From Hufsiella arboris (lineage in GTDB: Bacteria; Bacteroidota; Bacteroidia; Sphingobacteriales; Sphingobacteriaceae), in NCBI RefSeq assembly GCF_009834875.1, contig NZ_WVHT01000004.1, forward strand, positions 434,001 through 498,000: 64,000 nt of DNA. The letters run 5' to 3'. Made by a program: the position numbers and the translations under genes. The notes beneath the pieces are model-generated. The model was not told where the DNA came from. It saw only the letters and a list, made by a program, of their open reading frames with translations, and searched no databases. Shown here one piece after another: positions 1 through 64,000 of this stretch (within the stretch, counting starts at the first letter, position 1; each line of letters opens with the position of its first letter).

Positions 1-45
1 ACTAAATATTCAATTTCTCTTGTTATTATCTAGCAGGCATGCTGC

Positions 46-3000
46 TTACAATCGTCTGGATAGATCCTTAAACAAACCCGCCCCTTTCCAAAGCTCTTTA
101 TTCCCTACCACATACACCACCTCTTTAGCCCTAGTTACCGCAACATTCAGTAAATTCGGCCTTCCTCCAGCCCAAGCCCTGGCGCCATTTTGTTGCGTCA
201 TTTGCGCTCCAAGAACAAAAACTACCGCTTCAGCCTCGCGCCCTTGCACTGTATGCACCGTTCCGATTCGCTCGTAAGGCCATTTAAATGGTTCGTCAAC
301 CCAGGAATCTAATATTCGGCTGTCAATCAAAAGCCTGCGCAAATTATCCGCAACAATAACAAAAGGGGTAATAATGTATATATTCGGGTAGATTGATGCT
401 GCTTTTAGTCTTTTAAGAACATCTATAACAATTTCACCTTCTTCAGGGCACCACTTATCTACTGCCTGTCCCTGGACATCAATCCATCTGGAAGGACCTA
501 ATAAATCTCTTATCTTAGATTGGGCGCGCTGTTTCGCAGGTACCATTAGATTACTATATGCAACTGCATTGGAGATACTAAACATTGGCTCATCGCACCG
601 GCGATGTACTAGCAAGGGAACTCCTACTGCGCGGCTCCCTCCGTTAGTTTCAAATTCTGCAAAATATTGGGTAACGCTGTCAGCCAATGTTTGTACAGAC
701 GCTTCGGGGGCATTATACTTATCTGGGTCGGCGCCGAAGTGTTTGCAAATTCTCTTGGTCATCGTATCGGGCAAGGTCACTACTGGTTCGATTTGAATAG
801 GATCTCCAACAACTATCGCACGCTTCGTTCGCATTAACAGACCAACTGCTGCTTGCGGTAATGCTTGCCCCGCCTCATCAATTAACGACCAACCCAGGCT
901 GCCAGGAGGTAAATCCTCCATCATACGTCGCACAGAAGCAAACGTCGTAGAGACGCTCGGCACCACTAAAAACAAAGAAGACCACAGATCCGGAAGAAGC
1001 GATAACTTTTCCTTCTCATCGAATCTTAAGCCTCCGAGTAGCTGCGTAAAGACATTAAGGTTGTTTCTAAGTGGTTTTGCGGCAGCAGCTATAAATGCCT
1101 TGTGAAGCTTAATGGCCTTTATAAAAACATTGTCTCTCAAACTTTGAATACTATTGTCAAACCAAGGCGATGTTATATGTATTTGCTGTCTCTCTTGAGC
1201 AAAGAAACCTGTATCAATCAGGTGGCTTTTCAATCTCAGTCTAGCCTGCTCAACAGTGGTGTTTCTCGCCTTAAATAATTGATAAGTCTTTTGATAATTT
1301 TGAGCAAGTCTACCACGCGATTCCTGCCGATTTTTATATTTTTCCTCTGATGTATGTACCTGGGATTTAATTCCATTGAACTCCTTTCTTGCCAGCTTTA
1401 GTACCAGCAGATGAGTGTCGTATTCCTCCTTCCAATCTTGGTATTTTTTTGAGTTGAAAAGTCTCGAGAAAAAACTCGGACGTCTTTGAAGTAATTCTTT
1501 ACCTACAGCTTCTGTCGCCTTTAATTTTCTATCTAAAACATCACGGACTTCCAATAGCTTATTTAATTCTTTCAGCACTTCTGTTTCACTTACAACAGCC
1601 ACATCTAATGCTTCCTTTGCTTCTCTCTCAGCTTTGACCAACTTAGGTAAGGCCAAGACAGCCTCTCGGATGCTGTTAATTTGTTCGATTGAAGCCTTAC
1701 TTTCCTCTACTGCTATTTGAAATTCATTTCTGGCGCTGTTCCAGTTGCTAATTGCTTGAACATGACTACTTGGCGCATTTTCTTCAATCACAATTCGCGG
1801 CTTTCTTGTTCCTGTAACCTTCCCCGTTTCAGGATCAATAACATCGATAAGTTGTGGTGTTCCATTGGCTTCGCCAAGGTATCTTGCTAACCCAGTATCT
1901 TCATCCCACCAAAAAGCTTGTTTGAAGCGAAAGCGATTACCGGCATTTCCTAAGACTGCTGCTATCAAACCCCAACTATCTCTCTCAAGCAGATTATCTG
2001 ATAAGCTCTTAAAATAGCGCAAATCAACAGCGTCAGCAGCGATTGAATTGATACCGGGAAGTTCAGCACTAACGTTCTCTACCGCTTTGTTATTCGATGA
2101 TGCAATGACCATCTCAAATCCCTTAAGGCTACTGTCTAAATTATACAAGTGCAACCATGCGGTTCCGGCCTTAAGTTTTTGTCCAGAGAAAGTGAATGCA
2201 GTTGCGGGATCATCAAATTTGCACATCTCCTCAGCTCGGTCGGAAACTAATCCTGCAACAATATCCCGCAATAATGTTGTCTTGCCGGTTCCGGGCGGAC
2301 CGTTGACGGCGAGAATACCAGAATCTTTCTTAAGCGTGTTAAAAGCAAGGTTAACCGCTGCCTGCTGCAGAAGCACTAAGGGATGTCTTCCAGCTCCTGG
2401 CCATCTGGCTAGTGGGGCCATTCGCGGAGCTACAGATTCCTCTAGTTTTGCGGTGTCGTCAAGCAGGTTAATTCTTGAAGTGGGAGTTTCAACTCTTAAA
2501 TATTTTTTCAGTATAGGTGGTGCTTTCTTTTCAAGAAATAATTTTCTAGCCTCAGCAAGATCACTAACAAAAAAGCTATTTAGCAAGAGCGGCTCAGGCG
2601 AGTCATTTTTATAATATTCATAGGCCCTTAAAGCAAAAGGGTTAGATTTCAAAAACTCTGGCGGAATCTTAAAGGCCTTCACGAGAGCATTTAATGTTTT
2701 GTTCAGAGCATCTAATGTAATTGCAGAAGAATTTTCGTTCTGCTGATTATAAGGTAGCAATGCTTTCATCAATTGCTCTGTAACCACCTTTTCAACCTTT
2801 GGCCAATCACCCAGAGAGGCGAGATTACCTTGAAAGGCATGATTAAGCCCCCATGCAAAGCTGGAAATCCCAATGCAACCCTCCTCTACAAGCCGTCCCT
2901 TTTGGTCAAGAACAAGCGAAGCAATGATTGCTTCTCCAGTAGCTGGCGGTCTTTCAATTCGCTCATCTGAGTATATAGGCAACAGACCGGCAATCGCCTT

Positions 3001-3528
3001 TTGCATATCAATGGTACCGAGAATAACATGATAAAATAGCTGATATTTTGGGCGGGATTTCTCTACCTCGCCCACCCAGGGTAACTGGTTACCTATCAAG
3101 GGAACTATCAATCTTCTATCACCACCTGCTAAATCTTCAGGCCTTTTGAAAGTCTGCGGAGAGAACACCTCTAAGGCTATCCAGCTCGATAAAACATCTT
3201 CCGGTTTATTAGCAATTACCGGTCTTTGCTGTGTTTCAAACTTGGGAATTTCAAGGTCTACATCAAGGATGAAATCGTTTATTTCAACAGGCTCAGTCTT
3301 TACTTTAGGCGCTTCCGGCTGTAATTCAAAAGAATCTTTTGTCTTTTCTGCAGAAGAATCTAAATAATCAATCGACGTTAGAACGTCCTTTGCAAGCTTA
3401 TCCGCTCTGGCTGTTGTTCTATGCTCTAACTCTTCCAACAACCCTTTCAGAAAGTTCTGATCGTTGCGGTTGGATTCATACGCTGCTTCAAGTTGAACTA
3501 TAGAATAATTGAAGAATGGCCTTCCCAT
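46..3528 (-). CDS. Large superfamily 1 (UPF1/DNA2-like) helicase, R-M operon partner
   Basis: A 1160-residue putative DNA or RNA helicase. Walker A (GPPGTGKTTLL) lies near residue 410, Walker B (LIDEAGQALP) near residue 883, and the motif VI region (NVAVTRAK) near residue 1132. This order is that of the AAA_11/AAA_12 SF1B helicases. About 450 residues separate Walker A from Walker B, and much of this (roughly 600-790) is Lys/Glu-rich and looks coiled coil. The N-terminal 400 residues have no domain I recognise. I see no PLD (HxK) nuclease motif at the C terminus. The start lies 11 nt beyond the hsdR stop, so it is the last gene of the type I R-M operon and probably co-transcribed. Helicase assignment is firm. 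A defence role is inferred from context only. Confidence 0.85.
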   Translation of the reverse strand: MGRPFFNYSIVQLEAAYESNRNDQNFLKGLLEELEHRTTARADKLAKDVLTSIDYLDSSAEKTKDSFELQPEAPKVKTEPVEINDFILDVDLEIPKFETQQRPVIANKPEDVLSSWIALEVFSPQTFKRPEDLAGGDRRLIVPLIGNQLPWVGEVEKSRPKYQLFYHVILGTIDMQKAIAGLLPIYSDERIERPPATGEAIIASLVLDQKGRLVEEGCIGISSFAWGLNHAFQGNLASLGDWPKVEKVVTEQLMKALLPYNQQNENSSAITLDALNKTLNALVKAFKIPPEFLKSNPFALRAYEYYKNDSPEPLLLNSFFVSDLAEARKLFLEKKAPPILKKYLRVETPTSRINLLDDTAKLEESVAPRMAPLARWPGAGRHPLVLLQQAAVNLAFNTLKKDSGILAVNGPPGTGKTTLLRDIVAGLVSDRAEEMCKFDDPATAFTFSGQKLKAGTAWLHLYNLDSSLKGFEMVIASSNNKAVENVSAELPGINSIAADAVDLRYFKSLSDNLLERDSWGLIAAVLGNAGNRFRFKQAFWWDEDTGLARYLGEANGTPQLIDVIDPETGKVTGTRKPRIVIEENAPSSHVQAISNWNSARNEFQIAVEESKASIEQINSIREAVLALPKLVKAEREAKEALDVAVVSETEVLKELNKLLEVRDVLDRKLKATEAVGKELLQRRPSFFSRLFNSKKYQDWKEEYDTHLLVLKLARKEFNGIKSQVHTSEEKYKNRQESRGRLAQNYQKTYQLFKARNTTVEQARLRLKSHLIDTGFFAQERQQIHITSPWFDNSIQSLRDNVFIKAIKLHKAFIAAAAKPLRNNLNVFTQLLGGLRFDEKEKLSLLPDLWSSLFLVVPSVSTTFASVRRMMEDLPPGSLGWSLIDEAGQALPQAAVGLLMRTKRAIVVGDPIQIEPVVTLPDTMTKRICKHFGADPDKYNAPEASVQTLADSVTQYFAEFETNGGSRAVGVPLLVHRRCDEPMFSISNAVAYSNLMVPAKQRAQSKIRDLLGPSRWIDVQGQAVDKWCPEEGEIVIDVLKRLKAASIYPNIYIITPFVIVADNLRRLLIDSRILDSWVDEPFKWPYERIGTVHTVQGREAEAVVFVLGAQMTQQNGARAWAGGRPNLLNVAVTRAKEVVYVVGNKELWKGAGLFKDLSRRL

Positions 3529-3539
3529 ATCTCAACTGT

Positions 3540-6506
3540 TTAATAATACTCCTTAATATACCCATACGCCCTATCAAACAACACCTGATCCTTGTGCAAT
3601 TGGTATTTCAAAAGCGCCTGCCGTAATGATTTTTGAACCTCCCTCTCTCCTGACGAGGTTTTTTGCCATCCCACAAAACTTACAACACGAACAATAGCAT
3701 CAATATCAGCAACAATGCGCTCTACTACTGCAGGCGTTTGGTCTGTTTTTAGCTCTAGAAATAATTCCGTTAACGCCGCTTTGGGTGATCTTTCCTGCAC
3801 TTCAGCTTGAAGATCTTTTTCAGCCTGTACGGCTTCTTTGGCTATTTTACAAAGTTCTTTTACGAACTCGATAGAGGTTATCAGTCCTTTCTCAGCTCTA
3901 TCCCGCAATTCTTCTAACAGTTCACTTAGCTTTTTAAACTTGGGGTGTTCCCCATGCTTCTTAAAGCGATTAATAAGAATTTTCTCTAATTTCTTAGCAT
4001 TCTTCGGATCTGGGTTGTTGAATATATCTTCAATAACATCAGAATCTAAAATAAACTCTTCCAGGTTGTGAATGTCCCCTACGTGAATGTTATCGTGGAT
4101 AAGCTTAGTAGTTTGAGCTCCTAACGTCATCCAAAGTAGTTTGCCTACATTGTCTGAAGCGGGGCGAACCGATTCAAACACCTGGGACAACCATTTATAA
4201 TCGGCCTGGTATAAGTTCAGAATATTATCGGGAGAGAGCGACTCCCAAAGTTTACTCAGGTACTTATAATCGGAGGCGAAAGCATCTTTGCTCTCGTTAG
4301 TTTTTAATTTATTTTGTGCCGCTTCTAACCCTTCAAAGCCGAGCTGAGTTCTATCTACTCCTTCAAAATGCTGTAAGGTATCTCTCATAGCCTGCGGTAA
4401 CTTCTCGCGCAATTCGGATAAATTGCTGATGATTTGTTTTACCGAAGCTTCATCAAATTGCAAAGCTTTAGCTGCATCGTCAAACACGCCAAAATAATCT
4501 ACAATACGACCGTAGGTTTTATTGGGGAATAATCTATTGGTTCTGCAAATGGCCTGAAGAAGTGTATGGTCCTTTATCGACTTGTCTAAATACATGGTTT
4601 GTAAAATAGGCGAATCAAAACCCGTTAGCAATTTGGCGGTAACAATAAGAAACTGCAAATCTGAAATGGGATCGTTAAATTCATCTACAATTCGCTCTTG
4701 CTGCGATTTATCAACCCCCCATTTCTGCTTGAACTCAAAAGTATCATTGGCGGTGGTAGAGATGACTACTTTGCTGGCTTCTACCGGAAAGTATTTATCT
4801 AACTCCTCTTTGTATTGTATACACGCATGACGATCCGGTGTTACCACCATGGCTTTAAAACCATGTGGTGCTACTTTCTCATTGAAATGAACGGATATGT
4901 CTTTTACAATTTTAGCTACCCGCTCTGGCGATTTTAAAAAGGCCGCCATTTTTGCGGATTTCCTATTTAAAGCATCCGCTTCCTCATCGGTAAGGGCCGT
5001 TTCTTCTTTAAAGTCCGCAAAAAGTTTATCAATCGTTTCTTTGTCTACATGCACATCTAACATGCGGGGCTCGAAATGTAAAGGCAAGGTGGCTCCGTCG
5101 CGAATAGAATCCTGAAAAGTATAGCGGGATAAATATCCACCTTCGTCCTCCTCAGAACCGAATGCCCAAAAGGTATTTTTGTCTGCTTTATTTACAGGCG
5201 TACCTGTTAGTCCAAACAGAAAAGCATTGGGTAATGCCGCCCGCATTTGTCTGCCTAAATCACCTTCTTGCGTACGATGTGCCTCGTCTACCAGCACAAT
5301 GATATTCTCACGGGTATTCATATTGGGTTTGGCATCCCGGAATTTGTGAATCATGGACACGATAATCTTACGGGTATCGCGTTCCAGCATACCTTGCAAT
5401 TCCCGGATGTTGTCGGTAGTTTCTACATTGGCGATATCAGCTGCGTTAAAAGTGCCGCTGATCTGAGTATCTAAATCAGTACGGTCAACCAGGATGATCA
5501 CCGTTGGACTTTTTAATTCCGGAGTCCTTCTCAGCTTCTGTGCTGCAAATACCATTAGGAAAGACTTTCCAGATCCTTGAAAATGCCAGATCAAACCTTT
5601 TTTAATCTCCCCTTCTTTTACCCGCTCTACAATTTTATTAGCGCCTTCGTATTGCTGAAAGCGTGGAATAATTTTTATTCTGCGTTTCTTTTTATCTGTT
5701 GAAAAAAGTGAGAAGTTGCGCATGATGTCCAGCAATCGTATTGGACTTAACAAGTTCGACAACTCTTTTCCTACTTCTCCTAAACCTAATCTTTTGGCAA
5801 GCGCATCTTCATCATTTTCCAAACGCCAGGGTGCCCAGAATTCTAACGGACATCTTATAGAACCATAGTACAATTCTTTTCCTTCTGTAGCAAAAGATAA
5901 TATATTAGGTACAAATAGTTGCGGTACGGCATTTTCGTAAACGTTGTGTATTTCATACGCCCCATCTAACCAACTTACCGAAGGGCGAATAGCTGTTTTT
6001 GCCTCTCCTACAACAACCGGAATTCCGTTGATCATCATCACGATATCAGGAATCTTGGTTTCGCGGTGATGGATGCGGTATTGGTTGGTGACTACATAGC
6101 GATTATCGGAAAGGTTTTCAAAATCGATGAGGCGTACCGGTACATGGCGACTATTCTCTCCAAAAGGCATAGTTTTTTCACCTGTCATCCATTTAAAGAA
6201 CTCTTCATTGGCTATTACCAAGCCTACTTGATTGACCGCAATTAGTACTGCTCTTAGTTTATAAATGACTTCATCTCCCAAATCAGGATTGACAGCAATT
6301 TCAGGGTTCAAGCGAATCAATGCATCTTTGAGTTCAGTTTCTATCAATACTTCATTTACGCTTCGATGGATATCGTTGGCCGATTGATAGACCCATTGCG
6401 CCCCGTAGGCAGCTTTAGGTTCCTGGACTACATTACTATTAAAATTCACCCCGCTGAGTTGGTGAATAATGTAATGTTCTATGCTATTGAGTTCGTTAAA
6501 TCCCAT
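3540..6506 (-). CDS. hsdR: Type I restriction endonuclease subunit R (HsdR)
   Basis: A 988-residue motor and nuclease subunit that translocates and cleaves unmodified DNA as part of the HsdR2M2S complex. The N-terminal PD-(D/E)xK nuclease is visible as D154 followed by E168-A-K170 (VVVGEAKT). The SF2 translocase follows, with Walker A (FQGSGKS) at about 310-316, a DEAH box (VDEAH) at 406-410 and GLTGTP near 433. The helical C-terminal region, which in this family binds the methyltransferase, begins near residue 750. Length is normal for the family. It starts 3 nt from the end of the hsdS 3' fragment. All catalytic motifs are intact, so restriction would depend on whether the broken specificity subunit still works. 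Confidence 0.95.
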   Translation of the reverse strand: MGFNELNSIEHYIIHQLSGVNFNSNVVQEPKAAYGAQWVYQSANDIHRSVNEVLIETELKDALIRLNPEIAVNPDLGDEVIYKLRAVLIAVNQVGLVIANEEFFKWMTGEKTMPFGENSRHVPVRLIDFENLSDNRYVVTNQYRIHHRETKIPDIVMMINGIPVVVGEAKTAIRPSVSWLDGAYEIHNVYENAVPQLFVPNILSFATEGKELYYGSIRCPLEFWAPWRLENDEDALAKRLGLGEVGKELSNLLSPIRLLDIMRNFSLFSTDKKKRRIKIIPRFQQYEGANKIVERVKEGEIKKGLIWHFQGSGKSFLMVFAAQKLRRTPELKSPTVIILVDRTDLDTQISGTFNAADIANVETTDNIRELQGMLERDTRKIIVSMIHKFRDAKPNMNTRENIIVLVDEAHRTQEGDLGRQMRAALPNAFLFGLTGTPVNKADKNTFWAFGSEEDEGGYLSRYTFQDSIRDGATLPLHFEPRMLDVHVDKETIDKLFADFKEETALTDEEADALNRKSAKMAAFLKSPERVAKIVKDISVHFNEKVAPHGFKAMVVTPDRHACIQYKEELDKYFPVEASKVVISTTANDTFEFKQKWGVDKSQQERIVDEFNDPISDLQFLIVTAKLLTGFDSPILQTMYLDKSIKDHTLLQAICRTNRLFPNKTYGRIVDYFGVFDDAAKALQFDEASVKQIISNLSELREKLPQAMRDTLQHFEGVDRTQLGFEGLEAAQNKLKTNESKDAFASDYKYLSKLWESLSPDNILNLYQADYKWLSQVFESVRPASDNVGKLLWMTLGAQTTKLIHDNIHVGDIHNLEEFILDSDVIEDIFNNPDPKNAKKLEKILINRFKKHGEHPKFKKLSELLEELRDRAEKGLITSIEFVKELCKIAKEAVQAEKDLQAEVQERSPKAALTELFLELKTDQTPAVVERIVADIDAIVRVVSFVGWQKTSSGEREVQKSLRQALLKYQLHKDQVLFDRAYGYIKEYY

Positions 6507-6508
6507 AC

Positions 6509-6988
6509 TTAAAAGATTTGTTTGATAAGACTTTTTTGAAGGGCTTTTGAGTTGGAAATTTTCACTTTTACTTCGTCAATATTATTTTCTATTGTCTTAC
6601 AATATTCACCTGCATAATATTGCTCGGTTAAACTAGGTAGAATGATTTGTAATTTAAGTAGACTTTCAATTTGAACTGCAGCTTGACCAATCCATTTTGT
6701 ACAGATCCTTTCGAATAAACCAATATCAAAATGAAATTTCAACCACAGGTATAAAAATTTCTGTGTGATGATTTCTTCATTTGCTCTGAGTCGTGTAAAA
6801 TGATTACTGAAGCAAAATTTTTCGATCTCCTTAGTGGCGACAATACTTTTCCCGACCAAATCTTCACTATTTGTATTGCAAAAAAGGACATCATCGATTT
6901 TAATGGTATATTTTTTAATATTATTTCTTGACGGAATCATTGCAATTTTATCTAAATTGATTCTACCTTCTCTTGTTACATTATTCAT
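6509..6988 (-). CDS. hsdS: HsdS specificity subunit, 3' fragment (second TRD)
   Basis: A 159-residue open frame that reads as the second half of a type I specificity subunit: the remainder of target recognition domain 2, then the C-terminal conserved helix (residues around TIENNIDEVKVKI, ending LQKSLIKQIF). Its ATG overlaps the stop of the upstream hsdS fragment as ATGA. The same frame continues upstream of this ATG and encodes the expected TRD2 start (NGFAEGQRDDTGIPQLR) on nucleotides about 6989-7042. The ATG is therefore probably internal to a once-intact hsdS. Translation could restart here by coupling, giving a TRD2 lacking its first strands. Confidence 0.8.
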   Translation of the reverse strand: MNNVTREGRINLDKIAMIPSRNNIKKYTIKIDDVLFCNTNSEDLVGKSIVATKEIEKFCFSNHFTRLRANEEIITQKFLYLWLKFHFDIGLFERICTKWIGQAAVQIESLLKLQIILPSLTEQYYAGEYCKTIENNIDEVKVKISNSKALQKSLIKQIF

Positions 6989-7776
6989 TCGAAGCTGCGG
7001 GATACCAGTATCGTCTCGTTGTCCTTCAGCAAAACCATTTTGAGAATTGAAATAACATCAGATAACTTCATTGTTTTCCAGCCGATAGGAAATTCACGAT
7101 TTTCCCATTTAGTTTGAAAAAGAGATTTGCACTTTAAAATATTTTTATTCGAAACTCTATTAATATGCGATGTAAATACTTGCCATATGAATGAATTAAT
7201 ATTTGTTTCTAATTGCTTTAGCAGCCCGTCCTCTTTTTCAATAACATCATACATAGCCCAAAGCAATTCAGCTAGTTTGACTTGTTGGTCTTTGGGGGGA
7301 AGGAGGAATTCTTGCTTAGCAAGTACTTTCCAATTAATCGTTGGTGAGAGAGACCCAACCGATATTTCTATTGCTTTTTCCCAAAACATTTCAGACAATA
7401 AAAAGAAAGGAAGAAATTCAGGTAATACATTTTTAGGTTTTGGTCTCAAAACCATCGAATGAGCGGAAGCAACTGCATCAAAATCGGCAATAGATACACG
7501 TTTAAGATATGCATTTCGTTTGGCAAAAATTAAATCGCCTTTATAAATCTTTAATTTGTCGCCAATTAAAGAAGCTGTTTTTCCAAACCGTTTAATTTTC
7601 AGAGAACCAGAATCTAAATGTTCCAAACCGATATAATGTTCCAAACCTGAGTCCTGTGGCACAACTTTCTCTACAATGTTTTCAACCAGATCAGAAAATT
7701 TCCATTTAACCCATTTAGCTTTATCTGTCTTGTTCTCGATCGCTTTCGTTATATTCATTTCCAATACCTCATTCAT
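6985..7776 (-). CDS. hsdS: HsdS specificity subunit, 5' fragment (first TRD and linker)
   Basis: A 263-residue N-terminal part of HsdS, which selects the DNA sequence recognised by the complex. It contains TRD1 and the central conserved helix (WAMYDVIEKEDGLLKQLETNI) and enters TRD2 (WKTMKLSDVISIL). The frame then changes: the last 18 residues, ending VSRSFE, are out of frame. Reading one base over at positions about 7038-7044 restores the normal TRD2 sequence in continuity with the downstream fragment. One missing base within TCTCAAAATGG (minus strand) would explain it. The start overlaps the hsdM2 stop as ATGA. A single TRD plus one conserved helix resembles the half-HsdS proteins known to dimerise, so residual function is possible. 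Sequencing error is equally possible. Confidence 0.85.
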   Translation of the reverse strand: MNEVLEMNITKAIENKTDKAKWVKWKFSDLVENIVEKVVPQDSGLEHYIGLEHLDSGSLKIKRFGKTASLIGDKLKIYKGDLIFAKRNAYLKRVSIADFDAVASAHSMVLRPKPKNVLPEFLPFFLLSEMFWEKAIEISVGSLSPTINWKVLAKQEFLLPPKDQQVKLAELLWAMYDVIEKEDGLLKQLETNINSFIWQVFTSHINRVSNKNILKCKSLFQTKWENREFPIGWKTMKLSDVISILKMVLLKDNETILVSRSFE

Positions 7777-9227
7777 AGAATTTCAAATAATTGGTTTATT
7801 GACTTCTTTAGCACGTCTCCTGAATCTATCCATTTGATATATGCTTCTGACGGCTCTAAAATGGTTTCATTTGAAACACCTTTTATATATAGGGGGATAT
7901 TCAAACTTGATTCTTTTTCTATTATCTCATCCAAGTTGGCCACATAAGTAAACTTATCTTCAATCTTGAAATCAAAATAAGCTTTATATATTTTAGAAAT
8001 ATGCTCAGGAAGCAAATAACTAATGGTTTTCTCTTTTTTTAATTCTTCTCTCGCATCAATAAACAATACGTTTCCTTTGCGGCTTTCTGATTTATTATTA
8101 TTCGTGATTAGTAAACATGATTCCATAATTGAATTATAAAAAAGGTTCTTACCTAAAGCAATGACGCATTCTACCAAATCTTCTTTAATCATTTTCTGTC
8201 TCATATCTCTTTCAGAATCTCTAAATAAAACTCCATAGGGCCATAAAACACAAGAACGTCCATTCTGCTCATCTAAACTCTTTTGAATATGCTGCTGAAA
8301 AGCGTAATCGGCACAACCTTGTGGAGGTACGCCCCAAAGGTTACGTCCGTAAGGGTCGTTGGTAAAGGCCTTTTGGTCCCAAGCTTTAATGGAGTAAGGA
8401 GGATTGGCCAAAATGACATTGAACTTTTTCAGTTCATCATTTTCCAAAAATGCAGGGTTAGCCAAGGTATCCCCCCGTACGATGCTAAACTCCTCAATGC
8501 CGTGCATAAACATGTTCATGCGGGCAATGGCCGAGGTAAGAAGGTTGACTTCTTGCCCGTATAATTTTAAGGTGCGGTATTCCTTGCCTTCTTCCTTTAA
8601 ATGTAAAGCGCAGTTCAACAACAAACCACCCGATCCGCAGGTAGGGTCATACACACTTTCCCCAGGTTGTGGGTCCATGATCATGGTCATGAGTGTTACC
8701 ACGGTGCGATTGGTATAAAACTCTGCTGCTGTATGTCCGCTGTCGTCTGCAAATTTCTTAATCAAGTATTCGTAAGCATTGCCCAATTTATCATCTGCCA
8801 CATTACTTAAACTCAATTTATGTTGGGAGTAATGTTCAATGAGGTTGGTGAGTGTTTCATCACTCAGGCGGTTTTTATTGGTCCAGCTAGCATCGCCAAA
8901 AATCCCGTAAAGCGTGCCGGGATTAGCCTTTTCAATAGCACGCATAGCATCCTGCAATGCCACACCTACATTTACTGTTGTTTCTCTTACGTCATTCCAA
9001 TGGGCACCTTCGGGCACCTGGAAATGGTGATGCTCGGCAAAGGCAGCATATTCCATATCACCTTCGCTCTCAGCCATGGCCTTTTCAAATTCTTCATCAT
9101 ATACATCGCAAATGCGCTTGAAGAACAGTAGCGGGAAGATGTACTGCTTGTAATCTCCTGCATCTATGGTTCCACGTAAGGCGGTTGCCGCACCCCAAAG
9201 GTATTTTTCGAGTTGTTGTTGGGTCAT
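7773..9227 (-). CDS. hsdM: Type I modification methyltransferase HsdM, second copy
   Basis: A 484-residue N6-adenine methyltransferase subunit. The HsdM N-terminal helical domain occupies about 1-145, the AdoMet-binding motif DPTCGSGG is at 194-201 and the catalytic motif NPPY at 275-278. The usual FYTPR region reads FYTNRT (170-175). It is clearly paralogous to the preceding HsdM: both begin with the same pattern (LFFKRI, DVYDEE, then RETT and GIFGDA in order). The start overlaps the upstream hsdM stop as ATGA, and its own stop overlaps the hsdS start in the same way. Two different, apparently intact HsdM genes in one operon is unusual. They may form a heterodimer or serve different HsdS proteins. 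Confidence 0.93.
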   Translation of the reverse strand: MTQQQLEKYLWGAATALRGTIDAGDYKQYIFPLLFFKRICDVYDEEFEKAMAESEGDMEYAAFAEHHHFQVPEGAHWNDVRETTVNVGVALQDAMRAIEKANPGTLYGIFGDASWTNKNRLSDETLTNLIEHYSQHKLSLSNVADDKLGNAYEYLIKKFADDSGHTAAEFYTNRTVVTLMTMIMDPQPGESVYDPTCGSGGLLLNCALHLKEEGKEYRTLKLYGQEVNLLTSAIARMNMFMHGIEEFSIVRGDTLANPAFLENDELKKFNVILANPPYSIKAWDQKAFTNDPYGRNLWGVPPQGCADYAFQQHIQKSLDEQNGRSCVLWPYGVLFRDSERDMRQKMIKEDLVECVIALGKNLFYNSIMESCLLITNNNKSESRKGNVLFIDAREELKKEKTISYLLPEHISKIYKAYFDFKIEDKFTYVANLDEIIEKESSLNIPLYIKGVSNETILEPSEAYIKWIDSGDVLKKSINQLFEIL

Positions 9228-10708
9228 GAAATAAATTCCTTTAAAATATTTTTAAACTTCTCCTCTGCTTTCAGGCTTTCATCCCATGCAATTTTTAAAT
9301 CAGCTAATGCTTCTTCTACCGACGGCAGATTGTCTTCAATTATTTTTTCCACATACAGTGGTATGTTCAAATTGAAGTCGTTTTCTTTCAGATCGTCTAT
9401 AGAAGCAAGCTTTACATGATTTTCTACATCATTAAAATCCTGATACCATTTAAAAATCTGTTCCACATGCTCTTTGTCGAGGAAATTTTGCGCCCTGCCC
9501 ACACGCACTTGTTCAGAGGCGTCAATGAAAAGGATCTTTCCTTTTTTAGCTTCCTCCTTGTTTTGTTTGAATACCATAACACAGGCAGCTAGTTGCGTAC
9601 CGTAGAAGATGTTAGGCCCAAGACCAATTACGGCTTCTAACATATCCTGTCTTACCAAGGCTTCACGAATAGTGCCTTCAGCACCTTTTCTGAATAATGC
9701 TCCATGCGGTAAAACTACCGTCATGCGCCCTGTGCTATTCATTGATTTAATCATGTGCTGCACCCAAGCCATGTCCCCATTGCTTTTGGGAGGAACTCCG
9801 GCTATGTTTCTGCCAAAAGGGTCTTTGATCCAATTTTCGGCTCCCCAATCATCTAATGAAAAAGGTGGATTGGCAATCACGCAGTCAAAAGTTTTTAATC
9901 CATCCGCTTCAAAAAAGGCTGGATTGCGTAGCGTATCGCCTCTGTATATTTGAAAATCTTCAATACCATGCAAAAACATATTCATTCGGGCAATGGAACT
10001 GGATGTCAGGTTTTTCTCCTGACCGAAAAGTTTTAAGGTACGGTAGTCCTCATCATTGTGTTTTAAATGGTCAACACACTCTAATAACATACCTCCGGTA
10101 CCACAAGCCGGGTCATAAATAGTTTCTCCTTCATGAGGATCAAGAATAAGACCCAATAAATGAACTATGGAACGTGGAGTGTAGAATTCTCCCGCTTTCT
10201 TGTTCGTTAAATCAGCAAAATGTTTGATCAAGTATTCGTATGAGCTACCCAACAAATCAGCATCTACATTGCTGTTGCATAAATCATATCGGGAGAAATG
10301 CTCGATCAAATCAATTAAAAGGCGATCCGATAATTTGTTCTTATTGCTCCATTGGGCATCACCAAAAATCCCGTACAAGAATTCCTGGTTGGCTTGTTCA
10401 ATCCCTCTTAAAGCTTTTTCGATAGCTAAGCCAACGTTTGTCGTCGTTTCGCGAACATCTTTCCAATGGCAATCTTCCGGAATTACAAAGCGGTGGAACT
10501 CGGGAAGATTGGCGTACTCACTGTCACCATCAGACTCTTCCAAAGCATCGCGATATTCCTCATCGTAAACATCTGATATCCGCTTAAAAAACAATAATGG
10601 GAATATATACACTTTAAAGTCAGAAGCGTCTACAGGTCCCTTTAGAATCCAGGCGGCTTTAGATAAGTATTGTTCGAGTTGGGACAGGCTTAGAGTTTTA
10701 TTTATCAT
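9224..10708 (-). CDS. hsdM: Type I modification methyltransferase HsdM, first copy
   Basis: A 494-residue N6-adenine methyltransferase and first gene of the R-M operon. The N-terminal HsdM_N domain spans about 1-150, FYTPRS is at 175-180, the AdoMet motif DPACGTGG at 199-206 and the catalytic motif NPPF at 280-283. Phe instead of Tyr in the fourth position is common in HsdM. It differs from the next HsdM through its whole length, so it is not a recent duplication. No gene lies directly upstream, so the operon promoter should be within about 10709-10800. I could not identify a convincing TAnnTTTG element there. Confidence 0.94.
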   Translation of the reverse strand: MINKTLSLSQLEQYLSKAAWILKGPVDASDFKVYIFPLLFFKRISDVYDEEYRDALEESDGDSEYANLPEFHRFVIPEDCHWKDVRETTTNVGLAIEKALRGIEQANQEFLYGIFGDAQWSNKNKLSDRLLIDLIEHFSRYDLCNSNVDADLLGSSYEYLIKHFADLTNKKAGEFYTPRSIVHLLGLILDPHEGETIYDPACGTGGMLLECVDHLKHNDEDYRTLKLFGQEKNLTSSSIARMNMFLHGIEDFQIYRGDTLRNPAFFEADGLKTFDCVIANPPFSLDDWGAENWIKDPFGRNIAGVPPKSNGDMAWVQHMIKSMNSTGRMTVVLPHGALFRKGAEGTIREALVRQDMLEAVIGLGPNIFYGTQLAACVMVFKQNKEEAKKGKILFIDASEQVRVGRAQNFLDKEHVEQIFKWYQDFNDVENHVKLASIDDLKENDFNLNIPLYVEKIIEDNLPSVEEALADLKIAWDESLKAEEKFKNILKEFIS

Positions 10709-10809
10709 GTTTCTAAATCATATAGCGACGAGCAAAGAAATTAATCAATGTGCATCTTATCCATTTAATTATTGGCGCAATATTACTGAGTTTTTACTTA
10801 TCAACGCGT

Positions 10810-10980
10810 CTATTGAAATACCATAGTGACCAGCAAAGTCCGGCGGACAAGCTGAGCAATACGCACTCCGGTACATCTACCAAAATGACTGTTTAGGTTA
10901 AGCTCCGGGCTATGATGACTGGAAAACCCTAAATTGAATAAGGAAAAAGAAATAAGTATTAAAGTGTAAACAAACTTCAT
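10810..10980 (-). CDS. Possible small exported protein or gene remnant
   Basis: A 56-codon frame starting ATG at 10980. The first 20 residues look like a signal peptide (MKFVYTLILISFSLFNLGFS). The remainder has no recognisable domain and ends in a Cys/Arg-containing stretch. A different frame over 10790-10890 reads into a hydrophobic segment followed by WYFNRRVDK and a stop, so a frameshift may separate a signal peptide from a membrane tail. Nothing else in 10709-11541 looks coding. The longer plus-strand frame at 10986-11312 runs through a copy of the 85 bp palindromic repeat and is not credible. Confidence 0.25.
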   Translation of the reverse strand: MKFVYTLILISFSLFNLGFSSHHSPELNLNSHFGRCTGVRIAQLVRRTLLVTMVFQ

Positions 10981-11040
10981 TCAGGTTGTATTGGCTGCTG
11001 AGCTCTCCCAAATATGTATTTCATAGAAACAACGCTCACG

Positions 11041-11069
11041 CACCAGTCTTCGAGAACCTCAGACTGACC
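11041..11069 (-). repeat. Isolated half-copy of the 85 bp palindromic repeat
   Basis: Reverse complement of the 5' arm of the repeat arrayed at 16.1-17.3 kb (CTCGAAGACTGGTG type end). Only one arm is present here, 5 kb from the main array and in inverted orientation. Confidence 0.8.
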
Positions 11070-11541
11070 TGCGGCGTAAGAAGTAGATTTTGCAAATATG
11101 TCAAATTGATATTTAATTCTGGTGATGTAAAACACCCTTTTTTCTTCCCGTTTAATCACCCTTTTTTCACAGGTGTTTTGGGACTAAATACACCTACGAT
11201 AAATGGCCAGCGTACGAATAAGCGTTATAGAATACAGAAATTATTTACTTGGTTTCCTATTGCGCTTGGCATGATGATAGTAGCAATCAATCATCTAATA
11301 TCCCATAACTGAGGAATTGGATGTGCAATATAAATGGAAGTGCTGATGAACGCGGGGATCCTTCACTCGCCTTCACAAAAGCCAATTACACATCGTTCAG
11401 GATGACAGCAATCACCCACCTAACCCCCCTCAAGGGAGGAATTCGGACATTGCTGTTAAAATAAGCATTCAACGTACCTATTTTAGATCTTCATTTTGCG
11501 ACTACTTAAAGTACTGCCTGTCTAAAAAAAGCAGACACGAA

Positions 11542-12105
11542 TTAGATTTTATCTCTGCGTTTCACGCGGAATGCCCCCTCTATATCGTAGAGCTTTTTAT
11601 CTGTACGATATCCGAAATCGGTGAACTTAAACACCTTTCCCGAGAAACTGCCTTCAACGATTTCTGATGTGCTTTTTTGAATATGTACCGTCATCTTTGC
11701 TCCCGGAGTATCCCGCCCAACGGAATACCTGACTTGCGATTCTATCCCTGTAGGTTCATCCCATAGAGAAAAACCGGTGTGACTTCCGTCTATTAAGTAA
11801 TCACCTTCGTTTATGGAAGAGAAATTAAATTGCGAATAAGCGCCGCGCCGTCCCTGGAGGTCGCCAAAACCCACTCCGGCAGAGCTTTGATCGCCACCAC
11901 CGATATATATATCCATCCATTTAGTTCTGCTGTATCCCGTTGCCAAAGAACTACTGAATCGCGATTTTCAACCCGGTACTTGAAAAAATAGGCTTTGGTT
12001 GGTCCCGGGTCGTGGTTTTTTATCGGGCGCCGGCTTTTCGTCTTTCCTGCATGCGAATACCGACATGATTAAAAGCACGGCAAGGATATTCCCTAAGGTT
12101 ATTGA
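11542..12105 (-). pseudogene. Decayed lipoprotein gene, start lost and in-frame stop
   Basis: The intact part (11542-11946, 134 residues) is a beta-rich domain ending GAFRVKRRDKI, like the C-terminal part of small Bacteroidota lipoproteins. Upstream in the same frame is a lipoprotein signal (ILAVLLIMSVFAC, then RKDEKPAPDKK) on about 12000-12095. The two parts are separated by one TGA at 11968-11970, where the line FFQVPG-stop-KSRFSSSLATGY would otherwise be continuous. No start codon precedes the signal: the frame runs straight into the first unit of the hairpin array at 12107. Both the nonsense codon and the missing 5' end argue for a pseudogene. The TGA alone could be a sequence error. Confidence 0.65.
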
Positions 12106-12106
12106 A

Positions 12107-12805
12107 CTTTGTTCTGCGAAGTGTTAAGCGCAGCGTCACTTCGCGATTTATATAGATAAAGGTCTCTGACCTTGTTGGTTGTAGAGATGCTGTGATTTGA
12201 GATAAATGTGTCAGAGACACAGATTTATTATACACTTTTAAGTCGCCCTGCGGAAGACTTAAAAGAACCTGAGACTTAAAAAAACCTTTGTTCTGCGAAG
12301 TGTTAAGCGCAGTGCCACTTCGCAGTTAAAATAGATAAAGGTCTCTGACCTTGTTGGTTGTAGAGATACTGTGATTTGGGGATAAATGTGTCAGAGACAC
12401 AGATTTATTAAATTCTTTTAAGTCGCCCTGCGGAAGACTTAAAAGAACCTGAGAATTAAAAGAACCTTTGTTCTGCGAAGTGTTAAGCGCAGCGTCACTT
12501 CGCGGTTAAAATAGATAAAGGTCTCTGACCTTGTTGGTTATAAAGATGCTGTGATTTGAGATAAATGTGTCAGAGACACAGATTTATTACACACTTTTAA
12601 GTCGCCCTGCGGAAGACTTAAAAGAACCTGAGTTAAAAGAACCTTTGTTCTGCGAAGTGTTAAGCGTAGTGTCACTTCGCAGTTAAAATCGATAAAGGTC
12701 TCTGACCTTGTTGGTTGTAGAAATAGTGTGATTTGGGATAAATGTGTCAGAGGCACAGATTTATTAAGTTCTTTTAAGTCGCCCTGCGGAAGACTTAAAA
12801 GAACC
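12107..12805. repeat. Four-unit tandem array of about 180 bp multi-hairpin repeats
   Basis: Units start at 12107, 12286, 12466 and 12643 (179, 180 and 177 bp, the last truncated at about 163). Each carries four inverted repeats: an 8 bp stem GCGAAGTG/CACTTCGC, AAGGTC-TCT-GACCTT, TGTGTC-AGA-GACACA, and a 10 bp stem CTTTTAAGTC/GACTTAAAAG. The second and third hairpins share a complementary 9 nt core (GTCTCTGAC and GTCAGAGAC), so they could also pair with each other. Loops vary between units while stems are unchanged. Frames through the array are shadows. Confidence 0.9.
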
Positions 12806-12827
12806 AACGTATCCCTTTGCCAAAGAA

Positions 12828-12953
12828 CTACTGAATCGACAGGTAGGCGTATACCTTTTCGGCCTCCTCCGAACCGACTTCCATCCGCACGAGCATTTCT
12901 TCCATATCCAGCTCCCCGGGAGTACCCGTTTTGATTCCCAGGAAAGGAGGCAT
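12828..12953 (-). CDS. Unrecognised 41-residue frame, probable gene remnant
   Basis: A short acidic frame (starts MPPFLGIKTGTPGELDMEEM, ends VYAYLSIQ). I do not recognise it. Its ATG lies about 10 nt beyond the terminator that closes the gene at 13056, so it lacks room for its own promoter. Its 3' end runs into the 30 bp sequence that is duplicated at 11932-11961. It may be the tail of a gene cut by rearrangement around the hairpin array. Confidence 0.2.
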   Translation of the reverse strand: MPPFLGIKTGTPGELDMEEMLVRMEVGSEEAEKVYAYLSIQ

Positions 12954-12962
12954 GATCAAACG

Positions 12963-12991
12963 AAAAAAGGCCACCCAGGGCGACCTTTTAC
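12963..12991 (-). terminator. Rho-independent terminator after the 13056 lipoprotein gene
   Basis: On the minus strand, AAAAGGTCGCC and GGTGGCCTTTTTT form a stem with two G-U pairs followed by a T run. It lies 65 nt after the stop of the lipoprotein gene. Confidence 0.7.
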
Positions 12992-13055
12992 TAGTATCAT
13001 TTCTTAAACATCTGTAACTGGCCTGGCCAATCAGCCGATGTCTGAATCCTGATAA

Positions 13056-13571
13056 TTACTGCACGGTTGTAACCGTTGCCTGGAACGAGCCTTCCGAAAA
13101 TGTTTTGGTAGCGCCCGCTTCGTTTTTGGCAGTGAACTCAAAGGTTCCGGAAATCAGCTTATCCGTAGACGACGTGATTTTCACGGTTCCTGAAACGCTG
13201 TCGTAGGATTGTGATTTCGCTATGTCAGCTAAATAAACACCTGTCGCCGCGTTGCCTTCGAAGCTCGGCTGGTCTTCGGTAAGCACCTTGTATTCGCCGA
13301 CTTTAGAATCGGTTAACATCAAAGCGACACCTTCATTGGTGCTGAACTGGCCTTGTATAGTTAATGCTGTAACGCCAGCGACTTTCATTACACCGGCCAC
13401 AACAGGCCCCGTGCTGTTTTTCTTTTGCCCGTCGATTTTAACGCTCAGGTAAGGACTATCAGCCGGTTTGTCGTCGTCGCTTTTCTTGCAAGACGCCAGT
13501 GAAAGTGTACAGGCGATGAACAATGCCAGTAATTTAACAGAAGGATTTAGGGTAAACATTTTCATATTCAT
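13056..13571 (-). CDS. Small lipoprotein, DUF6252-like
   Basis: A 171-residue predicted lipoprotein. A signal peptide with lipobox (LSLASC, Cys at about 28) is followed by the charged linker KKSDDDKPAD. The mature part is beta-rich, with VKIDGQKK near its start and a closing strand pattern (ISGTFEFTAKNE, then FSEGSFQATV) typical of small Bacteroidota surface lipoproteins of the DUF6252 type. Function is unknown. It stands alone between repeat-rich stretches and has its own terminator at 12963-12991. An upstream ATG three codons earlier (MNMKMF) is used here; starting at the second Met would not change the signal peptide. Confidence 0.8.
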   Translation of the reverse strand: MNMKMFTLNPSVKLLALFIACTLSLASCKKSDDDKPADSPYLSVKIDGQKKNSTGPVVAGVMKVAGVTALTIQGQFSTNEGVALMLTDSKVGEYKVLTEDQPSFEGNAATGVYLADIAKSQSYDSVSGTVKITSSTDKLISGTFEFTAKNEAGATKTFSEGSFQATVTTVQ

Positions 13572-13764
13572 AATAAGATTTAGTTTTATACCGCTAAAGT
13601 ATTACTTATAACTTAAAAACCAAGCGCTGTAAAACACCTTTTTTATTACCGTTAAATAACCCATTTTATTCCGGGTGTTTTACGACATTAAATCTCGCCC
13701 GTCATTTAAAAGAGCGGAAGCAGGGAGCGACTGAGGAATCCAATCAAACTTTAGAAAGATTTCT

Positions 13765-13975
13765 CCTAACGTCGAAATGACGGTTATGTATCCGGGTTGA
13801 AATGACGGTTATGCCCTCTGTTCTGTGAAGTGTTAAGAGCAGCGTCTCTTCGCGGTTTAAAGTAGACAGAAGTCTCTGACCTCGGTATATATTGCTAAAA
13901 ATCTCTGTTCTGCGAAGTGTTAAGCGCAGCGTCACTTCGCGGTTTAAAATAAATAGAGGTCTCTGACCTCTTGAC
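13765..13975. repeat. Partial units of the hairpin array and a dispersed repeat
   Basis: Two partial copies of the first half of the 12107-12805 unit (GCGAAGTG/CACTTCGC stem plus the GTCTCTGACC core) lie at about 13816-13880 and 13903-13970. Just before them is a short dispersed element (TTTCTCCTAACGTCGAAATG). The rest of 13572-14305 shows no gene. Confidence 0.7.
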
Positions 13976-14305
13976 CCGGCTAATCCTTATCTTTTTTGCA
14001 TGCCGCCATAGTAAATACTATGAGCACAAGGACAGATAGCCGTTGAATTAGCTACCACTCATTGTGATTGGTTTTGCGAATCTTGATAAAGATGTAAGGT
14101 GACGAAATTATACTGACGTGAAATTTCAGCTTCTGTATCGGGCTTTTCCTTATAAACTCAATGTACTTTTACTGTAAGGAAGCAGGACGGAGTCCTGTTA
14201 TAGGGCAATCGTTAGAGCGCTGTGCCAACCTCTTAAACGGAAAGGAGTTACCAAACGATCGTTACTCATTATGACGGTGCCAGCCACCTGCATAAGCTCT
14301 CGCCC

Positions 14306-14755
14306 TTACATATCCGGAATATTCGGCTCGACCAGCTTTTTCAGCTTTTCAAGGCATTCCTGCCAGCCTAAGTAGCACTGTTCGGCGGGGATCACAGAAG
14401 GAATATTTTCCTGGAAGATTTTAATCTCAGTGCCAACAGATACTTCTTTTAGCCAGACTGTAGTAGGCATTTCTCCGGGCAGGCTGGGATCGTCAAAACG
14501 GTCGGTGTATTTGATCAGTTCTCCTGGCTTAAGTTCCAGGTACTCACCGCCGAAAGAATGACTGTTCCCGGTCGTAAAATTGGTAAATGACATTTTGAAG
14601 CTGCCGCCCTCACGCACATCCATTTGCTGAACGGTACAATAAAATCCAAACGGCGGAAGCCAGGAGGCGATCGCACCGGCATCGGTAAAGGCGCGGTAGA
14701 TTTTTTCCGGAGTCGCGGTCAGTACGCGGTGCAAGGAAACACTGTTATTTTCCAT
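14306..14755 (-). CDS. SRPBCC/AHSA1-family protein
   Basis: A 149-residue START-like fold protein of the Aha1-C (AHSA1, polyketide cyclase-like) family. Family landmarks are the N-terminal strand (SLHRVLTATPEKIYRAFTDA), the AIASWLPP segment, GGSFKM, GGEYLELKPGELI and the long C-terminal helix with the GWQECLEKL pattern. Proteins of this family bind hydrophobic ligands or act as small regulators. Specific function cannot be assigned. The gene stands alone on the minus strand, and length is normal for the family. Confidence 0.88.
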   Translation of the reverse strand: MENNSVSLHRVLTATPEKIYRAFTDAGAIASWLPPFGFYCTVQQMDVREGGSFKMSFTNFTTGNSHSFGGEYLELKPGELIKYTDRFDDPSLPGEMPTTVWLKEVSVGTEIKIFQENIPSVIPAEQCYLGWQECLEKLKKLVEPNIPDM

Positions 14756-15198
14756 ATTATATGTTTTTTAGGTTTATTGATAGTTTGTTGATGTATAAAT
14801 ATCGCTAATAAATCGCTTGGTCTGATCTGGACTGTGATGTTGTCCGACGTAAAATGCTTAAAAAGGAATTGACTAGTACGAATCACCCACCTAACCTCCC
14901 GTCAAGTGAGGAACCAGACAGTGCAGAAAACGCAGGTGGCAGTGCTCGATCAACAATACTCGCCGGCAGTCCCGCCATACTTTCAGATCTATGCATTTAT
15001 TGCACTTAACGGGCCACATTCTTAATCCTGGAATATCAGGCAATACGGGGCTTTTCGGCATTTCTGCGTTGGGAAAGATCCAACTCAACCCTGTAAGTTA
15101 TTAAAGAGGTAGAGAAGCACTAATGGTTTCATAGCCGAACGGCAAAAACAAATGCAGATGCGTTCAGTTTTAATTCTACATCGGTCTCATTTATACCC
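14756..15198. other. Gap without a gene; one dispersed repeat
   Basis: No credible gene. A short element (AATCACCCACCTAACC, then a TCAAG..GAGGAA motif) at about 14880-14915 also occurs at 11408-11440, and is a dispersed repeat. Confidence 0.6.
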
Positions 15199-15891
15199 AT
15201 GAAAAACGCTCTCACAACCATTTTGTTCCTGCTGGGAACATCAGCAGTCTTTTGCCAGAAAACGGAAACTTCCGGATGGTTTTTTCTAACGCATACGCAG
15301 GAGCTCAATAAGCGATTTGATATTCTCGCCGACGTCCAGGCGCGTTCATCCGATCAGTTTAAACATTTTAACACGCTTTTGCTTAGAACTGCTCTTCAGT
15401 ATAAGATCACAAAGGTGCATGCACTTGCTCTCGGCTATGCCTGGAAAGGCGACTGGCTTCACGAAAATGCAACGCCAAGCTATGAGTTCGAGAACCGCAT
15501 CTATGAGCAATATCTGGCCGCTTTTGACCTTGGAAAGATTGAAACAAATGTTCGTCTCAGGCTTGAGCAGCGTTTTATCCACCAGGATATGAAAACAAGC
15601 TTCACACAGCGATTCAGGACATTCTTAAGCTTTCAGATTCCGGTTTTTGCCAACGCCGGATTCACAGAAGGTGTGTACGCCGGTTTGCAGAACGAGCTGT
15701 TTTTAAATGTTCAGAACAAAGAAAAAGCAAGCGGTAGTCTGACAGATCAAAACAGGTTGTTTGGCTCTGTCGGTTACCGTTTCAGTAAAAGCATCGACGC
15801 CGAACTGGGTTATATGTACTGGTATTTAAAAGAAGAAGATGAAGATTTCAGGAATAACGTTATCCAGTTAATGATAACGACGAAATTCTGA
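15199..15891 (+). CDS. DUF2490 outer-membrane beta-barrel protein
   Basis: A 230-residue protein with a signal peptide (about 1-19, ending VFCQK) and a series of amphipathic beta strands with alternating aromatic residues. It ends in Phe (LMITTKF), as outer-membrane barrels do. The pattern GWFFLTHTQELNKRFDI, RLRLEQRF and a closing GYMYWYLKEE segment fits DUF2490. Function is unknown. It has no operon partner. An imperfect inverted repeat follows the stop. Confidence 0.85.
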   Translation: MKNALTTILFLLGTSAVFCQKTETSGWFFLTHTQELNKRFDILADVQARSSDQFKHFNTLLLRTALQYKITKVHALALGYAWKGDWLHENATPSYEFENRIYEQYLAAFDLGKIETNVRLRLEQRFIHQDMKTSFTQRFRTFLSFQIPVFANAGFTEGVYAGLQNELFLNVQNKEKASGSLTDQNRLFGSVGYRFSKSIDAELGYMYWYLKEEDEDFRNNVIQLMITTKF

Positions 15892-15909
15892 ACAGGTAAT
15901 TTATCGTAT

Positions 15910-15958
15910 ACACCCATCAGACGGCTATAAGCGCCCTTCAAGAAGCCGTCAGACGGGT
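15910..15958. repeat. Imperfect inverted repeat after the DUF2490 gene
   Basis: ACCCATCAGACGGCT and AGCCGTCAGACGGGT match as a 13/15 bp inverted repeat around an 18 nt loop. There is no T run, so it is not a clear intrinsic terminator. Confidence 0.5.
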
Positions 15959-16115
15959 ACATATCGAAGTGACTGAATCCCTCGTCAAATTGAGGCGGAA
16001 TAAAAACGAACGGTCCTGTGCAACAGACCCTTCGGGGCGAAATATGCGATTGACTTCGTAATGTCTATGCTTCGAGACAATGACCATAAGATTACGGTCC
16101 GCGATACCAACGGCC

Positions 16116-16262
16116 GTCAGTCTGAGGCTCTCGAAGACTGGTGCGTTGGGCGACCGGATTTCCGTTCGCTTCCTCTATGCTTCGAGCGCCTCAGCATGAC
16201 GGAAGCGTAAGAAAAACGAAAGAGCATCCGGGTCAGTCTGAGGTTCTCGAAGACTGGTGTGG
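16116..16262. repeat. 85 bp palindromic repeat, one full and one half unit
   Basis: A full unit is at 16116-16200. A 5' half unit starts at 16232 and runs directly into the end of the GIY-YIG gene. A 3' half unit is visible just before, at about 16036-16085. A shared linker (ATTACGGTCCGCGATACCA) precedes units at 16116, 16736 and 19502. Confidence 0.85.
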
Positions 16263-16270
16263 TGGCAACG

Positions 16271-16573
16271 TTACGGTTTATACCGTTCACTCAATTCAGG
16301 CAAACTCGCCCAATCGCCTCTTATCAAGGCCTCTTTTTTCTGACGTCGCCAACCCTTCAGTTGCTTTTCAAAAGCAATTGCAGATACCGGATCATTAAAG
16401 TGTTCTGTAAATACTAACTCTACCGGCCTTCTCTTGAATGTATAAGCCTTGGGGTTATAACCTGTTTGATGCTCTTGAAGTCTCCGCTCAATATCGTTAG
16501 TAATCCCTGTATAAAATTGACCATCATTACATCTTAAGATATAAACAGTGTAAGTATCAATTGCATTTGACAT
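16271..16573 (-). CDS. GIY-YIG nuclease-domain protein embedded in repeats
   Basis: A 100-residue single-domain GIY-YIG endonuclease (UPF0213/YhbQ type). Family signatures are YTVYILRCNDGQFYTGIT (the GIY and YIG halves), ERRLQEHQTG with the catalytic Arg, and the closing EKQLKGWRRQKKEALI. The ATG at 16573 is chosen because the frame upstream has only a TTG. The gene is bracketed on both sides by 85 bp palindromic repeats: a half unit abuts its 3' end and a full unit begins at 16621, 47 nt from its start. Free-standing GIY-YIG proteins of this size have poorly defined roles. The nesting suggests a link to repeat movement or maintenance, which is inference. Confidence 0.9.
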   Translation of the reverse strand: MSNAIDTYTVYILRCNDGQFYTGITNDIERRLQEHQTGYNPKAYTFKRRPVELVFTEHFNDPVSAIAFEKQLKGWRRQKKEALIRGDWASLPELSERYKP

Positions 16574-16620
16574 CGAATTAAATGTAGTAAATCCGCATGC
16601 ATTAAGCAACCGGGTGGGCC

Positions 16621-17312
16621 GTCAGTCTGAGGCTCTCGAAGACTGGTGCGCAGCCATGTGAGATTGGACTTCGTAACGTCCTTGCTTCGAGCGCCTCAGC
16701 ATGACTATAGATTACGGTCCGCGATACCAAAGGCCGTCAATCTAAGGCTCTCGAAGACTGGTGCGTAGAAATGTGCGATTGAACTTCGTAACGTCTATGC
16801 TTCGAGCGCCTCAGCATGACAAAGTATTTCGATTATGTAATGCCCTGGTTGTCAGTCTGAGGCTCTCGAAGACTGGTGTGTAGGAATGTGCGATTGAACT
16901 TCGTAACGTCTATGCTTCGAGTGCCTCAGCATGACAAAGTATTTCGATTGTGTAGTGCCCGGGGTGTCAGTCTGAGGCTCTCGAAGACTGTGCGTTGGGC
17001 GACCGGGTTTCCGTTCGCTTCCTCTATGCTTCGAGCGCCTCAGCATGACAAAGTATTTCGGTTCTGTAAATGCCGGCCGTCAGTCTGAGGCTCTCGAAGA
17101 CTGGTGAGTAGGAATGTTCGATTGAGCTTCGTAACGTCTATGCTTCGAGCGCCTCAGCATGACAAGGAATTTCGATTCTGTAATGCCGAGGGTCAGTCTG
17201 AGGCTCTCGAAGACTGGCGCGTAGGAATGTGCGATTGAACTTCGTAACGTCTATGCTTCGAGCGCCTCAGCATGACAAGATATTTCGATTCTGTAATACC
17301 GGGGGTCAGTCT
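16621..17312. repeat. Tandem array of 85 bp imperfect palindromes (REPIN-like)
   Basis: Full units are at 16621-16705, 16736-16820, 16851-16935, 16966-17049 (84 bp), 17079-17163 and 17192-17276, with a truncated start at 17305. Linkers are 28-30 bp, giving a period of about 115. In each unit the first 21 nt (from GTCAGTCTGAGG) and the last 21 nt (to CCTCAGCATGAC) are reverse complements at 18 of 21 positions, so each unit can fold into one long hairpin. The linkers are themselves similar (AAAGTATTTCGATTxTGTAA), which excludes CRISPR spacers. A different dispersed element (CATTCTGACGAAGGAAGAAT) follows at about 17347. Confidence 0.92.
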
Positions 17313-17626
17313 TAGTATTTGAGGTACGTTCATAGATCATTTCTGTCATTCTGACGAAGGAAGAATCTCCGCGTTCTTTTGCACAAGTTTCCGTCATTAC
17401 GAGCCGGCGCCCGGGTCATGTTTGCCGTGGCTTGTCAATTTTAATCAACCGGAGTTAAACTCCCGTCCACCCAAACAATTCCTGACCTGTCATTCTCTAA
17501 CCAGGTACAATTCTACTGACAGTTTGGGCGGTATGGCATTTAAACAAATAAAGGATTATTTTTTTTAATTATCAGCTATAGCAACTTTAAAGACAATTTT
17601 TCGTAAAATTGATCTAACCTTATCAC

Positions 17627-19135
17627 ATGCAAAACGTATCTCGCCGTATATCTCAGTATATACTTTTCATTTTTGGTATAACAATTTTTTATGCCTGCCA
17701 GCCTTCCGAAGAAAGACCTAATGACAAAGATTTACCGGCAATTATCGTCACCGGAATTCATGACGGCGACAGTATAAGAAACATCGTCAATTTACAGGTT
17801 GAAGCGAAAGACAATTCAGGCATAAAAAAGATTGAGCTTTACTTTAAAGATTCGCTTCTCTTTTCAACCGATTCTGCTTCGTTCCGCTATAAATTTAACT
17901 CGACTAAGTTTGCCGACGGGGAATATGCAGTTAAAGCAATGGCTTATGATAAGTATGATAATAAACAGGAGTTGTTTACGAAAGTTATTATCGACAATGC
18001 CCTGATAACATTAAGAAACTTTCCCGGCAAAATCTTTGATTATCAGTACTGGTACGTAATTACTGATAGTGCCGGGCAAATATTAAATTCCATTAAATGT
18101 CCTGACAACGCGGTTTCTGAAATAAAAATAGCACCGAAAGAACCTTTTTACGGCAAAACATTTAATGTATATCAGATTTTAAAATATAACCGCATTAATA
18201 TTTCAGCTTATCTCGATTTAAAAAAAGGCGCTGTTTATAATTTGTCGGATAAAACACCCATTATTTCTCACCCGTATATCGGACCAATATCCTTAAATTT
18301 TAAAAATATACTGCCTTTTGACCGCCTGACTTATTCTGGAAATAGTGGCGGAACCAGTATAACTTCATTAAAAGATACGGCTGAAAGGAAATCATATTTC
18401 TCTGAAGGAAGCAAGTTATTCGTCCAGGTCGAGAGAAATGGCGTAGGATATTACAACTTTTATGATGTATCCGTCAGGTCAAAATCGCTTGACGTAGACA
18501 TGAGCCTATGTAACAAGATTTCGGAGCGAAAAACTATTAAAGCCCCGGGCCTGGATGTATACTTTGCTACTCTTTCCGGAAAACCTGAACTCGGCTATGA
18601 AAACTACTATATGCTCAATTATGTTGCTATCCCGGATATCAGCCCGGATCCAACGAAGCCATATCAAACCAATTTAAACAGGGAGGAAGTCACCTTTTTT
18701 TATCCGAAAGAATCAATTGTTCAATACCAAACCTGGGTACAATACCATATGAACGAATGGCACGGCATTAACAATTATAAAGGCGATATTCCATCAGCCG
18801 TTAAGCCAATAGATTTTAACATGGAATTTAAAAATACGAGCATTTATAACCTTCAGCTTCCATATACCGGAAATGTAAGTTATCAATATGCTTATTTCAG
18901 CGATCCCGATAACCGAAAAAATATATACATCTACAGTCATTCAACATTGACAAATTACAAGTTTCCCGACTTAAGTAGTGTAACTGAAATTCCTGCGGAC
19001 TTGCCAGGATTTAAATTAAAATCAATTAATATTTTTAAAATCGAAACCCTTTTTCCAAATACAATTCCATATCCTCAGCAGATGGATGGGAGATCGGTAA
19101 TTAAAGAAGCATCCTGGATGTCCAGACAGTTTTAA
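17627..19135 (+). CDS. Putative lipoprotein with N-terminal Ig-like domain
   Basis: A 502-residue exported protein. The N terminus is a signal peptide with a weak lipobox (IFYAC, Cys at about 24) followed by QPSEERPNDKD. Residues about 35-110 resemble a bacterial Ig-like fold (VTGIHDGDSIR, VNLQVEAKDNSGIKKIELYF, FADGEYAVKAMAYD). The remaining 390 residues are beta-rich and aromatic, and I do not recognise them. A surface or periplasmic binding or adhesive role is plausible but unproven. It is AT-richer than its neighbours, stands alone, and is flanked on both sides by repeats, which may indicate acquired DNA. Confidence 0.7.
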   Translation: MQNVSRRISQYILFIFGITIFYACQPSEERPNDKDLPAIIVTGIHDGDSIRNIVNLQVEAKDNSGIKKIELYFKDSLLFSTDSASFRYKFNSTKFADGEYAVKAMAYDKYDNKQELFTKVIIDNALITLRNFPGKIFDYQYWYVITDSAGQILNSIKCPDNAVSEIKIAPKEPFYGKTFNVYQILKYNRINISAYLDLKKGAVYNLSDKTPIISHPYIGPISLNFKNILPFDRLTYSGNSGGTSITSLKDTAERKSYFSEGSKLFVQVERNGVGYYNFYDVSVRSKSLDVDMSLCNKISERKTIKAPGLDVYFATLSGKPELGYENYYMLNYVAIPDISPDPTKPYQTNLNREEVTFFYPKESIVQYQTWVQYHMNEWHGINNYKGDIPSAVKPIDFNMEFKNTSIYNLQLPYTGNVSYQYAYFSDPDNRKNIYIYSHSTLTNYKFPDLSSVTEIPADLPGFKLKSINIFKIETLFPNTIPYPQQMDGRSVIKEASWMSRQF

Positions 19136-19206
19136 ATGGGTAACGGTCGACAAACCTCGTCACGCCGATGGTGGTATAATTTCATATAAATCAATATGCG
19201 ATGACG

Positions 19207-19256
19207 TTTAATTCTGGTAATTCGGCGGAGTGTTCTTACTAATTGAACTCCCCTGC
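19207..19256 (-). pseudogene. Degenerate copy of part of the 40-residue small gene
   Basis: The sequence around CTGGTAATTCGGCGG and TTCTTACTAATTGAACT matches the middle of the small gene at 19682-19804 with several substitutions and small indels. The frame is interrupted by stops. This suggests an old local duplication. Confidence 0.4.
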
Positions 19257-19397
19257 TTTAAGCTTAAGGGCTGACAATGTAAGGGTTAGCTCAAATCCTT
19301 CTATGACAGAAGGTTTTAAGTTCACCTCAGCATTCTATGCTTTCTGCGAGGCCTTTTCTTCGTAACTGCTTTGGCTTTTATGCACCCCGTTCTACGA

Positions 19398-19640
19398 CGT
19401 CTCAAAGACTGGTGCGGTGGAATGTGCGATCAAACGTAGTAACGTCTATGCTTCGAAAACCCCAGCATGACGATAGATTACGGTCCGCGATACCAACGGC
19501 CGTCAGTCTGAGGCTCTCGAAGACTGGTGCGTTGGGCGACCGGATTTGCGTTCGCTTCCTCTATGCTTCGAGCGCCAGCATGACAAAGCAGTTCGATTCT
19601 GTAAAATGCTAGGGTCTGTACTGGGTGCTCGAAGACTGGC
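19398..19640. repeat. Outlying copies of the 85 bp palindromic repeat
   Basis: A degenerate unit is at about 19398-19471, a nearly full unit at 19502-19584 (83 bp, small deletion in the 3' arm), and a fragment at about 19613-19640. The shared linker ATTACGGTCCGCGATACCA lies between the first two. The frame through this region is a shadow. Confidence 0.85.
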
Positions 19641-19681
19641 GCTATTACCTGAAGCCGGCAGATTTGTTAAGCACAAACCGC

Positions 19682-19804
19682 TTATTTCTTTTTCTTAAAA
19701 ACAGATTCGATATCAATCTTCGGTCCGCTTGTCTTTGAACTCTGGTAATCCGACGGCGACTTCTTATTAAGTGAACTTGCCGTTTTTTTCTTGTCTTTAC
19801 TCAT
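19682..19804 (-). CDS. Small basic protein, 40 residues
   Basis: A short frame starting MSKDKKKTASSLNKKSPSDY and ending SVFKKKK, rich in Lys and Ser and probably unstructured. It lies 25 nt downstream of the 118-residue gene and on the same strand, so the two may be one transcript. I do not know its function. Support for it being real comes from its clean start, codon pattern and the presence of a decayed relative at 19207-19256. Confidence 0.55.
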   Translation of the reverse strand: MSKDKKKTASSLNKKSPSDYQSSKTSGPKIDIESVFKKKK

Positions 19805-19829
19805 GGTAGCTTTTTTAATTAATGGGCGT

Positions 19830-20186
19830 TTATCCCTGGTTATTTACTTTCACCAGGTTGAAATTCAGATCTTCATAATGATCGATCCGGTATTGTTTTA
19901 ACATCTTCAGGCCTTCTGCTGCCAGGCCAGCCAGCATATTCATATAACTTAAGGCTCCTTTCCTGGCCATTTCTACAGCCTGCTTCCGGGTTTTGTAACC
20001 ATAGAACATCGCCTTATCGGCAGGTAAAGAATAGGCTCTTGACGACAAGCTACTGGAATTTGGCTCGTTAAGCTGATCTGCGTTGACCTGTTCACGCATT
20101 AATGGCTTAAAGTCATTGGTAGACACTTCTGTGATCGCTGTATCGTTTTTAAAAACACGATAATATTTATTGAAACTATCTTTCAT
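19830..20186 (-). CDS. Hypothetical protein, 118 residues
   Basis: No recognised domain. The start is taken at the ATG at 20186 (MKDSFNKYYRVF) rather than the 18-codon longer frame, whose extension reads like untranslated leader. The middle has a Ser-rich stretch (NSSSLSSRAYSL), and the C-terminal half is helical and basic (YKTRKQAVEMARKGALSYMN, then LAAEGLKML). No signal peptide or membrane segment is visible. The gene is divergent from the HTH gene at 20451 across a 264 nt gap that contains a perfect 13 bp palindrome. Confidence 0.7.
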   Translation of the reverse strand: MKDSFNKYYRVFKNDTAITEVSTNDFKPLMREQVNADQLNEPNSSSLSSRAYSLPADKAMFYGYKTRKQAVEMARKGALSYMNMLAGLAAEGLKMLKQYRIDHYEDLNFNLVKVNNQG

Positions 20187-20291
20187 GATTGGGAAATTAA
20201 ATAAAACTGGTGCTTGAAACTTAAATGAAAAAGGAGACAACGCAGATATAGGTGTGCACTGCGTCAGCGGTTCTTAAAGGTAGTGTTATTA

Positions 20292-20304
20292 ATTGGTAAC
20301 CAAT
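20292..20304. promoter_or_regulatory. Perfect 13 bp palindrome between divergent genes
   Basis: ATTGGTAACCAAT lies between the 118-residue gene and the HTH gene. It could be an operator for the HTH protein. There is only one copy and no other support. Confidence 0.3.
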
Positions 20305-20450
20305 GCCTTATTTGAATTTATAATTTGTTAAGGCTTCGACTCCACTCAACCTGGCATGGAGTGATGGAATAATATCGGTGCCTTCCGCAGAACGCTATCA
20401 TAAAAAACTGATTGATTAACTGGCTCGTATATACTCTTAATACAGGCATC

Positions 20451-20819
20451 ATGGAAAAACATTTTGGACAGCAAGTAGAATATCGTGTCAGGAAAGATGG
20501 TTACAGTATTACCAACCTGGCCCGGGAACTATATGTGAACAGGCGCTCGGTCTACAACTGGTTTAATCAGCGTTATTTAAAGCCGGAAATAATTTTTCGA
20601 ATCGGATGTGTGATTCGCTATGATTTTTCTAAAGATTTCCCGGAGTTGTTCAGCACCGAAGAATTCGGGCACATCTTTTCAAAACGTGACACTACGGTTA
20701 GTTATAGCGGGTGGGATCAGGAAGAAGAACTATGGCAGGGAAAATACCTTGTACTGCTTGAGAAATACCAGGAATTGCTGGAAAGTCAGCCTGAAAAGGA
20801 GCTTCACTGTGTTTCCTAG
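20451..20819 (+). CDS. Small HTH-domain protein
   Basis: A 122-residue protein with an N-terminal helix-turn-helix (about residues 10-50: VEYRVRKDGYSITNLARELY, VNRRSVYNWFNQRYLKPEI) of the XRE or phage Cro-like type. The following VIRYDFSKDFPELF segment is often seen after the HTH in small Bacteroidota regulators. The C terminus is acidic and helical (LLEKYQELLESQPEKEL). The ATG at 20451 is preferred because the upstream extension (MINWLVYTLNTGI) does not look like protein. Targets are unknown; it may act on its own divergent intergenic region. It converges on the MFS gene. Confidence 0.72.
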   Translation: MEKHFGQQVEYRVRKDGYSITNLARELYVNRRSVYNWFNQRYLKPEIIFRIGCVIRYDFSKDFPELFSTEEFGHIFSKRDTTVSYSGWDQEEELWQGKYLVLLEKYQELLESQPEKELHCVS

Positions 20820-20862
20820 GCTTATTCTTTTCCAGATAAGCGGGCTGAGGTAAATAAAAACC

Positions 20863-22404
20863 TTAGCCCTGGGGTTCCTGCTTAAACAATCCGGGCAGAA
20901 CCACCTTCGCAACTAAAGCCGATATCAATAAAGTCGCTGCATGAAAAAGGCCCGTGATTTGGAAAGAACGTATAAAAGCATTCTTTGCAGCTTCTATCAG
21001 TTGATGACTCCTGGCCGGGTCAAGCTGATCAGAAATTAACCGGGTATTTCCGATCGTCTGTTTCGCAGGTTCTAACAGGTCGGCAGATAAACCAGGAATG
21101 TTGACATCAGCCATAGTCATCCTGTAGACTATTGCACCAATACTTCCTAATAAAGCGATTCCCAAAGACGACCCTAAATTGGTACACGTTTCGGATATAC
21201 CGGCCGCTGCGCCGGTTTTATTGGGCGGCGCTGCAGCAACAACAATATCTGTATTAATTGTAACGAGCATCCCGCAACCAGCTGAAATTAACACGCCTGC
21301 ACAGATCAGTAATGGCAGGCCGTCCTGGTCAACAAACGATAATACGAGAAGGCCCGCTCCCATCAGACTCAATCCTGCCGCAGTCAGATTCCCCCGGTTG
21401 AAATGCTTTACAAGGATCGGTGCGGTTATGCATGACACGATACTCATCAGCGCGGAAGGTATTGTCGCTAAGCCGGCTTTGAACGGCGACAGGCCAAGTA
21501 CCAGTTGCAGGTACTGCCCAACGAAAAAGAAAATTCCCGCCCAGGTGAATAAGGCCAGCGCAAGAACTATCAGCGCTGCATTGAATTTCCTGATCCGGAA
21601 AAGTGTCATATCGATCAGCGGATGTGCCAGCACCTGCTGCCGTCGTAAAAAGACAAGTCCGGCTATAACTCCCACAGCTAATGTGATAGCTGAAATGGCG
21701 GTGGGTCCGCTTTCCGCAAAACTCTTTATGCCATAAACAAAGGACAATACCGAAAACAGCAACAGTGCCACGCTTAACAAATCAAACGTCCCCGGGTGCG
21801 GATCTTTAAACTCCGGAAAAAACATAGGTCCGACTATAATAAAAGCGAGCATAACAGGCGCTCCCATTAAAAATACCGATCCCCACCAGAAATGGGTAAG
21901 CAGAAGGCCTCCGACAAAAGGGCCCAGCACCGTGCCTGCGGAAAAGAAGGTCGTCCAGATACCGATTGCCATCGTGCGCTGCTTATCGTCGTGGAACATA
22001 TTACGCAAAATTGCCAGCGTCGAAGGAAGGAGCGTCGCACCGGCCACTCCCAACAGCCCGCGGGCGGCAATCAGCATTCCGGTGCTTGAAGAAAAAGCGG
22101 CGAATACAGATGCGATTGCGAAGCAAACGGCACCCGCCAGGAGCAGTTTCCGCCTGCCGATCCTATCGCCTAAAGTTCCCATCGTAATGAGAAAACCAGC
22201 TTCCATAAATCCGTAAATATCCGTTATCCATAGCAATTGCGAATTGCCCGGCTGGAGTGCGGCACTTATCTCCGGCAGGGCGAGATAGATCACCGTGGTA
22301 TCCATCGATATCAGCAGCGTCGGAAGCGCTAACACTGCCAGGCCTATCCACTCTTTTCTTCCGGCAAGAGCAGGAACGGAAATTTCGGGAATTACTGTAC
22401 TCAT
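20863..22404 (-). CDS. MFS exporter, DHA2 (EmrB/QacA) family
   Basis: A 513-residue inner-membrane drug or metabolite/proton antiporter with about 14 membrane segments, as in the DHA2 family. Motif A is visible (GTLGDRIGRRKLLLAG), TM1 carries DTTVIYLALPEI and motif C is LGPFVGGLLL. Substrate cannot be read from sequence. There is no adjacent membrane fusion protein or outer-membrane channel, so it probably works alone. No dedicated regulator overlaps it, although the convergent HTH gene is close. The start at 22404 fits the usual short cytosolic N terminus. Confidence 0.92.
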   Translation of the reverse strand: MSTVIPEISVPALAGRKEWIGLAVLALPTLLISMDTTVIYLALPEISAALQPGNSQLLWITDIYGFMEAGFLITMGTLGDRIGRRKLLLAGAVCFAIASVFAAFSSSTGMLIAARGLLGVAGATLLPSTLAILRNMFHDDKQRTMAIGIWTTFFSAGTVLGPFVGGLLLTHFWWGSVFLMGAPVMLAFIIVGPMFFPEFKDPHPGTFDLLSVALLLFSVLSFVYGIKSFAESGPTAISAITLAVGVIAGLVFLRRQQVLAHPLIDMTLFRIRKFNAALIVLALALFTWAGIFFFVGQYLQLVLGLSPFKAGLATIPSALMSIVSCITAPILVKHFNRGNLTAAGLSLMGAGLLVLSFVDQDGLPLLICAGVLISAGCGMLVTINTDIVVAAAPPNKTGAAAGISETCTNLGSSLGIALLGSIGAIVYRMTMADVNIPGLSADLLEPAKQTIGNTRLISDQLDPARSHQLIEAAKNAFIRSFQITGLFHAATLLISALVAKVVLPGLFKQEPQG

Positions 22405-22600
22405 ACTGGTTTATTTTTCTAAACTTACCAGTATTGCCGGCATTAAACGGGGGCGGTATGCGACAAAAAGAGGATGCTTGCGACAGGATAAGCGAGGTAA
22501 TTTTTCGCGCCTCTCGGCGGCTATGAGCCCGGCTGACAATAAAAATAGCATGGCCAGATGTTTATGAAAGTTAGTCCGCCTCTCCGCCGGCGGCTGGCTC

Positions 22601-22638
22601 TTTCTTTTCTCTTGAAAGAAAAGAAACAAAAGTTCAAG
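22601..22638. repeat. Pseudoknot-type inverted repeat, copy 1
   Basis: Stem 1 TTTCTTTTCT (22601-22610) pairs with AGAAAAGAAA (22617-22626). Its loop CTTGAA (22611-22616) is complementary to TTCAAG (22633-22638), 6 nt past the stem. An identical copy is at 23289-23326. Confidence 0.75.
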
Positions 22639-24016
22639 GCTTCAAATTTTTGCGCTAAAAACCCGGTGATCCGGCCTGTCGCAATCAGAGCCGTGGGAGT
22701 GGAAGTGACGTATGATTGCTTTTGCAACACTCGCTAATCGCTTATTACAAGACGGTTTGAGTATTATTAGTGGCCGAATCATCGTTTTTTCTTAACGCCA
22801 AAAATTTGCAGGCCGCAGACGTACTATCAACGGCAGTAAGAATATGATCGTTTGCCGGGGACAGCAATTCATGATCTGTAGAAACTTGGATTAGGGCAGG
22901 AAGCCAACATTCAAATTGTCATAGGTTTTTCCGAAGCACGCACCGGCCTTCGAAGATTTGGAAGTAAAGGCCTGCTTCGACTCCGCTCAGCATTTTAATG
23001 TTACCGAAATATAGTGGTGGCCTGTCATGGTGAGCGGAGTCGAACCATGCGCCTAAAAGATTTACTGAGGATTTACGACAAATATTCGGCAGCCTTGATT
23101 TACTCAGCTGTATTTATCGTTTTCAATTGTCTTCGTGGTCTCTTCACCCTACGGGTGCCTCGGCATTGTTAAACTTTGTATCAAGACAAAGTTTATAGGC
23201 CTCGGGCGGCTATGAGCCCGACTAACAATAAATAGGCACCACCAGCTGTTTATGAAAGCTAGTCCGCCTCTCCGCCGGCGGCTGGCTCTTTCTTTTCTCT
23301 TGAAAGAAAAGAAACAAAAGTTCAAGGCTTCAAATTTTTGTGCTAAAAACCCGGTGATCTGGCCTGCCGCAATCAGAGCCGTGGCAACGGAGTGACGTAT
23401 GATTGCTTTTGCAACACTCGCTGATCGCTTGTATTACGAGACGGTTTGAGTCTTATCCGTGGCAAAATCACCGCGTTTTCTTAACGCCAAAAATTTGCAG
23501 GCCGCAGACGTACTATCAATGGCAGTAAGAATATGATCGGTTGCCAAGGACAGCAACTTATGATCTGCAGTAACTTAAATCGATGGCAGGAAGCGAGCGA
23601 TCAAGCTTCCACGGTCTGCTCCGAAGTACGCTGGCAAGACGCAAGTGCCTGCAAGAATTAAAAACAGTAGCAGCTATTTAAATTTTACAGTGCCAAGCCT
23701 ATAGCGCAACGGTTTTGCGATGTGTTTGTATTTACTTTCGACTAAGCAGGGACGAGCAAAAATAAGCGCCCCTGTTTTAATTGCGTATTGGCCTGTGCAG
23801 AGAAGGCACCTAGCGGATTGACAAGATCTATTCAGTAGCTTTTAATTGTTTTTAAAGGCCTTCATGAGCTTGCTTGCAGCAAGGTTTTGTTTCTTTCCAT
23901 CGACTGGGAAAGAAATGCCATGCCGGCACGAGGCATAAAATAATTCAACCGCTCTCCGCCGCGGGGGCACCCTCCTTTTTATTCAAGTTGTTAATTGTTT
24001 CAATGGCTTTCATGAG

Positions 24017-24059
24017 CTCCTTTTAGTCGGTTCTTGATAAAAAGGAGGCAAAAATCAAG
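24017..24059. repeat. Pseudoknot-type inverted repeat, variant with longer loop
   Basis: Stem CTCCTTTT (24017-24024) with AAAAGGAG (24040-24047). The loop contains CTTGAT (24033-24038), complementary to ATCAAG (24054-24059), again 6 nt past the stem. Confidence 0.6.
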
Positions 24060-24712
24060 AAAAGAAATAAGCTTCAGCCGCACTGTCACACGCATGGCCC
24101 GAGTGCTGAGCGTGCGCAGGTTGGCGGAAGCCGGATGGAGCATCTTTTCAGTCCCCCGCTCGCCGGATTTCACGCCGACTGTAAAGCGCCACAAAGCCTG
24201 ATCATAGTGTTTTCTTCACGCCAAAAATTTGCAGGCCGAAGACGTACTATCAAAGACAGTGATCTATGATCGGTTGCCGGGGACAGCAATTCATGATTTG
24301 TAGTAACTTAGATCAGCGGCAGGAAGCTGACATTCAAATTCTAACAGGCCACTCCGAAGCACGTACCGGCCTTCGAAGATTTGGAAGTAAAGACCTGCTT
24401 CGACTCCGCTCAGCATTTTAATGTTACCGAAATATAGTGGTGGCCTGTCATGGTGAGCGGAGTCGAACCATGCGCCTCAAAGATTTATTGAGAATTTGCG
24501 ACAAAGATTCGGCAGCCTTGATTTACTCAGCCGTATTTATCGTTTTCAATTGTCTTCGTGGTCTCTTCACCCTACGGGTGCCTAGGCATTGTTAAACTTT
24601 GTATCAAGACAAAGTTTATAGGCCTTCGGGCGGCTATGAGCCCGGCTGACAATAAAAAGGCACAGCCAGTTGCTTATGAAAGTTAGTCCGCCTCATTGCC
24701 GGCGGCTGGCTA

Positions 24713-24750
24713 GTTCTTTTTTCTTGATAAAAAAGAACGAAAAAATCAAG
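24713..24750. repeat. Pseudoknot-type inverted repeat, copy with changed stem and loop
   Basis: Stem GTTCTTTTTT (24713-24722) with AAAAAAGAAC (24729-24738). Loop CTTGAT (24723-24728) is complementary to ATCAAG (24745-24750), with a 6 nt spacer GAAAAA. Both arms differ from copy 1, yet both helices stay perfect. Confidence 0.75.
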
Positions 24751-25259
24751 GCTTCAAATTTTTGTGCTAAAAACCCGGTGATCCGGCCTGTCGCAATCAG
24801 AGCCGTGGGAGCGGAAGTGATGTATGATTGCTTTTGCAACACTCGCTGATCGCTTGTATTACGAGACGGTTTGAGTATTATCACAAAGCCGGACCACCGC
24901 GTTTTTTTAACGCCAAAAATTTGCAGGCCGACATCGTGCTATTAACGGCAGCAAGAATATGATTGGTTGCCGGGACAGCAATTCATGATCTGTAGTAACT
25001 TAAATCAGGGGCAGGAAGCTAACGTTCAAGCCTCTCCGTGCTACTCCGAAGTACGCTGGCAAGACGCAAGTGCCGGATAAATTAAAAACAGTAGTAGTTT
25101 CCTTAAATTTTGCAGTGCCAAGCCTATAGCGTAGCGGTTTTGCGATGTATTTGTATTTACTTTCGGCTAAGCAGGGACGAGCAAAAATAAGCGCAATTGT
25201 TTTTAATTGCGTATTGGCCTGTGCAGCAAAGGCACCTAGCGGATTGACAAGCCCTTTTG

Positions 25260-25291
25260 TTTCCTTTTGGGGCTATCAAAAGGAAATGCCC
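25260..25291. repeat. Pseudoknot-type inverted repeat, GGGC-loop variant
   Basis: Stem TTTCCTTTTG (25260-25269) with CAAAAGGAAA (25277-25286). Loop GGGC (25270-25273) is complementary to GCCC (25288-25291) next to the stem. Confidence 0.55.
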
Positions 25292-25332
25292 GCAGGCATG
25301 AGGCCTAAAATAATTCAACCGCTCTACGCCAG

Positions 25333-26019
25333 CTATGTTCTATTACTGCCGCGCAACGTTACACGCTCCACCTCATAAATAAACATAAACATGCTTGCTG
25401 CCGCAATAACCCCAAACGTATGCCACAGAAAATGAGTCCCCAGGGGCAGCAGGGCCGAGCTGTCAGTGGCTCTGAAGAAAAGAGCGATAGTAAAGGCGGC
25501 TAACCCAACCAGTATGTAACGTCCGTTTTGCCAGCGTTGCCTGATCAGAAGGACCAGTATAGGCAACAGCACCATCAAGGCCATAACGCCGTAATTGATA
25601 TTGATACCTAGCTGCAGTTCATTTCTCATAATGAATCGCCGCACAAAAAACTCAACTAAACCGAATGCAATAAATACCAGCAATCCGTAATACCATTTGC
25701 CCAGCGCCCGTATCCAGAAATAAACGCTGGCAGCAAGGCATAGCAGCATGATCGGCATCCAGTCCATCATAATAAAAATACTCCAGCGTCTCAGGCCGTG
25801 ATAAGTCGTTCCCCCGATACTACCGATTAACAGCAGCCAGGCACAGCCACTTAAAAACTTATGGCGTTTATCGAATCCTTTAAGCTTAATCAGCCAGAAA
25901 ATAGCCAGAATCAAAAACAGGCCTGAAGTGATTGTGTTCAAGGGCTCGGGGAAGGTGTGACTGAGATTCGTTTCGGCATACATCATCCCACCATCGGCGG
26001 GCCGGGCAATCTGGGGCAT
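25333..26019 (-). CDS. CREST-superfamily-like integral membrane protein (ceramidase/PAQR type)
   Basis: A 228-residue protein with about seven membrane segments. Polar residues within membrane helices sit as in the CREST superfamily of metal-dependent membrane hydrolases: a His in TTYHGLRRW, an Asp in IMMDWMP, and an HxxxH (HFLWH) in the last helix. Such proteins include alkaline ceramidases and hemolysin III/PAQR proteins, which act on lipid amides using a bound metal. Substrate here is unknown. The gene is next to the composite repeat block, whose end lies only a few bases past its stop. A GG-rich N terminus (ARPADGGMMYAE) precedes the first helix. Confidence 0.7.
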   Translation of the reverse strand: MPQIARPADGGMMYAETNLSHTFPEPLNTITSGLFLILAIFWLIKLKGFDKRHKFLSGCAWLLLIGSIGGTTYHGLRRWSIFIMMDWMPIMLLCLAASVYFWIRALGKWYYGLLVFIAFGLVEFFVRRFIMRNELQLGININYGVMALMVLLPILVLLIRQRWQNGRYILVGLAAFTIALFFRATDSSALLPLGTHFLWHTFGVIAAASMFMFIYEVERVTLRGSNRT

Positions 26020-26087
26020 AATACATTAAATTTATTAAAGTGTGAATATGGTTAATACCGGGATTATGCCGGATATTTTATTTACAA

Positions 26088-27581
26088 CTAATTAACTACG
26101 CTTCCGCCACTAAGTTTTAATGTATGGCGGATACAGTCCGGCAGCTCATCCTGGTAGTGCGTTACATAAATCAGCGTCAGATTTGTTTCCCGGAACATGG
26201 AATCGACCAGTTCTTTGAAATGCCGCTGCTGCTGTTCATCCAGTCCCTGGCAGGGCTCATCAAGTATCAGCAAGGGCGGATTTTTCACCAGCGCCCTGGC
26301 TAATAAACAAAGCCGCTGAACACTTGCAGGTACCTTTTTAAATAACTGCTTTGCATGTTCCTGTATCCCAATAAGCTCCATCCATTGCATGGCAATTGCC
26401 GCAAGCTTTATCGAACTCGCACGAAACAGTCCCATTGTATCGTAAAAACCCGATTCAACAACCTGCAGACAGTTTGAACTCGTTGCAAAATATTGAAGCA
26501 TTTCCGGAGATACATAACCGGTTTTAGATTTTATGTCCCATATACTTTCGCCGCTGCCCCGCTTTCTGTCGAACAAAAAAATATCGTTTGAATATGCCTG
26601 AGGATTATCGCCGTTTACAAGGCTCAGCAATGTCGACTTACCGGCTCCGTTATGCCCCATCAACGCCCATGCCTCACCCTGCTTTACCACCCAGTTTACG
26701 TCCCGGAGAACGGTGACGTCGCCATATCTTACGTTAACGTTTCTCATGCTAATGATCTCATTATATACTTCTACTGGTTTGGCAGACAGAAGATCATGAA
26801 GTTTAGCCTGGTCTGCTTCTTTTAAAGCAGGGATATCGACCATATCGGGTTTAAAATCGCTGCGATGCATTTCATTAATGATTTGCCCTTTATCCAAGAT
26901 CGCCACATGAGTAAGCACTTCAGGTATTTCCGACGGCGAAGTAGCCATAATAACGGTTATCCCGAAATTGACAATGTCATTAACCAGCGAATGAAGTTCT
27001 TTGCGAGTGTCGGTATCAAGGCCGGTAAACGGACTGTCAAGTAGTAACAACAGCGGATTTCGCAGCAGTGATGCGGCAATCAGCAGGCGCCTGGTTTCCC
27101 CGTTTGAAAGCTTGATAAGCTGTTTATCAAGCAAGCTGGTGAGATGCAGCCGCTCTGTCACTTTCTGAACTGTCCAGTAATTCCTGCCGTCCGGAATTTT
27201 AATTGCAGTCAGGTAATCCTTTACAACCATCGCGTCTTCCGAGTCTTCGGAGTTATAGCGTTGCTGGTAATAAAAATCGGAAGTATTTGACAGATTCTTA
27301 AAATGATGTTTTTGAGGAACGTACGATATAAGATGCTGGTAAGTAAACAGCGGATCGTCAATACGATGCCGGGAGACATATTCATCGTGAAAACCGTAGG
27401 AGACTTCGGTACCGGTAATATTCAGCTTTCCGGCGATAGCGGCAAGTAAGGCGCTTTTCCCAGAACCGCTTGGCCCAAGCAGTGCCCAACTTTCGCCTTT
27501 TTTAACACTGAAGCTGAGGTTTGAGAAAAGCTTCTGATCCAGGTACCTGATATCGGCATTTCTAAGTGACAAAAAATTCAT
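26088..27581 (-). CDS. modF: Double ABC ATPase, ModF/PhrA-like
   Basis: A 497-residue cytosolic protein with two ABC nucleotide-binding domains and no membrane segments. Domain 1 has Walker A GPSGSGKS near 36 and signature LSNGETRR near 160. Domain 2 has Walker A GHNGAGKS near 310, the family-typical GSGESIWDIKSKTGYVSPE, and Walker B LLILDEPCQGLD near 435. This architecture and the NGDNPQAYSNDI segment match ModF. ModF is named from molybdate loci, but its role is unclear. In domain 1, Walker B reads LLLLDSP, with Ser in place of the catalytic Glu, so that site may bind but not hydrolyse ATP. It is divergent from the ABC exporter genes at 27741. Confidence 0.85.
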   Translation of the reverse strand: MNFLSLRNADIRYLDQKLFSNLSFSVKKGESWALLGPSGSGKSALLAAIAGKLNITGTEVSYGFHDEYVSRHRIDDPLFTYQHLISYVPQKHHFKNLSNTSDFYYQQRYNSEDSEDAMVVKDYLTAIKIPDGRNYWTVQKVTERLHLTSLLDKQLIKLSNGETRRLLIAASLLRNPLLLLLDSPFTGLDTDTRKELHSLVNDIVNFGITVIMATSPSEIPEVLTHVAILDKGQIINEMHRSDFKPDMVDIPALKEADQAKLHDLLSAKPVEVYNEIISMRNVNVRYGDVTVLRDVNWVVKQGEAWALMGHNGAGKSTLLSLVNGDNPQAYSNDIFLFDRKRGSGESIWDIKSKTGYVSPEMLQYFATSSNCLQVVESGFYDTMGLFRASSIKLAAIAMQWMELIGIQEHAKQLFKKVPASVQRLCLLARALVKNPPLLILDEPCQGLDEQQQRHFKELVDSMFRETNLTLIYVTHYQDELPDCIRHTLKLSGGSVVN

Positions 27582-27740
27582 CGCACACGATATTCGTAAT
27601 TAAAAGCTAATTAAAAAATTCTTCCGGATAACATATCAGTTACAGTATATTGCATTACTAAAAAAAGGCATTTAGATGCCCGTGTAACAATGAAACATTC
27701 AGCTATTCTAATTAACGTTTATTAATCTTCAACTAAGTAC

Positions 27741-28655
27741 ATGCTCAGTATCCGAAATATCGTCAAGCAGTATGCCAGCCACCGCGCATTAGACGATGTA
27801 AGTCTTGAAATCGAAAAAGGTAAAATATTTGGCCTGTTGGGGCCTAACGGCGCAGGCAAAACTTCGCTGATCCGTATTATCAATCAAATCACAGCGCCTG
27901 ATGCGGGTGAAGTTTATTTTAATGGCGAGAAGTTAAATCCGGACCATATAAACAAAATCGGATATCTGCCGGAAGAACGCGGACTTTATAAAAAAATGAA
28001 GATCGGCGAGCAAATGCTTTACCTGGCGCAGCTTAAAGGCATGTCGAAAAATGATGCCGTCAGCCGTATTAAATATTGGTTTGAGAAGATGGAAATCCAA
28101 AGCTGGTGGGATAAAAAAGTGGAAGACCTCAGCAAAGGAATGCAGCAAAAGGTACAGTTTGTGGCAACGGTAGTGCACGGTCCGGAGCTGCTGATACTCG
28201 ATGAACCCTTTTCCGGATTCGATCCGGTTAATGCAGAAATGATCAAGGACGAGATCCTCGAACTGAATAAAAAAGGAGCGACAATCATTTTCTCTACTCA
28301 CCGCATGGAGTCCGTGGAGCAGTTGTGCGATAATATCGCTTTGATCAATAAATCGCATAAAATACTTGACGGCCGACTGAAAGATATTCGTAATTCGTAC
28401 CGGAGCAACACTTACAAAGTTGAGTATACCGGCGAACCGGTAACAATCGATCAGCCTGAATTCGAAACGATATCAGCCTCTGCGCATGAAGAACTGCAAA
28501 CCCTGACAATCAAGTTAAACAATGGAAAGTCGGTAAACGACCTGCTGTCGAGCCTGATGCCCAAAGTAACCATACACCAGGTAAACGAGGTTATACCGAC
28601 AATTAATGATATTTTCATACAACGTGTAAGCGAAAAAGGCGCTGTAACCCTTTAA
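27741..28655 (+). CDS. ABC exporter ATP-binding subunit, NatA-like
   Basis: A 304-residue ATPase. Walker A GPNGAGKTS lies near 36, signature LSKGMQQK near 133, Walker B LLILDEPFSGFD near 153 and the H-loop STHRMES near 190. A C-terminal extension of about 80 residues follows the ABC domain, as is usual for DUF4162-type ATPases. It is followed after 11 nt by its permease partner. Together they form a NatAB-like export system, whose substrate (Na+ in the named family) cannot be read from sequence. Confidence 0.92.
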   Translation: MLSIRNIVKQYASHRALDDVSLEIEKGKIFGLLGPNGAGKTSLIRIINQITAPDAGEVYFNGEKLNPDHINKIGYLPEERGLYKKMKIGEQMLYLAQLKGMSKNDAVSRIKYWFEKMEIQSWWDKKVEDLSKGMQQKVQFVATVVHGPELLILDEPFSGFDPVNAEMIKDEILELNKKGATIIFSTHRMESVEQLCDNIALINKSHKILDGRLKDIRNSYRSNTYKVEYTGEPVTIDQPEFETISASAHEELQTLTIKLNNGKSVNDLLSSLMPKVTIHQVNEVIPTINDIFIQRVSEKGAVTL

Positions 28656-28666
28656 TCTAAGCAATC

Positions 28667-29989
28667 ATGAATAAAATATTACTCATCATACAACGTGAAT
28701 ATATGAGCCGGGTGCGGAAGAAATCCTTCCTGGTGATGACTTTCCTGGTTCCCGGCCTGATCATCGGGATGTACGGCCTTATTGCTTATCTAACAATCAC
28801 CGGGGGAGACAAACTGGCAAATGTTAAGGTTCTGGATGAAAGCGGCGTCTTCGCGGGAAAATTCAAAAACACCAAAAGCGTCCTTTTCAGCGACATAAAA
28901 GGGAATGTTGCAGAAGAGAAGAAGAAGGTCGCCGGGGAAGATGAAGGCTTCCTGCTTTACATACCGACCAATATTCAAACCGGCGGAAAGACTGAAATGT
29001 ACTCTAAGAAGAAAGCCGGCATATATGTTCTGAGCAATATCGAAGACCAGATGAACGAGATCATGCGGACGAAGCAGCTTCACGATGCTGGCATTGACCT
29101 CGCTACGCTGGATAAGATCAAACCGGATTTTACTATCGACTCGAAAGAAATTACCGCGGAAGGCGAAAAAGACAGCAGCTCGGGCGCCGCCTATGGTGTT
29201 GGTTTTGCAGCGGCAATATTGATTTACATCGCCTTGTTTATTTATGGCTCACAGGTGATGCGAGGTGTTATCGAAGAAAAAACCAACCGTATTGTTGAAG
29301 TAGTGATATCTTCCGTTAAGCCTTTTCAACTGATGATGGGCAAAATTATCGGGATCGGTTTGGTCGGACTTACCCAATTTCTTTTATGGATCATATTGTC
29401 CACTACATTGACGAGCGTTGCCAGCTCCGCTTTCTCACGCCCTGACCCTGCGCCGATTGTAAAAACACAGCATCAGACAGGCTCACAAAAGAAAATGGCC
29501 GATGCTCAGAAAAGCGCCAGCGACGGGCCTGGTGCCGCCTTTATGAAAGCTATGGATACTATCGACTTCAAGTATATCTTAGCGCTTTTCCTGACTTATT
29601 TTCTGGGCGGCTTTATGTTGTATAGCGCATTGTTCGCCGCAGTTGGCTCGGCTGTCGACAACGAAACGGAAACCCAGCAGTTTATGCTGCCGATAACGCT
29701 GCCTTTATTGTTTACTTACATTATGGCTTTCAGCTTTATTGTAAACAATCCTGATAGCACCTTATCTTTCTGGCTGAGTATCATCCCTTTCACCTCGCCT
29801 ATCGCCATGATGGTTCGGATTCCTTTCGGTGTCCCCGGCTGGGAAATCGCGCTTTCCGTCGCTTTGTTGATTGGAGGGTTCATCCTCACCACCTGGATCG
29901 CATCACGCATCTACCGTGTTGGGATATTGATGTATGGAAAGAAAACCAGTTACAAGGAGTTGGTGAAGTGGTTTAGTTATAAGGAGTAA
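28667..29989 (+). CDS. ABC exporter permease subunit, NatB-like
   Basis: A 440-residue inner-membrane permease of the ABC-2 type. One N-terminal membrane helix (about 22-45) is followed by a large extracytoplasmic domain (about 50-170) and then five or six membrane helices. The pattern MRGVIEEKTNRIVEVVISSVKPFQLMMGKIIGIG is the family hallmark. It is translated with the preceding ATPase, and a strong terminator follows at 30019-30043, closing this two-gene operon. Confidence 0.92.
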   Translation: MNKILLIIQREYMSRVRKKSFLVMTFLVPGLIIGMYGLIAYLTITGGDKLANVKVLDESGVFAGKFKNTKSVLFSDIKGNVAEEKKKVAGEDEGFLLYIPTNIQTGGKTEMYSKKKAGIYVLSNIEDQMNEIMRTKQLHDAGIDLATLDKIKPDFTIDSKEITAEGEKDSSSGAAYGVGFAAAILIYIALFIYGSQVMRGVIEEKTNRIVEVVISSVKPFQLMMGKIIGIGLVGLTQFLLWIILSTTLTSVASSAFSRPDPAPIVKTQHQTGSQKKMADAQKSASDGPGAAFMKAMDTIDFKYILALFLTYFLGGFMLYSALFAAVGSAVDNETETQQFMLPITLPLLFTYIMAFSFIVNNPDSTLSFWLSIIPFTSPIAMMVRIPFGVPGWEIALSVALLIGGFILTTWIASRIYRVGILMYGKKTSYKELVKWFSYKE

Positions 29990-30018
29990 GAACAAGTTTA
30001 TATTTGAATAGCCATTCC

Positions 30019-30043
30019 GGCCTGTCAACTGACAGGCCTTTTT
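30019..30043 (+). terminator. Rho-independent terminator
   Basis: A perfect 8 bp stem GGCCTGTC/GACAGGCC with loop AACT, followed by five T. It closes the ABC exporter operon. Confidence 0.9.
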
Positions 30044-30162
30044 GCGATAGCCTCGAAACACAGACGTTAGATATCTGATGCTGTTAGCCCTTCAATATCA
30101 GCAAGTCAGTCAATGAATAATCAAAAATATTGATTAATATGCATCAACCAATTAACCAATTC

Positions 30163-32265
30163 ATGAGAAAAATATTTCTAAGCCTTTTGTATGCCCTGGC
30201 AACATTCAGCCTGCAGGCGCAAACGAATCCATTGACAGCCAGCCAGGGAAAGACCACGCTAAACTTTTCACTTTCCTCACAGGGCGAGCCGAAATACACG
30301 GTGAAGTTCGCTGGTCGGGATGTAATCAGGCCCTCAGCATTGGGTTTCGTTCTAAAGGACAAAACATCATTCGATAAGAACTTTGTGCTGCTGTCTTCGG
30401 AAATTAAAAATGTCGACGAAACCTGGCAACAGCCCTGGGGAGAAGTGAGCCAGGTGCGCAACCATTACCAGGAACTAACAATACACTTAAAACAAAATAC
30501 GACACCAGCGGGTCTGTTAGACATTATTTTCCGCGTGTTTGACGACGGCGTCGGCTTTCGTTACCATTTCCCGAAACAAGAAGGATTAAACTATTTCATC
30601 GTTTCGGATGAACTGACACAGTTCAACCTAACCGGCGACCATAAAGCCTGGTGGATTCCCGGCGACTATGATACGAATGAATATTCTTACACTAACTCAC
30701 CGCTGAGCAAAGTCGATGCTTTCCCGGTACGTGATGCCGCAACCGATATCGCTGTTCGCGAAGTTGCCGACCGGTATTCCGTCCAAACGCCGCTGATGCT
30801 TAAATCGGCCGATGGTTTATATCTGAATATACATGAAGCAGCGTTGGTTAATTTTCCGGCAATGCAACTGCATGTTGATAGAACAACATTTGGCTTGTCT
30901 TCTAGCCTGGTGCCCGATGCCGTGGGAAACAAAGCGTATTTGCACGCACCTTTCAGCACGCCATGGAGAACCATAATGGTAAGCAACAAAGCCGCGGACA
31001 TACTTTCGTCGAAAATGATCCTGAACCTGAACGAACCTTCAGTGATTAAAAATACCGACTGGATCAAACCGATGAAATTTGTGGGCGTATGGTGGGAAAT
31101 GCAGATCGGGAAAAGTACGTGGAGTTATGCAAAATCAGCAGATGATGTAGATGCCAGCGGGAAATTGATTCCAAGCGGCAAGCACGGCGCCAACACTGAA
31201 AATGTTAAACATTTTATTGATTTCGCAGCTAAGAACGGAATCCAGGGTGTATTGGTGGAAGGCTGGAACGTTGGCTGGGAAGACTGGTTCGGTAACTGGA
31301 AGGAGAATGTTTTTGACTTTATTACTCCCTATCCGGATTTCGATGTCAAAGCTCTTCAGGACTACGCGAAGGCCAAAGGCGTTAATATCATTATGCATAA
31401 CGAAACCTCCGGTTCTGCTACAAACTACGAGCGGCAGCTTGATACCGCCTATGGCTTTATGAACAAGTTCGGCTATACCTCGGTAAAAACAGGTTATGTA
31501 GGCCGGATCATCCCACGTGGCGAACATCATGACGGACAATGGATGGTAAATCATTATGAGCGCGTTGCCCAAAAAGCTGCAGAGCATAAAGTGATGGTCG
31601 ACATGCACGAACCTATGCGCCCAACCGGTTTGCAACGCACCTATCCAAACTGGCTGGCCAGTGAAGCCGGGCGGGGTAACGAATATAACGCCTTCAGCAC
31701 CGGCAATAACCCGGAACACGAAACTATTATGCCATTTACAAGGCTTATCGGCGGACCGATGGATTATACTCCGGGCATCTTCAAAATTAAAGGTTACTCT
31801 GACGTTCCGGGACGGCAGGTTCATACCACGCTTGTCAAACAACTTGCACTTTATGTAACCATGTACAGCCCATTGCAAATGGCTGCCGATCTTCCTGAGA
31901 ATTACGAACAGCATATGAATGCATTTCAGTTCATTAAAGACGTTCCGGTTGACTGGGATGACACACGGATCCTGGAAGCTGAACCGGGTGATTTTGTAAC
32001 TATCGCCCGAAAAGGAAAAGGAACAAATGACTGGTTTATTGGAGCAGTAACAGATGAAAACGCCCGCGTAAGCACGATCAATCTCGACTTTCTTGACAAA
32101 GGAAAAAAATACGAGGCGATTATTTACGCTGATGGCTCGAACGCAAGCTGGAACAACAACCCGGAAGTGTATTCAATTAAGAAAATGACGGTTACGTCAA
32201 AATCAAAGATAAACCTCGTTTTAGCTGCAGGCGGCGGTGCCGCTGTCAGTATTAAACAATTATAG
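30163..32265 (+). CDS. Glycoside hydrolase family 97 alpha-glucosidase (SusB-like)
   Basis: A 700-residue exported enzyme that releases glucose or galactose from alpha-linked sugars. The ATG at 30163 is chosen because it gives a clean signal peptide (MRKIFLSLLYALATFSLQAQ); the longer frame begins with non-coding-like sequence. An N-terminal beta-sandwich (about 20-270) precedes the catalytic barrel. Glutamates lie in HNETSGS, VDMHEPMRPTG and ASEAGRGNEY. This fits the inverting branch typified by SusB rather than the retaining branch, which uses Asp. It is an orphan here, with no SusC/SusD pair or regulator alongside. A terminator follows at 32297-32329. Confidence 0.93.
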   Translation: MRKIFLSLLYALATFSLQAQTNPLTASQGKTTLNFSLSSQGEPKYTVKFAGRDVIRPSALGFVLKDKTSFDKNFVLLSSEIKNVDETWQQPWGEVSQVRNHYQELTIHLKQNTTPAGLLDIIFRVFDDGVGFRYHFPKQEGLNYFIVSDELTQFNLTGDHKAWWIPGDYDTNEYSYTNSPLSKVDAFPVRDAATDIAVREVADRYSVQTPLMLKSADGLYLNIHEAALVNFPAMQLHVDRTTFGLSSSLVPDAVGNKAYLHAPFSTPWRTIMVSNKAADILSSKMILNLNEPSVIKNTDWIKPMKFVGVWWEMQIGKSTWSYAKSADDVDASGKLIPSGKHGANTENVKHFIDFAAKNGIQGVLVEGWNVGWEDWFGNWKENVFDFITPYPDFDVKALQDYAKAKGVNIIMHNETSGSATNYERQLDTAYGFMNKFGYTSVKTGYVGRIIPRGEHHDGQWMVNHYERVAQKAAEHKVMVDMHEPMRPTGLQRTYPNWLASEAGRGNEYNAFSTGNNPEHETIMPFTRLIGGPMDYTPGIFKIKGYSDVPGRQVHTTLVKQLALYVTMYSPLQMAADLPENYEQHMNAFQFIKDVPVDWDDTRILEAEPGDFVTIARKGKGTNDWFIGAVTDENARVSTINLDFLDKGKKYEAIIYADGSNASWNNNPEVYSIKKMTVTSKSKINLVLAAGGGAAVSIKQL

Positions 32266-32296
32266 CGTTCCGGATAATTCATTTAAATCAAAGGAG

Positions 32297-32329
32297 AGCG
32301 GGCAACAATTGATTTGTTCCCGCTTTTTT
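32297..32329 (+). terminator. Rho-independent terminator after GH97 gene
   Basis: AGCGGGCAACAA and TTGTTCCCGCT pair with one bulged base, followed by a run of T. Confidence 0.85.
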
Positions 32330-32358
32330 GTTGTACATAAGTATATTCGCTAAACACA

Positions 32359-33285
32359 ATGAAAAACAGAACCGCTGTTATCGATCTGGGTACAAATACT
32401 TTCAATTTAATCATAGCCGAAAAAAATGAAGGGGCGTTAAACGAGCTCGTCCATTTAGAGGAAGGCGTTAAACTTGGCGAAGGCGGAATTAATAAGGGAA
32501 ATATCCAGGAAGCCGCTTTTCTGCGTGGAATGCAAATGATGAAACATTTCTCAGGATTGCTGAAGAAATATGAAGTTTCAAATTATAAAGCAATAGCCAC
32601 GTCCGCCATCCGCAATGCAAAAAACGGTCCGGACTTCATTAAACAGGTTAAAGTGCAAACCGGAATTGTTATCGAATCCATCAACGGACAAAAGGAAGCG
32701 GAATATATCTATGGTGGAGTAAAATCGTCTGGCGCTTTAAGCGATAAGACCTCTTTAATTCTCGATATCGGTGGCGGAAGCGTGGAATGTATTCTGTGCA
32801 ATCACTCGGAATTATTCTGGAAAGAAAGTTTTGAAATTGGAGCTGCAAGGCTAATGGATATCTTTCATAAAGAAGATCCTATCCCGTCAGAAAAAATCAC
32901 CGAACTGAACCGTTACCTGGAAGAAAAACTGGAACCTTTATTCGAGCAGTGCAAGATATTCAAGCCACATAATCTCATCGGTTCGGCTGGCGCTTTTGAC
33001 ACCTTTGTTGAGATGATCGAAACAGAGAAAGGAAATGATGTCGATCTGAGAGAACTGAAAACTTATCTTTTTGATTCGATAGCCTTTGCGGAAATAACAG
33101 ATTGGCTTTGTACATCCAGTCACGAACAGCGTATAAATCGAAAAAGCATTATTCCCCTCCGTGTCGACATGATTGTAACGGCATCCATACTAACGGGATT
33201 TATTATTGAGAAGCTGGGAGTAAAAGAAATTGGAATGTCGGCTTATTCGATGAAAGAGGGGATATTAAGTAAGCTTATACGCTAA
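32359..33285 (+). CDS. Ppx/GppA-family phosphatase
   Basis: A 308-residue member of the exopolyphosphatase/guanosine pentaphosphatase family (actin-like ATPase fold). The phosphate-1 motif is VIDLGTNTFNLIIAE at the N terminus, and the phosphate-2 motif is LDIGGGSVE near 137. SAIRNAKNGPDF and NGQKEAEYIYGGV are also diagnostic, the latter carrying the catalytic Glu. At about 300 residues it is the short form that lacks the C-terminal HD-type domain, as is common in Bacteroidota. Likely roles are polyphosphate or pppGpp hydrolysis. It is monocistronic. Confidence 0.92.
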   Translation: MKNRTAVIDLGTNTFNLIIAEKNEGALNELVHLEEGVKLGEGGINKGNIQEAAFLRGMQMMKHFSGLLKKYEVSNYKAIATSAIRNAKNGPDFIKQVKVQTGIVIESINGQKEAEYIYGGVKSSGALSDKTSLILDIGGGSVECILCNHSELFWKESFEIGAARLMDIFHKEDPIPSEKITELNRYLEEKLEPLFEQCKIFKPHNLIGSAGAFDTFVEMIETEKGNDVDLRELKTYLFDSIAFAEITDWLCTSSHEQRINRKSIIPLRVDMIVTASILTGFIIEKLGVKEIGMSAYSMKEGILSKLIR

Positions 33286-33728
33286 AAAGAGCTCTTGGAT
33301 TTCCTGAAAAAGTCTCCGATCGTTTTAATAACGTCGATCTCTATTAATCCATGCCATCTTATCATAAGCGATTGCAGACCCTGTAACTAATCGTACAGCA
33401 ACCGCTTTTTGTCAAATCTTTTCATACGGCCCTGAGAACGGTCACTATGTTTTATAACGCGAGAAAGAGGTTAGAAGTAATCGCTGTCTTCCGGGGGCGT
33501 CAGGCTGAATTGTAATTTAATTGACGTGAAAATTATGGACAATTCCTTATACAACCTTGACAATGATGAAGGTGTTGGCACGGTATTGCTATAATTTAAA
33601 GGACAAAAAATATAAAGTCCTTAAGCAAAAAAGTAGTTGAACTTGTTTGACGTCTTCGGAAACCTTGATCAGCTCAAAAAACTTTAATGCCTGGGGATTT
33701 AAAATTAACAGCTCTCTTATAGAAAATT
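33286..33728. other. Gap without a recognisable gene
   Basis: No credible gene. A short stretch resembling AAATCTCCGACCGGTTTAAA of 34330 appears at about 33310, hinting that parts of the two gaps flanking the 33729 lipoprotein gene share ancestry, but similarity is weak. Confidence 0.4.
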
Positions 33729-34133
33729 ATGAAAAAACTTATTTTAACTGTATTCGCTTTAACAGCGTTAGCGTTTTCGTCGTGCAAAAAAGGCCCCTAT
33801 TATGAATATCAAACTTCTCTTTTCCCCGATCCGGTAACCGATGACGGAACTATTTCACACGATTATATCGCTTCACATAATGACTGGCTGTGCACAGGAA
33901 TAGAGCACGGCAACGGTAAGCAACATAGAAACAATCAAACTGCTATGCTCTTTAAAACCGGGCTGGATAATCCGGTTGGTAAGAAGGCTTATGCTGCAAA
34001 ATTAATTGAGCCAGTTGATCCTTCTTTCGCAAAAGACCCACAGTACCAAAAAATAGGTTTTAAGATTACCGGAAAGAAATTACTTGAATTGACCCTGTAT
34101 GCAGAAAATCATCAAACTGATTCTTATCCCTGA
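33729..34133 (+). CDS. Small hypothetical lipoprotein
   Basis: A 134-residue predicted lipoprotein. Signal peptide and lipobox (MKKLILTVFALTALAFSSC, Cys at 19) are followed by KKGPYYEYQ. The mature part has no domain I recognise. It is rich in His, Asn and aromatic residues in the middle (HDYIASHNDWLCTGIEHGNG). No operon partner is nearby. The C terminus is short and may be complete. Confidence 0.65.
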   Translation: MKKLILTVFALTALAFSSCKKGPYYEYQTSLFPDPVTDDGTISHDYIASHNDWLCTGIEHGNGKQHRNNQTAMLFKTGLDNPVGKKAYAAKLIEPVDPSFAKDPQYQKIGFKITGKKLLELTLYAENHQTDSYP

Positions 34134-34522
34134 TTAGCAAAACTATCGGGCCAACGCAGGTGCTTAAATGCCTGGAAACAACAAATTCACGGATAAAATA
34201 TCGCTTTGAGATTCCGGAACGCGGTATTTTATCCATTCGCATATTCATACAACTTCGAGTAACTGACGTATTTTTGCTTAACTTATAAGCGCTGATAGAA
34301 TCCGGACGGCCTCTATGGATTTACTAATAAAAATCTCCGACCGGTTTAAATAAAGTGGTTTAACCCAGAAAGAGGCCTTTTAGATCTTTGGCGTCAATAC
34401 CGGTTGGAGGCCTTACTGACTTAGGGACAAACATTGACTTAAAAATTACGGGAAACTTGTCAAAACAGTCGTTTATCCACGCTGGAGTAGTCGCCGGCAT
34501 CGGCATGCATAAAATTTATCGC
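34134..34522. other. Gap without a recognisable gene
   Basis: About 390 bp separating the lipoprotein gene from the convergent maf gene. Short frames on either strand look random. No clear terminator or repeat was seen. Confidence 0.4.
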
Positions 34523-35098
34523 TTAGGCGTCAAATAGCCTCAACAATTCCTGGTACAACTTTTCCGTTGGCAATCCAACCACATTGGTATACGACCCATT
34601 GATTCGTTCAATTCCGATCAAACCGATCCATTCCTGGATACCATAAGAACCGGCTTTATCCATCGGCGCGAAATTGTCGACATAGTATGTTATCTGTTCA
34701 TCCGTTAGCGGACGGAAATAAACTTCCGACACATCGTAAAACGAATGCATTTTATCCTGGTAAAACAGGCAGACGCCGGTAATGACCTCGTGCATATTGC
34801 CTGCAAGCGTTTGCAGCATTGCAACCGCATGCTCGGGACTTCCAGGTTTACCAAGTATCTGTTCGCCGATTACAACAATCGTATCGGCCGTTATAACTAT
34901 TTCATCTTCCACCAATTCATCGAAGGCTTCCGCTTTCTTTTCGGCGATAAAAAGTGCAACTTCTTCAGGCCGGAGATTATTGGGATACGACTCATCCACA
35001 TCTTTCAGGACTACTCTAAAATCAAGGCCCAGAAGTTTTAAGAGTTCCTGGCGGCGTGGCGACTTTGAGGCAAGGATAATGGGCTTTGTCTGATTCAT
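34523..35098 (-). CDS. maf: Maf nucleotide pyrophosphatase
   Basis: A 191-residue Maf/YhdE-family nucleoside triphosphate pyrophosphatase that hydrolyses non-canonical or dTTP/UTP-type nucleotides in the cytosol. The N-terminal LASKSPRRQELLKLLG is the family signature. ITADTIVVIGEQILGKP holds the catalytic Asp region, and YGIQEWIGL plus NVVGLPTEKLY close the fold. The start at 35098 gives the usual length; the frame extends upstream into the preceding gene. It follows the KdsC-type phosphatase by 4 nt. Confidence 0.93.
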   Translation of the reverse strand: MNQTKPIILASKSPRRQELLKLLGLDFRVVLKDVDESYPNNLRPEEVALFIAEKKAEAFDELVEDEIVITADTIVVIGEQILGKPGSPEHAVAMLQTLAGNMHEVITGVCLFYQDKMHSFYDVSEVYFRPLTDEQITYYVDNFAPMDKAGSYGIQEWIGLIGIERINGSYTNVVGLPTEKLYQELLRLFDA

Positions 35099-35102
35099 AA
35101 TC

Positions 35103-35639
35103 TTAAGCAGATGGAATACTGTCGTCGTGTGCGGATGGCTCGGCATCATACCATTTCTGCTGCACTTTTAGGACCTTTTCAATCACATCACGTACGCAAC
35201 CGGCGCCACCATTTTTAGGGGAGATATAGGCACTGATCGCTTTGACTTCCTCAACAGCGTCTGCCGGGCAAGCCGAAACGCCGACGGCTTTCATAACGGC
35301 AATATCCGGCACGTCATCCCCGATGTAAAGCACCTCGCTATCAACTAACGAATGAGTTTGTTTAACCTCGTTGTAAACATCGATCTTTTTGTCAATACCG
35401 AGGTGAACTTCGGTGATGCCAAGTCCGTTAAGTCGTGCAACGACACTTTTTGATTTTCCGCCGGAAATGGCGCAGATCTTAAAACCTTTTTTAACGGCAA
35501 GCTGCATCGCGTAACCATCACGCACATTGAATTTTCGCAATTGCTCGCCTGTTTCAGTAACAAGCACGGTGGCGTCCGTTAAAACACCGTCAATGTCGAG
35601 AATAATTGCTTTGATAGAATGAAGCTTTTGAAGAAACAT
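35103..35639 (-). CDS. KdsC-type HAD phosphatase (KDO-8-phosphate phosphatase)
   Basis: A 178-residue HAD-superfamily phosphatase without a cap domain. Motif I LDIDGVLTDA carries the nucleophile and the DGVLTD pattern typical of KdsC. Motif II is AISGG, motif III Lys is within GIDKKIDVY, and motif IV is YIGDDVPD. KdsC releases phosphate from KDO-8-P during lipopolysaccharide core synthesis, a fitting role for a Gram-negative. The start at 35639 (MFLQKLHS) excludes an upstream extension that overlaps iscX. It lies in a run with maf and the DUF2520 gene. Confidence 0.9.
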   Translation of the reverse strand: MFLQKLHSIKAIILDIDGVLTDATVLVTETGEQLRKFNVRDGYAMQLAVKKGFKICAISGGKSKSVVARLNGLGITEVHLGIDKKIDVYNEVKQTHSLVDSEVLYIGDDVPDIAVMKAVGVSACPADAVEEVKAISAYISPKNGGAGCVRDVIEKVLKVQQKWYDAEPSAHDDSIPSA

Positions 35640-35646
35640 CTTAAGA

Positions 35647-35889
35647 TTATTGGTTGTCTCTCCACTCGTAAACCCAGGCCGATTGAATTTGCTCCAAATG
35701 CCCTTCAGTTGATTCCTCACGTGTACCGGCAAAATTCGGCAATTGCAAAATCCACTCGAGCAAATCGGTAAACCTTATACGGTAAATCTGCGATTCGCCG
35801 AATTCGTCGCCAAACTTTTCGTAAAGGCCCATGGCAATATCTTCGTGGTCGTTCCAATGTATCGGAAGGGCGTATTTATCTTGTATCAT
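35647..35889 (-). CDS. iscX: IscX-like iron-sulphur assembly protein
   Basis: An 80-residue acidic protein. The core WNDHEDIAMGLYEKFGDEF, then IRFTDLLEWILQLPNF and the C-terminal IQSAWVYEW match the IscX (YfhJ) pattern of W-x-D, RFTDLxxW and a terminal W. IscX binds the desulfurase IscS and modulates iron-sulphur cluster assembly. Its ATG overlaps the stop of the PIN-domain gene as ATGA. A 2Fe-2S ferredoxin lies just beyond the toxin-antitoxin pair, and an HscA-like Hsp70 is at 59625. Confidence 0.85.
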   Translation of the reverse strand: MIQDKYALPIHWNDHEDIAMGLYEKFGDEFGESQIYRIRFTDLLEWILQLPNFAGTREESTEGHLEQIQSAWVYEWRDNQ

Positions 35890-36299
35890 ATTTCTGCTAA
35901 ATAGGCTGAAAAGGTAATTATTTTAGTTTTGCCAAAGGTATTTAAATTCAGCAATGCTTTGTCTCCTGTGAGTAAATGCGTCGCTTTTCCATCTTTACAT
36001 AGAGACAGCAAAAAGTTATCTTTTGGATCCGGTGAAATTGTTACCTCTGATTTAACATCCACAAAACTGGCAATTTCATGAATTCGATTAAGCAATGCAT
36101 TTAAATCAGAAACGGAAAAATATTTATTAAATTTTGGCCTTTGGGCGACCTCTAAGAATTCGCTCAGAAGGGTTTCGCTAAATAAAACAATCGCTTGTGT
36201 TTTCTTTAAAATTGTATCTAAGTCGGTTAATTTACCTGTTAATAAAAAACTAATCCAAAGATTTGTATCAATAACGATGTTATGCTTTTGATTTAGCAT
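35886..36299 (-). CDS. PIN-domain putative toxin (COG1569 type)
   Basis: A 137-residue PIN-domain ribonuclease of the family annotated as putative toxin-antitoxin toxin component. The acidic active-site residues are visible: Asp in VIDTNLW near 11, Glu in LLSEFLE near 44, Asp in SPDPKDNF near 92, and Asp in LTGDKALL near 111. It overlaps the upstream antitoxin gene by 20 nt, the usual TA arrangement, and its stop overlaps the iscX start. RNA cleavage is expected from the family; the target is unknown. Confidence 0.88.
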   Translation of the reverse strand: MLNQKHNIVIDTNLWISFLLTGKLTDLDTILKKTQAIVLFSETLLSEFLEVAQRPKFNKYFSVSDLNALLNRIHEIASFVDVKSEVTISPDPKDNFLLSLCKDGKATHLLTGDKALLNLNTFGKTKIITFSAYLAEI

Positions 36300-36501
36300 A
36301 TCGTTTTTCTCTCACGAGCTCAACTTCTTTTATTATCTCGTCATCAGAAATGCTTAATTTTTTGGCTTTTGACCTAAGCCTGCCGACAATGTCAAAAAAA
36401 CTTTCTTCCTGAGGATTTTTAATAGCAATCAGATTCAAGTCAGCCAGATCCTGAAGCAGCTTTTTTGCTTTTGGATTTAAGATTTCAATTTGCAATGTCA
36501 T
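36280..36501 (-). CDS. Putative antitoxin of the PIN toxin
   Basis: A 73-residue protein with an N-terminal strand (LQIEILNPKAKKLLQDLADL) and a charged C-terminal helix (EIIKEVELVREKRYAKSKA), typical of small antitoxins paired with COG1569 PIN proteins. It precedes and overlaps the toxin gene. It probably binds the toxin and represses the promoter, as is usual in type II systems. The assignment rests mainly on position and size. Confidence 0.75.
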   Translation of the reverse strand: MTLQIEILNPKAKKLLQDLADLNLIAIKNPQEESFFDIVGRLRSKAKKLSISDDEIIKEVELVREKRYAKSKA

Positions 36502-36517
36502 ATACCAAGATACTAAA

Positions 36518-36850
36518 TTAATGCCCTAAAAACTGGTTCTGATCAGGGAAAGTAACCTCAATATCGCCATCAATTATTACGCACTGACAGCCTAGTCTTG
36601 AATTGATCCTTGGATTAACAGCACGGTCAATAAAATCCTCTTCCTTATCAGAAATCTCCTGGATGTTATCCATACCCTGGTTCACGTAGATATGGCAGGT
36701 ACTGCAGCCGCAAACACCGCCGCAATTATGTTGTAATTCTATATTATTTTCAAGGCAAACATCAAGAACCGACTCACCTTCTGCAACGGGCAGTTCGACA
36801 GGTTCCATTCCCGCTTCCTCGAAATTTATTTTAAGCTTGTAAACGTCCAT
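36518..36850 (-). CDS. 2Fe-2S ferredoxin, adrenodoxin/Isc type
   Basis: A 110-residue electron carrier. The cluster ligands are Cys in NCGGVCGCSTC, spaced C-x5-C-x2-C, with the fourth Cys in LGCQC, as in adrenodoxin-like Isc ferredoxins. The start is taken at ATG 36850 (MDVYKLKINF); the longer frame would need TTG. It probably donates electrons for iron-sulphur cluster assembly, which fits iscX nearby. It is co-directional with the DUF2520 gene upstream, with a 33 nt gap. Confidence 0.92.
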   Translation of the reverse strand: MDVYKLKINFEEAGMEPVELPVAEGESVLDVCLENNIELQHNCGGVCGCSTCHIYVNQGMDNIQEISDKEEDFIDRAVNPRINSRLGCQCVIIDGDIEVTFPDQNQFLGH

Positions 36851-36883
36851 GTGCGGCAAAATTAACCAAAAATGTCAAAGCGA

Positions 36884-37651
36884 TTAATCTTTATGGTATA
36901 AATTGATGATCTGCTGACTGAGCAGCTCATAAACAGCCAGAAGAGTTTCGTCGTTCTTCAAAAAATCCATATGCTTATGAATGATTGCCTGGTCGTTTCT
37001 TACAGCAGGCCCGGTCTGAACATCCTCCGGATTGAACGTTGCAACCTTATCCGCAACCTCTCTAATCAGGGGTATCAATAAATCGAAATCAAGTCCGTTC
37101 TTAGTAAGAACGTGTTTAGCTAAAGTGTACAGGTGGTTGGTGAAATTACTGGCAAAAACAGCCGCCACGTGCAGCGAAAGCCTTTTTTCAGAATCAAGTT
37201 CGATAACATGATTACTGATATCTTGTGCGAGGCCTTTAAGTTTATTCAAAACATTGTCAGAAGATGCCTCAACAGCGAGATAAACTTCCCGCATATCAAC
37301 TTCTTTAATTTTCGAAAGGGTTTGTAGCGGATAGAAAACACCGTATTGCTGGTTGTTATTCAATACGTGTAACGGAGTTGAACCTGAAGTGTGTACAATG
37401 ATGGCACGCGTAGTGTTTAAATTTTTGGCAACATCCGCGATTGCGTCGTCCTTAACCGATATAATGATCAGATCGACCTGCTGACTTAGATCAGAAAGTT
37501 TATAAACAGCTTCGGCCTTTACGTGATAAGCCAGGATATCCGCATTCGCCTGAGTCGGACTGTAAACCTGAACAATCTGGTGACCCGCATTTTTAAAGGC
37601 GGCTGCCAGGTGCGTTGCCACATTACCCGAACCTATAAAGCTGATGCGCAT
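36884..37651 (-). CDS. Rossmann-like and DUF2520 domain protein
   Basis: A 255-residue protein with an N-terminal dinucleotide-binding fold (ISFIGSGNVATHLAAAF, IISVKDDAI) and a C-terminal helical DUF2520 domain (about 125-250). The architecture resembles F420/NADP-dependent oxidoreductases and ketopantoate-type reductases. Substrate is unknown. It begins 2 nt after the ccmF stop, so it is likely co-transcribed with ccmE and ccmF. Confidence 0.88.
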   Translation of the reverse strand: MRISFIGSGNVATHLAAAFKNAGHQIVQVYSPTQANADILAYHVKAEAVYKLSDLSQQVDLIIISVKDDAIADVAKNLNTTRAIIVHTSGSTPLHVLNNNQQYGVFYPLQTLSKIKEVDMREVYLAVEASSDNVLNKLKGLAQDISNHVIELDSEKRLSLHVAAVFASNFTNHLYTLAKHVLTKNGLDFDLLIPLIREVADKVATFNPEDVQTGPAVRNDQAIIHKHMDFLKNDETLLAVYELLSQQIINLYHKD

Positions 37652-37653
37652 AG

Positions 37654-40110
37654 CTAAGACGCTTTAACAGTCGTTATTTTGTTTTCTCTAATACGTCTGA
37701 AGATTGACAGCAGAAATCCGATAACCATGATGATCGTACCGCCCCAGAAAAGGTTGATATATGGGAACATAATGGCTTTCATTACGATCCATTTCTTTTC
37801 TGCTGGTTTCTTTTGGTAGACCATTAATTCGAGCTTATTCTTCTCGGGCAGGATATGAGTGAACCGCAATTTCAGGCCGGCCTCTTCAATCGTTTTTCCA
37901 AAGTCGAACTCATTGCCGCTTTTAAGCAAATAGACGGGCTCGGTAGTAAACACCTTATTTTTGGTATGGACTTCCAGCGTCATGCTAACGGCCAGATCGC
38001 CATTTGCAATTGGGATATTCTGGATTTTAGCGTTCCTATTCACCGCTTTAACCAAAATAAATCCCTCGCGGTAGCGAACCGTATCACCGATATTAACTTG
38101 TTTGGTAAGCGGGTCCAGGTAGTTCTCATCATCAGAGTGACTTTCATGGGAATGCTCATCCGTATTTTCCGTAATTACCGGAACACTGCTCACGTGAGTG
38201 TAAATATCGTAGGTAAGATAATGTTTGGTATCCGGCGAAGCGACCAATCCCATTTTCGGATTTTGCTGCGCATTGGGATAAAGATTAAAGTCTTCCTTCA
38301 CCTTCCCGGTTTTGTCATCTACAGCTTTATAATTTACTTTATAAAAGGTATTTGGTCCAACTGTCGTATCGCTCAGGTAAGTAACCGAATAGCGGTTAAT
38401 TTTAACGGTGCTATCCTGGTAAAGCATCAGGTTCTCACCCGGTTTATTGTCTTTTTCAAATCCGGCAACCGGAATCGATCCGTTGCTGTTAACGGTGATC
38501 ACTTTATTTGTTGCCGCAGCGATTAACGCTCCTAGCAAAATCAAACCAAAGCCTATGTGAGCAACCGCCGAACCGGCCAGCTTCCATTTCCCTTTAAGTG
38601 AATCGACGAGGACTTTACCGTTGCTAACAACTGCAAAAAGCGAAGTAATGATCAGAAGCACCAATATTACGTTGGCAATTTTGGTTATCCACACGAAAAG
38701 CGCAGCCACCAGCAGTGATATCACGATGCTAACAGTGAGGCTTTTAAGCACTTTTTTCACATCCGTATTTTTGTATTTCAAAAACTGGGTGAAGCCAGAT
38801 AGCAAAGCGATCACGATAGCAAATGGAACCTGCCACTTATTGTAGTGCTCAACCGGGTTGGATGGCGGAGCAACTTTGGTTTTGAAAATGGCATTAAAAA
38901 CAGGTATCGATGTAGTCGCGATAATCTGAACGCAGGCAACGGTCAAAACCAGTGCGCCGATAAACATCCAGAATTCGCGGGAGAAAGTTTCTTCATCTTT
39001 CTTTGAGATGGGAAGTTCTTTCCAACGTTTTACCAGGAAAAATATAGCGATAGCCGCAAATAACGCAACATCAACTACCAAATGCCAGTACATTCCCAAA
39101 TCAGTGAAAGCATGTACCGAAGTTTCCCCTAACACGCCGCTCCTTGTCAGGAAAGATGCATAGAGAACCAGCACAAAGCTAATCAGTACAAGGAAGATCG
39201 CTGTAAAAAATGAATGGCCCGAGTTTTTATATACGATCAATACGTGAACAGCAGCTATCAGCGTAAGCCATGGGATGATAGACGCATTTTCCACCGGATC
39301 CCAAGCCCAAAAGCCTCCAAAGTTTAAAGCTTCATATGCCCAGAATGAACCCATAATGATTCCCGTTCCTAACACCATCACGGCAAACAGCGTGTATGGC
39401 ATCGCAGGTTTAAGCCACTCGTTATATTTACGCTGCCACAAACCAGCGATTGCATACGCAAAGGGAACGATCATGGATGCAAAGCCCAGGAACAGGGTTG
39501 GCGGATGAATTACCATCCAGTAATTCTGTAATAGTGGATTAAGGCCGTTGCCATCCTGGATTAATGTCAGATAATCCGGGCGGGAAAAGATCGGCGCTTC
39601 AAGCGCATTTCTAAGCAAAATAAATGGTGAGCTTCCAACGCGGGTTCCTAAAATCTCTACCCCGATAAGCATTGAAGCCAGCATCGCCTGCGAAATCATG
39701 ACGATCGTTAAAACCGGACCTTCCCAACTCTTAGCCTTCCAAATCAGGATGTTAGCCAGAACAGCCTGCCAGAACGTCCACAGCCAGAAGCTTCCCTCCT
39801 GCCCTTCCCAAAAACAGGAAACGATGTAGTAGACTGGTAACGCTTTCGAGGAATGCGCCCAGGCATAATGATATTCAAATAAGTGATTGTAAATGATGTA
39901 AAAAAGACTGGCACCAATTCCAATAACCGAAATTGAATTTAACCAGGTTGAAACCCGGGCGATTGTCTGCCAGGAGTTATCACTTTTATCCTTGATTGTA
40001 AAGAAGTAGTAGCTGATTGCGGCGAGAAGCGCTGTGCCAAATGATAAAATAACAAAAAACTGTCCCAGTTTTCCCGGCAACAGGTGTTCACCTGCGAATT
40101 GTATATCCAT
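37654..40110 (-). CDS. ccmF: Cytochrome c haem lyase component CcmF/CcsA
   Basis: An 818-residue inner-membrane protein with about 14-15 membrane segments. The tryptophan-rich haem-handling motif is intact as GGFWAWDPVENAS near 260, and the preceding region holds WMVIHPPTLFLGFAS with a conserved His. A large periplasmic domain (about 560-790) contains a His/Asp-rich patch (EHSHESHSDDENY), which could bind metal. CcmF transfers haem from CcmE to apocytochrome c. It follows ccmE by 14 nt. Confidence 0.93.
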   Translation of the reverse strand: MDIQFAGEHLLPGKLGQFFVILSFGTALLAAISYYFFTIKDKSDNSWQTIARVSTWLNSISVIGIGASLFYIIYNHLFEYHYAWAHSSKALPVYYIVSCFWEGQEGSFWLWTFWQAVLANILIWKAKSWEGPVLTIVMISQAMLASMLIGVEILGTRVGSSPFILLRNALEAPIFSRPDYLTLIQDGNGLNPLLQNYWMVIHPPTLFLGFASMIVPFAYAIAGLWQRKYNEWLKPAMPYTLFAVMVLGTGIIMGSFWAYEALNFGGFWAWDPVENASIIPWLTLIAAVHVLIVYKNSGHSFFTAIFLVLISFVLVLYASFLTRSGVLGETSVHAFTDLGMYWHLVVDVALFAAIAIFFLVKRWKELPISKKDEETFSREFWMFIGALVLTVACVQIIATTSIPVFNAIFKTKVAPPSNPVEHYNKWQVPFAIVIALLSGFTQFLKYKNTDVKKVLKSLTVSIVISLLVAALFVWITKIANVILVLLIITSLFAVVSNGKVLVDSLKGKWKLAGSAVAHIGFGLILLGALIAAATNKVITVNSNGSIPVAGFEKDNKPGENLMLYQDSTVKINRYSVTYLSDTTVGPNTFYKVNYKAVDDKTGKVKEDFNLYPNAQQNPKMGLVASPDTKHYLTYDIYTHVSSVPVITENTDEHSHESHSDDENYLDPLTKQVNIGDTVRYREGFILVKAVNRNAKIQNIPIANGDLAVSMTLEVHTKNKVFTTEPVYLLKSGNEFDFGKTIEEAGLKLRFTHILPEKNKLELMVYQKKPAEKKWIVMKAIMFPYINLFWGGTIIMVIGFLLSIFRRIRENKITTVKAS

Positions 40111-40124
40111 TAACTAAAGTGGTA

Positions 40125-40523
40125 TTAGGTTGTAGGGCTGGCTTTTACCTCAACCTGGTCTTTGTTGTATTTAGAAGGGCATTTCATCAGGATCTTGGAA
40201 GCGTGAAATTCATCGCCCTTCATTTGGCCGGTCAAAACAATCTGTTCTGATTTTTCAAAGTCCTGCGGCTTTGTCCCATTGAAAATCACTTTACATTCAG
40301 TTCCTTTATCATCGGTCATATAGAAAGCGAAATAATTTGCATCCTGCTTGGGATTATAGATCATCTCCTTTCCTTTATCCAGATGACCCACTACGTGTAA
40401 TTCAGATTGAGTTTCTTTCGCTTGCGAAAAGTTTCCGTAAGTGCTTGAGTCTGCGTAGGTACTGATGATTACGCCAATGGCAATCGCTATAATGATAATT
40501 CCTATGATGGAGCTTTTTTTCAT
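40125..40523 (-). CDS. ccmE: Cytochrome c maturation haem chaperone CcmE, CxxxY variant
   Basis: A 132-residue membrane-anchored periplasmic haem chaperone. One N-terminal helix (SIIGIIIIAIAIGVII) precedes an OB-fold domain with VVGHLDKGKEMIYNP and IVLTGQMKGDEFHASKIL. The canonical haem-linking HxxxY is replaced by Cys: KCPSKY gives CxxxY, a variant known from archaea and some sulphate reducers. Haem attachment is therefore expected through Cys rather than His. It is the first gene of the ccmE-ccmF unit. Confidence 0.9.
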   Translation of the reverse strand: MKKSSIIGIIIIAIAIGVIISTYADSSTYGNFSQAKETQSELHVVGHLDKGKEMIYNPKQDANYFAFYMTDDKGTECKVIFNGTKPQDFEKSEQIVLTGQMKGDEFHASKILMKCPSKYNKDQVEVKASPTT

Positions 40524-41053
40524 TTAATTATTCCTCGATAATCTTCCCGAATGCGCAAAATTACATCAAAAAGCTCAAAGCAAAAAGTTTTAAATGGTAA
40601 AGCTTTTGTGGGAATAATCGGCAAATCAGCGGCTTAGGAGTTCTGACAGTTAGATGATAATTGGGTAATTAGATAATTGATGACGTCAGTTTTAATTGTA
40701 AAGGATATTGGCTTTGAATTTAATTCGAAAATGAGCGGTCGCAATTCTTGGCAACAGCAGACCGATGAAAAAAGGAACTTGCTTTACAAAAAAATAGAAT
40801 ATTAAAATTTGCTTATCCAAAGTAGTTAGAAGAGCCTTGTTTTGCCAACAGAGTCGTAACAGTAGGCACTAATTGAAAATGAGCGGCAGCAAATCTTGGC
40901 AACAGTAGCCCCGCTCTTTATTTCAAGTTTTTTGCGAACGGTTATGACAAACCGAATGTCTGTGACAGCAAAAAAGCTTTCCATTTCAATCGGGTTTATT
41001 GTACCAAGGCCTGCTTTTTCATCGGCCCGGTTGAGAATTAACAACCACTAACG
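40524..41053. other. Gap with a short duplicated element, no gene
   Basis: Two similar segments, around 40725-40766 and 40873-40912, share GAAAATGAGCGG and TCTTGGCAACAG. No credible gene is present. The upstream promoter of ccmE should lie near 40530-40600. Confidence 0.5.
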
Positions 41054-41080
41054 AAAAATGCGAGCTTATTGCCCGCATTT
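41054..41080 (-). terminator. Rho-independent terminator after gdhA
   Basis: On the minus strand AAATGCGGGC and GCTCGCATTTTT form a stem with one mismatch and a T tail, 29 nt past the gdhA stop. Confidence 0.75.
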
Positions 41081-41108
41081 CATTCAAGTTATATCTAACA
41101 CAACTTGC

Positions 41109-42542
41109 TTACGGCCAGATTCCCATATTCATGTAAGAAACCGCCACTTTATCAATCGAACCTACAAATGCTGCCGTTCTCAGGCTGTCAATCTTCGGAT
41201 TGTTCATTTTAATTTCGCGGATCTCGTGGTACGAACGGATCATCGTGTCTTCAAGTCCCGAATTAACAAGCTCAAGTTCCGAAGCTCCTTTGATAATCAT
41301 TTTACGCTGATCTCCCGAAAGGTTTACGCCGGTAATTGACTCCAATGTATTAACAAGATTCAGATTCGCATTTTCTTCGTAACGCTTGTCCATACGGCCA
41401 AAAGCAACGTGCGACAGATTTTTCAGCCACTCAAAATATGAAACCGTTACCCCACCGGCGTTACAGTACATATCCGGAATGATAATTCCGCCACGTTGAA
41501 GAAACGCTTCAGCAGCTTCCGGAGAAGTTGGACCATTAGCACCTTCAGCGATAATTTTTGCTTGTATACGACCGATGTTTTCCTGTGTGATTTGGTTTTC
41601 TAACGCAGCCGGAACTAAAATGTCGCATGGCTGCTCTAAACCTTCAGCAGAGTTTCTGAATTCTTTCTTGGCTCCGGAAAATCCCAGGATCGAACCAGTT
41701 TGTTTGCGATGAGCGAAAACAGCGTCTAAATCCAGCCCGTCTTCGTTGTATATAGCGCCTTCAAATTCGCACAGACCAACGACGATTGCGCCATATTCAA
41801 TCAGGAACTTAGCCGAATTATAACCAACATTACCCAAGCCCTGTACAATTACTCTTTTATCCTGTAATCCGGCAGTCAAGCCCAGCTCCTTCATATCTTC
41901 CGAAACGCTAACACACTCACGAACGGCTATCGCCACTCCTCTTCCGGTGGCTTCACGCCTGCCGTTGATACCGTGCAATGCGATTGGCTTTCCGGTAACG
42001 CAGCCCATAGCATCCAGCTGCCCAGGATTCATAGTATAATAAGTATCGGCGATCCAGCTCATTTCGCGTTCGCCGGAACCATAGTCAGGTGCTGGAACAT
42101 CAATACCAGGGCCAATAAAGTTTTTCTTGATTAATTCAACGGTATAACGGCGAGTAATTGTTTCCAGTTCAGCAACGGTGTAGTTTTTCGGATTAATCTG
42201 AATACCGCCTTTCGCGCCGCCAAACGGCACATTTACGATAGCGCATTTATAAGTCATCAATGCGGCGAGAGCCATAACTTCATCTTCATTAACCATTTCG
42301 CTGTAGCGAATACCGCCCTTTGTTGGCGACATATGGTGCGAGTGTTCGACACGCCAGGCGTGGATCACCTCGAAACTGTTTCCTTTCCTGATAGGAAATT
42401 GAAAACGATATACACTGTTGCAAGCCTTGATCTGATCCAGAAGCCCTTGCGGATGATTTGTAAATTGTGCGGCGTGGTCGAAAAACTGACACACGTCATC
42501 AAAGAAATGAGTATTTAACGGACTAACGTTTGTGTTTGCCAT
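41109..42542 (-). CDS. gdhA: Glutamate dehydrogenase
   Basis: A 477-residue Glu/Leu/Phe/Val dehydrogenase that interconverts glutamate and 2-oxoglutarate plus ammonia. The substrate region carries KGGIRYSE and the catalytic Lys motif PFGGAKGGI near 115; the conserved [16 protein letters not shown] follows. The Rossmann part has [12 protein letters not shown] near 238, and [12 protein letters not shown] is typical. Cofactor preference cannot be read with certainty. It is separated from ccmD by 164 nt and has its own terminator, so it is an independent unit inside the ccm region. Confidence 0.95.
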
Positions 42543-42705
42543 AATCGGTAACGGATTAAATGGATAGCATTTTTAAAATAAGGCTACAAAGTTGCGTTAA
42601 AAAAGTTCACTTTTACAAGGCAGGGCCCCCTTAGTGTATTTGGCACACAGCGAACTGAAACTTACAAAAACAGCCTTTAAATCGTTTAATAAAAGCTTTT
42701 TCGTA

Positions 42706-42909
42706 CTAAGAATTTCTTTCAATTTTTTTTAGCCGGCGGTCCAGGCTGAATAAAAAAACTGCAATGCCGACAAATACGACAGCGATAACTGCTACAACTA
42801 CGTAAATTTTGCCTGAACTGCGCATGGTGTCGGCCATCTCTGCTCCCTGTTGAGCAAACGATGATACAGTCAGGAAACTAAGCAGGATAAATAAAATGAA
42901 ATGCTTCAT
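42706..42909 (-). CDS. ccmD: CcmD-like small membrane protein
   Basis: A 67-residue protein: signal-like N terminus (MKHFILFILLSFLTVSSFAQQ), one membrane helix (IYVVVAVIAVVFVGIAVFLF) and a basic C-terminal tail (SLDRRLKKIERNS). Size, topology and position right after ccmC match CcmD, which stabilises the CcmABC haem exporter. The start at 42909 is preferred over a longer frame that overlaps ccmC. Confidence 0.82.
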   Translation of the reverse strand: MKHFILFILLSFLTVSSFAQQGAEMADTMRSSGKIYVVVAVIAVVFVGIAVFLFSLDRRLKKIERNS

Positions 42910-42913
42910 GTAA

Positions 42914-43588
42914 TTAAATTTCTTCCAATTTTTTTCTTTCGGCAACACGCATTCTGAATCGAAGGGTTGCTATCCAGATTCCCAGAAATATCCAGCCAAG
43001 ATCGGCAGGATAAAAAACGAGTCTCATATAACTATCCAGGTCATAACGGCCAAAGGCAGGATTACCGCCGTTTCCAGGATGAAGCGAATCTGTCATGCGG
43101 GGCAGGATAAATATCAGGACCAACATAATAGGAAACGCGAAAATGTTATAAATTGCCGATAAACGAGCGCGTTTCTGCTCTTCTTCAATCGAATTCCGAA
43201 GAACTAAATAAGCACAATAAACCAAAAATGCGATGGCCGCACTGTTTTGCTTTGGGTCATTACTCCAGGCTTCGCCCCATGTATATTTAGCCCAGATCAT
43301 CCCGGTAACTAAGCCAAGCACATAAAAAAGCAGCCCCGTGTTAACACTTTCTACAGCGATCAGGTCGTAATTTTCATCTCCCTTCAGCAAGTATTTTACA
43401 CTGTACCAAACAGAAATTCCAAACAGTACGCACATGGAAAACCACATTGGTACATGGAAATATAAGTTCCGGATAGTTTCATGAATAATTGGGAGAGCGG
43501 GAACCGGCAGCAATAATCCGGCGATAAACGTATAAGTAACCAGCAGTACCGCTAAAACTTTCCACCAGGTTTGATAAATAAACTTCAT
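42914..43588 (-). CDS. ccmC: Haem exporter protein CcmC
   Basis: A 224-residue inner-membrane protein with six membrane helices. The tryptophan-rich motif is WGEAWSNDPKQNSA near 105, a variant of WGxxWxWD; conserved His residues are in NLYFHVPMWF and DSLHPG. CcmC delivers haem to CcmE on the periplasmic side. It starts 2 nt after ccmB and precedes ccmD by 4 nt. No ccmA (ATPase) gene is adjacent; it must lie elsewhere. Confidence 0.92.
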   Translation of the reverse strand: MKFIYQTWWKVLAVLLVTYTFIAGLLLPVPALPIIHETIRNLYFHVPMWFSMCVLFGISVWYSVKYLLKGDENYDLIAVESVNTGLLFYVLGLVTGMIWAKYTWGEAWSNDPKQNSAAIAFLVYCAYLVLRNSIEEEQKRARLSAIYNIFAFPIMLVLIFILPRMTDSLHPGNGGNPAFGRYDLDSYMRLVFYPADLGWIFLGIWIATLRFRMRVAERKKLEEI

Positions 43589-43590
43589 AA

Positions 43591-44250
43591 TTAATCACGC
43601 CAAAGGTATGGAAATAACAATAAAGAAACAGTAACAACGATGACGTTGATCGCCGCCAACACACCTATCTCATCGTAACTTACTGAGCGGTCAAGGCCGT
43701 CCATCGCGTTTTTCGACAATTTGATCAGCACGATAAGCAAGGGAATAATTACCGGAAAACTTAATATCGCCATCAAAGTCGAATTATTGCCGGCACGCGA
43801 AGCTATACCGGAGATCATCGTAAACACACACGAAAAGCTGATACTCCCGATAACGACCGACAAAAAATAATATAGAGGGTCACCTAAGGGATTTTGAAAA
43901 ACCAGGCTGTACACCGAAATTGCTACGACAGCCAACACCAGCATCAGCATCACATTGTAAATGATCTTGGAAATAATAACGGCCTGCGGACTGACGATGC
44001 TGTAATAGTATAGTTGCCGGGAACGGCTTTCCTGCACAAAACTTTTGGAGATTGCATTTATCGACGCAAAAAGCATGATGATCCAAAATAAGGCGTTCCA
44101 GGTAAGCGGATCAATTTTTCGAAAAGACAGGTAGCACACGAAAATGGTGGAAACGACATAAAGCAAAATTCCGTTGAGAGCGTATTTCGAGCGCCACTCC
44201 AAAACAATTTCTTTTTTTACCAGCGTTTTTACCTGAGCAATTAAGTTCAT
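43591..44250 (-). CDS. ccmB: Haem exporter protein CcmB
   Basis: A 219-residue ABC-type permease with six membrane helices. The N-terminal cytosolic segment (AQVKTLVKKEIVLEWRSKYALNG) is the family signature, followed by SKSFVQESRSRQLYYYSI. CcmB is the membrane partner of the CcmA ATPase. The start at 44250 gives the standard length; the longer frame upstream is not supported. It is the first gene of the ccmB-ccmC-ccmD unit. Confidence 0.92.
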   Translation of the reverse strand: MNLIAQVKTLVKKEIVLEWRSKYALNGILLYVVSTIFVCYLSFRKIDPLTWNALFWIIMLFASINAISKSFVQESRSRQLYYYSIVSPQAVIISKIIYNVMLMLVLAVVAISVYSLVFQNPLGDPLYYFLSVVIGSISFSCVFTMISGIASRAGNNSTLMAILSFPVIIPLLIVLIKLSKNAMDGLDRSVSYDEIGVLAAINVIVVTVSLLLFPYLWRD

Positions 44251-44439
44251 GAGGCGCAAAGATACATGCTCACTTGCCAGTTTCCACACATTTTGTAATT
44301 TACCGGCATGTTCTGCTCGTCGCTTGAAACGCCGCTTGGATTGATTTACCTCAAGTGAGATGATCATGCGATCAGCTACATCGGGTTTACGCCAGATGAA
44401 ACGGCCGTAAAATCAAATAACCTGACAGAGAATGCAAAA

Positions 44440-44787
44440 GTGCAATTTGCGGAATACTTTAAAGGCAAAAGGCTGACATTTGATTTCCCGATCGGGCAGT
44501 CAGGCAGCGATTTCCGCCAACTTGTATGGCAGGAACTTTTAAAGATTCCGGCTGGCAGACCAATTTCCTATACGGAGCTTTCCAGGCGAATGAATAATCC
44601 GCTCGCAATAAGGGCGATCGCTGCTGCCAATGGGAAGAACAATCTGATGATCGTGATACCCTGCCATCGTGTGATCGGCGCAAACGGCGACCTGGTAGGT
44701 TACGCCGGTGGTTTGTGGCGAAAAAAATGGCTGTTAGAGCATGAAGCGAAACTGACCGGTATTGGGCAGACAAGCTTATTTGGCTGA
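44440..44787 (+). CDS. Methylated-DNA--protein-cysteine methyltransferase (Ogt/MGMT)
   Basis: The open part encodes the DNA-binding and catalytic domain: FRQLVWQELLKIPAGRPISY, the recognition helix AIRAIAAANGKN, the acceptor-Cys motif IPCHRVIG and YAGGLWRKKWLLEHE. It transfers alkyl groups from O6-alkylguanine to its own Cys. The frame remains open upstream to a stop ending at 44361 and encodes a plausible N terminus (AISYIGFTPDETAVKSNNL) but has no ATG. An ATG at 44360 is out of frame by one base. Either a GTG at 44440 is used or one base is missing near 44367. It overlaps the convergent DoxX gene by 12 nt. Confidence 0.85.
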   Translation: MQFAEYFKGKRLTFDFPIGQSGSDFRQLVWQELLKIPAGRPISYTELSRRMNNPLAIRAIAAANGKNNLMIVIPCHRVIGANGDLVGYAGGLWRKKWLLEHEAKLTGIGQTSLFG

Positions 44788-45138
44788 AAAATTAGCGATA
44801 AACATCGCGCCAGCCATCAATGAAAAATCCTTTAAAATAGCTATTATTTCCATTTGATCTCCTTTCATCAGGCCGGGAACGTGAACCATTATAATAAAAC
44901 TTAACAACAATAACCCGAGCAGGTAACCAGCAAGTTTTGCGAATTTGTTAATGATCAGGGCGATACCGCCAAGAATCATACATACGCCGGTTCCGTAAAC
45001 CCAAAATATCGGCTGTGGCAAATACGACGGGACGGCGGCCTGCATCTGACTGGCATTCATAAAATGAAACACACCGAACACGACAAAAGGCAATGCAAAA
45101 AGCGCACGCAGAACGGCGGGGGGTATAATCTGATTCAT
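44776..45138 (-). CDS. DoxX-family membrane protein
   Basis: A 120-residue protein with four membrane helices. The N-terminal RALFALPFVVFGVFHFMNAS, with its His, and GVCMILGGIALIINKFAKLAGYLLG fit the DoxX/DoxD family, often linked to thiosulphate or redox chemistry but mostly uncharacterised. The start at 45138 avoids an implausible upstream extension. It lies divergent from the sulfatase, with about 110 nt between the starts. Confidence 0.85.
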   Translation of the reverse strand: MNQIIPPAVLRALFALPFVVFGVFHFMNASQMQAAVPSYLPQPIFWVYGTGVCMILGGIALIINKFAKLAGYLLGLLLLSFIIMVHVPGLMKGDQMEIIAILKDFSLMAGAMFIANFSAK

Positions 45139-45300
45139 AATTGTATTTTTATGATAAACAATTGTAGGGTGAAAGGTTTTATGCGTTATAGACGAATGCC
45201 CGATCGTATGCAATCTTAAACTGTGTAAATGCCAGCTTCACTATAAGTAAAATGAGTAAAGGAATAATTTGCATTCTTCTTTCAATCTTTTTGGTTAACG

Positions 45301-46611
45301 ATGTTTTTGCGCAAAAAAAACAGCCGAACATTATTTTTTATCCTCACCGATGACATGGGTTATGGCGATATAAGCTGTTTCAATGGAACGTATAAAACGC
45401 CGAATATTGATAAAATAGCTGCTGAAGGAAGGAAGTTTACTCAGTACTATAGCGCCTCACCCATCTGTTCCGCTTCGCGCACCGGATTTATCACCGGCAT
45501 GGCGCCGGCCAAATGGCATATCACAAGCTTTCTGCAAAAACGCGCTGATAACAAACTATGTGAGCAGGCAGATTTTTTAGATCCCTCCGCACCCACCGTC
45601 GCAAAAATTTTAAAAGCTAACGGTTATGCCACCGGACATTTCGGAAAATGGCATATGGGCGGAGGCAGAGATGTAGACAATGCGCCGCCGATCAGCAGCT
45701 ATGGGTTTGACGAATGGAACAGCACCTGGGAAAGTCCCGATCCTGATCCGCTGTTGACCGCAACAGACTGGATTTGGAGTGATAAGGACAGTATAAAAAG
45801 ATGGAACAGAACCGCATACTTTGTTGATAAAACACTTGCCTTTCTGCAAAAACATAAAGGAGAACCCTGCTATGTGAATCTGTGGCCTGACGATGTGCAT
45901 ACTCCCTGGGTTCCGGGCGATGGAGACGTGCGTAACTATCCGGGCAAACCGGAAGAAGAGAAAAGCTTTATTGCTGTATTGAATGAGTACGATAAACAAA
46001 TCGGGCGTTTAATGAATGGTTTAAAGGAACTCGGTATTGACGATAATACTATAGTTATTTTCACAAGCGATAATGGCCCGTTGCCAAATTTCCGTCATGA
46101 CCGCTCCGCTGCTATGCGCGGAACTAAACTTTCGCTATATGAAGGCGGAATTCGTATGCCGTTTATAGTCAGATGGCCGGGGCATATACAGGCGGCAACC
46201 GCCGACACTACATCTGTATTATGTGCTACGGATCTTTTAACCAGCATTTGCAATGTAGCTGGCGTACAATTGCCGAAAAATTACACACCGGATGGTGAAG
46301 ATAAAAGTGCGGTATCGCTTGGCACTTCGTCTCTCCGCAAAAAAGCAATTTATTGGGAATATGGGAGAAATGAAACCTCCTTTAAATACCCGCCAAACAC
46401 AAACGACCGAAGTCCGTCATTGGCTGTAAGAGATGGAAAATGGAAGTTATTAATGAACAAAGACGGAAGCAGAATCGAGTTATTTGATATGTCAACTGAT
46501 AAAAACGAAAAAAACAATATAGCTGACAAGCAGCCGGCTATTGCAGCAAAGCTTAGCAAGCAACTTTTAAACTGGTGGAACTCGTTGCCCGAATTTAAAT
46601 CGTCAAAATAA
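45301..46611 (+). CDS. Sulfatase, separated from its signal peptide by a frameshift
   Basis: The open part encodes a nearly complete formylglycine-dependent sulfatase: metal-binding ILTDDMGYGD at the start, active-site CSASRTG (C-x-A-x-R), GKWHMGG, and TSDNGPLP with the second metal site. In another frame, ATG at 45252 encodes a signal peptide (MSKGIICILLSIFLVNDVFA) then QKKQPNIIF. This would join the mature protein as QPNIIFILTDD if one T were removed from the T6 run at 45334-45339. As written, the product would lack its export signal. No sulfatase-maturing enzyme is adjacent. Confidence 0.88.
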   Translation: MFLRKKNSRTLFFILTDDMGYGDISCFNGTYKTPNIDKIAAEGRKFTQYYSASPICSASRTGFITGMAPAKWHITSFLQKRADNKLCEQADFLDPSAPTVAKILKANGYATGHFGKWHMGGGRDVDNAPPISSYGFDEWNSTWESPDPDPLLTATDWIWSDKDSIKRWNRTAYFVDKTLAFLQKHKGEPCYVNLWPDDVHTPWVPGDGDVRNYPGKPEEEKSFIAVLNEYDKQIGRLMNGLKELGIDDNTIVIFTSDNGPLPNFRHDRSAAMRGTKLSLYEGGIRMPFIVRWPGHIQAATADTTSVLCATDLLTSICNVAGVQLPKNYTPDGEDKSAVSLGTSSLRKKAIYWEYGRNETSFKYPPNTNDRSPSLAVRDGKWKLLMNKDGSRIELFDMSTDKNEKNNIADKQPAIAAKLSKQLLNWWNSLPEFKSSK

Positions 46612-46671
46612 TTGCTGGCTATTAAACCACGGTACTACAGATTTTCAAAAAAGCGTTTTTATCTGTAATGC

Positions 46672-47007
46672 CTACTTGCCTACGTTAATCTCCATTTTTT
46701 CCGCGAAATGCGCACAGTAATCGCGAAGATCTTCCACGATATTTGTTTCGCCGGTGGCACGCAGAAAGCTGTCGCCCATAGTTTGCAGCGTTTCATAGAA
46801 AAAACGCTTCATCTCATCAACTGGCATGTCTTTCGTCCAAAGGTCGATGCGTAAAGAGTTTTTGTATTGATGATCCCACAAAGCCAGCATCATCGATTTA
46901 ACGGCCATTTGCTCCTTAGTCTGAGAATCGGTGGATTCCCAAAGGATATTTTCAGGAACGTTATTATCGTCGAGCTCGATGGTAAGTTTTATTTCTGCTT
47001 TTTTCAT
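46672..47007 (-). CDS. gldC: Gliding motility protein GldC
   Basis: A 111-residue protein matching GldC along its length: KKAEIKLTIELDDNNVPENI at the start, SMMLALWD, the diagnostic LRIDLWTKDMPVDEMKRFFYETL, and a C-terminal YCAHFAEKM. GldC supports gliding motility and the linked type IX secretion machinery in Bacteroidota, although it is not essential in all. The start at 47007 gives the usual length. No other gld gene is in the window. Confidence 0.93.
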   Translation of the reverse strand: MKKAEIKLTIELDDNNVPENILWESTDSQTKEQMAVKSMMLALWDHQYKNSLRIDLWTKDMPVDEMKRFFYETLQTMGDSFLRATGETNIVEDLRDYCAHFAEKMEINVGK

Positions 47008-47108
47008 TTTAACGAGATTTGAGTAGTGAGATTTGAGACACATCTCAAAATCAAAGCGGTTGCAAAGATGCAAAATTCATCCGAAGCGTAAAGCGCATGT
47101 TCAATGCT

Positions 47109-47366
47109 TTACTTTTTGATGATCAAGATCAACAGAACAGTGAACGCAATAAAGCCTATTTCGACCAGCCAGATCTTTTTGAGGCTCTTAAAAGAATATC
47201 TGAAAATCAGGTCGCTTATAAAGAAAACGAGTGCGAGAACTATCAGTAAGAACTTAAAAAGCGTGTGTATTCCGTATTCGTTATGGCTGGGAAAAAGAAA
47301 CAGGTAAGCGGCAAAGACCAATGATAAAGCAGCCGCGATATTTAATGGTGTTACCCTTAATTTCAT
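47109..47366 (-). CDS. Small membrane protein, three predicted helices
   Basis: An 85-residue hydrophobic protein with helices at about 8-25, 34-54 and 65-83 and a short basic loop (RYSFKSLKKIW) between the last two. I do not recognise a family. Its ATG overlaps the stop of the DEAD-box helicase gene (TAATG), which indicates translational coupling. Confidence 0.72.
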   Translation of the reverse strand: MKLRVTPLNIAAALSLVFAAYLFLFPSHNEYGIHTLFKFLLIVLALVFFISDLIFRYSFKSLKKIWLVEIGFIAFTVLLILIIKK

Positions 47367-48721
47367 TAGCTCTTTTTAGCTTTATCAAAACGGACACTTT
47401 TAGTGCGGCCTTTACCTGGCTTGTTGACCTTTGCTTTTTTCCCGTTCGGTTTGGTGTTTACGGTTTTTGAATTTTTAGCTTTCTTTTCATGAAAAGCACC
47501 CTGGAAGTCAGGATTATCTTTTCGTTTTTGCAAGTCGATTTCCTTGTTGATCGCCTGGCGTTCTTCGTAAGCGGTGTCTTCAATAAAAACTCCTTCAGGA
47601 ATATCCAGCACCGGGATTGGCTGGCGGATTAGCTTTTCGATCTTACTCACATAATACTCCTCCGCTTTATTACAAAAAGTAATCGCGTCGCCGGTATTAA
47701 ATGCCCTGCCTGTCCGGCCGATACGATGCACGTAATCTTCAATAATGATAGGAACATCGAAATTAATTACATGGCTGACATTGCTTACATCCAAACCGCG
47801 GGCAGCTACATCCGTTGCAACGAGAAAACGGACGCTTCCTTCTTTAAACGCGTTAATTGAATTAATTCGGGTGTTCTGCCCCTTGTTAGCATGGATCACA
47901 CGGACCTGTTCAGCACCATAACGTCTCTCAAGAAAACTAAAAATATTATCGGCAACGGTTTTTGTTTTGCAGAAAACAATCAGGCGATGAAACTCTTCGT
48001 CATTTTTTAGCAGATGCTGCAACAGGTTTAATTTCGTTTTCAGGTTCGGAGCATGATATAGAACCTGCTTAACCGTTTGTGCCGGGGTTGCTTGTGGGGC
48101 AACTTCTACGATCGTTGGAAATTTCAGAAAATCACCCGAAATTTTATGCACCAGCTCGCTCATCGTTGCTGAGAACAACAGATTCTGGCGCTTACGCGGA
48201 ACGACTTCCAGGATACGGTGGATGGAACCGATAAAGCCCATGTCCATCATTTTATCGGCTTCATCCAGCACCAGGAACTGGAGTTGCTTAGTCACAATAT
48301 GTCCCGCGAGGTATAAATCTAAAAACCTTCCCGGTGAAGCGACAATGATGTCGCAGCCTTTTTCAAGTTCTGCTATCTGGGTTTTCGGGCCAAGGCCGCC
48401 GAACAACACTACAGCGCGTAAATCCGTATACTTTGCAAACAATCGTATGTTCTCCTCGATCTGCATGGCTAGCTCCCTCGTGGGTGCAAGCACCAGGGCC
48501 CGCGGGTCATTGCCCTGTGCGTACTTCAGCTTCATAATCATCGGCAGAACGTAAGCAGCAGTCTTCCCTGTTCCGGTTTGTGCGATACCCATCATGTCCT
48601 GCCCCGAAAGAATTGGCGCGATAGCCTTCTCCTGGATTGGTGTTGGCGTTTCATATCCGGCATCAGCGATGGCGTTTAGTATCTGGCGGTTCAGTTTAAA
48701 ATCTTCGAACGATTGCGGCAT
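47366..48721 (-). CDS. DEAD-box RNA helicase
   Basis: A 451-residue RNA helicase of the RhlE type. The Q motif region is FEDFKLNRQILNAIADAGY, motif I AQTGTGKT near 57, motif II LDEADKMMD near 152, motif III FSATM and motif VI HRIGRTGR near 337. The C-terminal 70 residues are strongly basic (KKAKVNKPGKGRTKSVRFDK), a non-specific RNA-binding tail. Likely roles are ribosome assembly or mRNA turnover, particularly in the cold. Confidence 0.93.
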   Translation of the reverse strand: MPQSFEDFKLNRQILNAIADAGYETPTPIQEKAIAPILSGQDMMGIAQTGTGKTAAYVLPMIMKLKYAQGNDPRALVLAPTRELAMQIEENIRLFAKYTDLRAVVLFGGLGPKTQIAELEKGCDIIVASPGRFLDLYLAGHIVTKQLQFLVLDEADKMMDMGFIGSIHRILEVVPRKRQNLLFSATMSELVHKISGDFLKFPTIVEVAPQATPAQTVKQVLYHAPNLKTKLNLLQHLLKNDEEFHRLIVFCKTKTVADNIFSFLERRYGAEQVRVIHANKGQNTRINSINAFKEGSVRFLVATDVAARGLDVSNVSHVINFDVPIIIEDYVHRIGRTGRAFNTGDAITFCNKAEEYYVSKIEKLIRQPIPVLDIPEGVFIEDTAYEERQAINKEIDLQKRKDNPDFQGAFHEKKAKNSKTVNTKPNGKKAKVNKPGKGRTKSVRFDKAKKS

Positions 48722-49119
48722 AAGCGCAAAGATAGGGTTAAATATGGGTTGTGAGTCACTTTATGACCATAGGCTTTGAAGTTCCGCTTAGCAAACGTGA
48801 TAAGCACCGGCATTTCGGGTAAATTCATAAGACCTATATACTCAATCGATTAAGATTGACTTAAATCCGAAATTGTCGTTCATGAATTGCCCTGTAATGA
48901 AGTCACCATTTCAATGCTAATAATTATTGATAATTCGCTAAAACACGATTAATGGTAGCGAAAAGCAATTCAAAACGAAATCAAATCACTGCTTTACAGT
49001 CGATTATACCTATGGCACACTGATTGTAAAATGAGAACAGAAGCCCGGACGGCACAGGCCTGAAGACGCTGAATAGTTCTTGATAATCACATAAATAACA
49101 ATAAACAAAACTTAAAAAA
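48722..49119. other. Gap between divergent genes, no gene seen
   Basis: Nearly 400 bp hold the promoters of the DEAD-box helicase and the alpha/beta hydrolase. I see no convincing frame, repeat or structured RNA. Confidence 0.4.
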
Positions 49120-49941
49120 ATGGACAAAATCACAGTAAAAGACGGCGCCGAAATCTATTACAAGGACTGGGGAACAGGTCAACCGATTTTTTTTCATCAC
49201 GGCTGGCCTCTCTCTTCCGACGATTGGGATGCTCAAATGATGTTTTTCCTTGACCAGGGATTCAGAGTAATCGCCCATGATCGCCGCGGTCACGGGCGGT
49301 CTACGCAAACAGCTACAGGCAATGAAATGGATACGTACGCTTCGGATGTTGCAGAGCTTGTTGAAGCGCTTGATTTAAGAGATGCGGTGCACGTTGGTCA
49401 CTCAACTGGTGGCGGGGAAGTGATCAGATATGTGGCCAGGCACGGTGCCGGTCGCGTTGCAAAGGCAGTGCTAATCAGCGCAGTAACGCCGCTAATGGCA
49501 AAAACCGAAAACAACCCCGATGGCGTTCCAATATCTGTATTTGATGAAATACGTGAAAATACAGCCAAAAATCGTCCGCAATATTTCCAGGACTTCACAG
49601 TACCGTTTTACGGTTATAACCGTGAAGGTGCAAAAATATCGCAGGGTGTTAGAGACAATTGGTGGCGCCAGGGGATGATGGGCGGGATCAAGGCTCTTTA
49701 TGATTGCATTAAAGCTTTTTCAGCAACAGATTTCACCGAAGATCTGAAAAGTGTAGACGTTCCGGTATTGATTCTGCATGGCGATGACGACCAGATTGTT
49801 CCTTATAAAATTTCAGCGGAAAAAGCAATTAAGCTTGTGAAGAACGGAAAGATCATCATATATCCGGGTTTCCCGCACGGTATGCCAACCACAGAAGCTG
49901 CCACAATAAACGCGGATTTGCTTGAATTTATTAAATCTTAA
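49120..49941 (+). CDS. Alpha/beta hydrolase, cofactor-free haloperoxidase/arylesterase type
   Basis: A 273-residue serine hydrolase. The nucleophile elbow GHSTGGGE has Ser near 97, the catalytic Asp is in LILHGDDDQIVP near 224 and the His in GFPHGMP near 252. The oxyanion-hole motif FHHGWPLSSDDW near 27 is typical of the chloroperoxidase/esterase subgroup. Such enzymes hydrolyse small esters and can show perhydrolase activity. No signal peptide, so it is cytosolic. A strong terminator follows. Confidence 0.92.
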   Translation: MDKITVKDGAEIYYKDWGTGQPIFFHHGWPLSSDDWDAQMMFFLDQGFRVIAHDRRGHGRSTQTATGNEMDTYASDVAELVEALDLRDAVHVGHSTGGGEVIRYVARHGAGRVAKAVLISAVTPLMAKTENNPDGVPISVFDEIRENTAKNRPQYFQDFTVPFYGYNREGAKISQGVRDNWWRQGMMGGIKALYDCIKAFSATDFTEDLKSVDVPVLILHGDDDQIVPYKISAEKAIKLVKNGKIIIYPGFPHGMPTTEAATINADLLEFIKS

Positions 49942-49963
49942 TTAACCGCCATGTATCAAAAAG

Positions 49964-49994
49964 CTGCCTGCTATAAACGCAGGCAGTTTTTTTT
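49964..49994 (+). terminator. Rho-independent terminator
   Basis: A perfect 8 bp stem CTGCCTGC/GCAGGCAG with a 7 nt loop and eight T. It closes the alpha/beta hydrolase gene. Confidence 0.92.
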
Positions 49995-50120
49995 GTCCTT
50001 ATTTGTCTTCAGAGCAATTGTAAGTAAACACGGAATCGTCTAATATCTTTAAGCATCGCGTGCAGGGTGAACCATTTGTCTCAAAGGCGACCGTTTAAAA
50101 TCCCTGAAGAAAAACATATT

Positions 50121-50741
50121 TTAGGTTTTAGATTTAGGCTTCGTTCGGTGATAATATCGTTTTGCCTTATCCTGGCTGCCGCAAACGTTCATATCGCACC
50201 ATTTTCTTTTCCCTCCCTTCGAAGTGTCAATGAACAGCCAGCCACATGACGGGCATTCCTTTAAGCGCGCAAAATTTTCGTTGATAAGTATGTCGTAGGC
50301 AGTTTTTACAAGCGTGCAGTAAGGTTCCCCGAGCGAAATCGATTTGCTTTGAAAAACAAGGCCTGCATTCTCGTTCGTAACCGTTAGCCGAAGTTTTGCA
50401 AAGCACTCCAAAAGTATTTTGTTAAACCGGTCAAGCGTTTCGTCGTCGGGAGCTTGTTTTTTTGCGACGCTGGAAAAAAGCTTGTATAAAAGTTCTCTCA
50501 AAAATATCGCTTTCTCAAATTCACTTTTCGCCTCTGCCTTTTTTTTAGAACTGTAATTTTTCAGGATTTCAAATTTATCCCTATCAATCAAATTCGTTTT
50601 TAAGCACCAGGCCAGAAAATCATCATAACTTTTAAGGTAATCAAAATTGTCGCTGACCTTTCTTGAATTAACCGTATTCGTAAAATCAAAAACCCACGAA
50701 CCTCCGTCCAGTTGTAGCTGTTCAATTGTTCTCTGTTGCAT
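50121..50741 (-). CDS. CGNR zinc-finger domain regulator (ABATE domain)
   Basis: A 206-residue protein. The N-terminal helical part (about 1-140) fits the ABATE/DUF1470 stress domain, with GGSWVFDFTNTVNSR at the start. The C-terminal finger has CPSCGWLFID, then RKWCDMNVCGSQDKAKRYYHR: four Cys ligands and a helix, with CGSQ instead of the usual CGNR. Such proteins are predicted DNA-binding regulators. It is divergent from the DUF5916 gene; a 27 bp near-perfect palindrome lies between them and is the obvious operator. Confidence 0.88.
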   Translation of the reverse strand: MQQRTIEQLQLDGGSWVFDFTNTVNSRKVSDNFDYLKSYDDFLAWCLKTNLIDRDKFEILKNYSSKKKAEAKSEFEKAIFLRELLYKLFSSVAKKQAPDDETLDRFNKILLECFAKLRLTVTNENAGLVFQSKSISLGEPYCTLVKTAYDILINENFARLKECPSCGWLFIDTSKGGKRKWCDMNVCGSQDKAKRYYHRTKPKSKT

Positions 50742-50757
50742 AAACAAATATAAATAT

Positions 50758-50784
50758 TTACCAGTAAAAAGTTTTTACAGGTAA
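50758..50784. promoter_or_regulatory. 27 bp near-perfect palindrome, probable CGNR operator
   Basis: The half sites TTACCAGTAAAAA and TTTTTACAGGTAA flank one central base (50771). They match as inverted repeats at 12 of 13 positions. The palindrome sits 16 nt upstream of the CGNR start and 28 nt upstream of the DUF5916 start, so a bound protein could block both promoters. Confidence 0.65.
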
Positions 50785-50812
50785 TTATTAATTCTATAAC
50801 TTTACTATTAAA

Positions 50813-53002
50813 ATGATTTATATGGTAAAGTTACCTTTAATGATCATTATGATCTACCCGGTTTTAGTCTTCGCACAGCCAACTAATCCGAAGCCTCAGT
50901 TAAAAGCCAGCAAGGCAACTTCGCCGATAAAAATTGATGGGATACTTGACGAGGCTGCATGGAAAATTCCTGACAGTGCCGGTTATTTTATCGAGGTAGA
51001 ACCGCACGAAGGCAGCGCCGCCAAATTTCCAACAATGGTCAGGATCGTTTATGATGACCAAAACCTGTACATCGGCGCCGTTTGTTACGACTCAATCGGC
51101 CGGAAGGGAATACGTGTTACCGAACTGAGAAGAGATTTCGAGATCTCTAAAAACGACGTATTCGGGATTTGCATCGATGCTTTTAACGACAAAAGAAATA
51201 ATGTAACATTTGCCGCTAACCCGTATGGAGCCCAGCACGATTATTTAAGTTTCGATGCTCAGCTAACTGACATTTACTGGAATGGCTTATGGAAAGTTAG
51301 GACCAGTATCCAAAGCTACGGCTGGATCGCGGAGTTTGAAATACCGTGGAAAACATTGAGATACAAAGGAAATACCGATCATAAGCAATGGGGAATTAAT
51401 TTTTACCGGCAAAAGCGTTCGAGTAATGAAGTGTCGGTTTGGTCGCCATACCCCCGATCGTTCAGCTTTAACAGGATGGAGTTTGCCGGCGAATTAAATT
51501 CGTTCGATACCCCATCGCCGTCGGCTAATTTCCAAGTAAACGCTTATACCTTGGGCTCGCAGACAAACTCTACGTTAACGACTTCCAGTAATAACCAGTA
51601 TAAAGCGAAGGCTGGAGGCGACTTTAAATGGGCAATTAACTCAAATGCCGTACTAGACTTAACAGTTAATACGGATTTCGCCCAGGCTGATGCGGATATC
51701 GCCGTTAATAATATATCCCGTTTTTCGGTTCTCTACCCGGAAAGAAGGCAATTTTACCTTGAAAATGCGTCGCTTTTTAGTCCGGGTTTGAACGGAACCG
51801 GAGGCAGCATGTTTATTTATCCTTTTTTCAGCCGGACGATCGGCCTTGACAACGGCGTGCCAGTTCCAATTAGCGGCGGTGCCCGTTTTGTAAATCGCTC
51901 TCCGGAAAAGAATTTTGGATGCATGTACATACAACAGGCAGAAACCGACAATACCCCTGCCACACACTATGCGGTAGCCCGTTATTCGCAAAACATCTCA
52001 AAACAAAATCGGATCGGTGGCCTGCTATCCATGAAGTCGAATTCGTCAAAGGCTCTATATTCCTCCAATACAAACATCAATGCCAGCGTAGACGGTTTTT
52101 TCAGGATTAATGAAAAGAATTCGATCAGCGTAATGGGAATCCATTCTTCAAACAGCTACCAAAATAAACAGGGTTTTGCCGGTTATTATCAATATTTGTA
52201 CACCAGTAACGCGATACAAGGCTTTTTCACACAGGCGCTTATCACTAAAAATTATCAAAATGAAACAGGCTTTGTTTCGCGCCAGGATGTCATCAGCACA
52301 TCACCCGCCTTTGTAACCAATCTTCGCGGTAAATGGCTGCCTTTCAAGAAATGGATCAGGGCAATTCAACCTGACGCGGCTGCCGAATTTTATCACCAGG
52401 CGTCAACCGGAAAGTTAATTGAAAGTTCCATCGCGATTTATCCATTTTGGGTGCTGCTGCACTCGGGCGGTTTTTTCGGATACTCGATTACACCAGTGTA
52501 CCAGTATCTTACAGAGCCATTCGCGCCGCTGGGTGCATTAATTAATCCAGGAACATATCACTACAGCCGATCCACATTTTATGTAAGCAACGATCCTTCC
52601 GCCAAAATATCCTACTCACTTATCTATGATATTGGCAAGTATTTTAATGGAAGATTAGCCAGCACCACTGCAACGCTGGCCATAACACCTGTGCCATATG
52701 CCTCGCTGAGAGCATCGTTATCAAATAATAATTTTAAAGAACTGGGAGCCGGGCGCCAGTCGGGAAATGTTTCGCTATACACCTTAGAAGGACGATTTGC
52801 CATGAATCCCCGCCTGCAACTAAACAGCCTGCTGCAATACAATACACAAAATAAAAACGCTGGTTTTTACGTACGTTTTTCGTGGGAATACCGGCCGCTG
52901 AGTTATTTGTTTTTCGTGTTTAACAATCGTTTAACCAATACCGCTGAAAGATTTCGGGAGCAACAGGCGATCGTTAAATTGAGTTACCTGAAGCAATTTT
53001 GA
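50813..53002 (+). CDS. DUF5916 protein with CBM9-like domain
   Basis: A 729-residue exported protein. A signal peptide (about 1-22, ending VFAQP) is followed by a CBM9-like sugar-binding fold (about 30-230: PIKIDGILDEAAW, VRIVYDDQNLYIGAVCYD, WIAEFEIPWKTLRY). The C-terminal DUF5916 region is an outer-membrane-type beta barrel: the stretch ARFVNRSPEKNFGCMYI, many aromatic strands and a terminal Phe (LSYLKQF). Function is unknown; a surface carbohydrate- or ligand-binding role is plausible. The ATG at 50822 is an alternative start. It is divergent from the CGNR regulator. Confidence 0.88.
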   Translation: MIYMVKLPLMIIMIYPVLVFAQPTNPKPQLKASKATSPIKIDGILDEAAWKIPDSAGYFIEVEPHEGSAAKFPTMVRIVYDDQNLYIGAVCYDSIGRKGIRVTELRRDFEISKNDVFGICIDAFNDKRNNVTFAANPYGAQHDYLSFDAQLTDIYWNGLWKVRTSIQSYGWIAEFEIPWKTLRYKGNTDHKQWGINFYRQKRSSNEVSVWSPYPRSFSFNRMEFAGELNSFDTPSPSANFQVNAYTLGSQTNSTLTTSSNNQYKAKAGGDFKWAINSNAVLDLTVNTDFAQADADIAVNNISRFSVLYPERRQFYLENASLFSPGLNGTGGSMFIYPFFSRTIGLDNGVPVPISGGARFVNRSPEKNFGCMYIQQAETDNTPATHYAVARYSQNISKQNRIGGLLSMKSNSSKALYSSNTNINASVDGFFRINEKNSISVMGIHSSNSYQNKQGFAGYYQYLYTSNAIQGFFTQALITKNYQNETGFVSRQDVISTSPAFVTNLRGKWLPFKKWIRAIQPDAAAEFYHQASTGKLIESSIAIYPFWVLLHSGGFFGYSITPVYQYLTEPFAPLGALINPGTYHYSRSTFYVSNDPSAKISYSLIYDIGKYFNGRLASTTATLAITPVPYASLRASLSNNNFKELGAGRQSGNVSLYTLEGRFAMNPRLQLNSLLQYNTQNKNAGFYVRFSWEYRPLSYLFFVFNNRLTNTAERFREQQAIVKLSYLKQF

Positions 53003-53149
53003 TTAGCTGCATTGCTGCCACCGGTGTAATTTAGAAATGATCCGAAACAAAAATATTGGCCTTGTGCTGTATTCGAAATTAAAAACTGAATGACAATAAA
53101 CGCTAAGCTGATTAACTCATTAACTTTATCTTGAAGCGCAATGCAAATA

Positions 53150-53310
53150 CTTCTATTATCGTTTGATCCCGCTTTACGCTATACTCCTCACGCTTTGCAC
53201 CTGACCCCTGCTTCGTTACGGGGTATACGCTTCAATCGGGGCTAAAACGCAATGCCTGTGCGCATCACTCGCAAATGGCAGGTGCAAATCGGAAACCTTT
53301 ACTGCTTCAC
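53150..53310. repeat. Dispersed intergenic repeat, copy left of the SDR gene
   Basis: Shares CGGGGCTAAAACGCAA, a CCCGCT..TACGCT segment and AAATGGCA.GTGCAA with 54538-54665, in the same order and orientation. The rest of 53003-53418 has no gene. Confidence 0.7.
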
Positions 53311-53418
53311 TAATTGTAACATCAACTGTTTGGATTTGGTAAAGGCGTCCTTTAGGGCCAAGCTGCTCTGGATTTGCAATCCCCTACTAACATAATTAAG
53401 GAATTGTAATCCGTTAAC

Positions 53419-54222
53419 CTAAATCGCTCCAACCGAACCGCCATCCACCCGCAAATTCGTGCCGTTTATAAACGAAGCCTGCTCCGACGCCAGGAACACG
53501 ATTGCCGCGCCCACTTCTTCAATGGTTCCCGCACGGCCAACATCAATTCCAGGGCGCTTTTGGGTTAGAAATCCATGTTCTACTTCCTCCACTGTTTTAC
53601 CGTCCTTTTCGGCCATGGTTTGCAGCATGTTTTCAACGAGCGGTGTTTTGATAAAAGCGGGAGAAACGGTATTTACCAATATGTTATAATGCCCGACGAG
53701 CTTTGAAATACCTTTACTCAGGTTGATGTTTGCCGCCTTGGTCAAGTTATAAGAAATCATATCCGGATAGGGCTGCAAGCCGTTCTCAGAAGAAATATTG
53801 ATGATGCGGCCCCACTTCTTTTCCTTCATTTCCGGCAGCACTGCCTGTATAAAACGCACCATCGAGACTACATTCAGGTCGTATAAATCTAAAAAGCTTT
53901 TGGGCGAAAGCTTTTCGAACTCGAGGTTCTCCCCTATGCCGCCGGCGTTGTTCACCAAAATATCCACGCTGCCAACTTCCGATTTTATTTTGTCAACGAG
54001 GTTCTTCACGTCTTCGTCATTGGTCACATCGTTCGTGTAGAATTTTACAGGGAAACCTGTTTTGCCTGATATTTCCTGCGCGGTTGCAGCAAGTTCCTTT
54101 TCGTCACGTGCGCAGATAACTACGGTTGCTCCTGCGCCTGACAAAGCCTCCGCGGCTCCTTTGCCAATTCCCTTACTGCCGCCGGTAATTAATGCGATTT
54201 TTCCTTTGAGATCGATTTTCAT
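53419..54222 (-). CDS. SDR-family oxidoreductase
   Basis: A 267-residue short-chain dehydrogenase/reductase. The cofactor motif TGGSKGIG is at 14-21, NNAGG near 92, the catalytic Ser in IINISSENG near 143, and the YNLTK motif (Tyr/Lys) near 157-161. The Arg in VICARDE suggests NADP(H) preference. Length is normal for a classical SDR. Substrate is unknown. It is bracketed by direct copies of an intergenic repeat. Confidence 0.93.
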   Translation of the reverse strand: MKIDLKGKIALITGGSKGIGKGAAEALSGAGATVVICARDEKELAATAQEISGKTGFPVKFYTNDVTNDEDVKNLVDKIKSEVGSVDILVNNAGGIGENLEFEKLSPKSFLDLYDLNVVSMVRFIQAVLPEMKEKKWGRIINISSENGLQPYPDMISYNLTKAANINLSKGISKLVGHYNILVNTVSPAFIKTPLVENMLQTMAEKDGKTVEEVEHGFLTQKRPGIDVGRAGTIEEVGAAIVFLASEQASFINGTNLRVDGGSVGAI

Positions 54223-54537
54223 AATGGGTAATTATAATGTTTGTTTTTGAATGTTGAACAAGCGATTGATTGAAACTGTTGTTTCCGATGAAACATGAAA
54301 TTGTCAAAAGTGAGGATATCCGAAGGGAGAAACGTTGATTTTAAACCCGGTTGCAGCGGTTACCCCGCAGCGAAGCCTGAGGAATGTGCGGATGTGTGAG
54401 GAGTAAAAGCGAAAAACGGGACGGGTACAAGCAAGAAGCACTTCCGTACATTTTCAAGTCGTTTATAGTAAAAATCTTCCCGCGAATACGCAACAGGCAA
54501 TAGTTGAATTATCAGAAGCGCAGGGAAATTACTGCTA

Positions 54538-54665
54538 TCAATGTTTGTTCCCGCTGTACGCTCATACGTCTGCAGGCATTACACACCGGCTGGTATCCGC
54601 TGCCATCGGGGCTAAAACGCAAAACCTGTACACATTACACAAATGGCAAGTGCAATCAGGAACTT
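54538..54665. repeat. Dispersed intergenic repeat, copy right of the SDR gene
   Basis: Direct repeat of the element at 53150-53310 (shared core CGGGGCTAAAACGCAA). The rest of 54223-54770 has no gene that I can support. Confidence 0.7.
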
Positions 54666-54770
54666 TTAACTTTTAATCGCTAGCTCGTAACTCATAACCT
54701 TCGACTCACAACCTACATCCCCGCACTCGTAACTCAAATTCCCTATCTTAGCCCAAAAAACACTTCTCCC

Positions 54771-56105
54771 ATGTCATCCATCCTGATCAAAGCGGCAACG
54801 ATTGTAAACGAAGGAAAAATATTTGAAAGCGACCTGTTCATTAAAGACGGGCTGATCGAGCGAATCGAACCATCTATCGACGTAAAAGCCGACCAGGAAA
54901 TAAACGCTGAAGGAAAATACCTTTTTCCGGGATGTATTGATGACCAGGTACATTTCCGCGAGCCGGGACTGACCTACAAAGCCGATATTTTTACCGAGAG
55001 CCGGGCAGCGGTGGCGGGCGGCATCACCTCTTTTATGGAAATGCCTAATACGGTGCCAAACACACTCACACAGGAACTGCTGGCGGATAAATATGCGATT
55101 GGCGCGGCAAGATCACTGGCCAACTATTCCTTTTTCATGGGTGCAGGAAACGATAACCTGGAAGAGGTTTTGAAAACCGACACCCGGAATGTATGCGGTA
55201 TAAAAGTGTTCATGGGCTCATCTACTGGCAATATGCTGGTCGACAATGAGAAAACGCTGGAAGGTATTTTCAAAAATTCACCAATGCTGATTGCCACACA
55301 CTGCGAAGATGAAGCGACCATACGCTACAACATGGAGAAGTTTAAGGCAAAATATGGCGATGATATCACACCGGAAATGCATCCGCTCATCCGCAGCACG
55401 GAGGCTTGCTACTTGTCATCGTCTTTTGCTGTCGGACTGGCAAAAAAAAATAACACAAGGCTGCATATTTTACATATCTCAACAGCGAAAGAAATTGGCT
55501 TATTCGACAATCAAACACCTTTAAAAGATAAACGCATTACGGCTGAAGCCTGCATCCATCATCTCTGGTTTTCCGATAAAGATTATACCGAAAAAGGAAA
55601 CTGGATCAAGTGGAATCCGGCGGTTAAAACTGCGGCCGACTGCGACGCCATATTGCAAGGTGTTTTAAATAATCATATCGACATCATCGCAACGGATCAC
55701 GCCCCGCATACCATCGAGGAAAAAGAAAAACCTTATCTCCAGGCTCCTTCCGGCGGGCCGCTGGTTCAGCATGCATTAGTTGCTTTGCTTGAGATGTATC
55801 ACCAGGGAAAAATCTCATTGGAAAAGATCGCAGAGAAAATGGCTCATGCTCCTGCGATTTGCTTCCAGGTTGAGAAAAGAGGCTTTATCCGGGAAGGCTA
55901 TTTTGCTGATCTGGCCATGATCGAATTAAACAGACCTTGGGCAGTTAATCACTTAAACGTTCTTTCCAAATGCGGCTGGAGCCCGTTTGAAGGACAGAAG
56001 TTTAAATCTTCCGTAACACACACGATCGTTTCCGGTAACCTGGTTTACGAAAACGGCAACTTCCATGAAATTTCCCCCGGACAACGCTTAACTTTTGCAA
56101 GATAA
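54771..56105 (+). CDS. pyrC: Dihydroorotase
   Basis: A 444-residue class I dihydroorotase-type amidohydrolase, acting in pyrimidine synthesis to cyclise carbamoyl aspartate. The zinc motif DQVHFREPGL is near 58-67, further metal-binding His residues are in IATHCEDE and LHILHIS, and the final Asp is in IATDHAPHT near 305. The intact motifs suggest an active enzyme. It is followed after 1 nt by the beta-lactamase-like gene, an unusual pairing of cytosolic and exported proteins. Confidence 0.9.
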   Translation: MSSILIKAATIVNEGKIFESDLFIKDGLIERIEPSIDVKADQEINAEGKYLFPGCIDDQVHFREPGLTYKADIFTESRAAVAGGITSFMEMPNTVPNTLTQELLADKYAIGAARSLANYSFFMGAGNDNLEEVLKTDTRNVCGIKVFMGSSTGNMLVDNEKTLEGIFKNSPMLIATHCEDEATIRYNMEKFKAKYGDDITPEMHPLIRSTEACYLSSSFAVGLAKKNNTRLHILHISTAKEIGLFDNQTPLKDKRITAEACIHHLWFSDKDYTEKGNWIKWNPAVKTAADCDAILQGVLNNHIDIIATDHAPHTIEEKEKPYLQAPSGGPLVQHALVALLEMYHQGKISLEKIAEKMAHAPAICFQVEKRGFIREGYFADLAMIELNRPWAVNHLNVLSKCGWSPFEGQKFKSSVTHTIVSGNLVYENGNFHEISPGQRLTFAR

Positions 56106-56106
56106 T

Positions 56107-57018
56107 ATGAGAAGATTTTTAATCGCTCCGCTCCTCCTTGTACTTACACTGAATGCTTCCGCACAGAAAACTGACAAAAAGCTCCAGGGTAAATTAGTCG
56201 AACTAACGAAAGGTATTAACGGCGTTGCCGGAATTTACGTCAAGAATCTGAATACCGGGAAGATTGCCGTGTTTAATGCGGATAGTATTTTCCCGACCGC
56301 CAGTATGATCAAGGTTCCGATCATGGCCGGCCTGTTTGAAAAGCTGGACCGCGGCGATCTGAACTACTCAGACATTTGGCAATACCGCGACAGTTTGAGT
56401 TACGACAAAGGTGATGTAGTCGGTTCGCTGGCAGACAGCGCTAAAATCAATCTGAGTAAAGTGCAAATGCTGAGCATTACCACCAGCGATAATACCGCCA
56501 GCTTATGGATTCAAAAGATCGTTGGTGGCGAAAACATTAACAACTGGCTGGATAAAAACGGGTTCAAAGATACCAGGGTAAATTCGCGCACTCCGGGAAG
56601 GCAGGCAAATCAAAAACTTTATGGCTGGGGACAAACCACGCCACGTGAAATGGCGACGCTCGTAGAAATGATCCGCAACGGGAAAGCAGTTAGTGAAGCC
56701 GCCAGCGAACGAATGTACCGCAACATGTCACATATTTATTGGGACGACAAAGCTTTATCTCAAATACCGCCGACCGTCCAAACAGCTTCCAAGCAAGGTG
56801 CGGTCGACGCGTCGCGGTCCGAAGTAGTGCTGGTGAATGCCCCGCACGGCGACTATGTTTTCTGCATAATCACCAAAAACCTGGCTGATACTTCCTGGAC
56901 ACCATCAAACGAAGGCTGGCAGCTGATCGTAAAAACATCTGATTTGCTATGGCATTATTTTGAGCCGAAAAGCACATGGACACCCAGCGGGCAGGCGGAG
57001 AAGTTTAAATTGGATTAA
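56107..57018 (+). CDS. Class A beta-lactamase-related serine hydrolase
   Basis: A 303-residue exported protein. The signal peptide is at about 1-19 (LLLVLTLNASAQ). Class A motifs are SxxK (SMIK near 72-75), SDN (SITTSDNTAS, near 125) and a KTG-box variant KQG (ASKQGAVD) near 237. The omega-loop Glu of true class A enzymes is not obvious. It may be a beta-lactamase, a low-activity relative or another serine hydrolase acting on cell-wall peptides. Its ATG lies 1 nt past the dihydroorotase stop. A bidirectional terminator separates it from the convergent epimerase. Confidence 0.82.
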   Translation: MRRFLIAPLLLVLTLNASAQKTDKKLQGKLVELTKGINGVAGIYVKNLNTGKIAVFNADSIFPTASMIKVPIMAGLFEKLDRGDLNYSDIWQYRDSLSYDKGDVVGSLADSAKINLSKVQMLSITTSDNTASLWIQKIVGGENINNWLDKNGFKDTRVNSRTPGRQANQKLYGWGQTTPREMATLVEMIRNGKAVSEAASERMYRNMSHIYWDDKALSQIPPTVQTASKQGAVDASRSEVVLVNAPHGDYVFCIITKNLADTSWTPSNEGWQLIVKTSDLLWHYFEPKSTWTPSGQAEKFKLD

Positions 57019-57022
57019 AACA

Positions 57023-57049
57023 AAAAGGAGCTAAAAATCGGCTCCTTTT
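57023..57049. terminator. Bidirectional rho-independent terminator
   Basis: AAAAGGAGC and GCTCCTTTT form a 9 bp stem with A and T runs on both sides, between two convergent genes. Confidence 0.88.
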
Positions 57050-57052
57050 CTT

Positions 57053-58192
57053 TTAATAATTTGCTATTTTCTTTAACCCCAGCCCCGGCTGATCAAACAG
57101 CGTCACTTTTCCGTTCATTACCTCCATTCCTTTGTACACATCGTTGCTTATCAGCAATGCACCATCCAGATCAGCCCAGTCTGTCATCGGAGCAAGTTGA
57201 GACGCCGCCGAGATTGCACAGGAAGTTTCCGTCATGCAGCCGATCATGATCTTCATATTCAGCGCACGGCCCAGTTCCAGCATTTTATGTGCTTCGCGCA
57301 TGCCGGTGCATTTCATCAGTTTAATATTGATGCCGCTGTAAACTTTATAAGCTTTCATTACGTCACCCAGCCGCTGAACGGCCTCATCGCCGATCGTTGG
57401 CATCGGGCTGTGTTCTGTCAACCAGGCCATATCGTCGATCTGCTCTTTCGGCATAGGTTGCTCCAGGAACACGACGTTGCGTTCGTGCAGCCAGTTGGCC
57501 ATGTCCAGCGCGAATTGCTTGTCTTTCCATCCCTGGTTCACGTCCACGCAAATTGGTTTATCCGTCACCGAGCGAATGGTTTCAATCATCATTTTATCCG
57601 TATCGCGACCAAGCTTTACTTTAAGCATTTTATAGGGGTTGGCTTCCTTCACCTTTTGGCGAATCACTTCCGGCGTATCGATACCTATCGTGTACGACGT
57701 GTTAGGTGTTTTCGCCGGATCATATCCCCATATCTTGTACCATGGCTGCTTCATGATCTTCCCTACCAGGTCGTGAAGCGCGATATCAATAGAAGCTTTT
57801 GCAGCCTTATTTCCTTCTTCGATATGGTCAACATAGTTTAAAATGTTTTCCATTTCAAAGGGGTCGTCAAATTTCGACAGGTCGACTTTAGCCAGGAACT
57901 TTAATACCGTTTCATGTGATTCGCCTAAATATGGCGGCATGGAGGCCTCGCCATAACCGACGATGCCATCATATTCTATTTCTGTTAAAACAACAGGTGT
58001 CGTAGTTCTTGAGCTGTTCGAAAGAGTAAAAACATGTTTCAGCTGGAGCGTATAGGGTTTAAACCTTAGTTTTAATTTCCCTTTGCTGGCGAATTTCTCG
58101 CGGGCGCTGGTTAAAAGCGGCGATGAACCCAAGGCTATGGACGTTCCGGCTAATACTGCTGATGATTTTATAAAGTCTCTTCTGTTGCTCAT
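57053..58192 (-). CDS. Enolase-superfamily dipeptide epimerase with Tat-like signal
   Basis: A 379-residue mandelate racemase/muconate lactonizing enzyme-type protein, probably an L-Ala-D/L-Glu epimerase. The KxK motif is in LKVKLGRD near 192, metal ligands Asp, Glu and Asp are in CVDVNQGW, FLEQPMP and TIGDEAV, and a second catalytic Lys is in NIKLMK. The N terminus has a twin-arginine signal (SNRRDFIKSSAVLAGTSIAL), so export is expected, unlike the cytosolic Escherichia coli enzyme. Its start overlaps the NlpC/P60 stop as ATGA. Confidence 0.88.
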   Translation of the reverse strand: MSNRRDFIKSSAVLAGTSIALGSSPLLTSAREKFASKGKLKLRFKPYTLQLKHVFTLSNSSRTTTPVVLTEIEYDGIVGYGEASMPPYLGESHETVLKFLAKVDLSKFDDPFEMENILNYVDHIEEGNKAAKASIDIALHDLVGKIMKQPWYKIWGYDPAKTPNTSYTIGIDTPEVIRQKVKEANPYKMLKVKLGRDTDKMMIETIRSVTDKPICVDVNQGWKDKQFALDMANWLHERNVVFLEQPMPKEQIDDMAWLTEHSPMPTIGDEAVQRLGDVMKAYKVYSGINIKLMKCTGMREAHKMLELGRALNMKIMIGCMTETSCAISAASQLAPMTDWADLDGALLISNDVYKGMEVMNGKVTLFDQPGLGLKKIANY

Positions 58193-59418
58193 TTCTTTGC
58201 TGATGTATAAAATGGATTCTGATCAATACGTGTAACCTGTGGCTGCCCGATAGAAGTTAGCATACGGCGCGCGCTTACTAATGTTCGCGACTGGTAGTCG
58301 GCGTAATTACCGGAATTCGGTATCATGCTGTTTATACGTACCATTCCTGCCGATTGGATAAATTCGCCATTGCCCATGTAAATAGCGGTATGCGTTACTT
58401 TGGGGTTTGCGGTTTTGCCTTTTGAGCCGGCAAAGAATAACAAGTCGCCGGCTTTTAAATTTTTCAGGCACTTATCCAGGTTAACCGTATCGGCTTCGTA
58501 AATATCAACAGGCTCACCAACAAGTGCCTGCTGCGATGCATCACGCGGCAAAATAATTCCATTAAGAAAGTAGCTGGTTTTTGTAAAACCGCTACAATCG
58601 ACACCTTTCACTGATGTTCCGCCCCAGAGGTACGGAACGCCAATCAGCGTTTTTGCGGTGCTGAGTATTTGTTCGGCGGTTGGATTTTTCCTCTCAATCC
58701 AGTTTTTGTATGAGACAGCCTCCGCAAGCGGGATATAAGCTGTCCTCCCGTCAGGATAAGAAACTTTGTAAAACGATTTCTCTTTGCCTTCAAGTTTCAG
58801 GATATCTCCTTTGACAAGGTCGGATACCCGCAATGAAGCCTGGTCAGCTTTGCTGAAGGAGTAGCCGTAGTCGGCGGTAAAAACAACCTTTTCTGACTTC
58901 TGCCAGGTGTCTAAATCCGCTTTCTCCATTAATGCAATGGCGTCATTATCGACCCATGATATATAACGGTCGGGCGAACGCACCAAGTAATAGCCACGAT
59001 ATTTCTCTAAAACCTGGATCGGCGTTCCTAGCAGCATCTGCGTAACCATTTCGGCGGCATTCTCAGGATTCTTCCTATTATTTGAAACCGATAATCGAAC
59101 GATACCAAAAACCTTACTTCCCAATTCCGTGCCAGGCAGCATTTGCGTTTTAACAAGCTTACCGGGTTGAACAGACTTTAAAAGATCAGTAAATTCCGTT
59201 GCAGCCGCTGGTATGGTAGTTCTAATCTTAACGGTATCAGAAACGTCCTGAGCGATTTCAAAAATATCTGTCCGCTTATCTGGTGCATATTTTAACTGAA
59301 TTCTTTGGGCTATTTCGCGGGCTTTAGCTGTAACCGCACTGTCGCCCGCCACCTGTCCGGCACAATAACTCGTATAAATCAAACAGCAAAAAAGCACAAT
59401 ATTAAGTTTTCGATTCAT
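58189..59418 (-). CDS. NlpC/P60 peptidase with SH3 domains
   Basis: A 409-residue exported cell-wall peptidase. The signal peptide spans about 1-20 (LFCCLIYTSYCAG). Two SH3-like segments lie near 85-165 and 185-240, and the C-terminal NlpC/P60 domain has catalytic Cys in KGVDCSGFTK near 270 and His in KVTHTAIYMGNGEFI near 345. This is the architecture of gamma-D-glutamyl-L-diamino acid endopeptidases, which release L-Ala-D-Glu from murein peptides. The overlapping downstream epimerase would act on that product. Confidence 0.9.
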   Translation of the reverse strand: MNRKLNIVLFCCLIYTSYCAGQVAGDSAVTAKAREIAQRIQLKYAPDKRTDIFEIAQDVSDTVKIRTTIPAAATEFTDLLKSVQPGKLVKTQMLPGTELGSKVFGIVRLSVSNNRKNPENAAEMVTQMLLGTPIQVLEKYRGYYLVRSPDRYISWVDNDAIALMEKADLDTWQKSEKVVFTADYGYSFSKADQASLRVSDLVKGDILKLEGKEKSFYKVSYPDGRTAYIPLAEAVSYKNWIERKNPTAEQILSTAKTLIGVPYLWGGTSVKGVDCSGFTKTSYFLNGIILPRDASQQALVGEPVDIYEADTVNLDKCLKNLKAGDLLFFAGSKGKTANPKVTHTAIYMGNGEFIQSAGMVRINSMIPNSGNYADYQSRTLVSARRMLTSIGQPQVTRIDQNPFYTSAKK

Positions 59419-59606
59419 TTATCGGGATTGAATGAACTATTTAGATGTAACTATTGTGATTTTGTAGAAATCGCAGTTATAAAAGTAGTTTTATTAACTA
59501 ACTCACGCAAGAAAATGCAATTTTTTTATTAAACCATGCATAAAGCTGCAAATTTCAAAACCACTTTCTAAAACATTATTATGACACGGCATCTTTAAAA
59601 TCTGGC

Positions 59607-59614
59607 TACATTTG
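59607..59614 (+). promoter_or_regulatory. Possible Bacteroidota -7 element
   Basis: TACATTTG matches the TAnnTTTG consensus, 11 nt upstream of the Hsp70 start. No clear -33 TTG was found, so support is partial. Confidence 0.35.
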
Positions 59615-59624
59615 CACATTCATT

Positions 59625-61478
59625 ATGGCAAAAGTTTCGATAAACCTGGCAACAGGTTCGCTGCAAAAAGAAGATATTATTGTTGGGATCGACCTTGGTA
59701 CAACCAATAGCCTGGTTGCGTTCATCAACCCGGATAAGGACCCACAGGTAATCAACGACACGGGCAAAGGCTTGCTTGTTCCTTCCATCATACATTTTGG
59801 CAAGAGCGGTGAGATCACTGTAGGAAACGAAGCAAAACAATATCTTATCACTGATCCTTCTAGCACCATTTTTTCTGTGAAACGCCTGCTTGGAAGATCA
59901 TACCACGACATAGAAAACTATAAGGATTTTTTCTCCTATAAAGTCATCGACGATAATACCGAAAGCCTCGTAAAAATAGCTGTCGGCGACAAATTTTATT
60001 CACCGGTTGAGCTGTCGTCGCTGATATTGAAGGAGCTGAAAGAACGGGCAGAACATGCGCTGAAGACGCCGGTAAGCCGGGCAGTAATCACGGTTCCTGC
60101 CTATTTTAATGACAGCCAGCGACAAGCCACCCGCGATGCAGGAAAACTGGCGGGCTTAGATGTACTCAGAATTGTCAACGAGCCTACTTCCGCAAGCCTG
60201 GCTTATGGCATCGGTCTCAAACCGGATGAAACCAAAACCATCGCTGTTTATGACCTGGGCGGCGGAACGTTTGACGTTTCCATCCTGCAGATACAAAACG
60301 GCATTTTCGAAGTACTGGCTACCAACGGTAATACGTTTTTAGGCGGGGATGATTTTGACAAGGCTATTGTTGATTATTGGATCGAGCAGAATCAACTTAA
60401 CAGGAACGAGGTCGCGGCCGATAAAGAACTTTCACAAGGCTTACGCCTTAAAGCTGAAGAAGCGAAGAAAGCGCTGACCACGCAGAATCTCTTTAATGAT
60501 ATGCTGGAAAGTATTCCCTGCGCGATAACCAAGATAAAATTTGAAGAACTTATCGCTGCGAAAGTCCAGGAAACGATCACCTGCTGCCAAAACGCGCTTA
60601 AGGACGCGAAACTCAGCACTTCCGATATTGATGAAGTGATTATGGTAGGTGGTTCGACCAGGACTCCCTTTGTTAAAAACTCTGTTGCAAGTTTCTTTAA
60701 CAAGCCCGTTCACGACCAGATCAATCCCGACCAGGTTGTAGCACTGGGTGCGGCTATCCAGGCCGATATCCTGGCAGGAAACCGCTCCGATATTTTGCTG
60801 CTCGACGTTACTCCCCTTTCGCTGGGTATTGAAACGATGGGAGGTTTAATGGATATCATTATTCCGCGTAACGCAAAAGTTCCGACGAAAGCTGGCCGAC
60901 AGTACACCACTTCCGTTGACGGGCAGGTGAATATGAAGATATCCGTTTACCAAGGCGAGCGCGACCTCATCAAAGAAAACCGCAAGCTGGCGGAATTTGA
61001 TTTAAAGGGAATTCCCGCTATGCCGGCCGGCCTGCCGAAAGTAGATATCAATTTTCTGCTTAATGCTGACGGTATACTCACCGTACAGGCAATCGAGCTT
61101 CGTTCAGGCGTGAAACAAGAGGTCGAAGTAAAACCGACCTATGGATTATCTGATGACGAAGTTGAGCGTATGCTGATCGATTCCATTACTCATGCCAAAG
61201 ATGACGTCAGCCAGCGTATGCTGATCGAAGCCCGCACAGAAGGCGAGCAAATGGTTTATACGGCCGAACGCTTTATCGAAAAGAACAGCCAGTTTTTATC
61301 GGATAAGGAAATCGTAGAAACACAAGATCTCATCACGGCGCTAAAGGATACGCTTTTAACAGGAAGTAAGGACGACATTCTCGCTAAAGTGGACGCGCTG
61401 AACAATTTCACCAGGCCGTTTGCGGAACGGGTAATGGATGAGGCGATTAATAAAGCGATGAAGGGGAAGAGTCTGTAG
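59625..61478 (+). CDS. hscA: Hsp70-family chaperone, HscA-like
   Basis: A 617-residue Hsp70 chaperone. The ATPase domain has [15 protein letters not shown] near 20, [12 protein letters not shown] near 210 and [11 protein letters not shown] near 344. The substrate-binding domain follows [14 protein letters not shown]. The 18-residue N-terminal extension before the first motif and the 617-residue length, shorter than DnaK and lacking its acidic tail, favour HscA, which works with IscU in iron-sulphur transfer. No hscB or iscU is adjacent. DnaK identity cannot be wholly excluded. Confidence 0.85.
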
Positions 61479-61544
61479 TTATTTAACCATTTTGGTTGTC
61501 CCATCAAAGACCAATCTTCTCGTAATTCCATGCCTCGTGCCGGC

Positions 61545-61577
61545 AGGGCATTTCCTTTTGATAGCCCTAAAAGGAAA
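61545..61577. repeat. Pseudoknot-type inverted repeat, AGGGC variant
   Basis: Stem TTTCCTTTT (61551-61559) with AAAAGGAAA (61569-61577). Loop GCCCT (61564-61568) is complementary to AGGGC (61545-61549) just outside the stem. Confidence 0.55.
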
Positions 61578-62154
61578 CAATCTGGCTGTGCCTTTTTATT
61601 GTTAGCCGGGCTCATAGCCGCCCGAAGGCCTAGTCCTTTCCCTTCAGCTGGAAAGGACCAAAGAGCCGCCGGCTTCACCGCTCTTCAGCTAAAAGTTTAT
61701 GCTGATAACGGGAGCGCAGCGAAGAGCCGTGGGAATGGCAGCGATTATTGATCGTTGCTGCTACACTCGCTTCATCTGCTTGGCAATGCAAATGATAGGA
61801 TCTGCAGCGCCATCACCACAAACTTTCTTAACGCTGAATCCGCTGTTGCCGGATGCCACGATCAACGGCAGTAATGTATGATCGTTTGTTTCCTACTACT
61901 GATCTAAGTAGTACAGATCATGAATTGCTGTCCCGGCAAACGGTCATAAATCACTGTCTTTGATAGTACGCTGTCGGCCTGCAAATTTTTGGCGTTAAGA
62001 AAACGCGGTGATTCGACTTTGTGATAAGACTCAAACTGACTCGGAATACAAGCAATCAGCGAGTGTTGCAAAAGCAATCATACGTCACTTCCGCTCGCAC
62101 GGCTCTGATTGCGACAGGCCGAGTCTTCGGGTTTTTAGCACAAAAATTTGAAGC

Positions 62155-62192
62155 CTTGATTTTTTCGTTCTTTTTTATCAAGAAAAAAGAAC
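62155..62192. repeat. Pseudoknot-type inverted repeat, inverted copy
   Basis: Reverse complement of the 24713-24750 element. Stem GTTCTTTTTT (62167-62176) with AAAAAAGAAC (62183-62192); loop ATCAAG (62177-62182) is complementary to CTTGAT (62155-62160). Confidence 0.75.
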
Positions 62193-62286
62193 TAGCCGTC
62201 CGCCGGTAATGAGGCTGGCTAGCTTTCATAAACAGCTGGCGGTGCCTATTTATTGTCAGCCGGGCTCATAGCCGCCCGAGGCCTAC

Positions 62287-62323
62287 AAACTTTGTCTTGA
62301 TACAAAGTTTAACAAAGATCAAG
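62287..62323. repeat. Pseudoknot-type inverted repeat, AAACTTTGT variant
   Basis: Stem AAACTTTGT (62287-62295) with ACAAAGTTT (62302-62310). Loop CTTGAT (62296-62301) is complementary to ATCAAG (62318-62323), 7 nt past the stem. At 23.17 and 24.6 kb the same stem is present, but its partner is displaced by an insertion. Confidence 0.7.
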
Positions 62324-62818
62324 GCTGCCGAATATTTGTCGCAAATTCTCAATAAATCTTTTAGGCGCATGGTTCGACTCCGCTCACCATGACAGGCCAC
62401 CACTATATTTCGGTAACATTAAAATGCTGAGCGGAGTCGAAGCAGGCCTTACTTCCAAATCTTCGAAGGCCGGTGCATGCTTCGGAAAAGCTTGTGACAA
62501 TTTGAACGTTGGCTTCCTGCCGCCGATCTAAGTTACTACAGATCATGAATTGCTGTCCCCGGCGACGAATCATGCCCTTACTGCCATTGATAGTACGATG
62601 TCGGCCTGCAAATTTTTGGCGTTAAGAAAACTCGGTGATGATATCCAAAAGCCTTTTGATATCATTGAGTTTCTTCAAAAGATCGAAAATTTTACAGCAG
62701 CCTTAGCACTGGTAAATTTCTTACGAGCAGTATGCCGTCAAACGGCGAAAAAGCCAAACCACATAGCATTTTCTCGAATAACTCAAATCCATATCTTTAC
62801 TGCAAAGTAAATTAAGTG

Positions 62819-64000
62819 ATGTTATCAGAGGTGACTGAAAGTACCGAACAATTTTTATCAGGCGGAGGCGAAATGGGCAAACTGATCCGCACCATGGACT
62901 GGTCAAAAACAGCCTTGGGCCCGGTGGAAAGCTGGCCGCAAAGTCTGCGTACTTCGGTGAGTCTTTGTCTCTCATCAACCTTTCCTATACTGATCGCCTG
63001 GGGACCAGAAACCATTCAAATTTATAATGATAGTTATCGGCCGATCTGTGGCGAGATGCATCCCCGTTCCATGGGTATGAATTTCCGAATCTGCTGGGAA
63101 TCTGCCCTGGAAGTGGTTGGCGATAAGTTTACCCGCGGACAGCAGGGTGAAGGCACCTACATTACCGACCAGCGAATGTTCCTGGAACGTTATGGCTACC
63201 TGGAAGAAGCGTGGATGACTTTTTCATTTGCACCTATCCGCGATGAATCCGGTGGTGTGGGCGGTATCTTTCACCCGATTACGGAAACTACCGAGAAGAT
63301 GCTGGCAGGCCGCCGCACCCAGGTATTAAAAGATCTCGGTGCAGTAATCAGTAAAGCCAAATCCGTTACCGAAATAGCAGACCTGACAAACGCGCAGTAC
63401 GATAGCTATCAGTTAGATGTGCCTTTTATGCTGTTCTATGAGTTATCAGGTGCCGAAGCTAAACTGGTAAGTTCAGCAGGCGTTGCAAGCGCTCCTGCTC
63501 TAGCGTCACCGGTCATGGCACTTGCTGAAAGCAAATGGCCTTTGCAACAAGTCGTAGATTCGGGAGAATTACTAAAAGTGGAAGAACTACAGGCATTGTT
63601 TGGTGATTTCCGCAGCGGCCCTTATGAGACAGCACCACATACAGCGATGATCCTGCCGGTAAGGATATCTGGACAACAGGATCTTTTTGGTTTTATCATC
63701 GCAGGCGTCAGTGCATGCCGGGCTTTAGATGAGGCATACCTGAACTTTTATGACCAACTTGGAGGCACTTTTAATACGGCGATCTCCAATGTATATGCCT
63801 ACGAACAAGAACAAAAACGCGCAGAGGCTTTGGCCGAAATCGACCGCTCTAAAACGGCATTTTTCAGCAATGTGAGCCATGAGTTCAGGACACCGTTAAC
63901 GTTAATGCTTGGCCCGCTGGAGGATTTGCTGCAAGCCGAATCTGACGGACATAAGAAAGCCCAGATCGAGGCGACGCACCGTAACGCGATGCGTTTACTG
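62819..64000 (+). CDS. Sensor histidine kinase, N-terminal part (cut by window end)
   Basis: Open from ATG 62819 to the window edge (394 codons), so the C terminus is missing. The first 140 residues match a PAS-like domain found in hybrid kinases (SKTALGPVESWPQSLRTSVS, PILIAWGPETIQIYNDSYRP, then FAPIRDESGGVGGIFHPITE). A GAF-like domain follows at about 160-325 (QVLKDLGAVISKAKS, AMILPVRISGQQDLFGFIIA). Then comes the HisKA dimerisation region, with phospho-acceptor His in SNVSHEFRTPLTLMLGPLED near 360. An ATPase domain, and possibly receiver domains, are expected beyond the window. The promoter must lie within or just after the repeat block. Confidence 0.88.
   Translation, partial: MLSEVTESTEQFLSGGGEMGKLIRTMDWSKTALGPVESWPQSLRTSVSLCLSSTFPILIAWGPETIQIYNDSYRPICGEMHPRSMGMNFRICWESALEVVGDKFTRGQQGEGTYITDQRMFLERYGYLEEAWMTFSFAPIRDESGGVGGIFHPITETTEKMLAGRRTQVLKDLGAVISKAKSVTEIADLTNAQYDSYQLDVPFMLFYELSGAEAKLVSSAGVASAPALASPVMALAESKWPLQQVVDSGELLKVEELQALFGDFRSGPYETAPHTAMILPVRISGQQDLFGFIIAGVSACRALDEAYLNFYDQLGGTFNTAISNVYAYEQEQKRAEALAEIDRSKTAFFSNVSHEFRTPLTLMLGPLEDLLQAESDGHKKAQIEATHRNAMRLL

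Follow-up and report, generated by a model that had tools for sequence, protein, structure and literature searches.

A phylum-wide family of pseudoknot-headed repeats in Bacteroidota with signs of a mobile DNA element

Within a 64-kb stretch of the Hufsiella arboris genome (64,000 nucleotides, hereafter the window) lie several short repeats in which the loop of a hairpin is complementary to a segment just beyond its stem. These copies raise the question of what such a repeat is: whether its fold is under selection, whether the fold belongs to DNA or to RNA, and how the copies came to be dispersed. The best explanation we can offer, to which we give somewhat less than an even chance, is that they belong to a dispersed mobile DNA element, non-autonomous, which owes its ends and its identity to a fold and not to a fixed sequence.

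Copies in the 64-kb window

We scanned the window for stems of at least 8 bp with loops of 5-8 nt and partners of at least 5 bp, using 20 shuffled windows as a control. The scan gave six matches in the window, against none in 19 of the 20 shuffled windows and one in the other; intact CTTGAW pseudoknots numbered five, compared with 0-1 per shuffled window. Their heads begin at 22601, 23289, 24713 and 62287 on the plus strand and at 62192 on the minus strand. The preliminary description of this DNA had claimed that the window copies share a stem and a loop pairing just beyond it, and that the partner of the CTTGAW loop switches with the loop, and both claims were borne out: in all five intact copies CTTGAA or CTTGAT is wholly paired by TTCAAG or ATCAAG, respectively, 6-7 nt past the stem.

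Copy 1 (plus strand) illustrates the layout. It opens with a GC-rich hairpin, PK-A, at 22576-22598 (CCGCC-TCTCCGCC-GGCGG-CT-GGC), whose loop GCC is able to pair with the 3' GGC; the assignment draws on the sequence and, family-wide, on stem variation and on GCC/GGC versus GGC/GCC pairs. The head itself, PK-B, occupies 22601-22638 (sequence and scan), with stem arms at 22601-22610 and 22617-22626, the loop CTTGAA at 22611-22616, the linker CAAAAG and the partner TTCAAG at 22633-22638. The 3' body that follows (22638-22814) is a long hairpin closed by GGC..AAATTTTTG / CAAAAATTT..GGCC and carrying the bulge motif GCTAAAA / TTAACGCC. Copy 2, also on the plus strand, has PK-A and PK-B at 23264-23326 (scan; stem 23289-23314, partner TTCAAG 23321-23326) and its body at 23326-23503. 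Copy 3 has the same parts on the same strand at 24688-24750 (sequence and scan; PK-A 24688-24710, stem 24713-24738, loop CTTGAT, partner ATCAAG 24745-24750), with the body at 24750-24929. PK-B of copy 4 was located by the scan at 62155-62192 on the minus strand (stem 62192-62167, loop CTTGAT, partner ATCAAG 62160-62155), and its body, at 61976-62155 on that strand, ends with GGCC near 61976; the copy earlier reported at 62155 is thus genuine, with its strand now corrected. PK-B of copy 5 lies on the plus strand at 62287-62323 (sequence and scan), with the stem AAACTTTGT at 62287-62310, the loop CTTGAT at 62296-62301 and the partner ATCAAG at 62318-62323.

Three further loci of the preliminary description stood only in part. 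The copy at 24017-24059 (plus strand) does have a CTTGAT loop (24033-24038) and an ATCAAG partner (24054-24059), but its stem, CTCCTTTT / AAAAGGAG, is imperfect, with 8 perfect bp and extra bases in the 5' arm. At 25250-25286 the common architecture fits on the minus strand, where a stem at 25286-25260 and a CAAAA linker accompany 5 bp between AGCCC within the loop and GGGCT at 25254-25250, whereas the plus-strand reading gives 4 bp. The locus placed at 61545 is ambiguous: on the plus strand (61551-61587) a hairpin at 61551-61577 has an AGCC loop pairing through 4 bp with GGCT at 61584-61587, and the minus strand offers 5 bp between AGGGC and GCCCT. Overall, the GGGC copies suit the architecture less well than the CTTGAW copies. 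We agree that the hairpin at 23890 lies outside the loop rule.

Two minus-strand copies carry an insert of about 60-70 bp. At 23094-23195 the hairpin (23195-23170) has its matching ATCAAG shifted to 23099-23094, and at 24517-24618 the hairpin (24618-24593) has it shifted to 24522-24517. Inserts of 45-70 nt exactly between linker and partner were seen in several genera (..GAGACCACGAAG..AACAATAA..TGAATAA, then ATCAAG), at 23100-23165 and 24523-24588 in the window and also at loci L074, L056 and L330, an arrangement that resembles an enlarged third loop of the pseudoknot. A matching partner survives in the window copies and in those of L074 and L330; L056 has a mismatched one, and the copies of genome G112 have lost it. 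A second class of hairpins (window 61633-61658; L062:1945-1995), with loops CTTCAGCT, CTGTAGCA and CTGCAGCA, shares the GC-rich 5' half and CAAAA linker of the family and has a different body; the partner mostly shows one A.C mismatch. The window also holds another tandem hairpin array at 12116-13940, in which CTTTTAAGTC-GCCCTGCGGAA-GACTTAAAAG alternates with CTGCGAAGTG..CACTTCGCAG at a period of about 178 bp, and a Flavo-1 RNA (RF01705) at 40903-41001 on the minus strand (47.7 bits), of which there is a weak copy at L074:2716-2794, likewise on the minus strand.

Helices of the head and of the closing hairpin

Across the family, PK-B runs from an AT-rich stem of 10 or 11 bp through a 6-nt loop and an A-rich linker, nearly always of 6 nt, to a 6-nt partner. 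In an alignment of 132 distinct copies that was fitted to stem 1, and not to helix 2, pairing reached 98.1% in stem 1 and 96.1% in helix 2. These copies showed 234 two-sided changes, compared with 5-25 in slid versions, and a covariation score of 0.344, compared with 0.04-0.06 for slid partners; none of 500 shuffles reached the observed values.

Change on both sides of both helices had been proposed for the family. In helix 2 of the CTTGAW class one pair in six varies freely; the other five (CTTGA/TCAAG) are near-invariant and so uninformative. The variable pair, between loop base 6 and partner base 1, was T-A, A-T or C-G in 101 of the 104 copies of the covariance-model set, and was matched in 132 of 134 copies found with a pattern that allowed A and T alone on each side. 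Loop and flank do not mismatch at the chance rate, as they would if the preliminary description were wrong: when the search pattern constrained neither base, the pair was matched in 245 of 249 copies, most of whose loci had entered the set through previous searches for this family. More than one type can be present within a genome, as seen in several cases and with the pair nearly always matched, and the changes in helix 2 are therefore not one event. Helix 2 can also be replaced as a whole, giving the classes AGCCC/GGGCT, GTAGCA/TGCTAC and CGGCC/GGCCG, and a further class CGGGAC/GTCCTG with one G.T.

Copies from many orders, L202, L218, L231 and L256 among them, repeatedly have A opposite C at pair 7 of stem 1 (TTCATTTT.T / A.AAAACGAA), always in one orientation; this mismatch would read G.U on the opposite strand.

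The head is often preceded in the family of H. arboris by PK-A, a GC-rich second pseudoknot with variable stems (CCGCC/GGCGG, CCCGC/GCGGG, TCGGC/GCCGA, TCTGC/GCAGA, TGCCC/GGGCA and others) and with either the loop TCATNGCC and flank GGC or the loop TCATTGGC and flank GCC. It is followed by a closing hairpin, the first base of which is the last G of the partner. In one closing type the first helix, starting from the last G of TCAAG, is exactly 9 bp long, with 35 distinct arms in 46 perfect copies; a perfect 9-mer was present in 69 of 269 copies, compared with 5 of 1345 when arms were swapped between copies. The second type, to which the window copies belong, is a long hairpin body whose two sides carry GCTAA and TTAACGC, respectively. 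The latter motif occurred within 330 nt in 34 of 123 copies and in none on the opposite strand. The window body folds only modestly better than its shuffles (z -1.66), and that of a clearer relative does so strongly (z -3.94).

The helices and the pseudoknot head are well supported. The earlier suggestion of selection on structure draws support from the covariation of stem 1 and helix 2, the whole-helix-2 swaps and the variable 9-bp closing helix, and selection appears to act on the shape and not on the sequence. This conclusion carries reservations: repeat copies are not mutually independent, one base pair carries most of the helix-2 covariation, and template switching, a mutational route, can also keep inverted repeats perfect. 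Nor would the pairing data in themselves imply that the fold is RNA.

Distribution and signs of mobility

A covariance model built from ten copies of the H. arboris genome found matches in 104 of 200 relatives and in 43 of 91 genera, with 1-26 copies per matched relative, other families of the class included. We also searched 84,980 species genomes with a pattern in which the loop-side 3' arm, the linker and TCAAG were fixed and the 5' arm was free. Among the matches listed, Bacteroidota were broadly represented, together with related phyla, a Neomarinimicrobiota metagenome-assembled genome and the fusobacterium Propionigenium maris. The orders of the listed matches are, by our own assignment (that of Propionigenium was looked up), Flavobacteriales, Bacteroidales, Sphingobacteriales, Chitinophagales, Saprospirales, Cytophagales, Balneolales and Ignavibacteriales. 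A strict pattern was present in 45 of 395 Bacteroidota genomes and its reversed control in none of the 395. P. maris has four copies (L224, L229 and L265), one with a 9-bp closing helix gaactttca/tgaaagttc, and these could reflect either horizontal transfer or an older origin. In predicted viral contigs (IMG/VR, L322-L343) 22 stretches carry the head, several of them on one 29.5-kb contig (L327 and L336); blastn searches of plasmid and phage collections with an 81-nt head gave no match.

Several observations bear on movement. Two units within one genome share 97.7% identity across 262 bp and lie in unrelated flanks, and the limits of this unit, CCGC.. to ..GCTGAC, are the first base of PK-A and the last base of the closing helix. 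Likewise, a Parabacteroides contig holds five copies of about 80 nt within 8 kb, again in unrelated flanks. Conservation among 17 Balneola-type copies is 0.8-0.99 from the foot of the stem to the foot of the closing hairpin and drops outside, with weaker similarity persisting for some tens of bases beyond the unit. Neither the CCGC...GCTGAC unit nor the Balneola-type unit has a terminal inverted repeat, no target duplication of at least 3 bp was found at the two sharply bounded copies (two copies only), and there is no open reading frame inside the units. Tandem arrays, in which copies recur roughly every 310-790 bp, are common, as are facing, palindromic pairs. The only genome from the same genus lacks the flanking gene.

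These results support reading the family as a mobile element with structure-defined ends, whose movement we infer from the copies themselves. Two contigs of the H. arboris assembly, C17 and C23, have their first approximately 130 bases inside these repeats; since contigs end within repeats, draft genomes probably give too low a number of copies. By breaking assemblies and filling intergenic arrays, the copies shape these genomes.

Explanations for the family and comparison with known systems

From 5' to 3', the unit comprises PK-A (optional), an AT-rich hairpin whose 6-nt loop is CTTGAW in the main class, an A-rich linker of about 6 nt, the partner, and a closing hairpin that ends the unit. 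We infer the following mechanism for a mobile DNA element of this kind. The structure would act as single-stranded DNA exposed in replication, where a putative nuclease or transposase, its gene lying at another place in the genome, would bind the fold and move the element in trans. By analogy with guide-target pairing in IS200/IS605 and REP systems, the loop-flank pairing could position the cleavage site, and tandem arrays might arise by read-through or rolling-circle copying. That helices 1 and 2 and the closing helix stay complementary despite two-sided change across the phylum supports the mobile-element reading, and indirect signs point to recognition as folded single-stranded DNA. Against the mobile-element reading, Y1 enzymes are absent from 32 of 104 element-bearing genomes and Y2 enzymes occur in only 13 of 200 relatives; moreover, the loop lies fully in helix 2, and a nucleotide for the crossing would become free only if stem 1 opened at its top pair. 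A bolder version, which we consider possible but doubtful, is a phylum-wide class of mobile DNA recognised by a putative enzyme as a single-stranded DNA pseudoknot, the loop serving as a built-in guide that would fix the cleavage site by pairing with the flank.

An unlikely alternative, and the one that survives best, is a family of structured non-coding RNAs of 80-250 nt, with copies as small RNA genes or UTR elements spread by duplication or in a passive mobile context. The H-type geometry, in which an A-rich loop crosses a stem of 10-11 bp, is as expected of an RNA pseudoknot; loop and bulge motifs are kept although the helices vary, as in RNA families; outside pair 7 and the ends of stem 1, G.T is slightly more frequent than A.C; and the conserved unpaired motifs GCTTCC..CGC and AACTCGC..GCTCARACAG would suit RNA. 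However, among 2250 cells of stem 1 as a whole we counted 19 G.T and 48 A.C, 19 of the latter at pair 7; single mismatches in the closing helix comprised seven GT and eight AC. Folding z-scores controlled for dinucleotide composition were equal on the two strands (-1.95 and -1.99, n=90), an apparent strand difference in folding energy (p=3e-20) having gone under that control. Since RNA would be expected to show G.U pairs and a strand preference, the rarity of G.T and the equal folding of both strands favour, without proving, a DNA-level structure. An antisense preference in gene orientation in one set (33 of 45, p=0.0025) was not repeated in a second (23 of 42, p=0.64). The repeats had no match in Rfam 15 at the gathering score, and ten loci no relevant match at E<=0.5, and near-identical copies within unrelated flanks also speak against an RNA family.

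It is rather improbable that the copies are REP/BIME-like repeats moved by a RAYT (Y1) enzyme, in which case they would represent the 'atypical secondary structures' that PMC6006769 reports next to genes of TnpA_Y1 subclass 2.6. Those Bacteroidetes-specific genes, the nearest published lead, have atypical structures at their flanks and copies of them elsewhere (PMC6006769). A RAYT-like Y1 gene of H. arboris does lie within an array of our elements (C53:27466-30729; L001), but it is bounded directly by a different palindrome, AGCCGGACnGAGTCCT. Within the family, Y1 occurs in 46 of 73 genomes with the element and 11 of 48 without (p=1.6e-5, ignoring phylogeny and genome size). Y1_Tnp is, however, present in 72 of the 104 element-bearing genomes and missing from the remaining 32, one of which has 22 copies, and of 32 Y1 loci only one, the gene bounded by the other palindrome, lies within 1.5 kb of a copy. 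IS91/Y2 enzymes were also rejected as mobilisers: PF04986, found in the 13 relatives given above, is absent from H. arboris and does not track the element. The links to RAYT/Y1 and to IS91 are weak or negative, no protein family is a recurrent neighbour of the copies, and no mobilising enzyme emerged among neighbour genes, Y1 or Y2.

Old repeats under no selection, their arms kept perfect by template switching (quasi-palindrome correction) in replication, make a very improbable explanation; two-sided changes that are almost purely Watson-Crick fit it, but it cannot conserve loop, linker and bulge motifs phylum-wide, the loop-to-flank helix is not a simple hairpin, and the stem (10-11), the linker (6) and the closing helix (9) each keep a fixed length. 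That the repeats are parts of an ordinary terminal-inverted-repeat transposon or MITE with a missed autonomous copy is least probable of all. The frequent palindromic pairs and arrays of facing copies would fit it, but sharply bounded single units have neither terminal inverted repeats nor target duplications of at least 3 bp, and no transposase recurs next to copies or between them.

The family spans the whole phylum with a strict architecture and a free sequence. We found no earlier description in the open-access literature, searched by family and sequence words, and annotation has apparently missed the family because sequence searches see short AT-rich pieces alone. Its helices offer ready tests by compensatory mutation, and finding what binds the fold would reveal either a new enzyme, for transposition or for DNA processing, or a large class of RNA not described before.

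Known systems resemble the mobile DNA element we favour in part. Like REP/BIME repeats with their RAYTs, the copies are small, intergenic and structured, numerous per genome, arranged in mosaics and inverted pairs, and have covarying stems. Unlike them, they form units of 80-250 nt with a loop-flank pseudoknot and a closing hairpin, are unlinked to a Y1 gene and occur in Y1-free genomes; by inspection there is no GTAG-type tetranucleotide at the stem foot, and the bases 5' of stem 1 vary, being GGCTA in the H. arboris family with none common elsewhere. MITE239, MITEPgRS and BrickBuilt of Porphyromonas gingivalis (PMC4596501) are also short, non-coding, dispersed and foldable, but possess IS5-type terminal inverted repeats (GAGACC.., ACGTGAG..) of a kind absent here. 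H-type pseudoknot RNAs match the 10-11 bp stem 1, 6-bp stem 2 and A-rich 6-nt third loop, whereas our fold has hardly any G.U and is strand-neutral. IS91 and Helitron elements share the lack of terminal inverted repeats and target duplications, the structured ends, the tandem arrays and a conserved CAAG, here at the head-body junction, but their Y2 transposases are rare among the relatives. Finally, IS200/IS605 elements and their non-autonomous derivatives also have ends with subterminal hairpins, without inverted repeats or target duplications, and the recognition proposed here likewise pairs a short guide with a short target; in those elements the guide lies 5' of the hairpin foot, whereas here the hairpin loop itself pairs with a target about 6 nt 3' of the stem.
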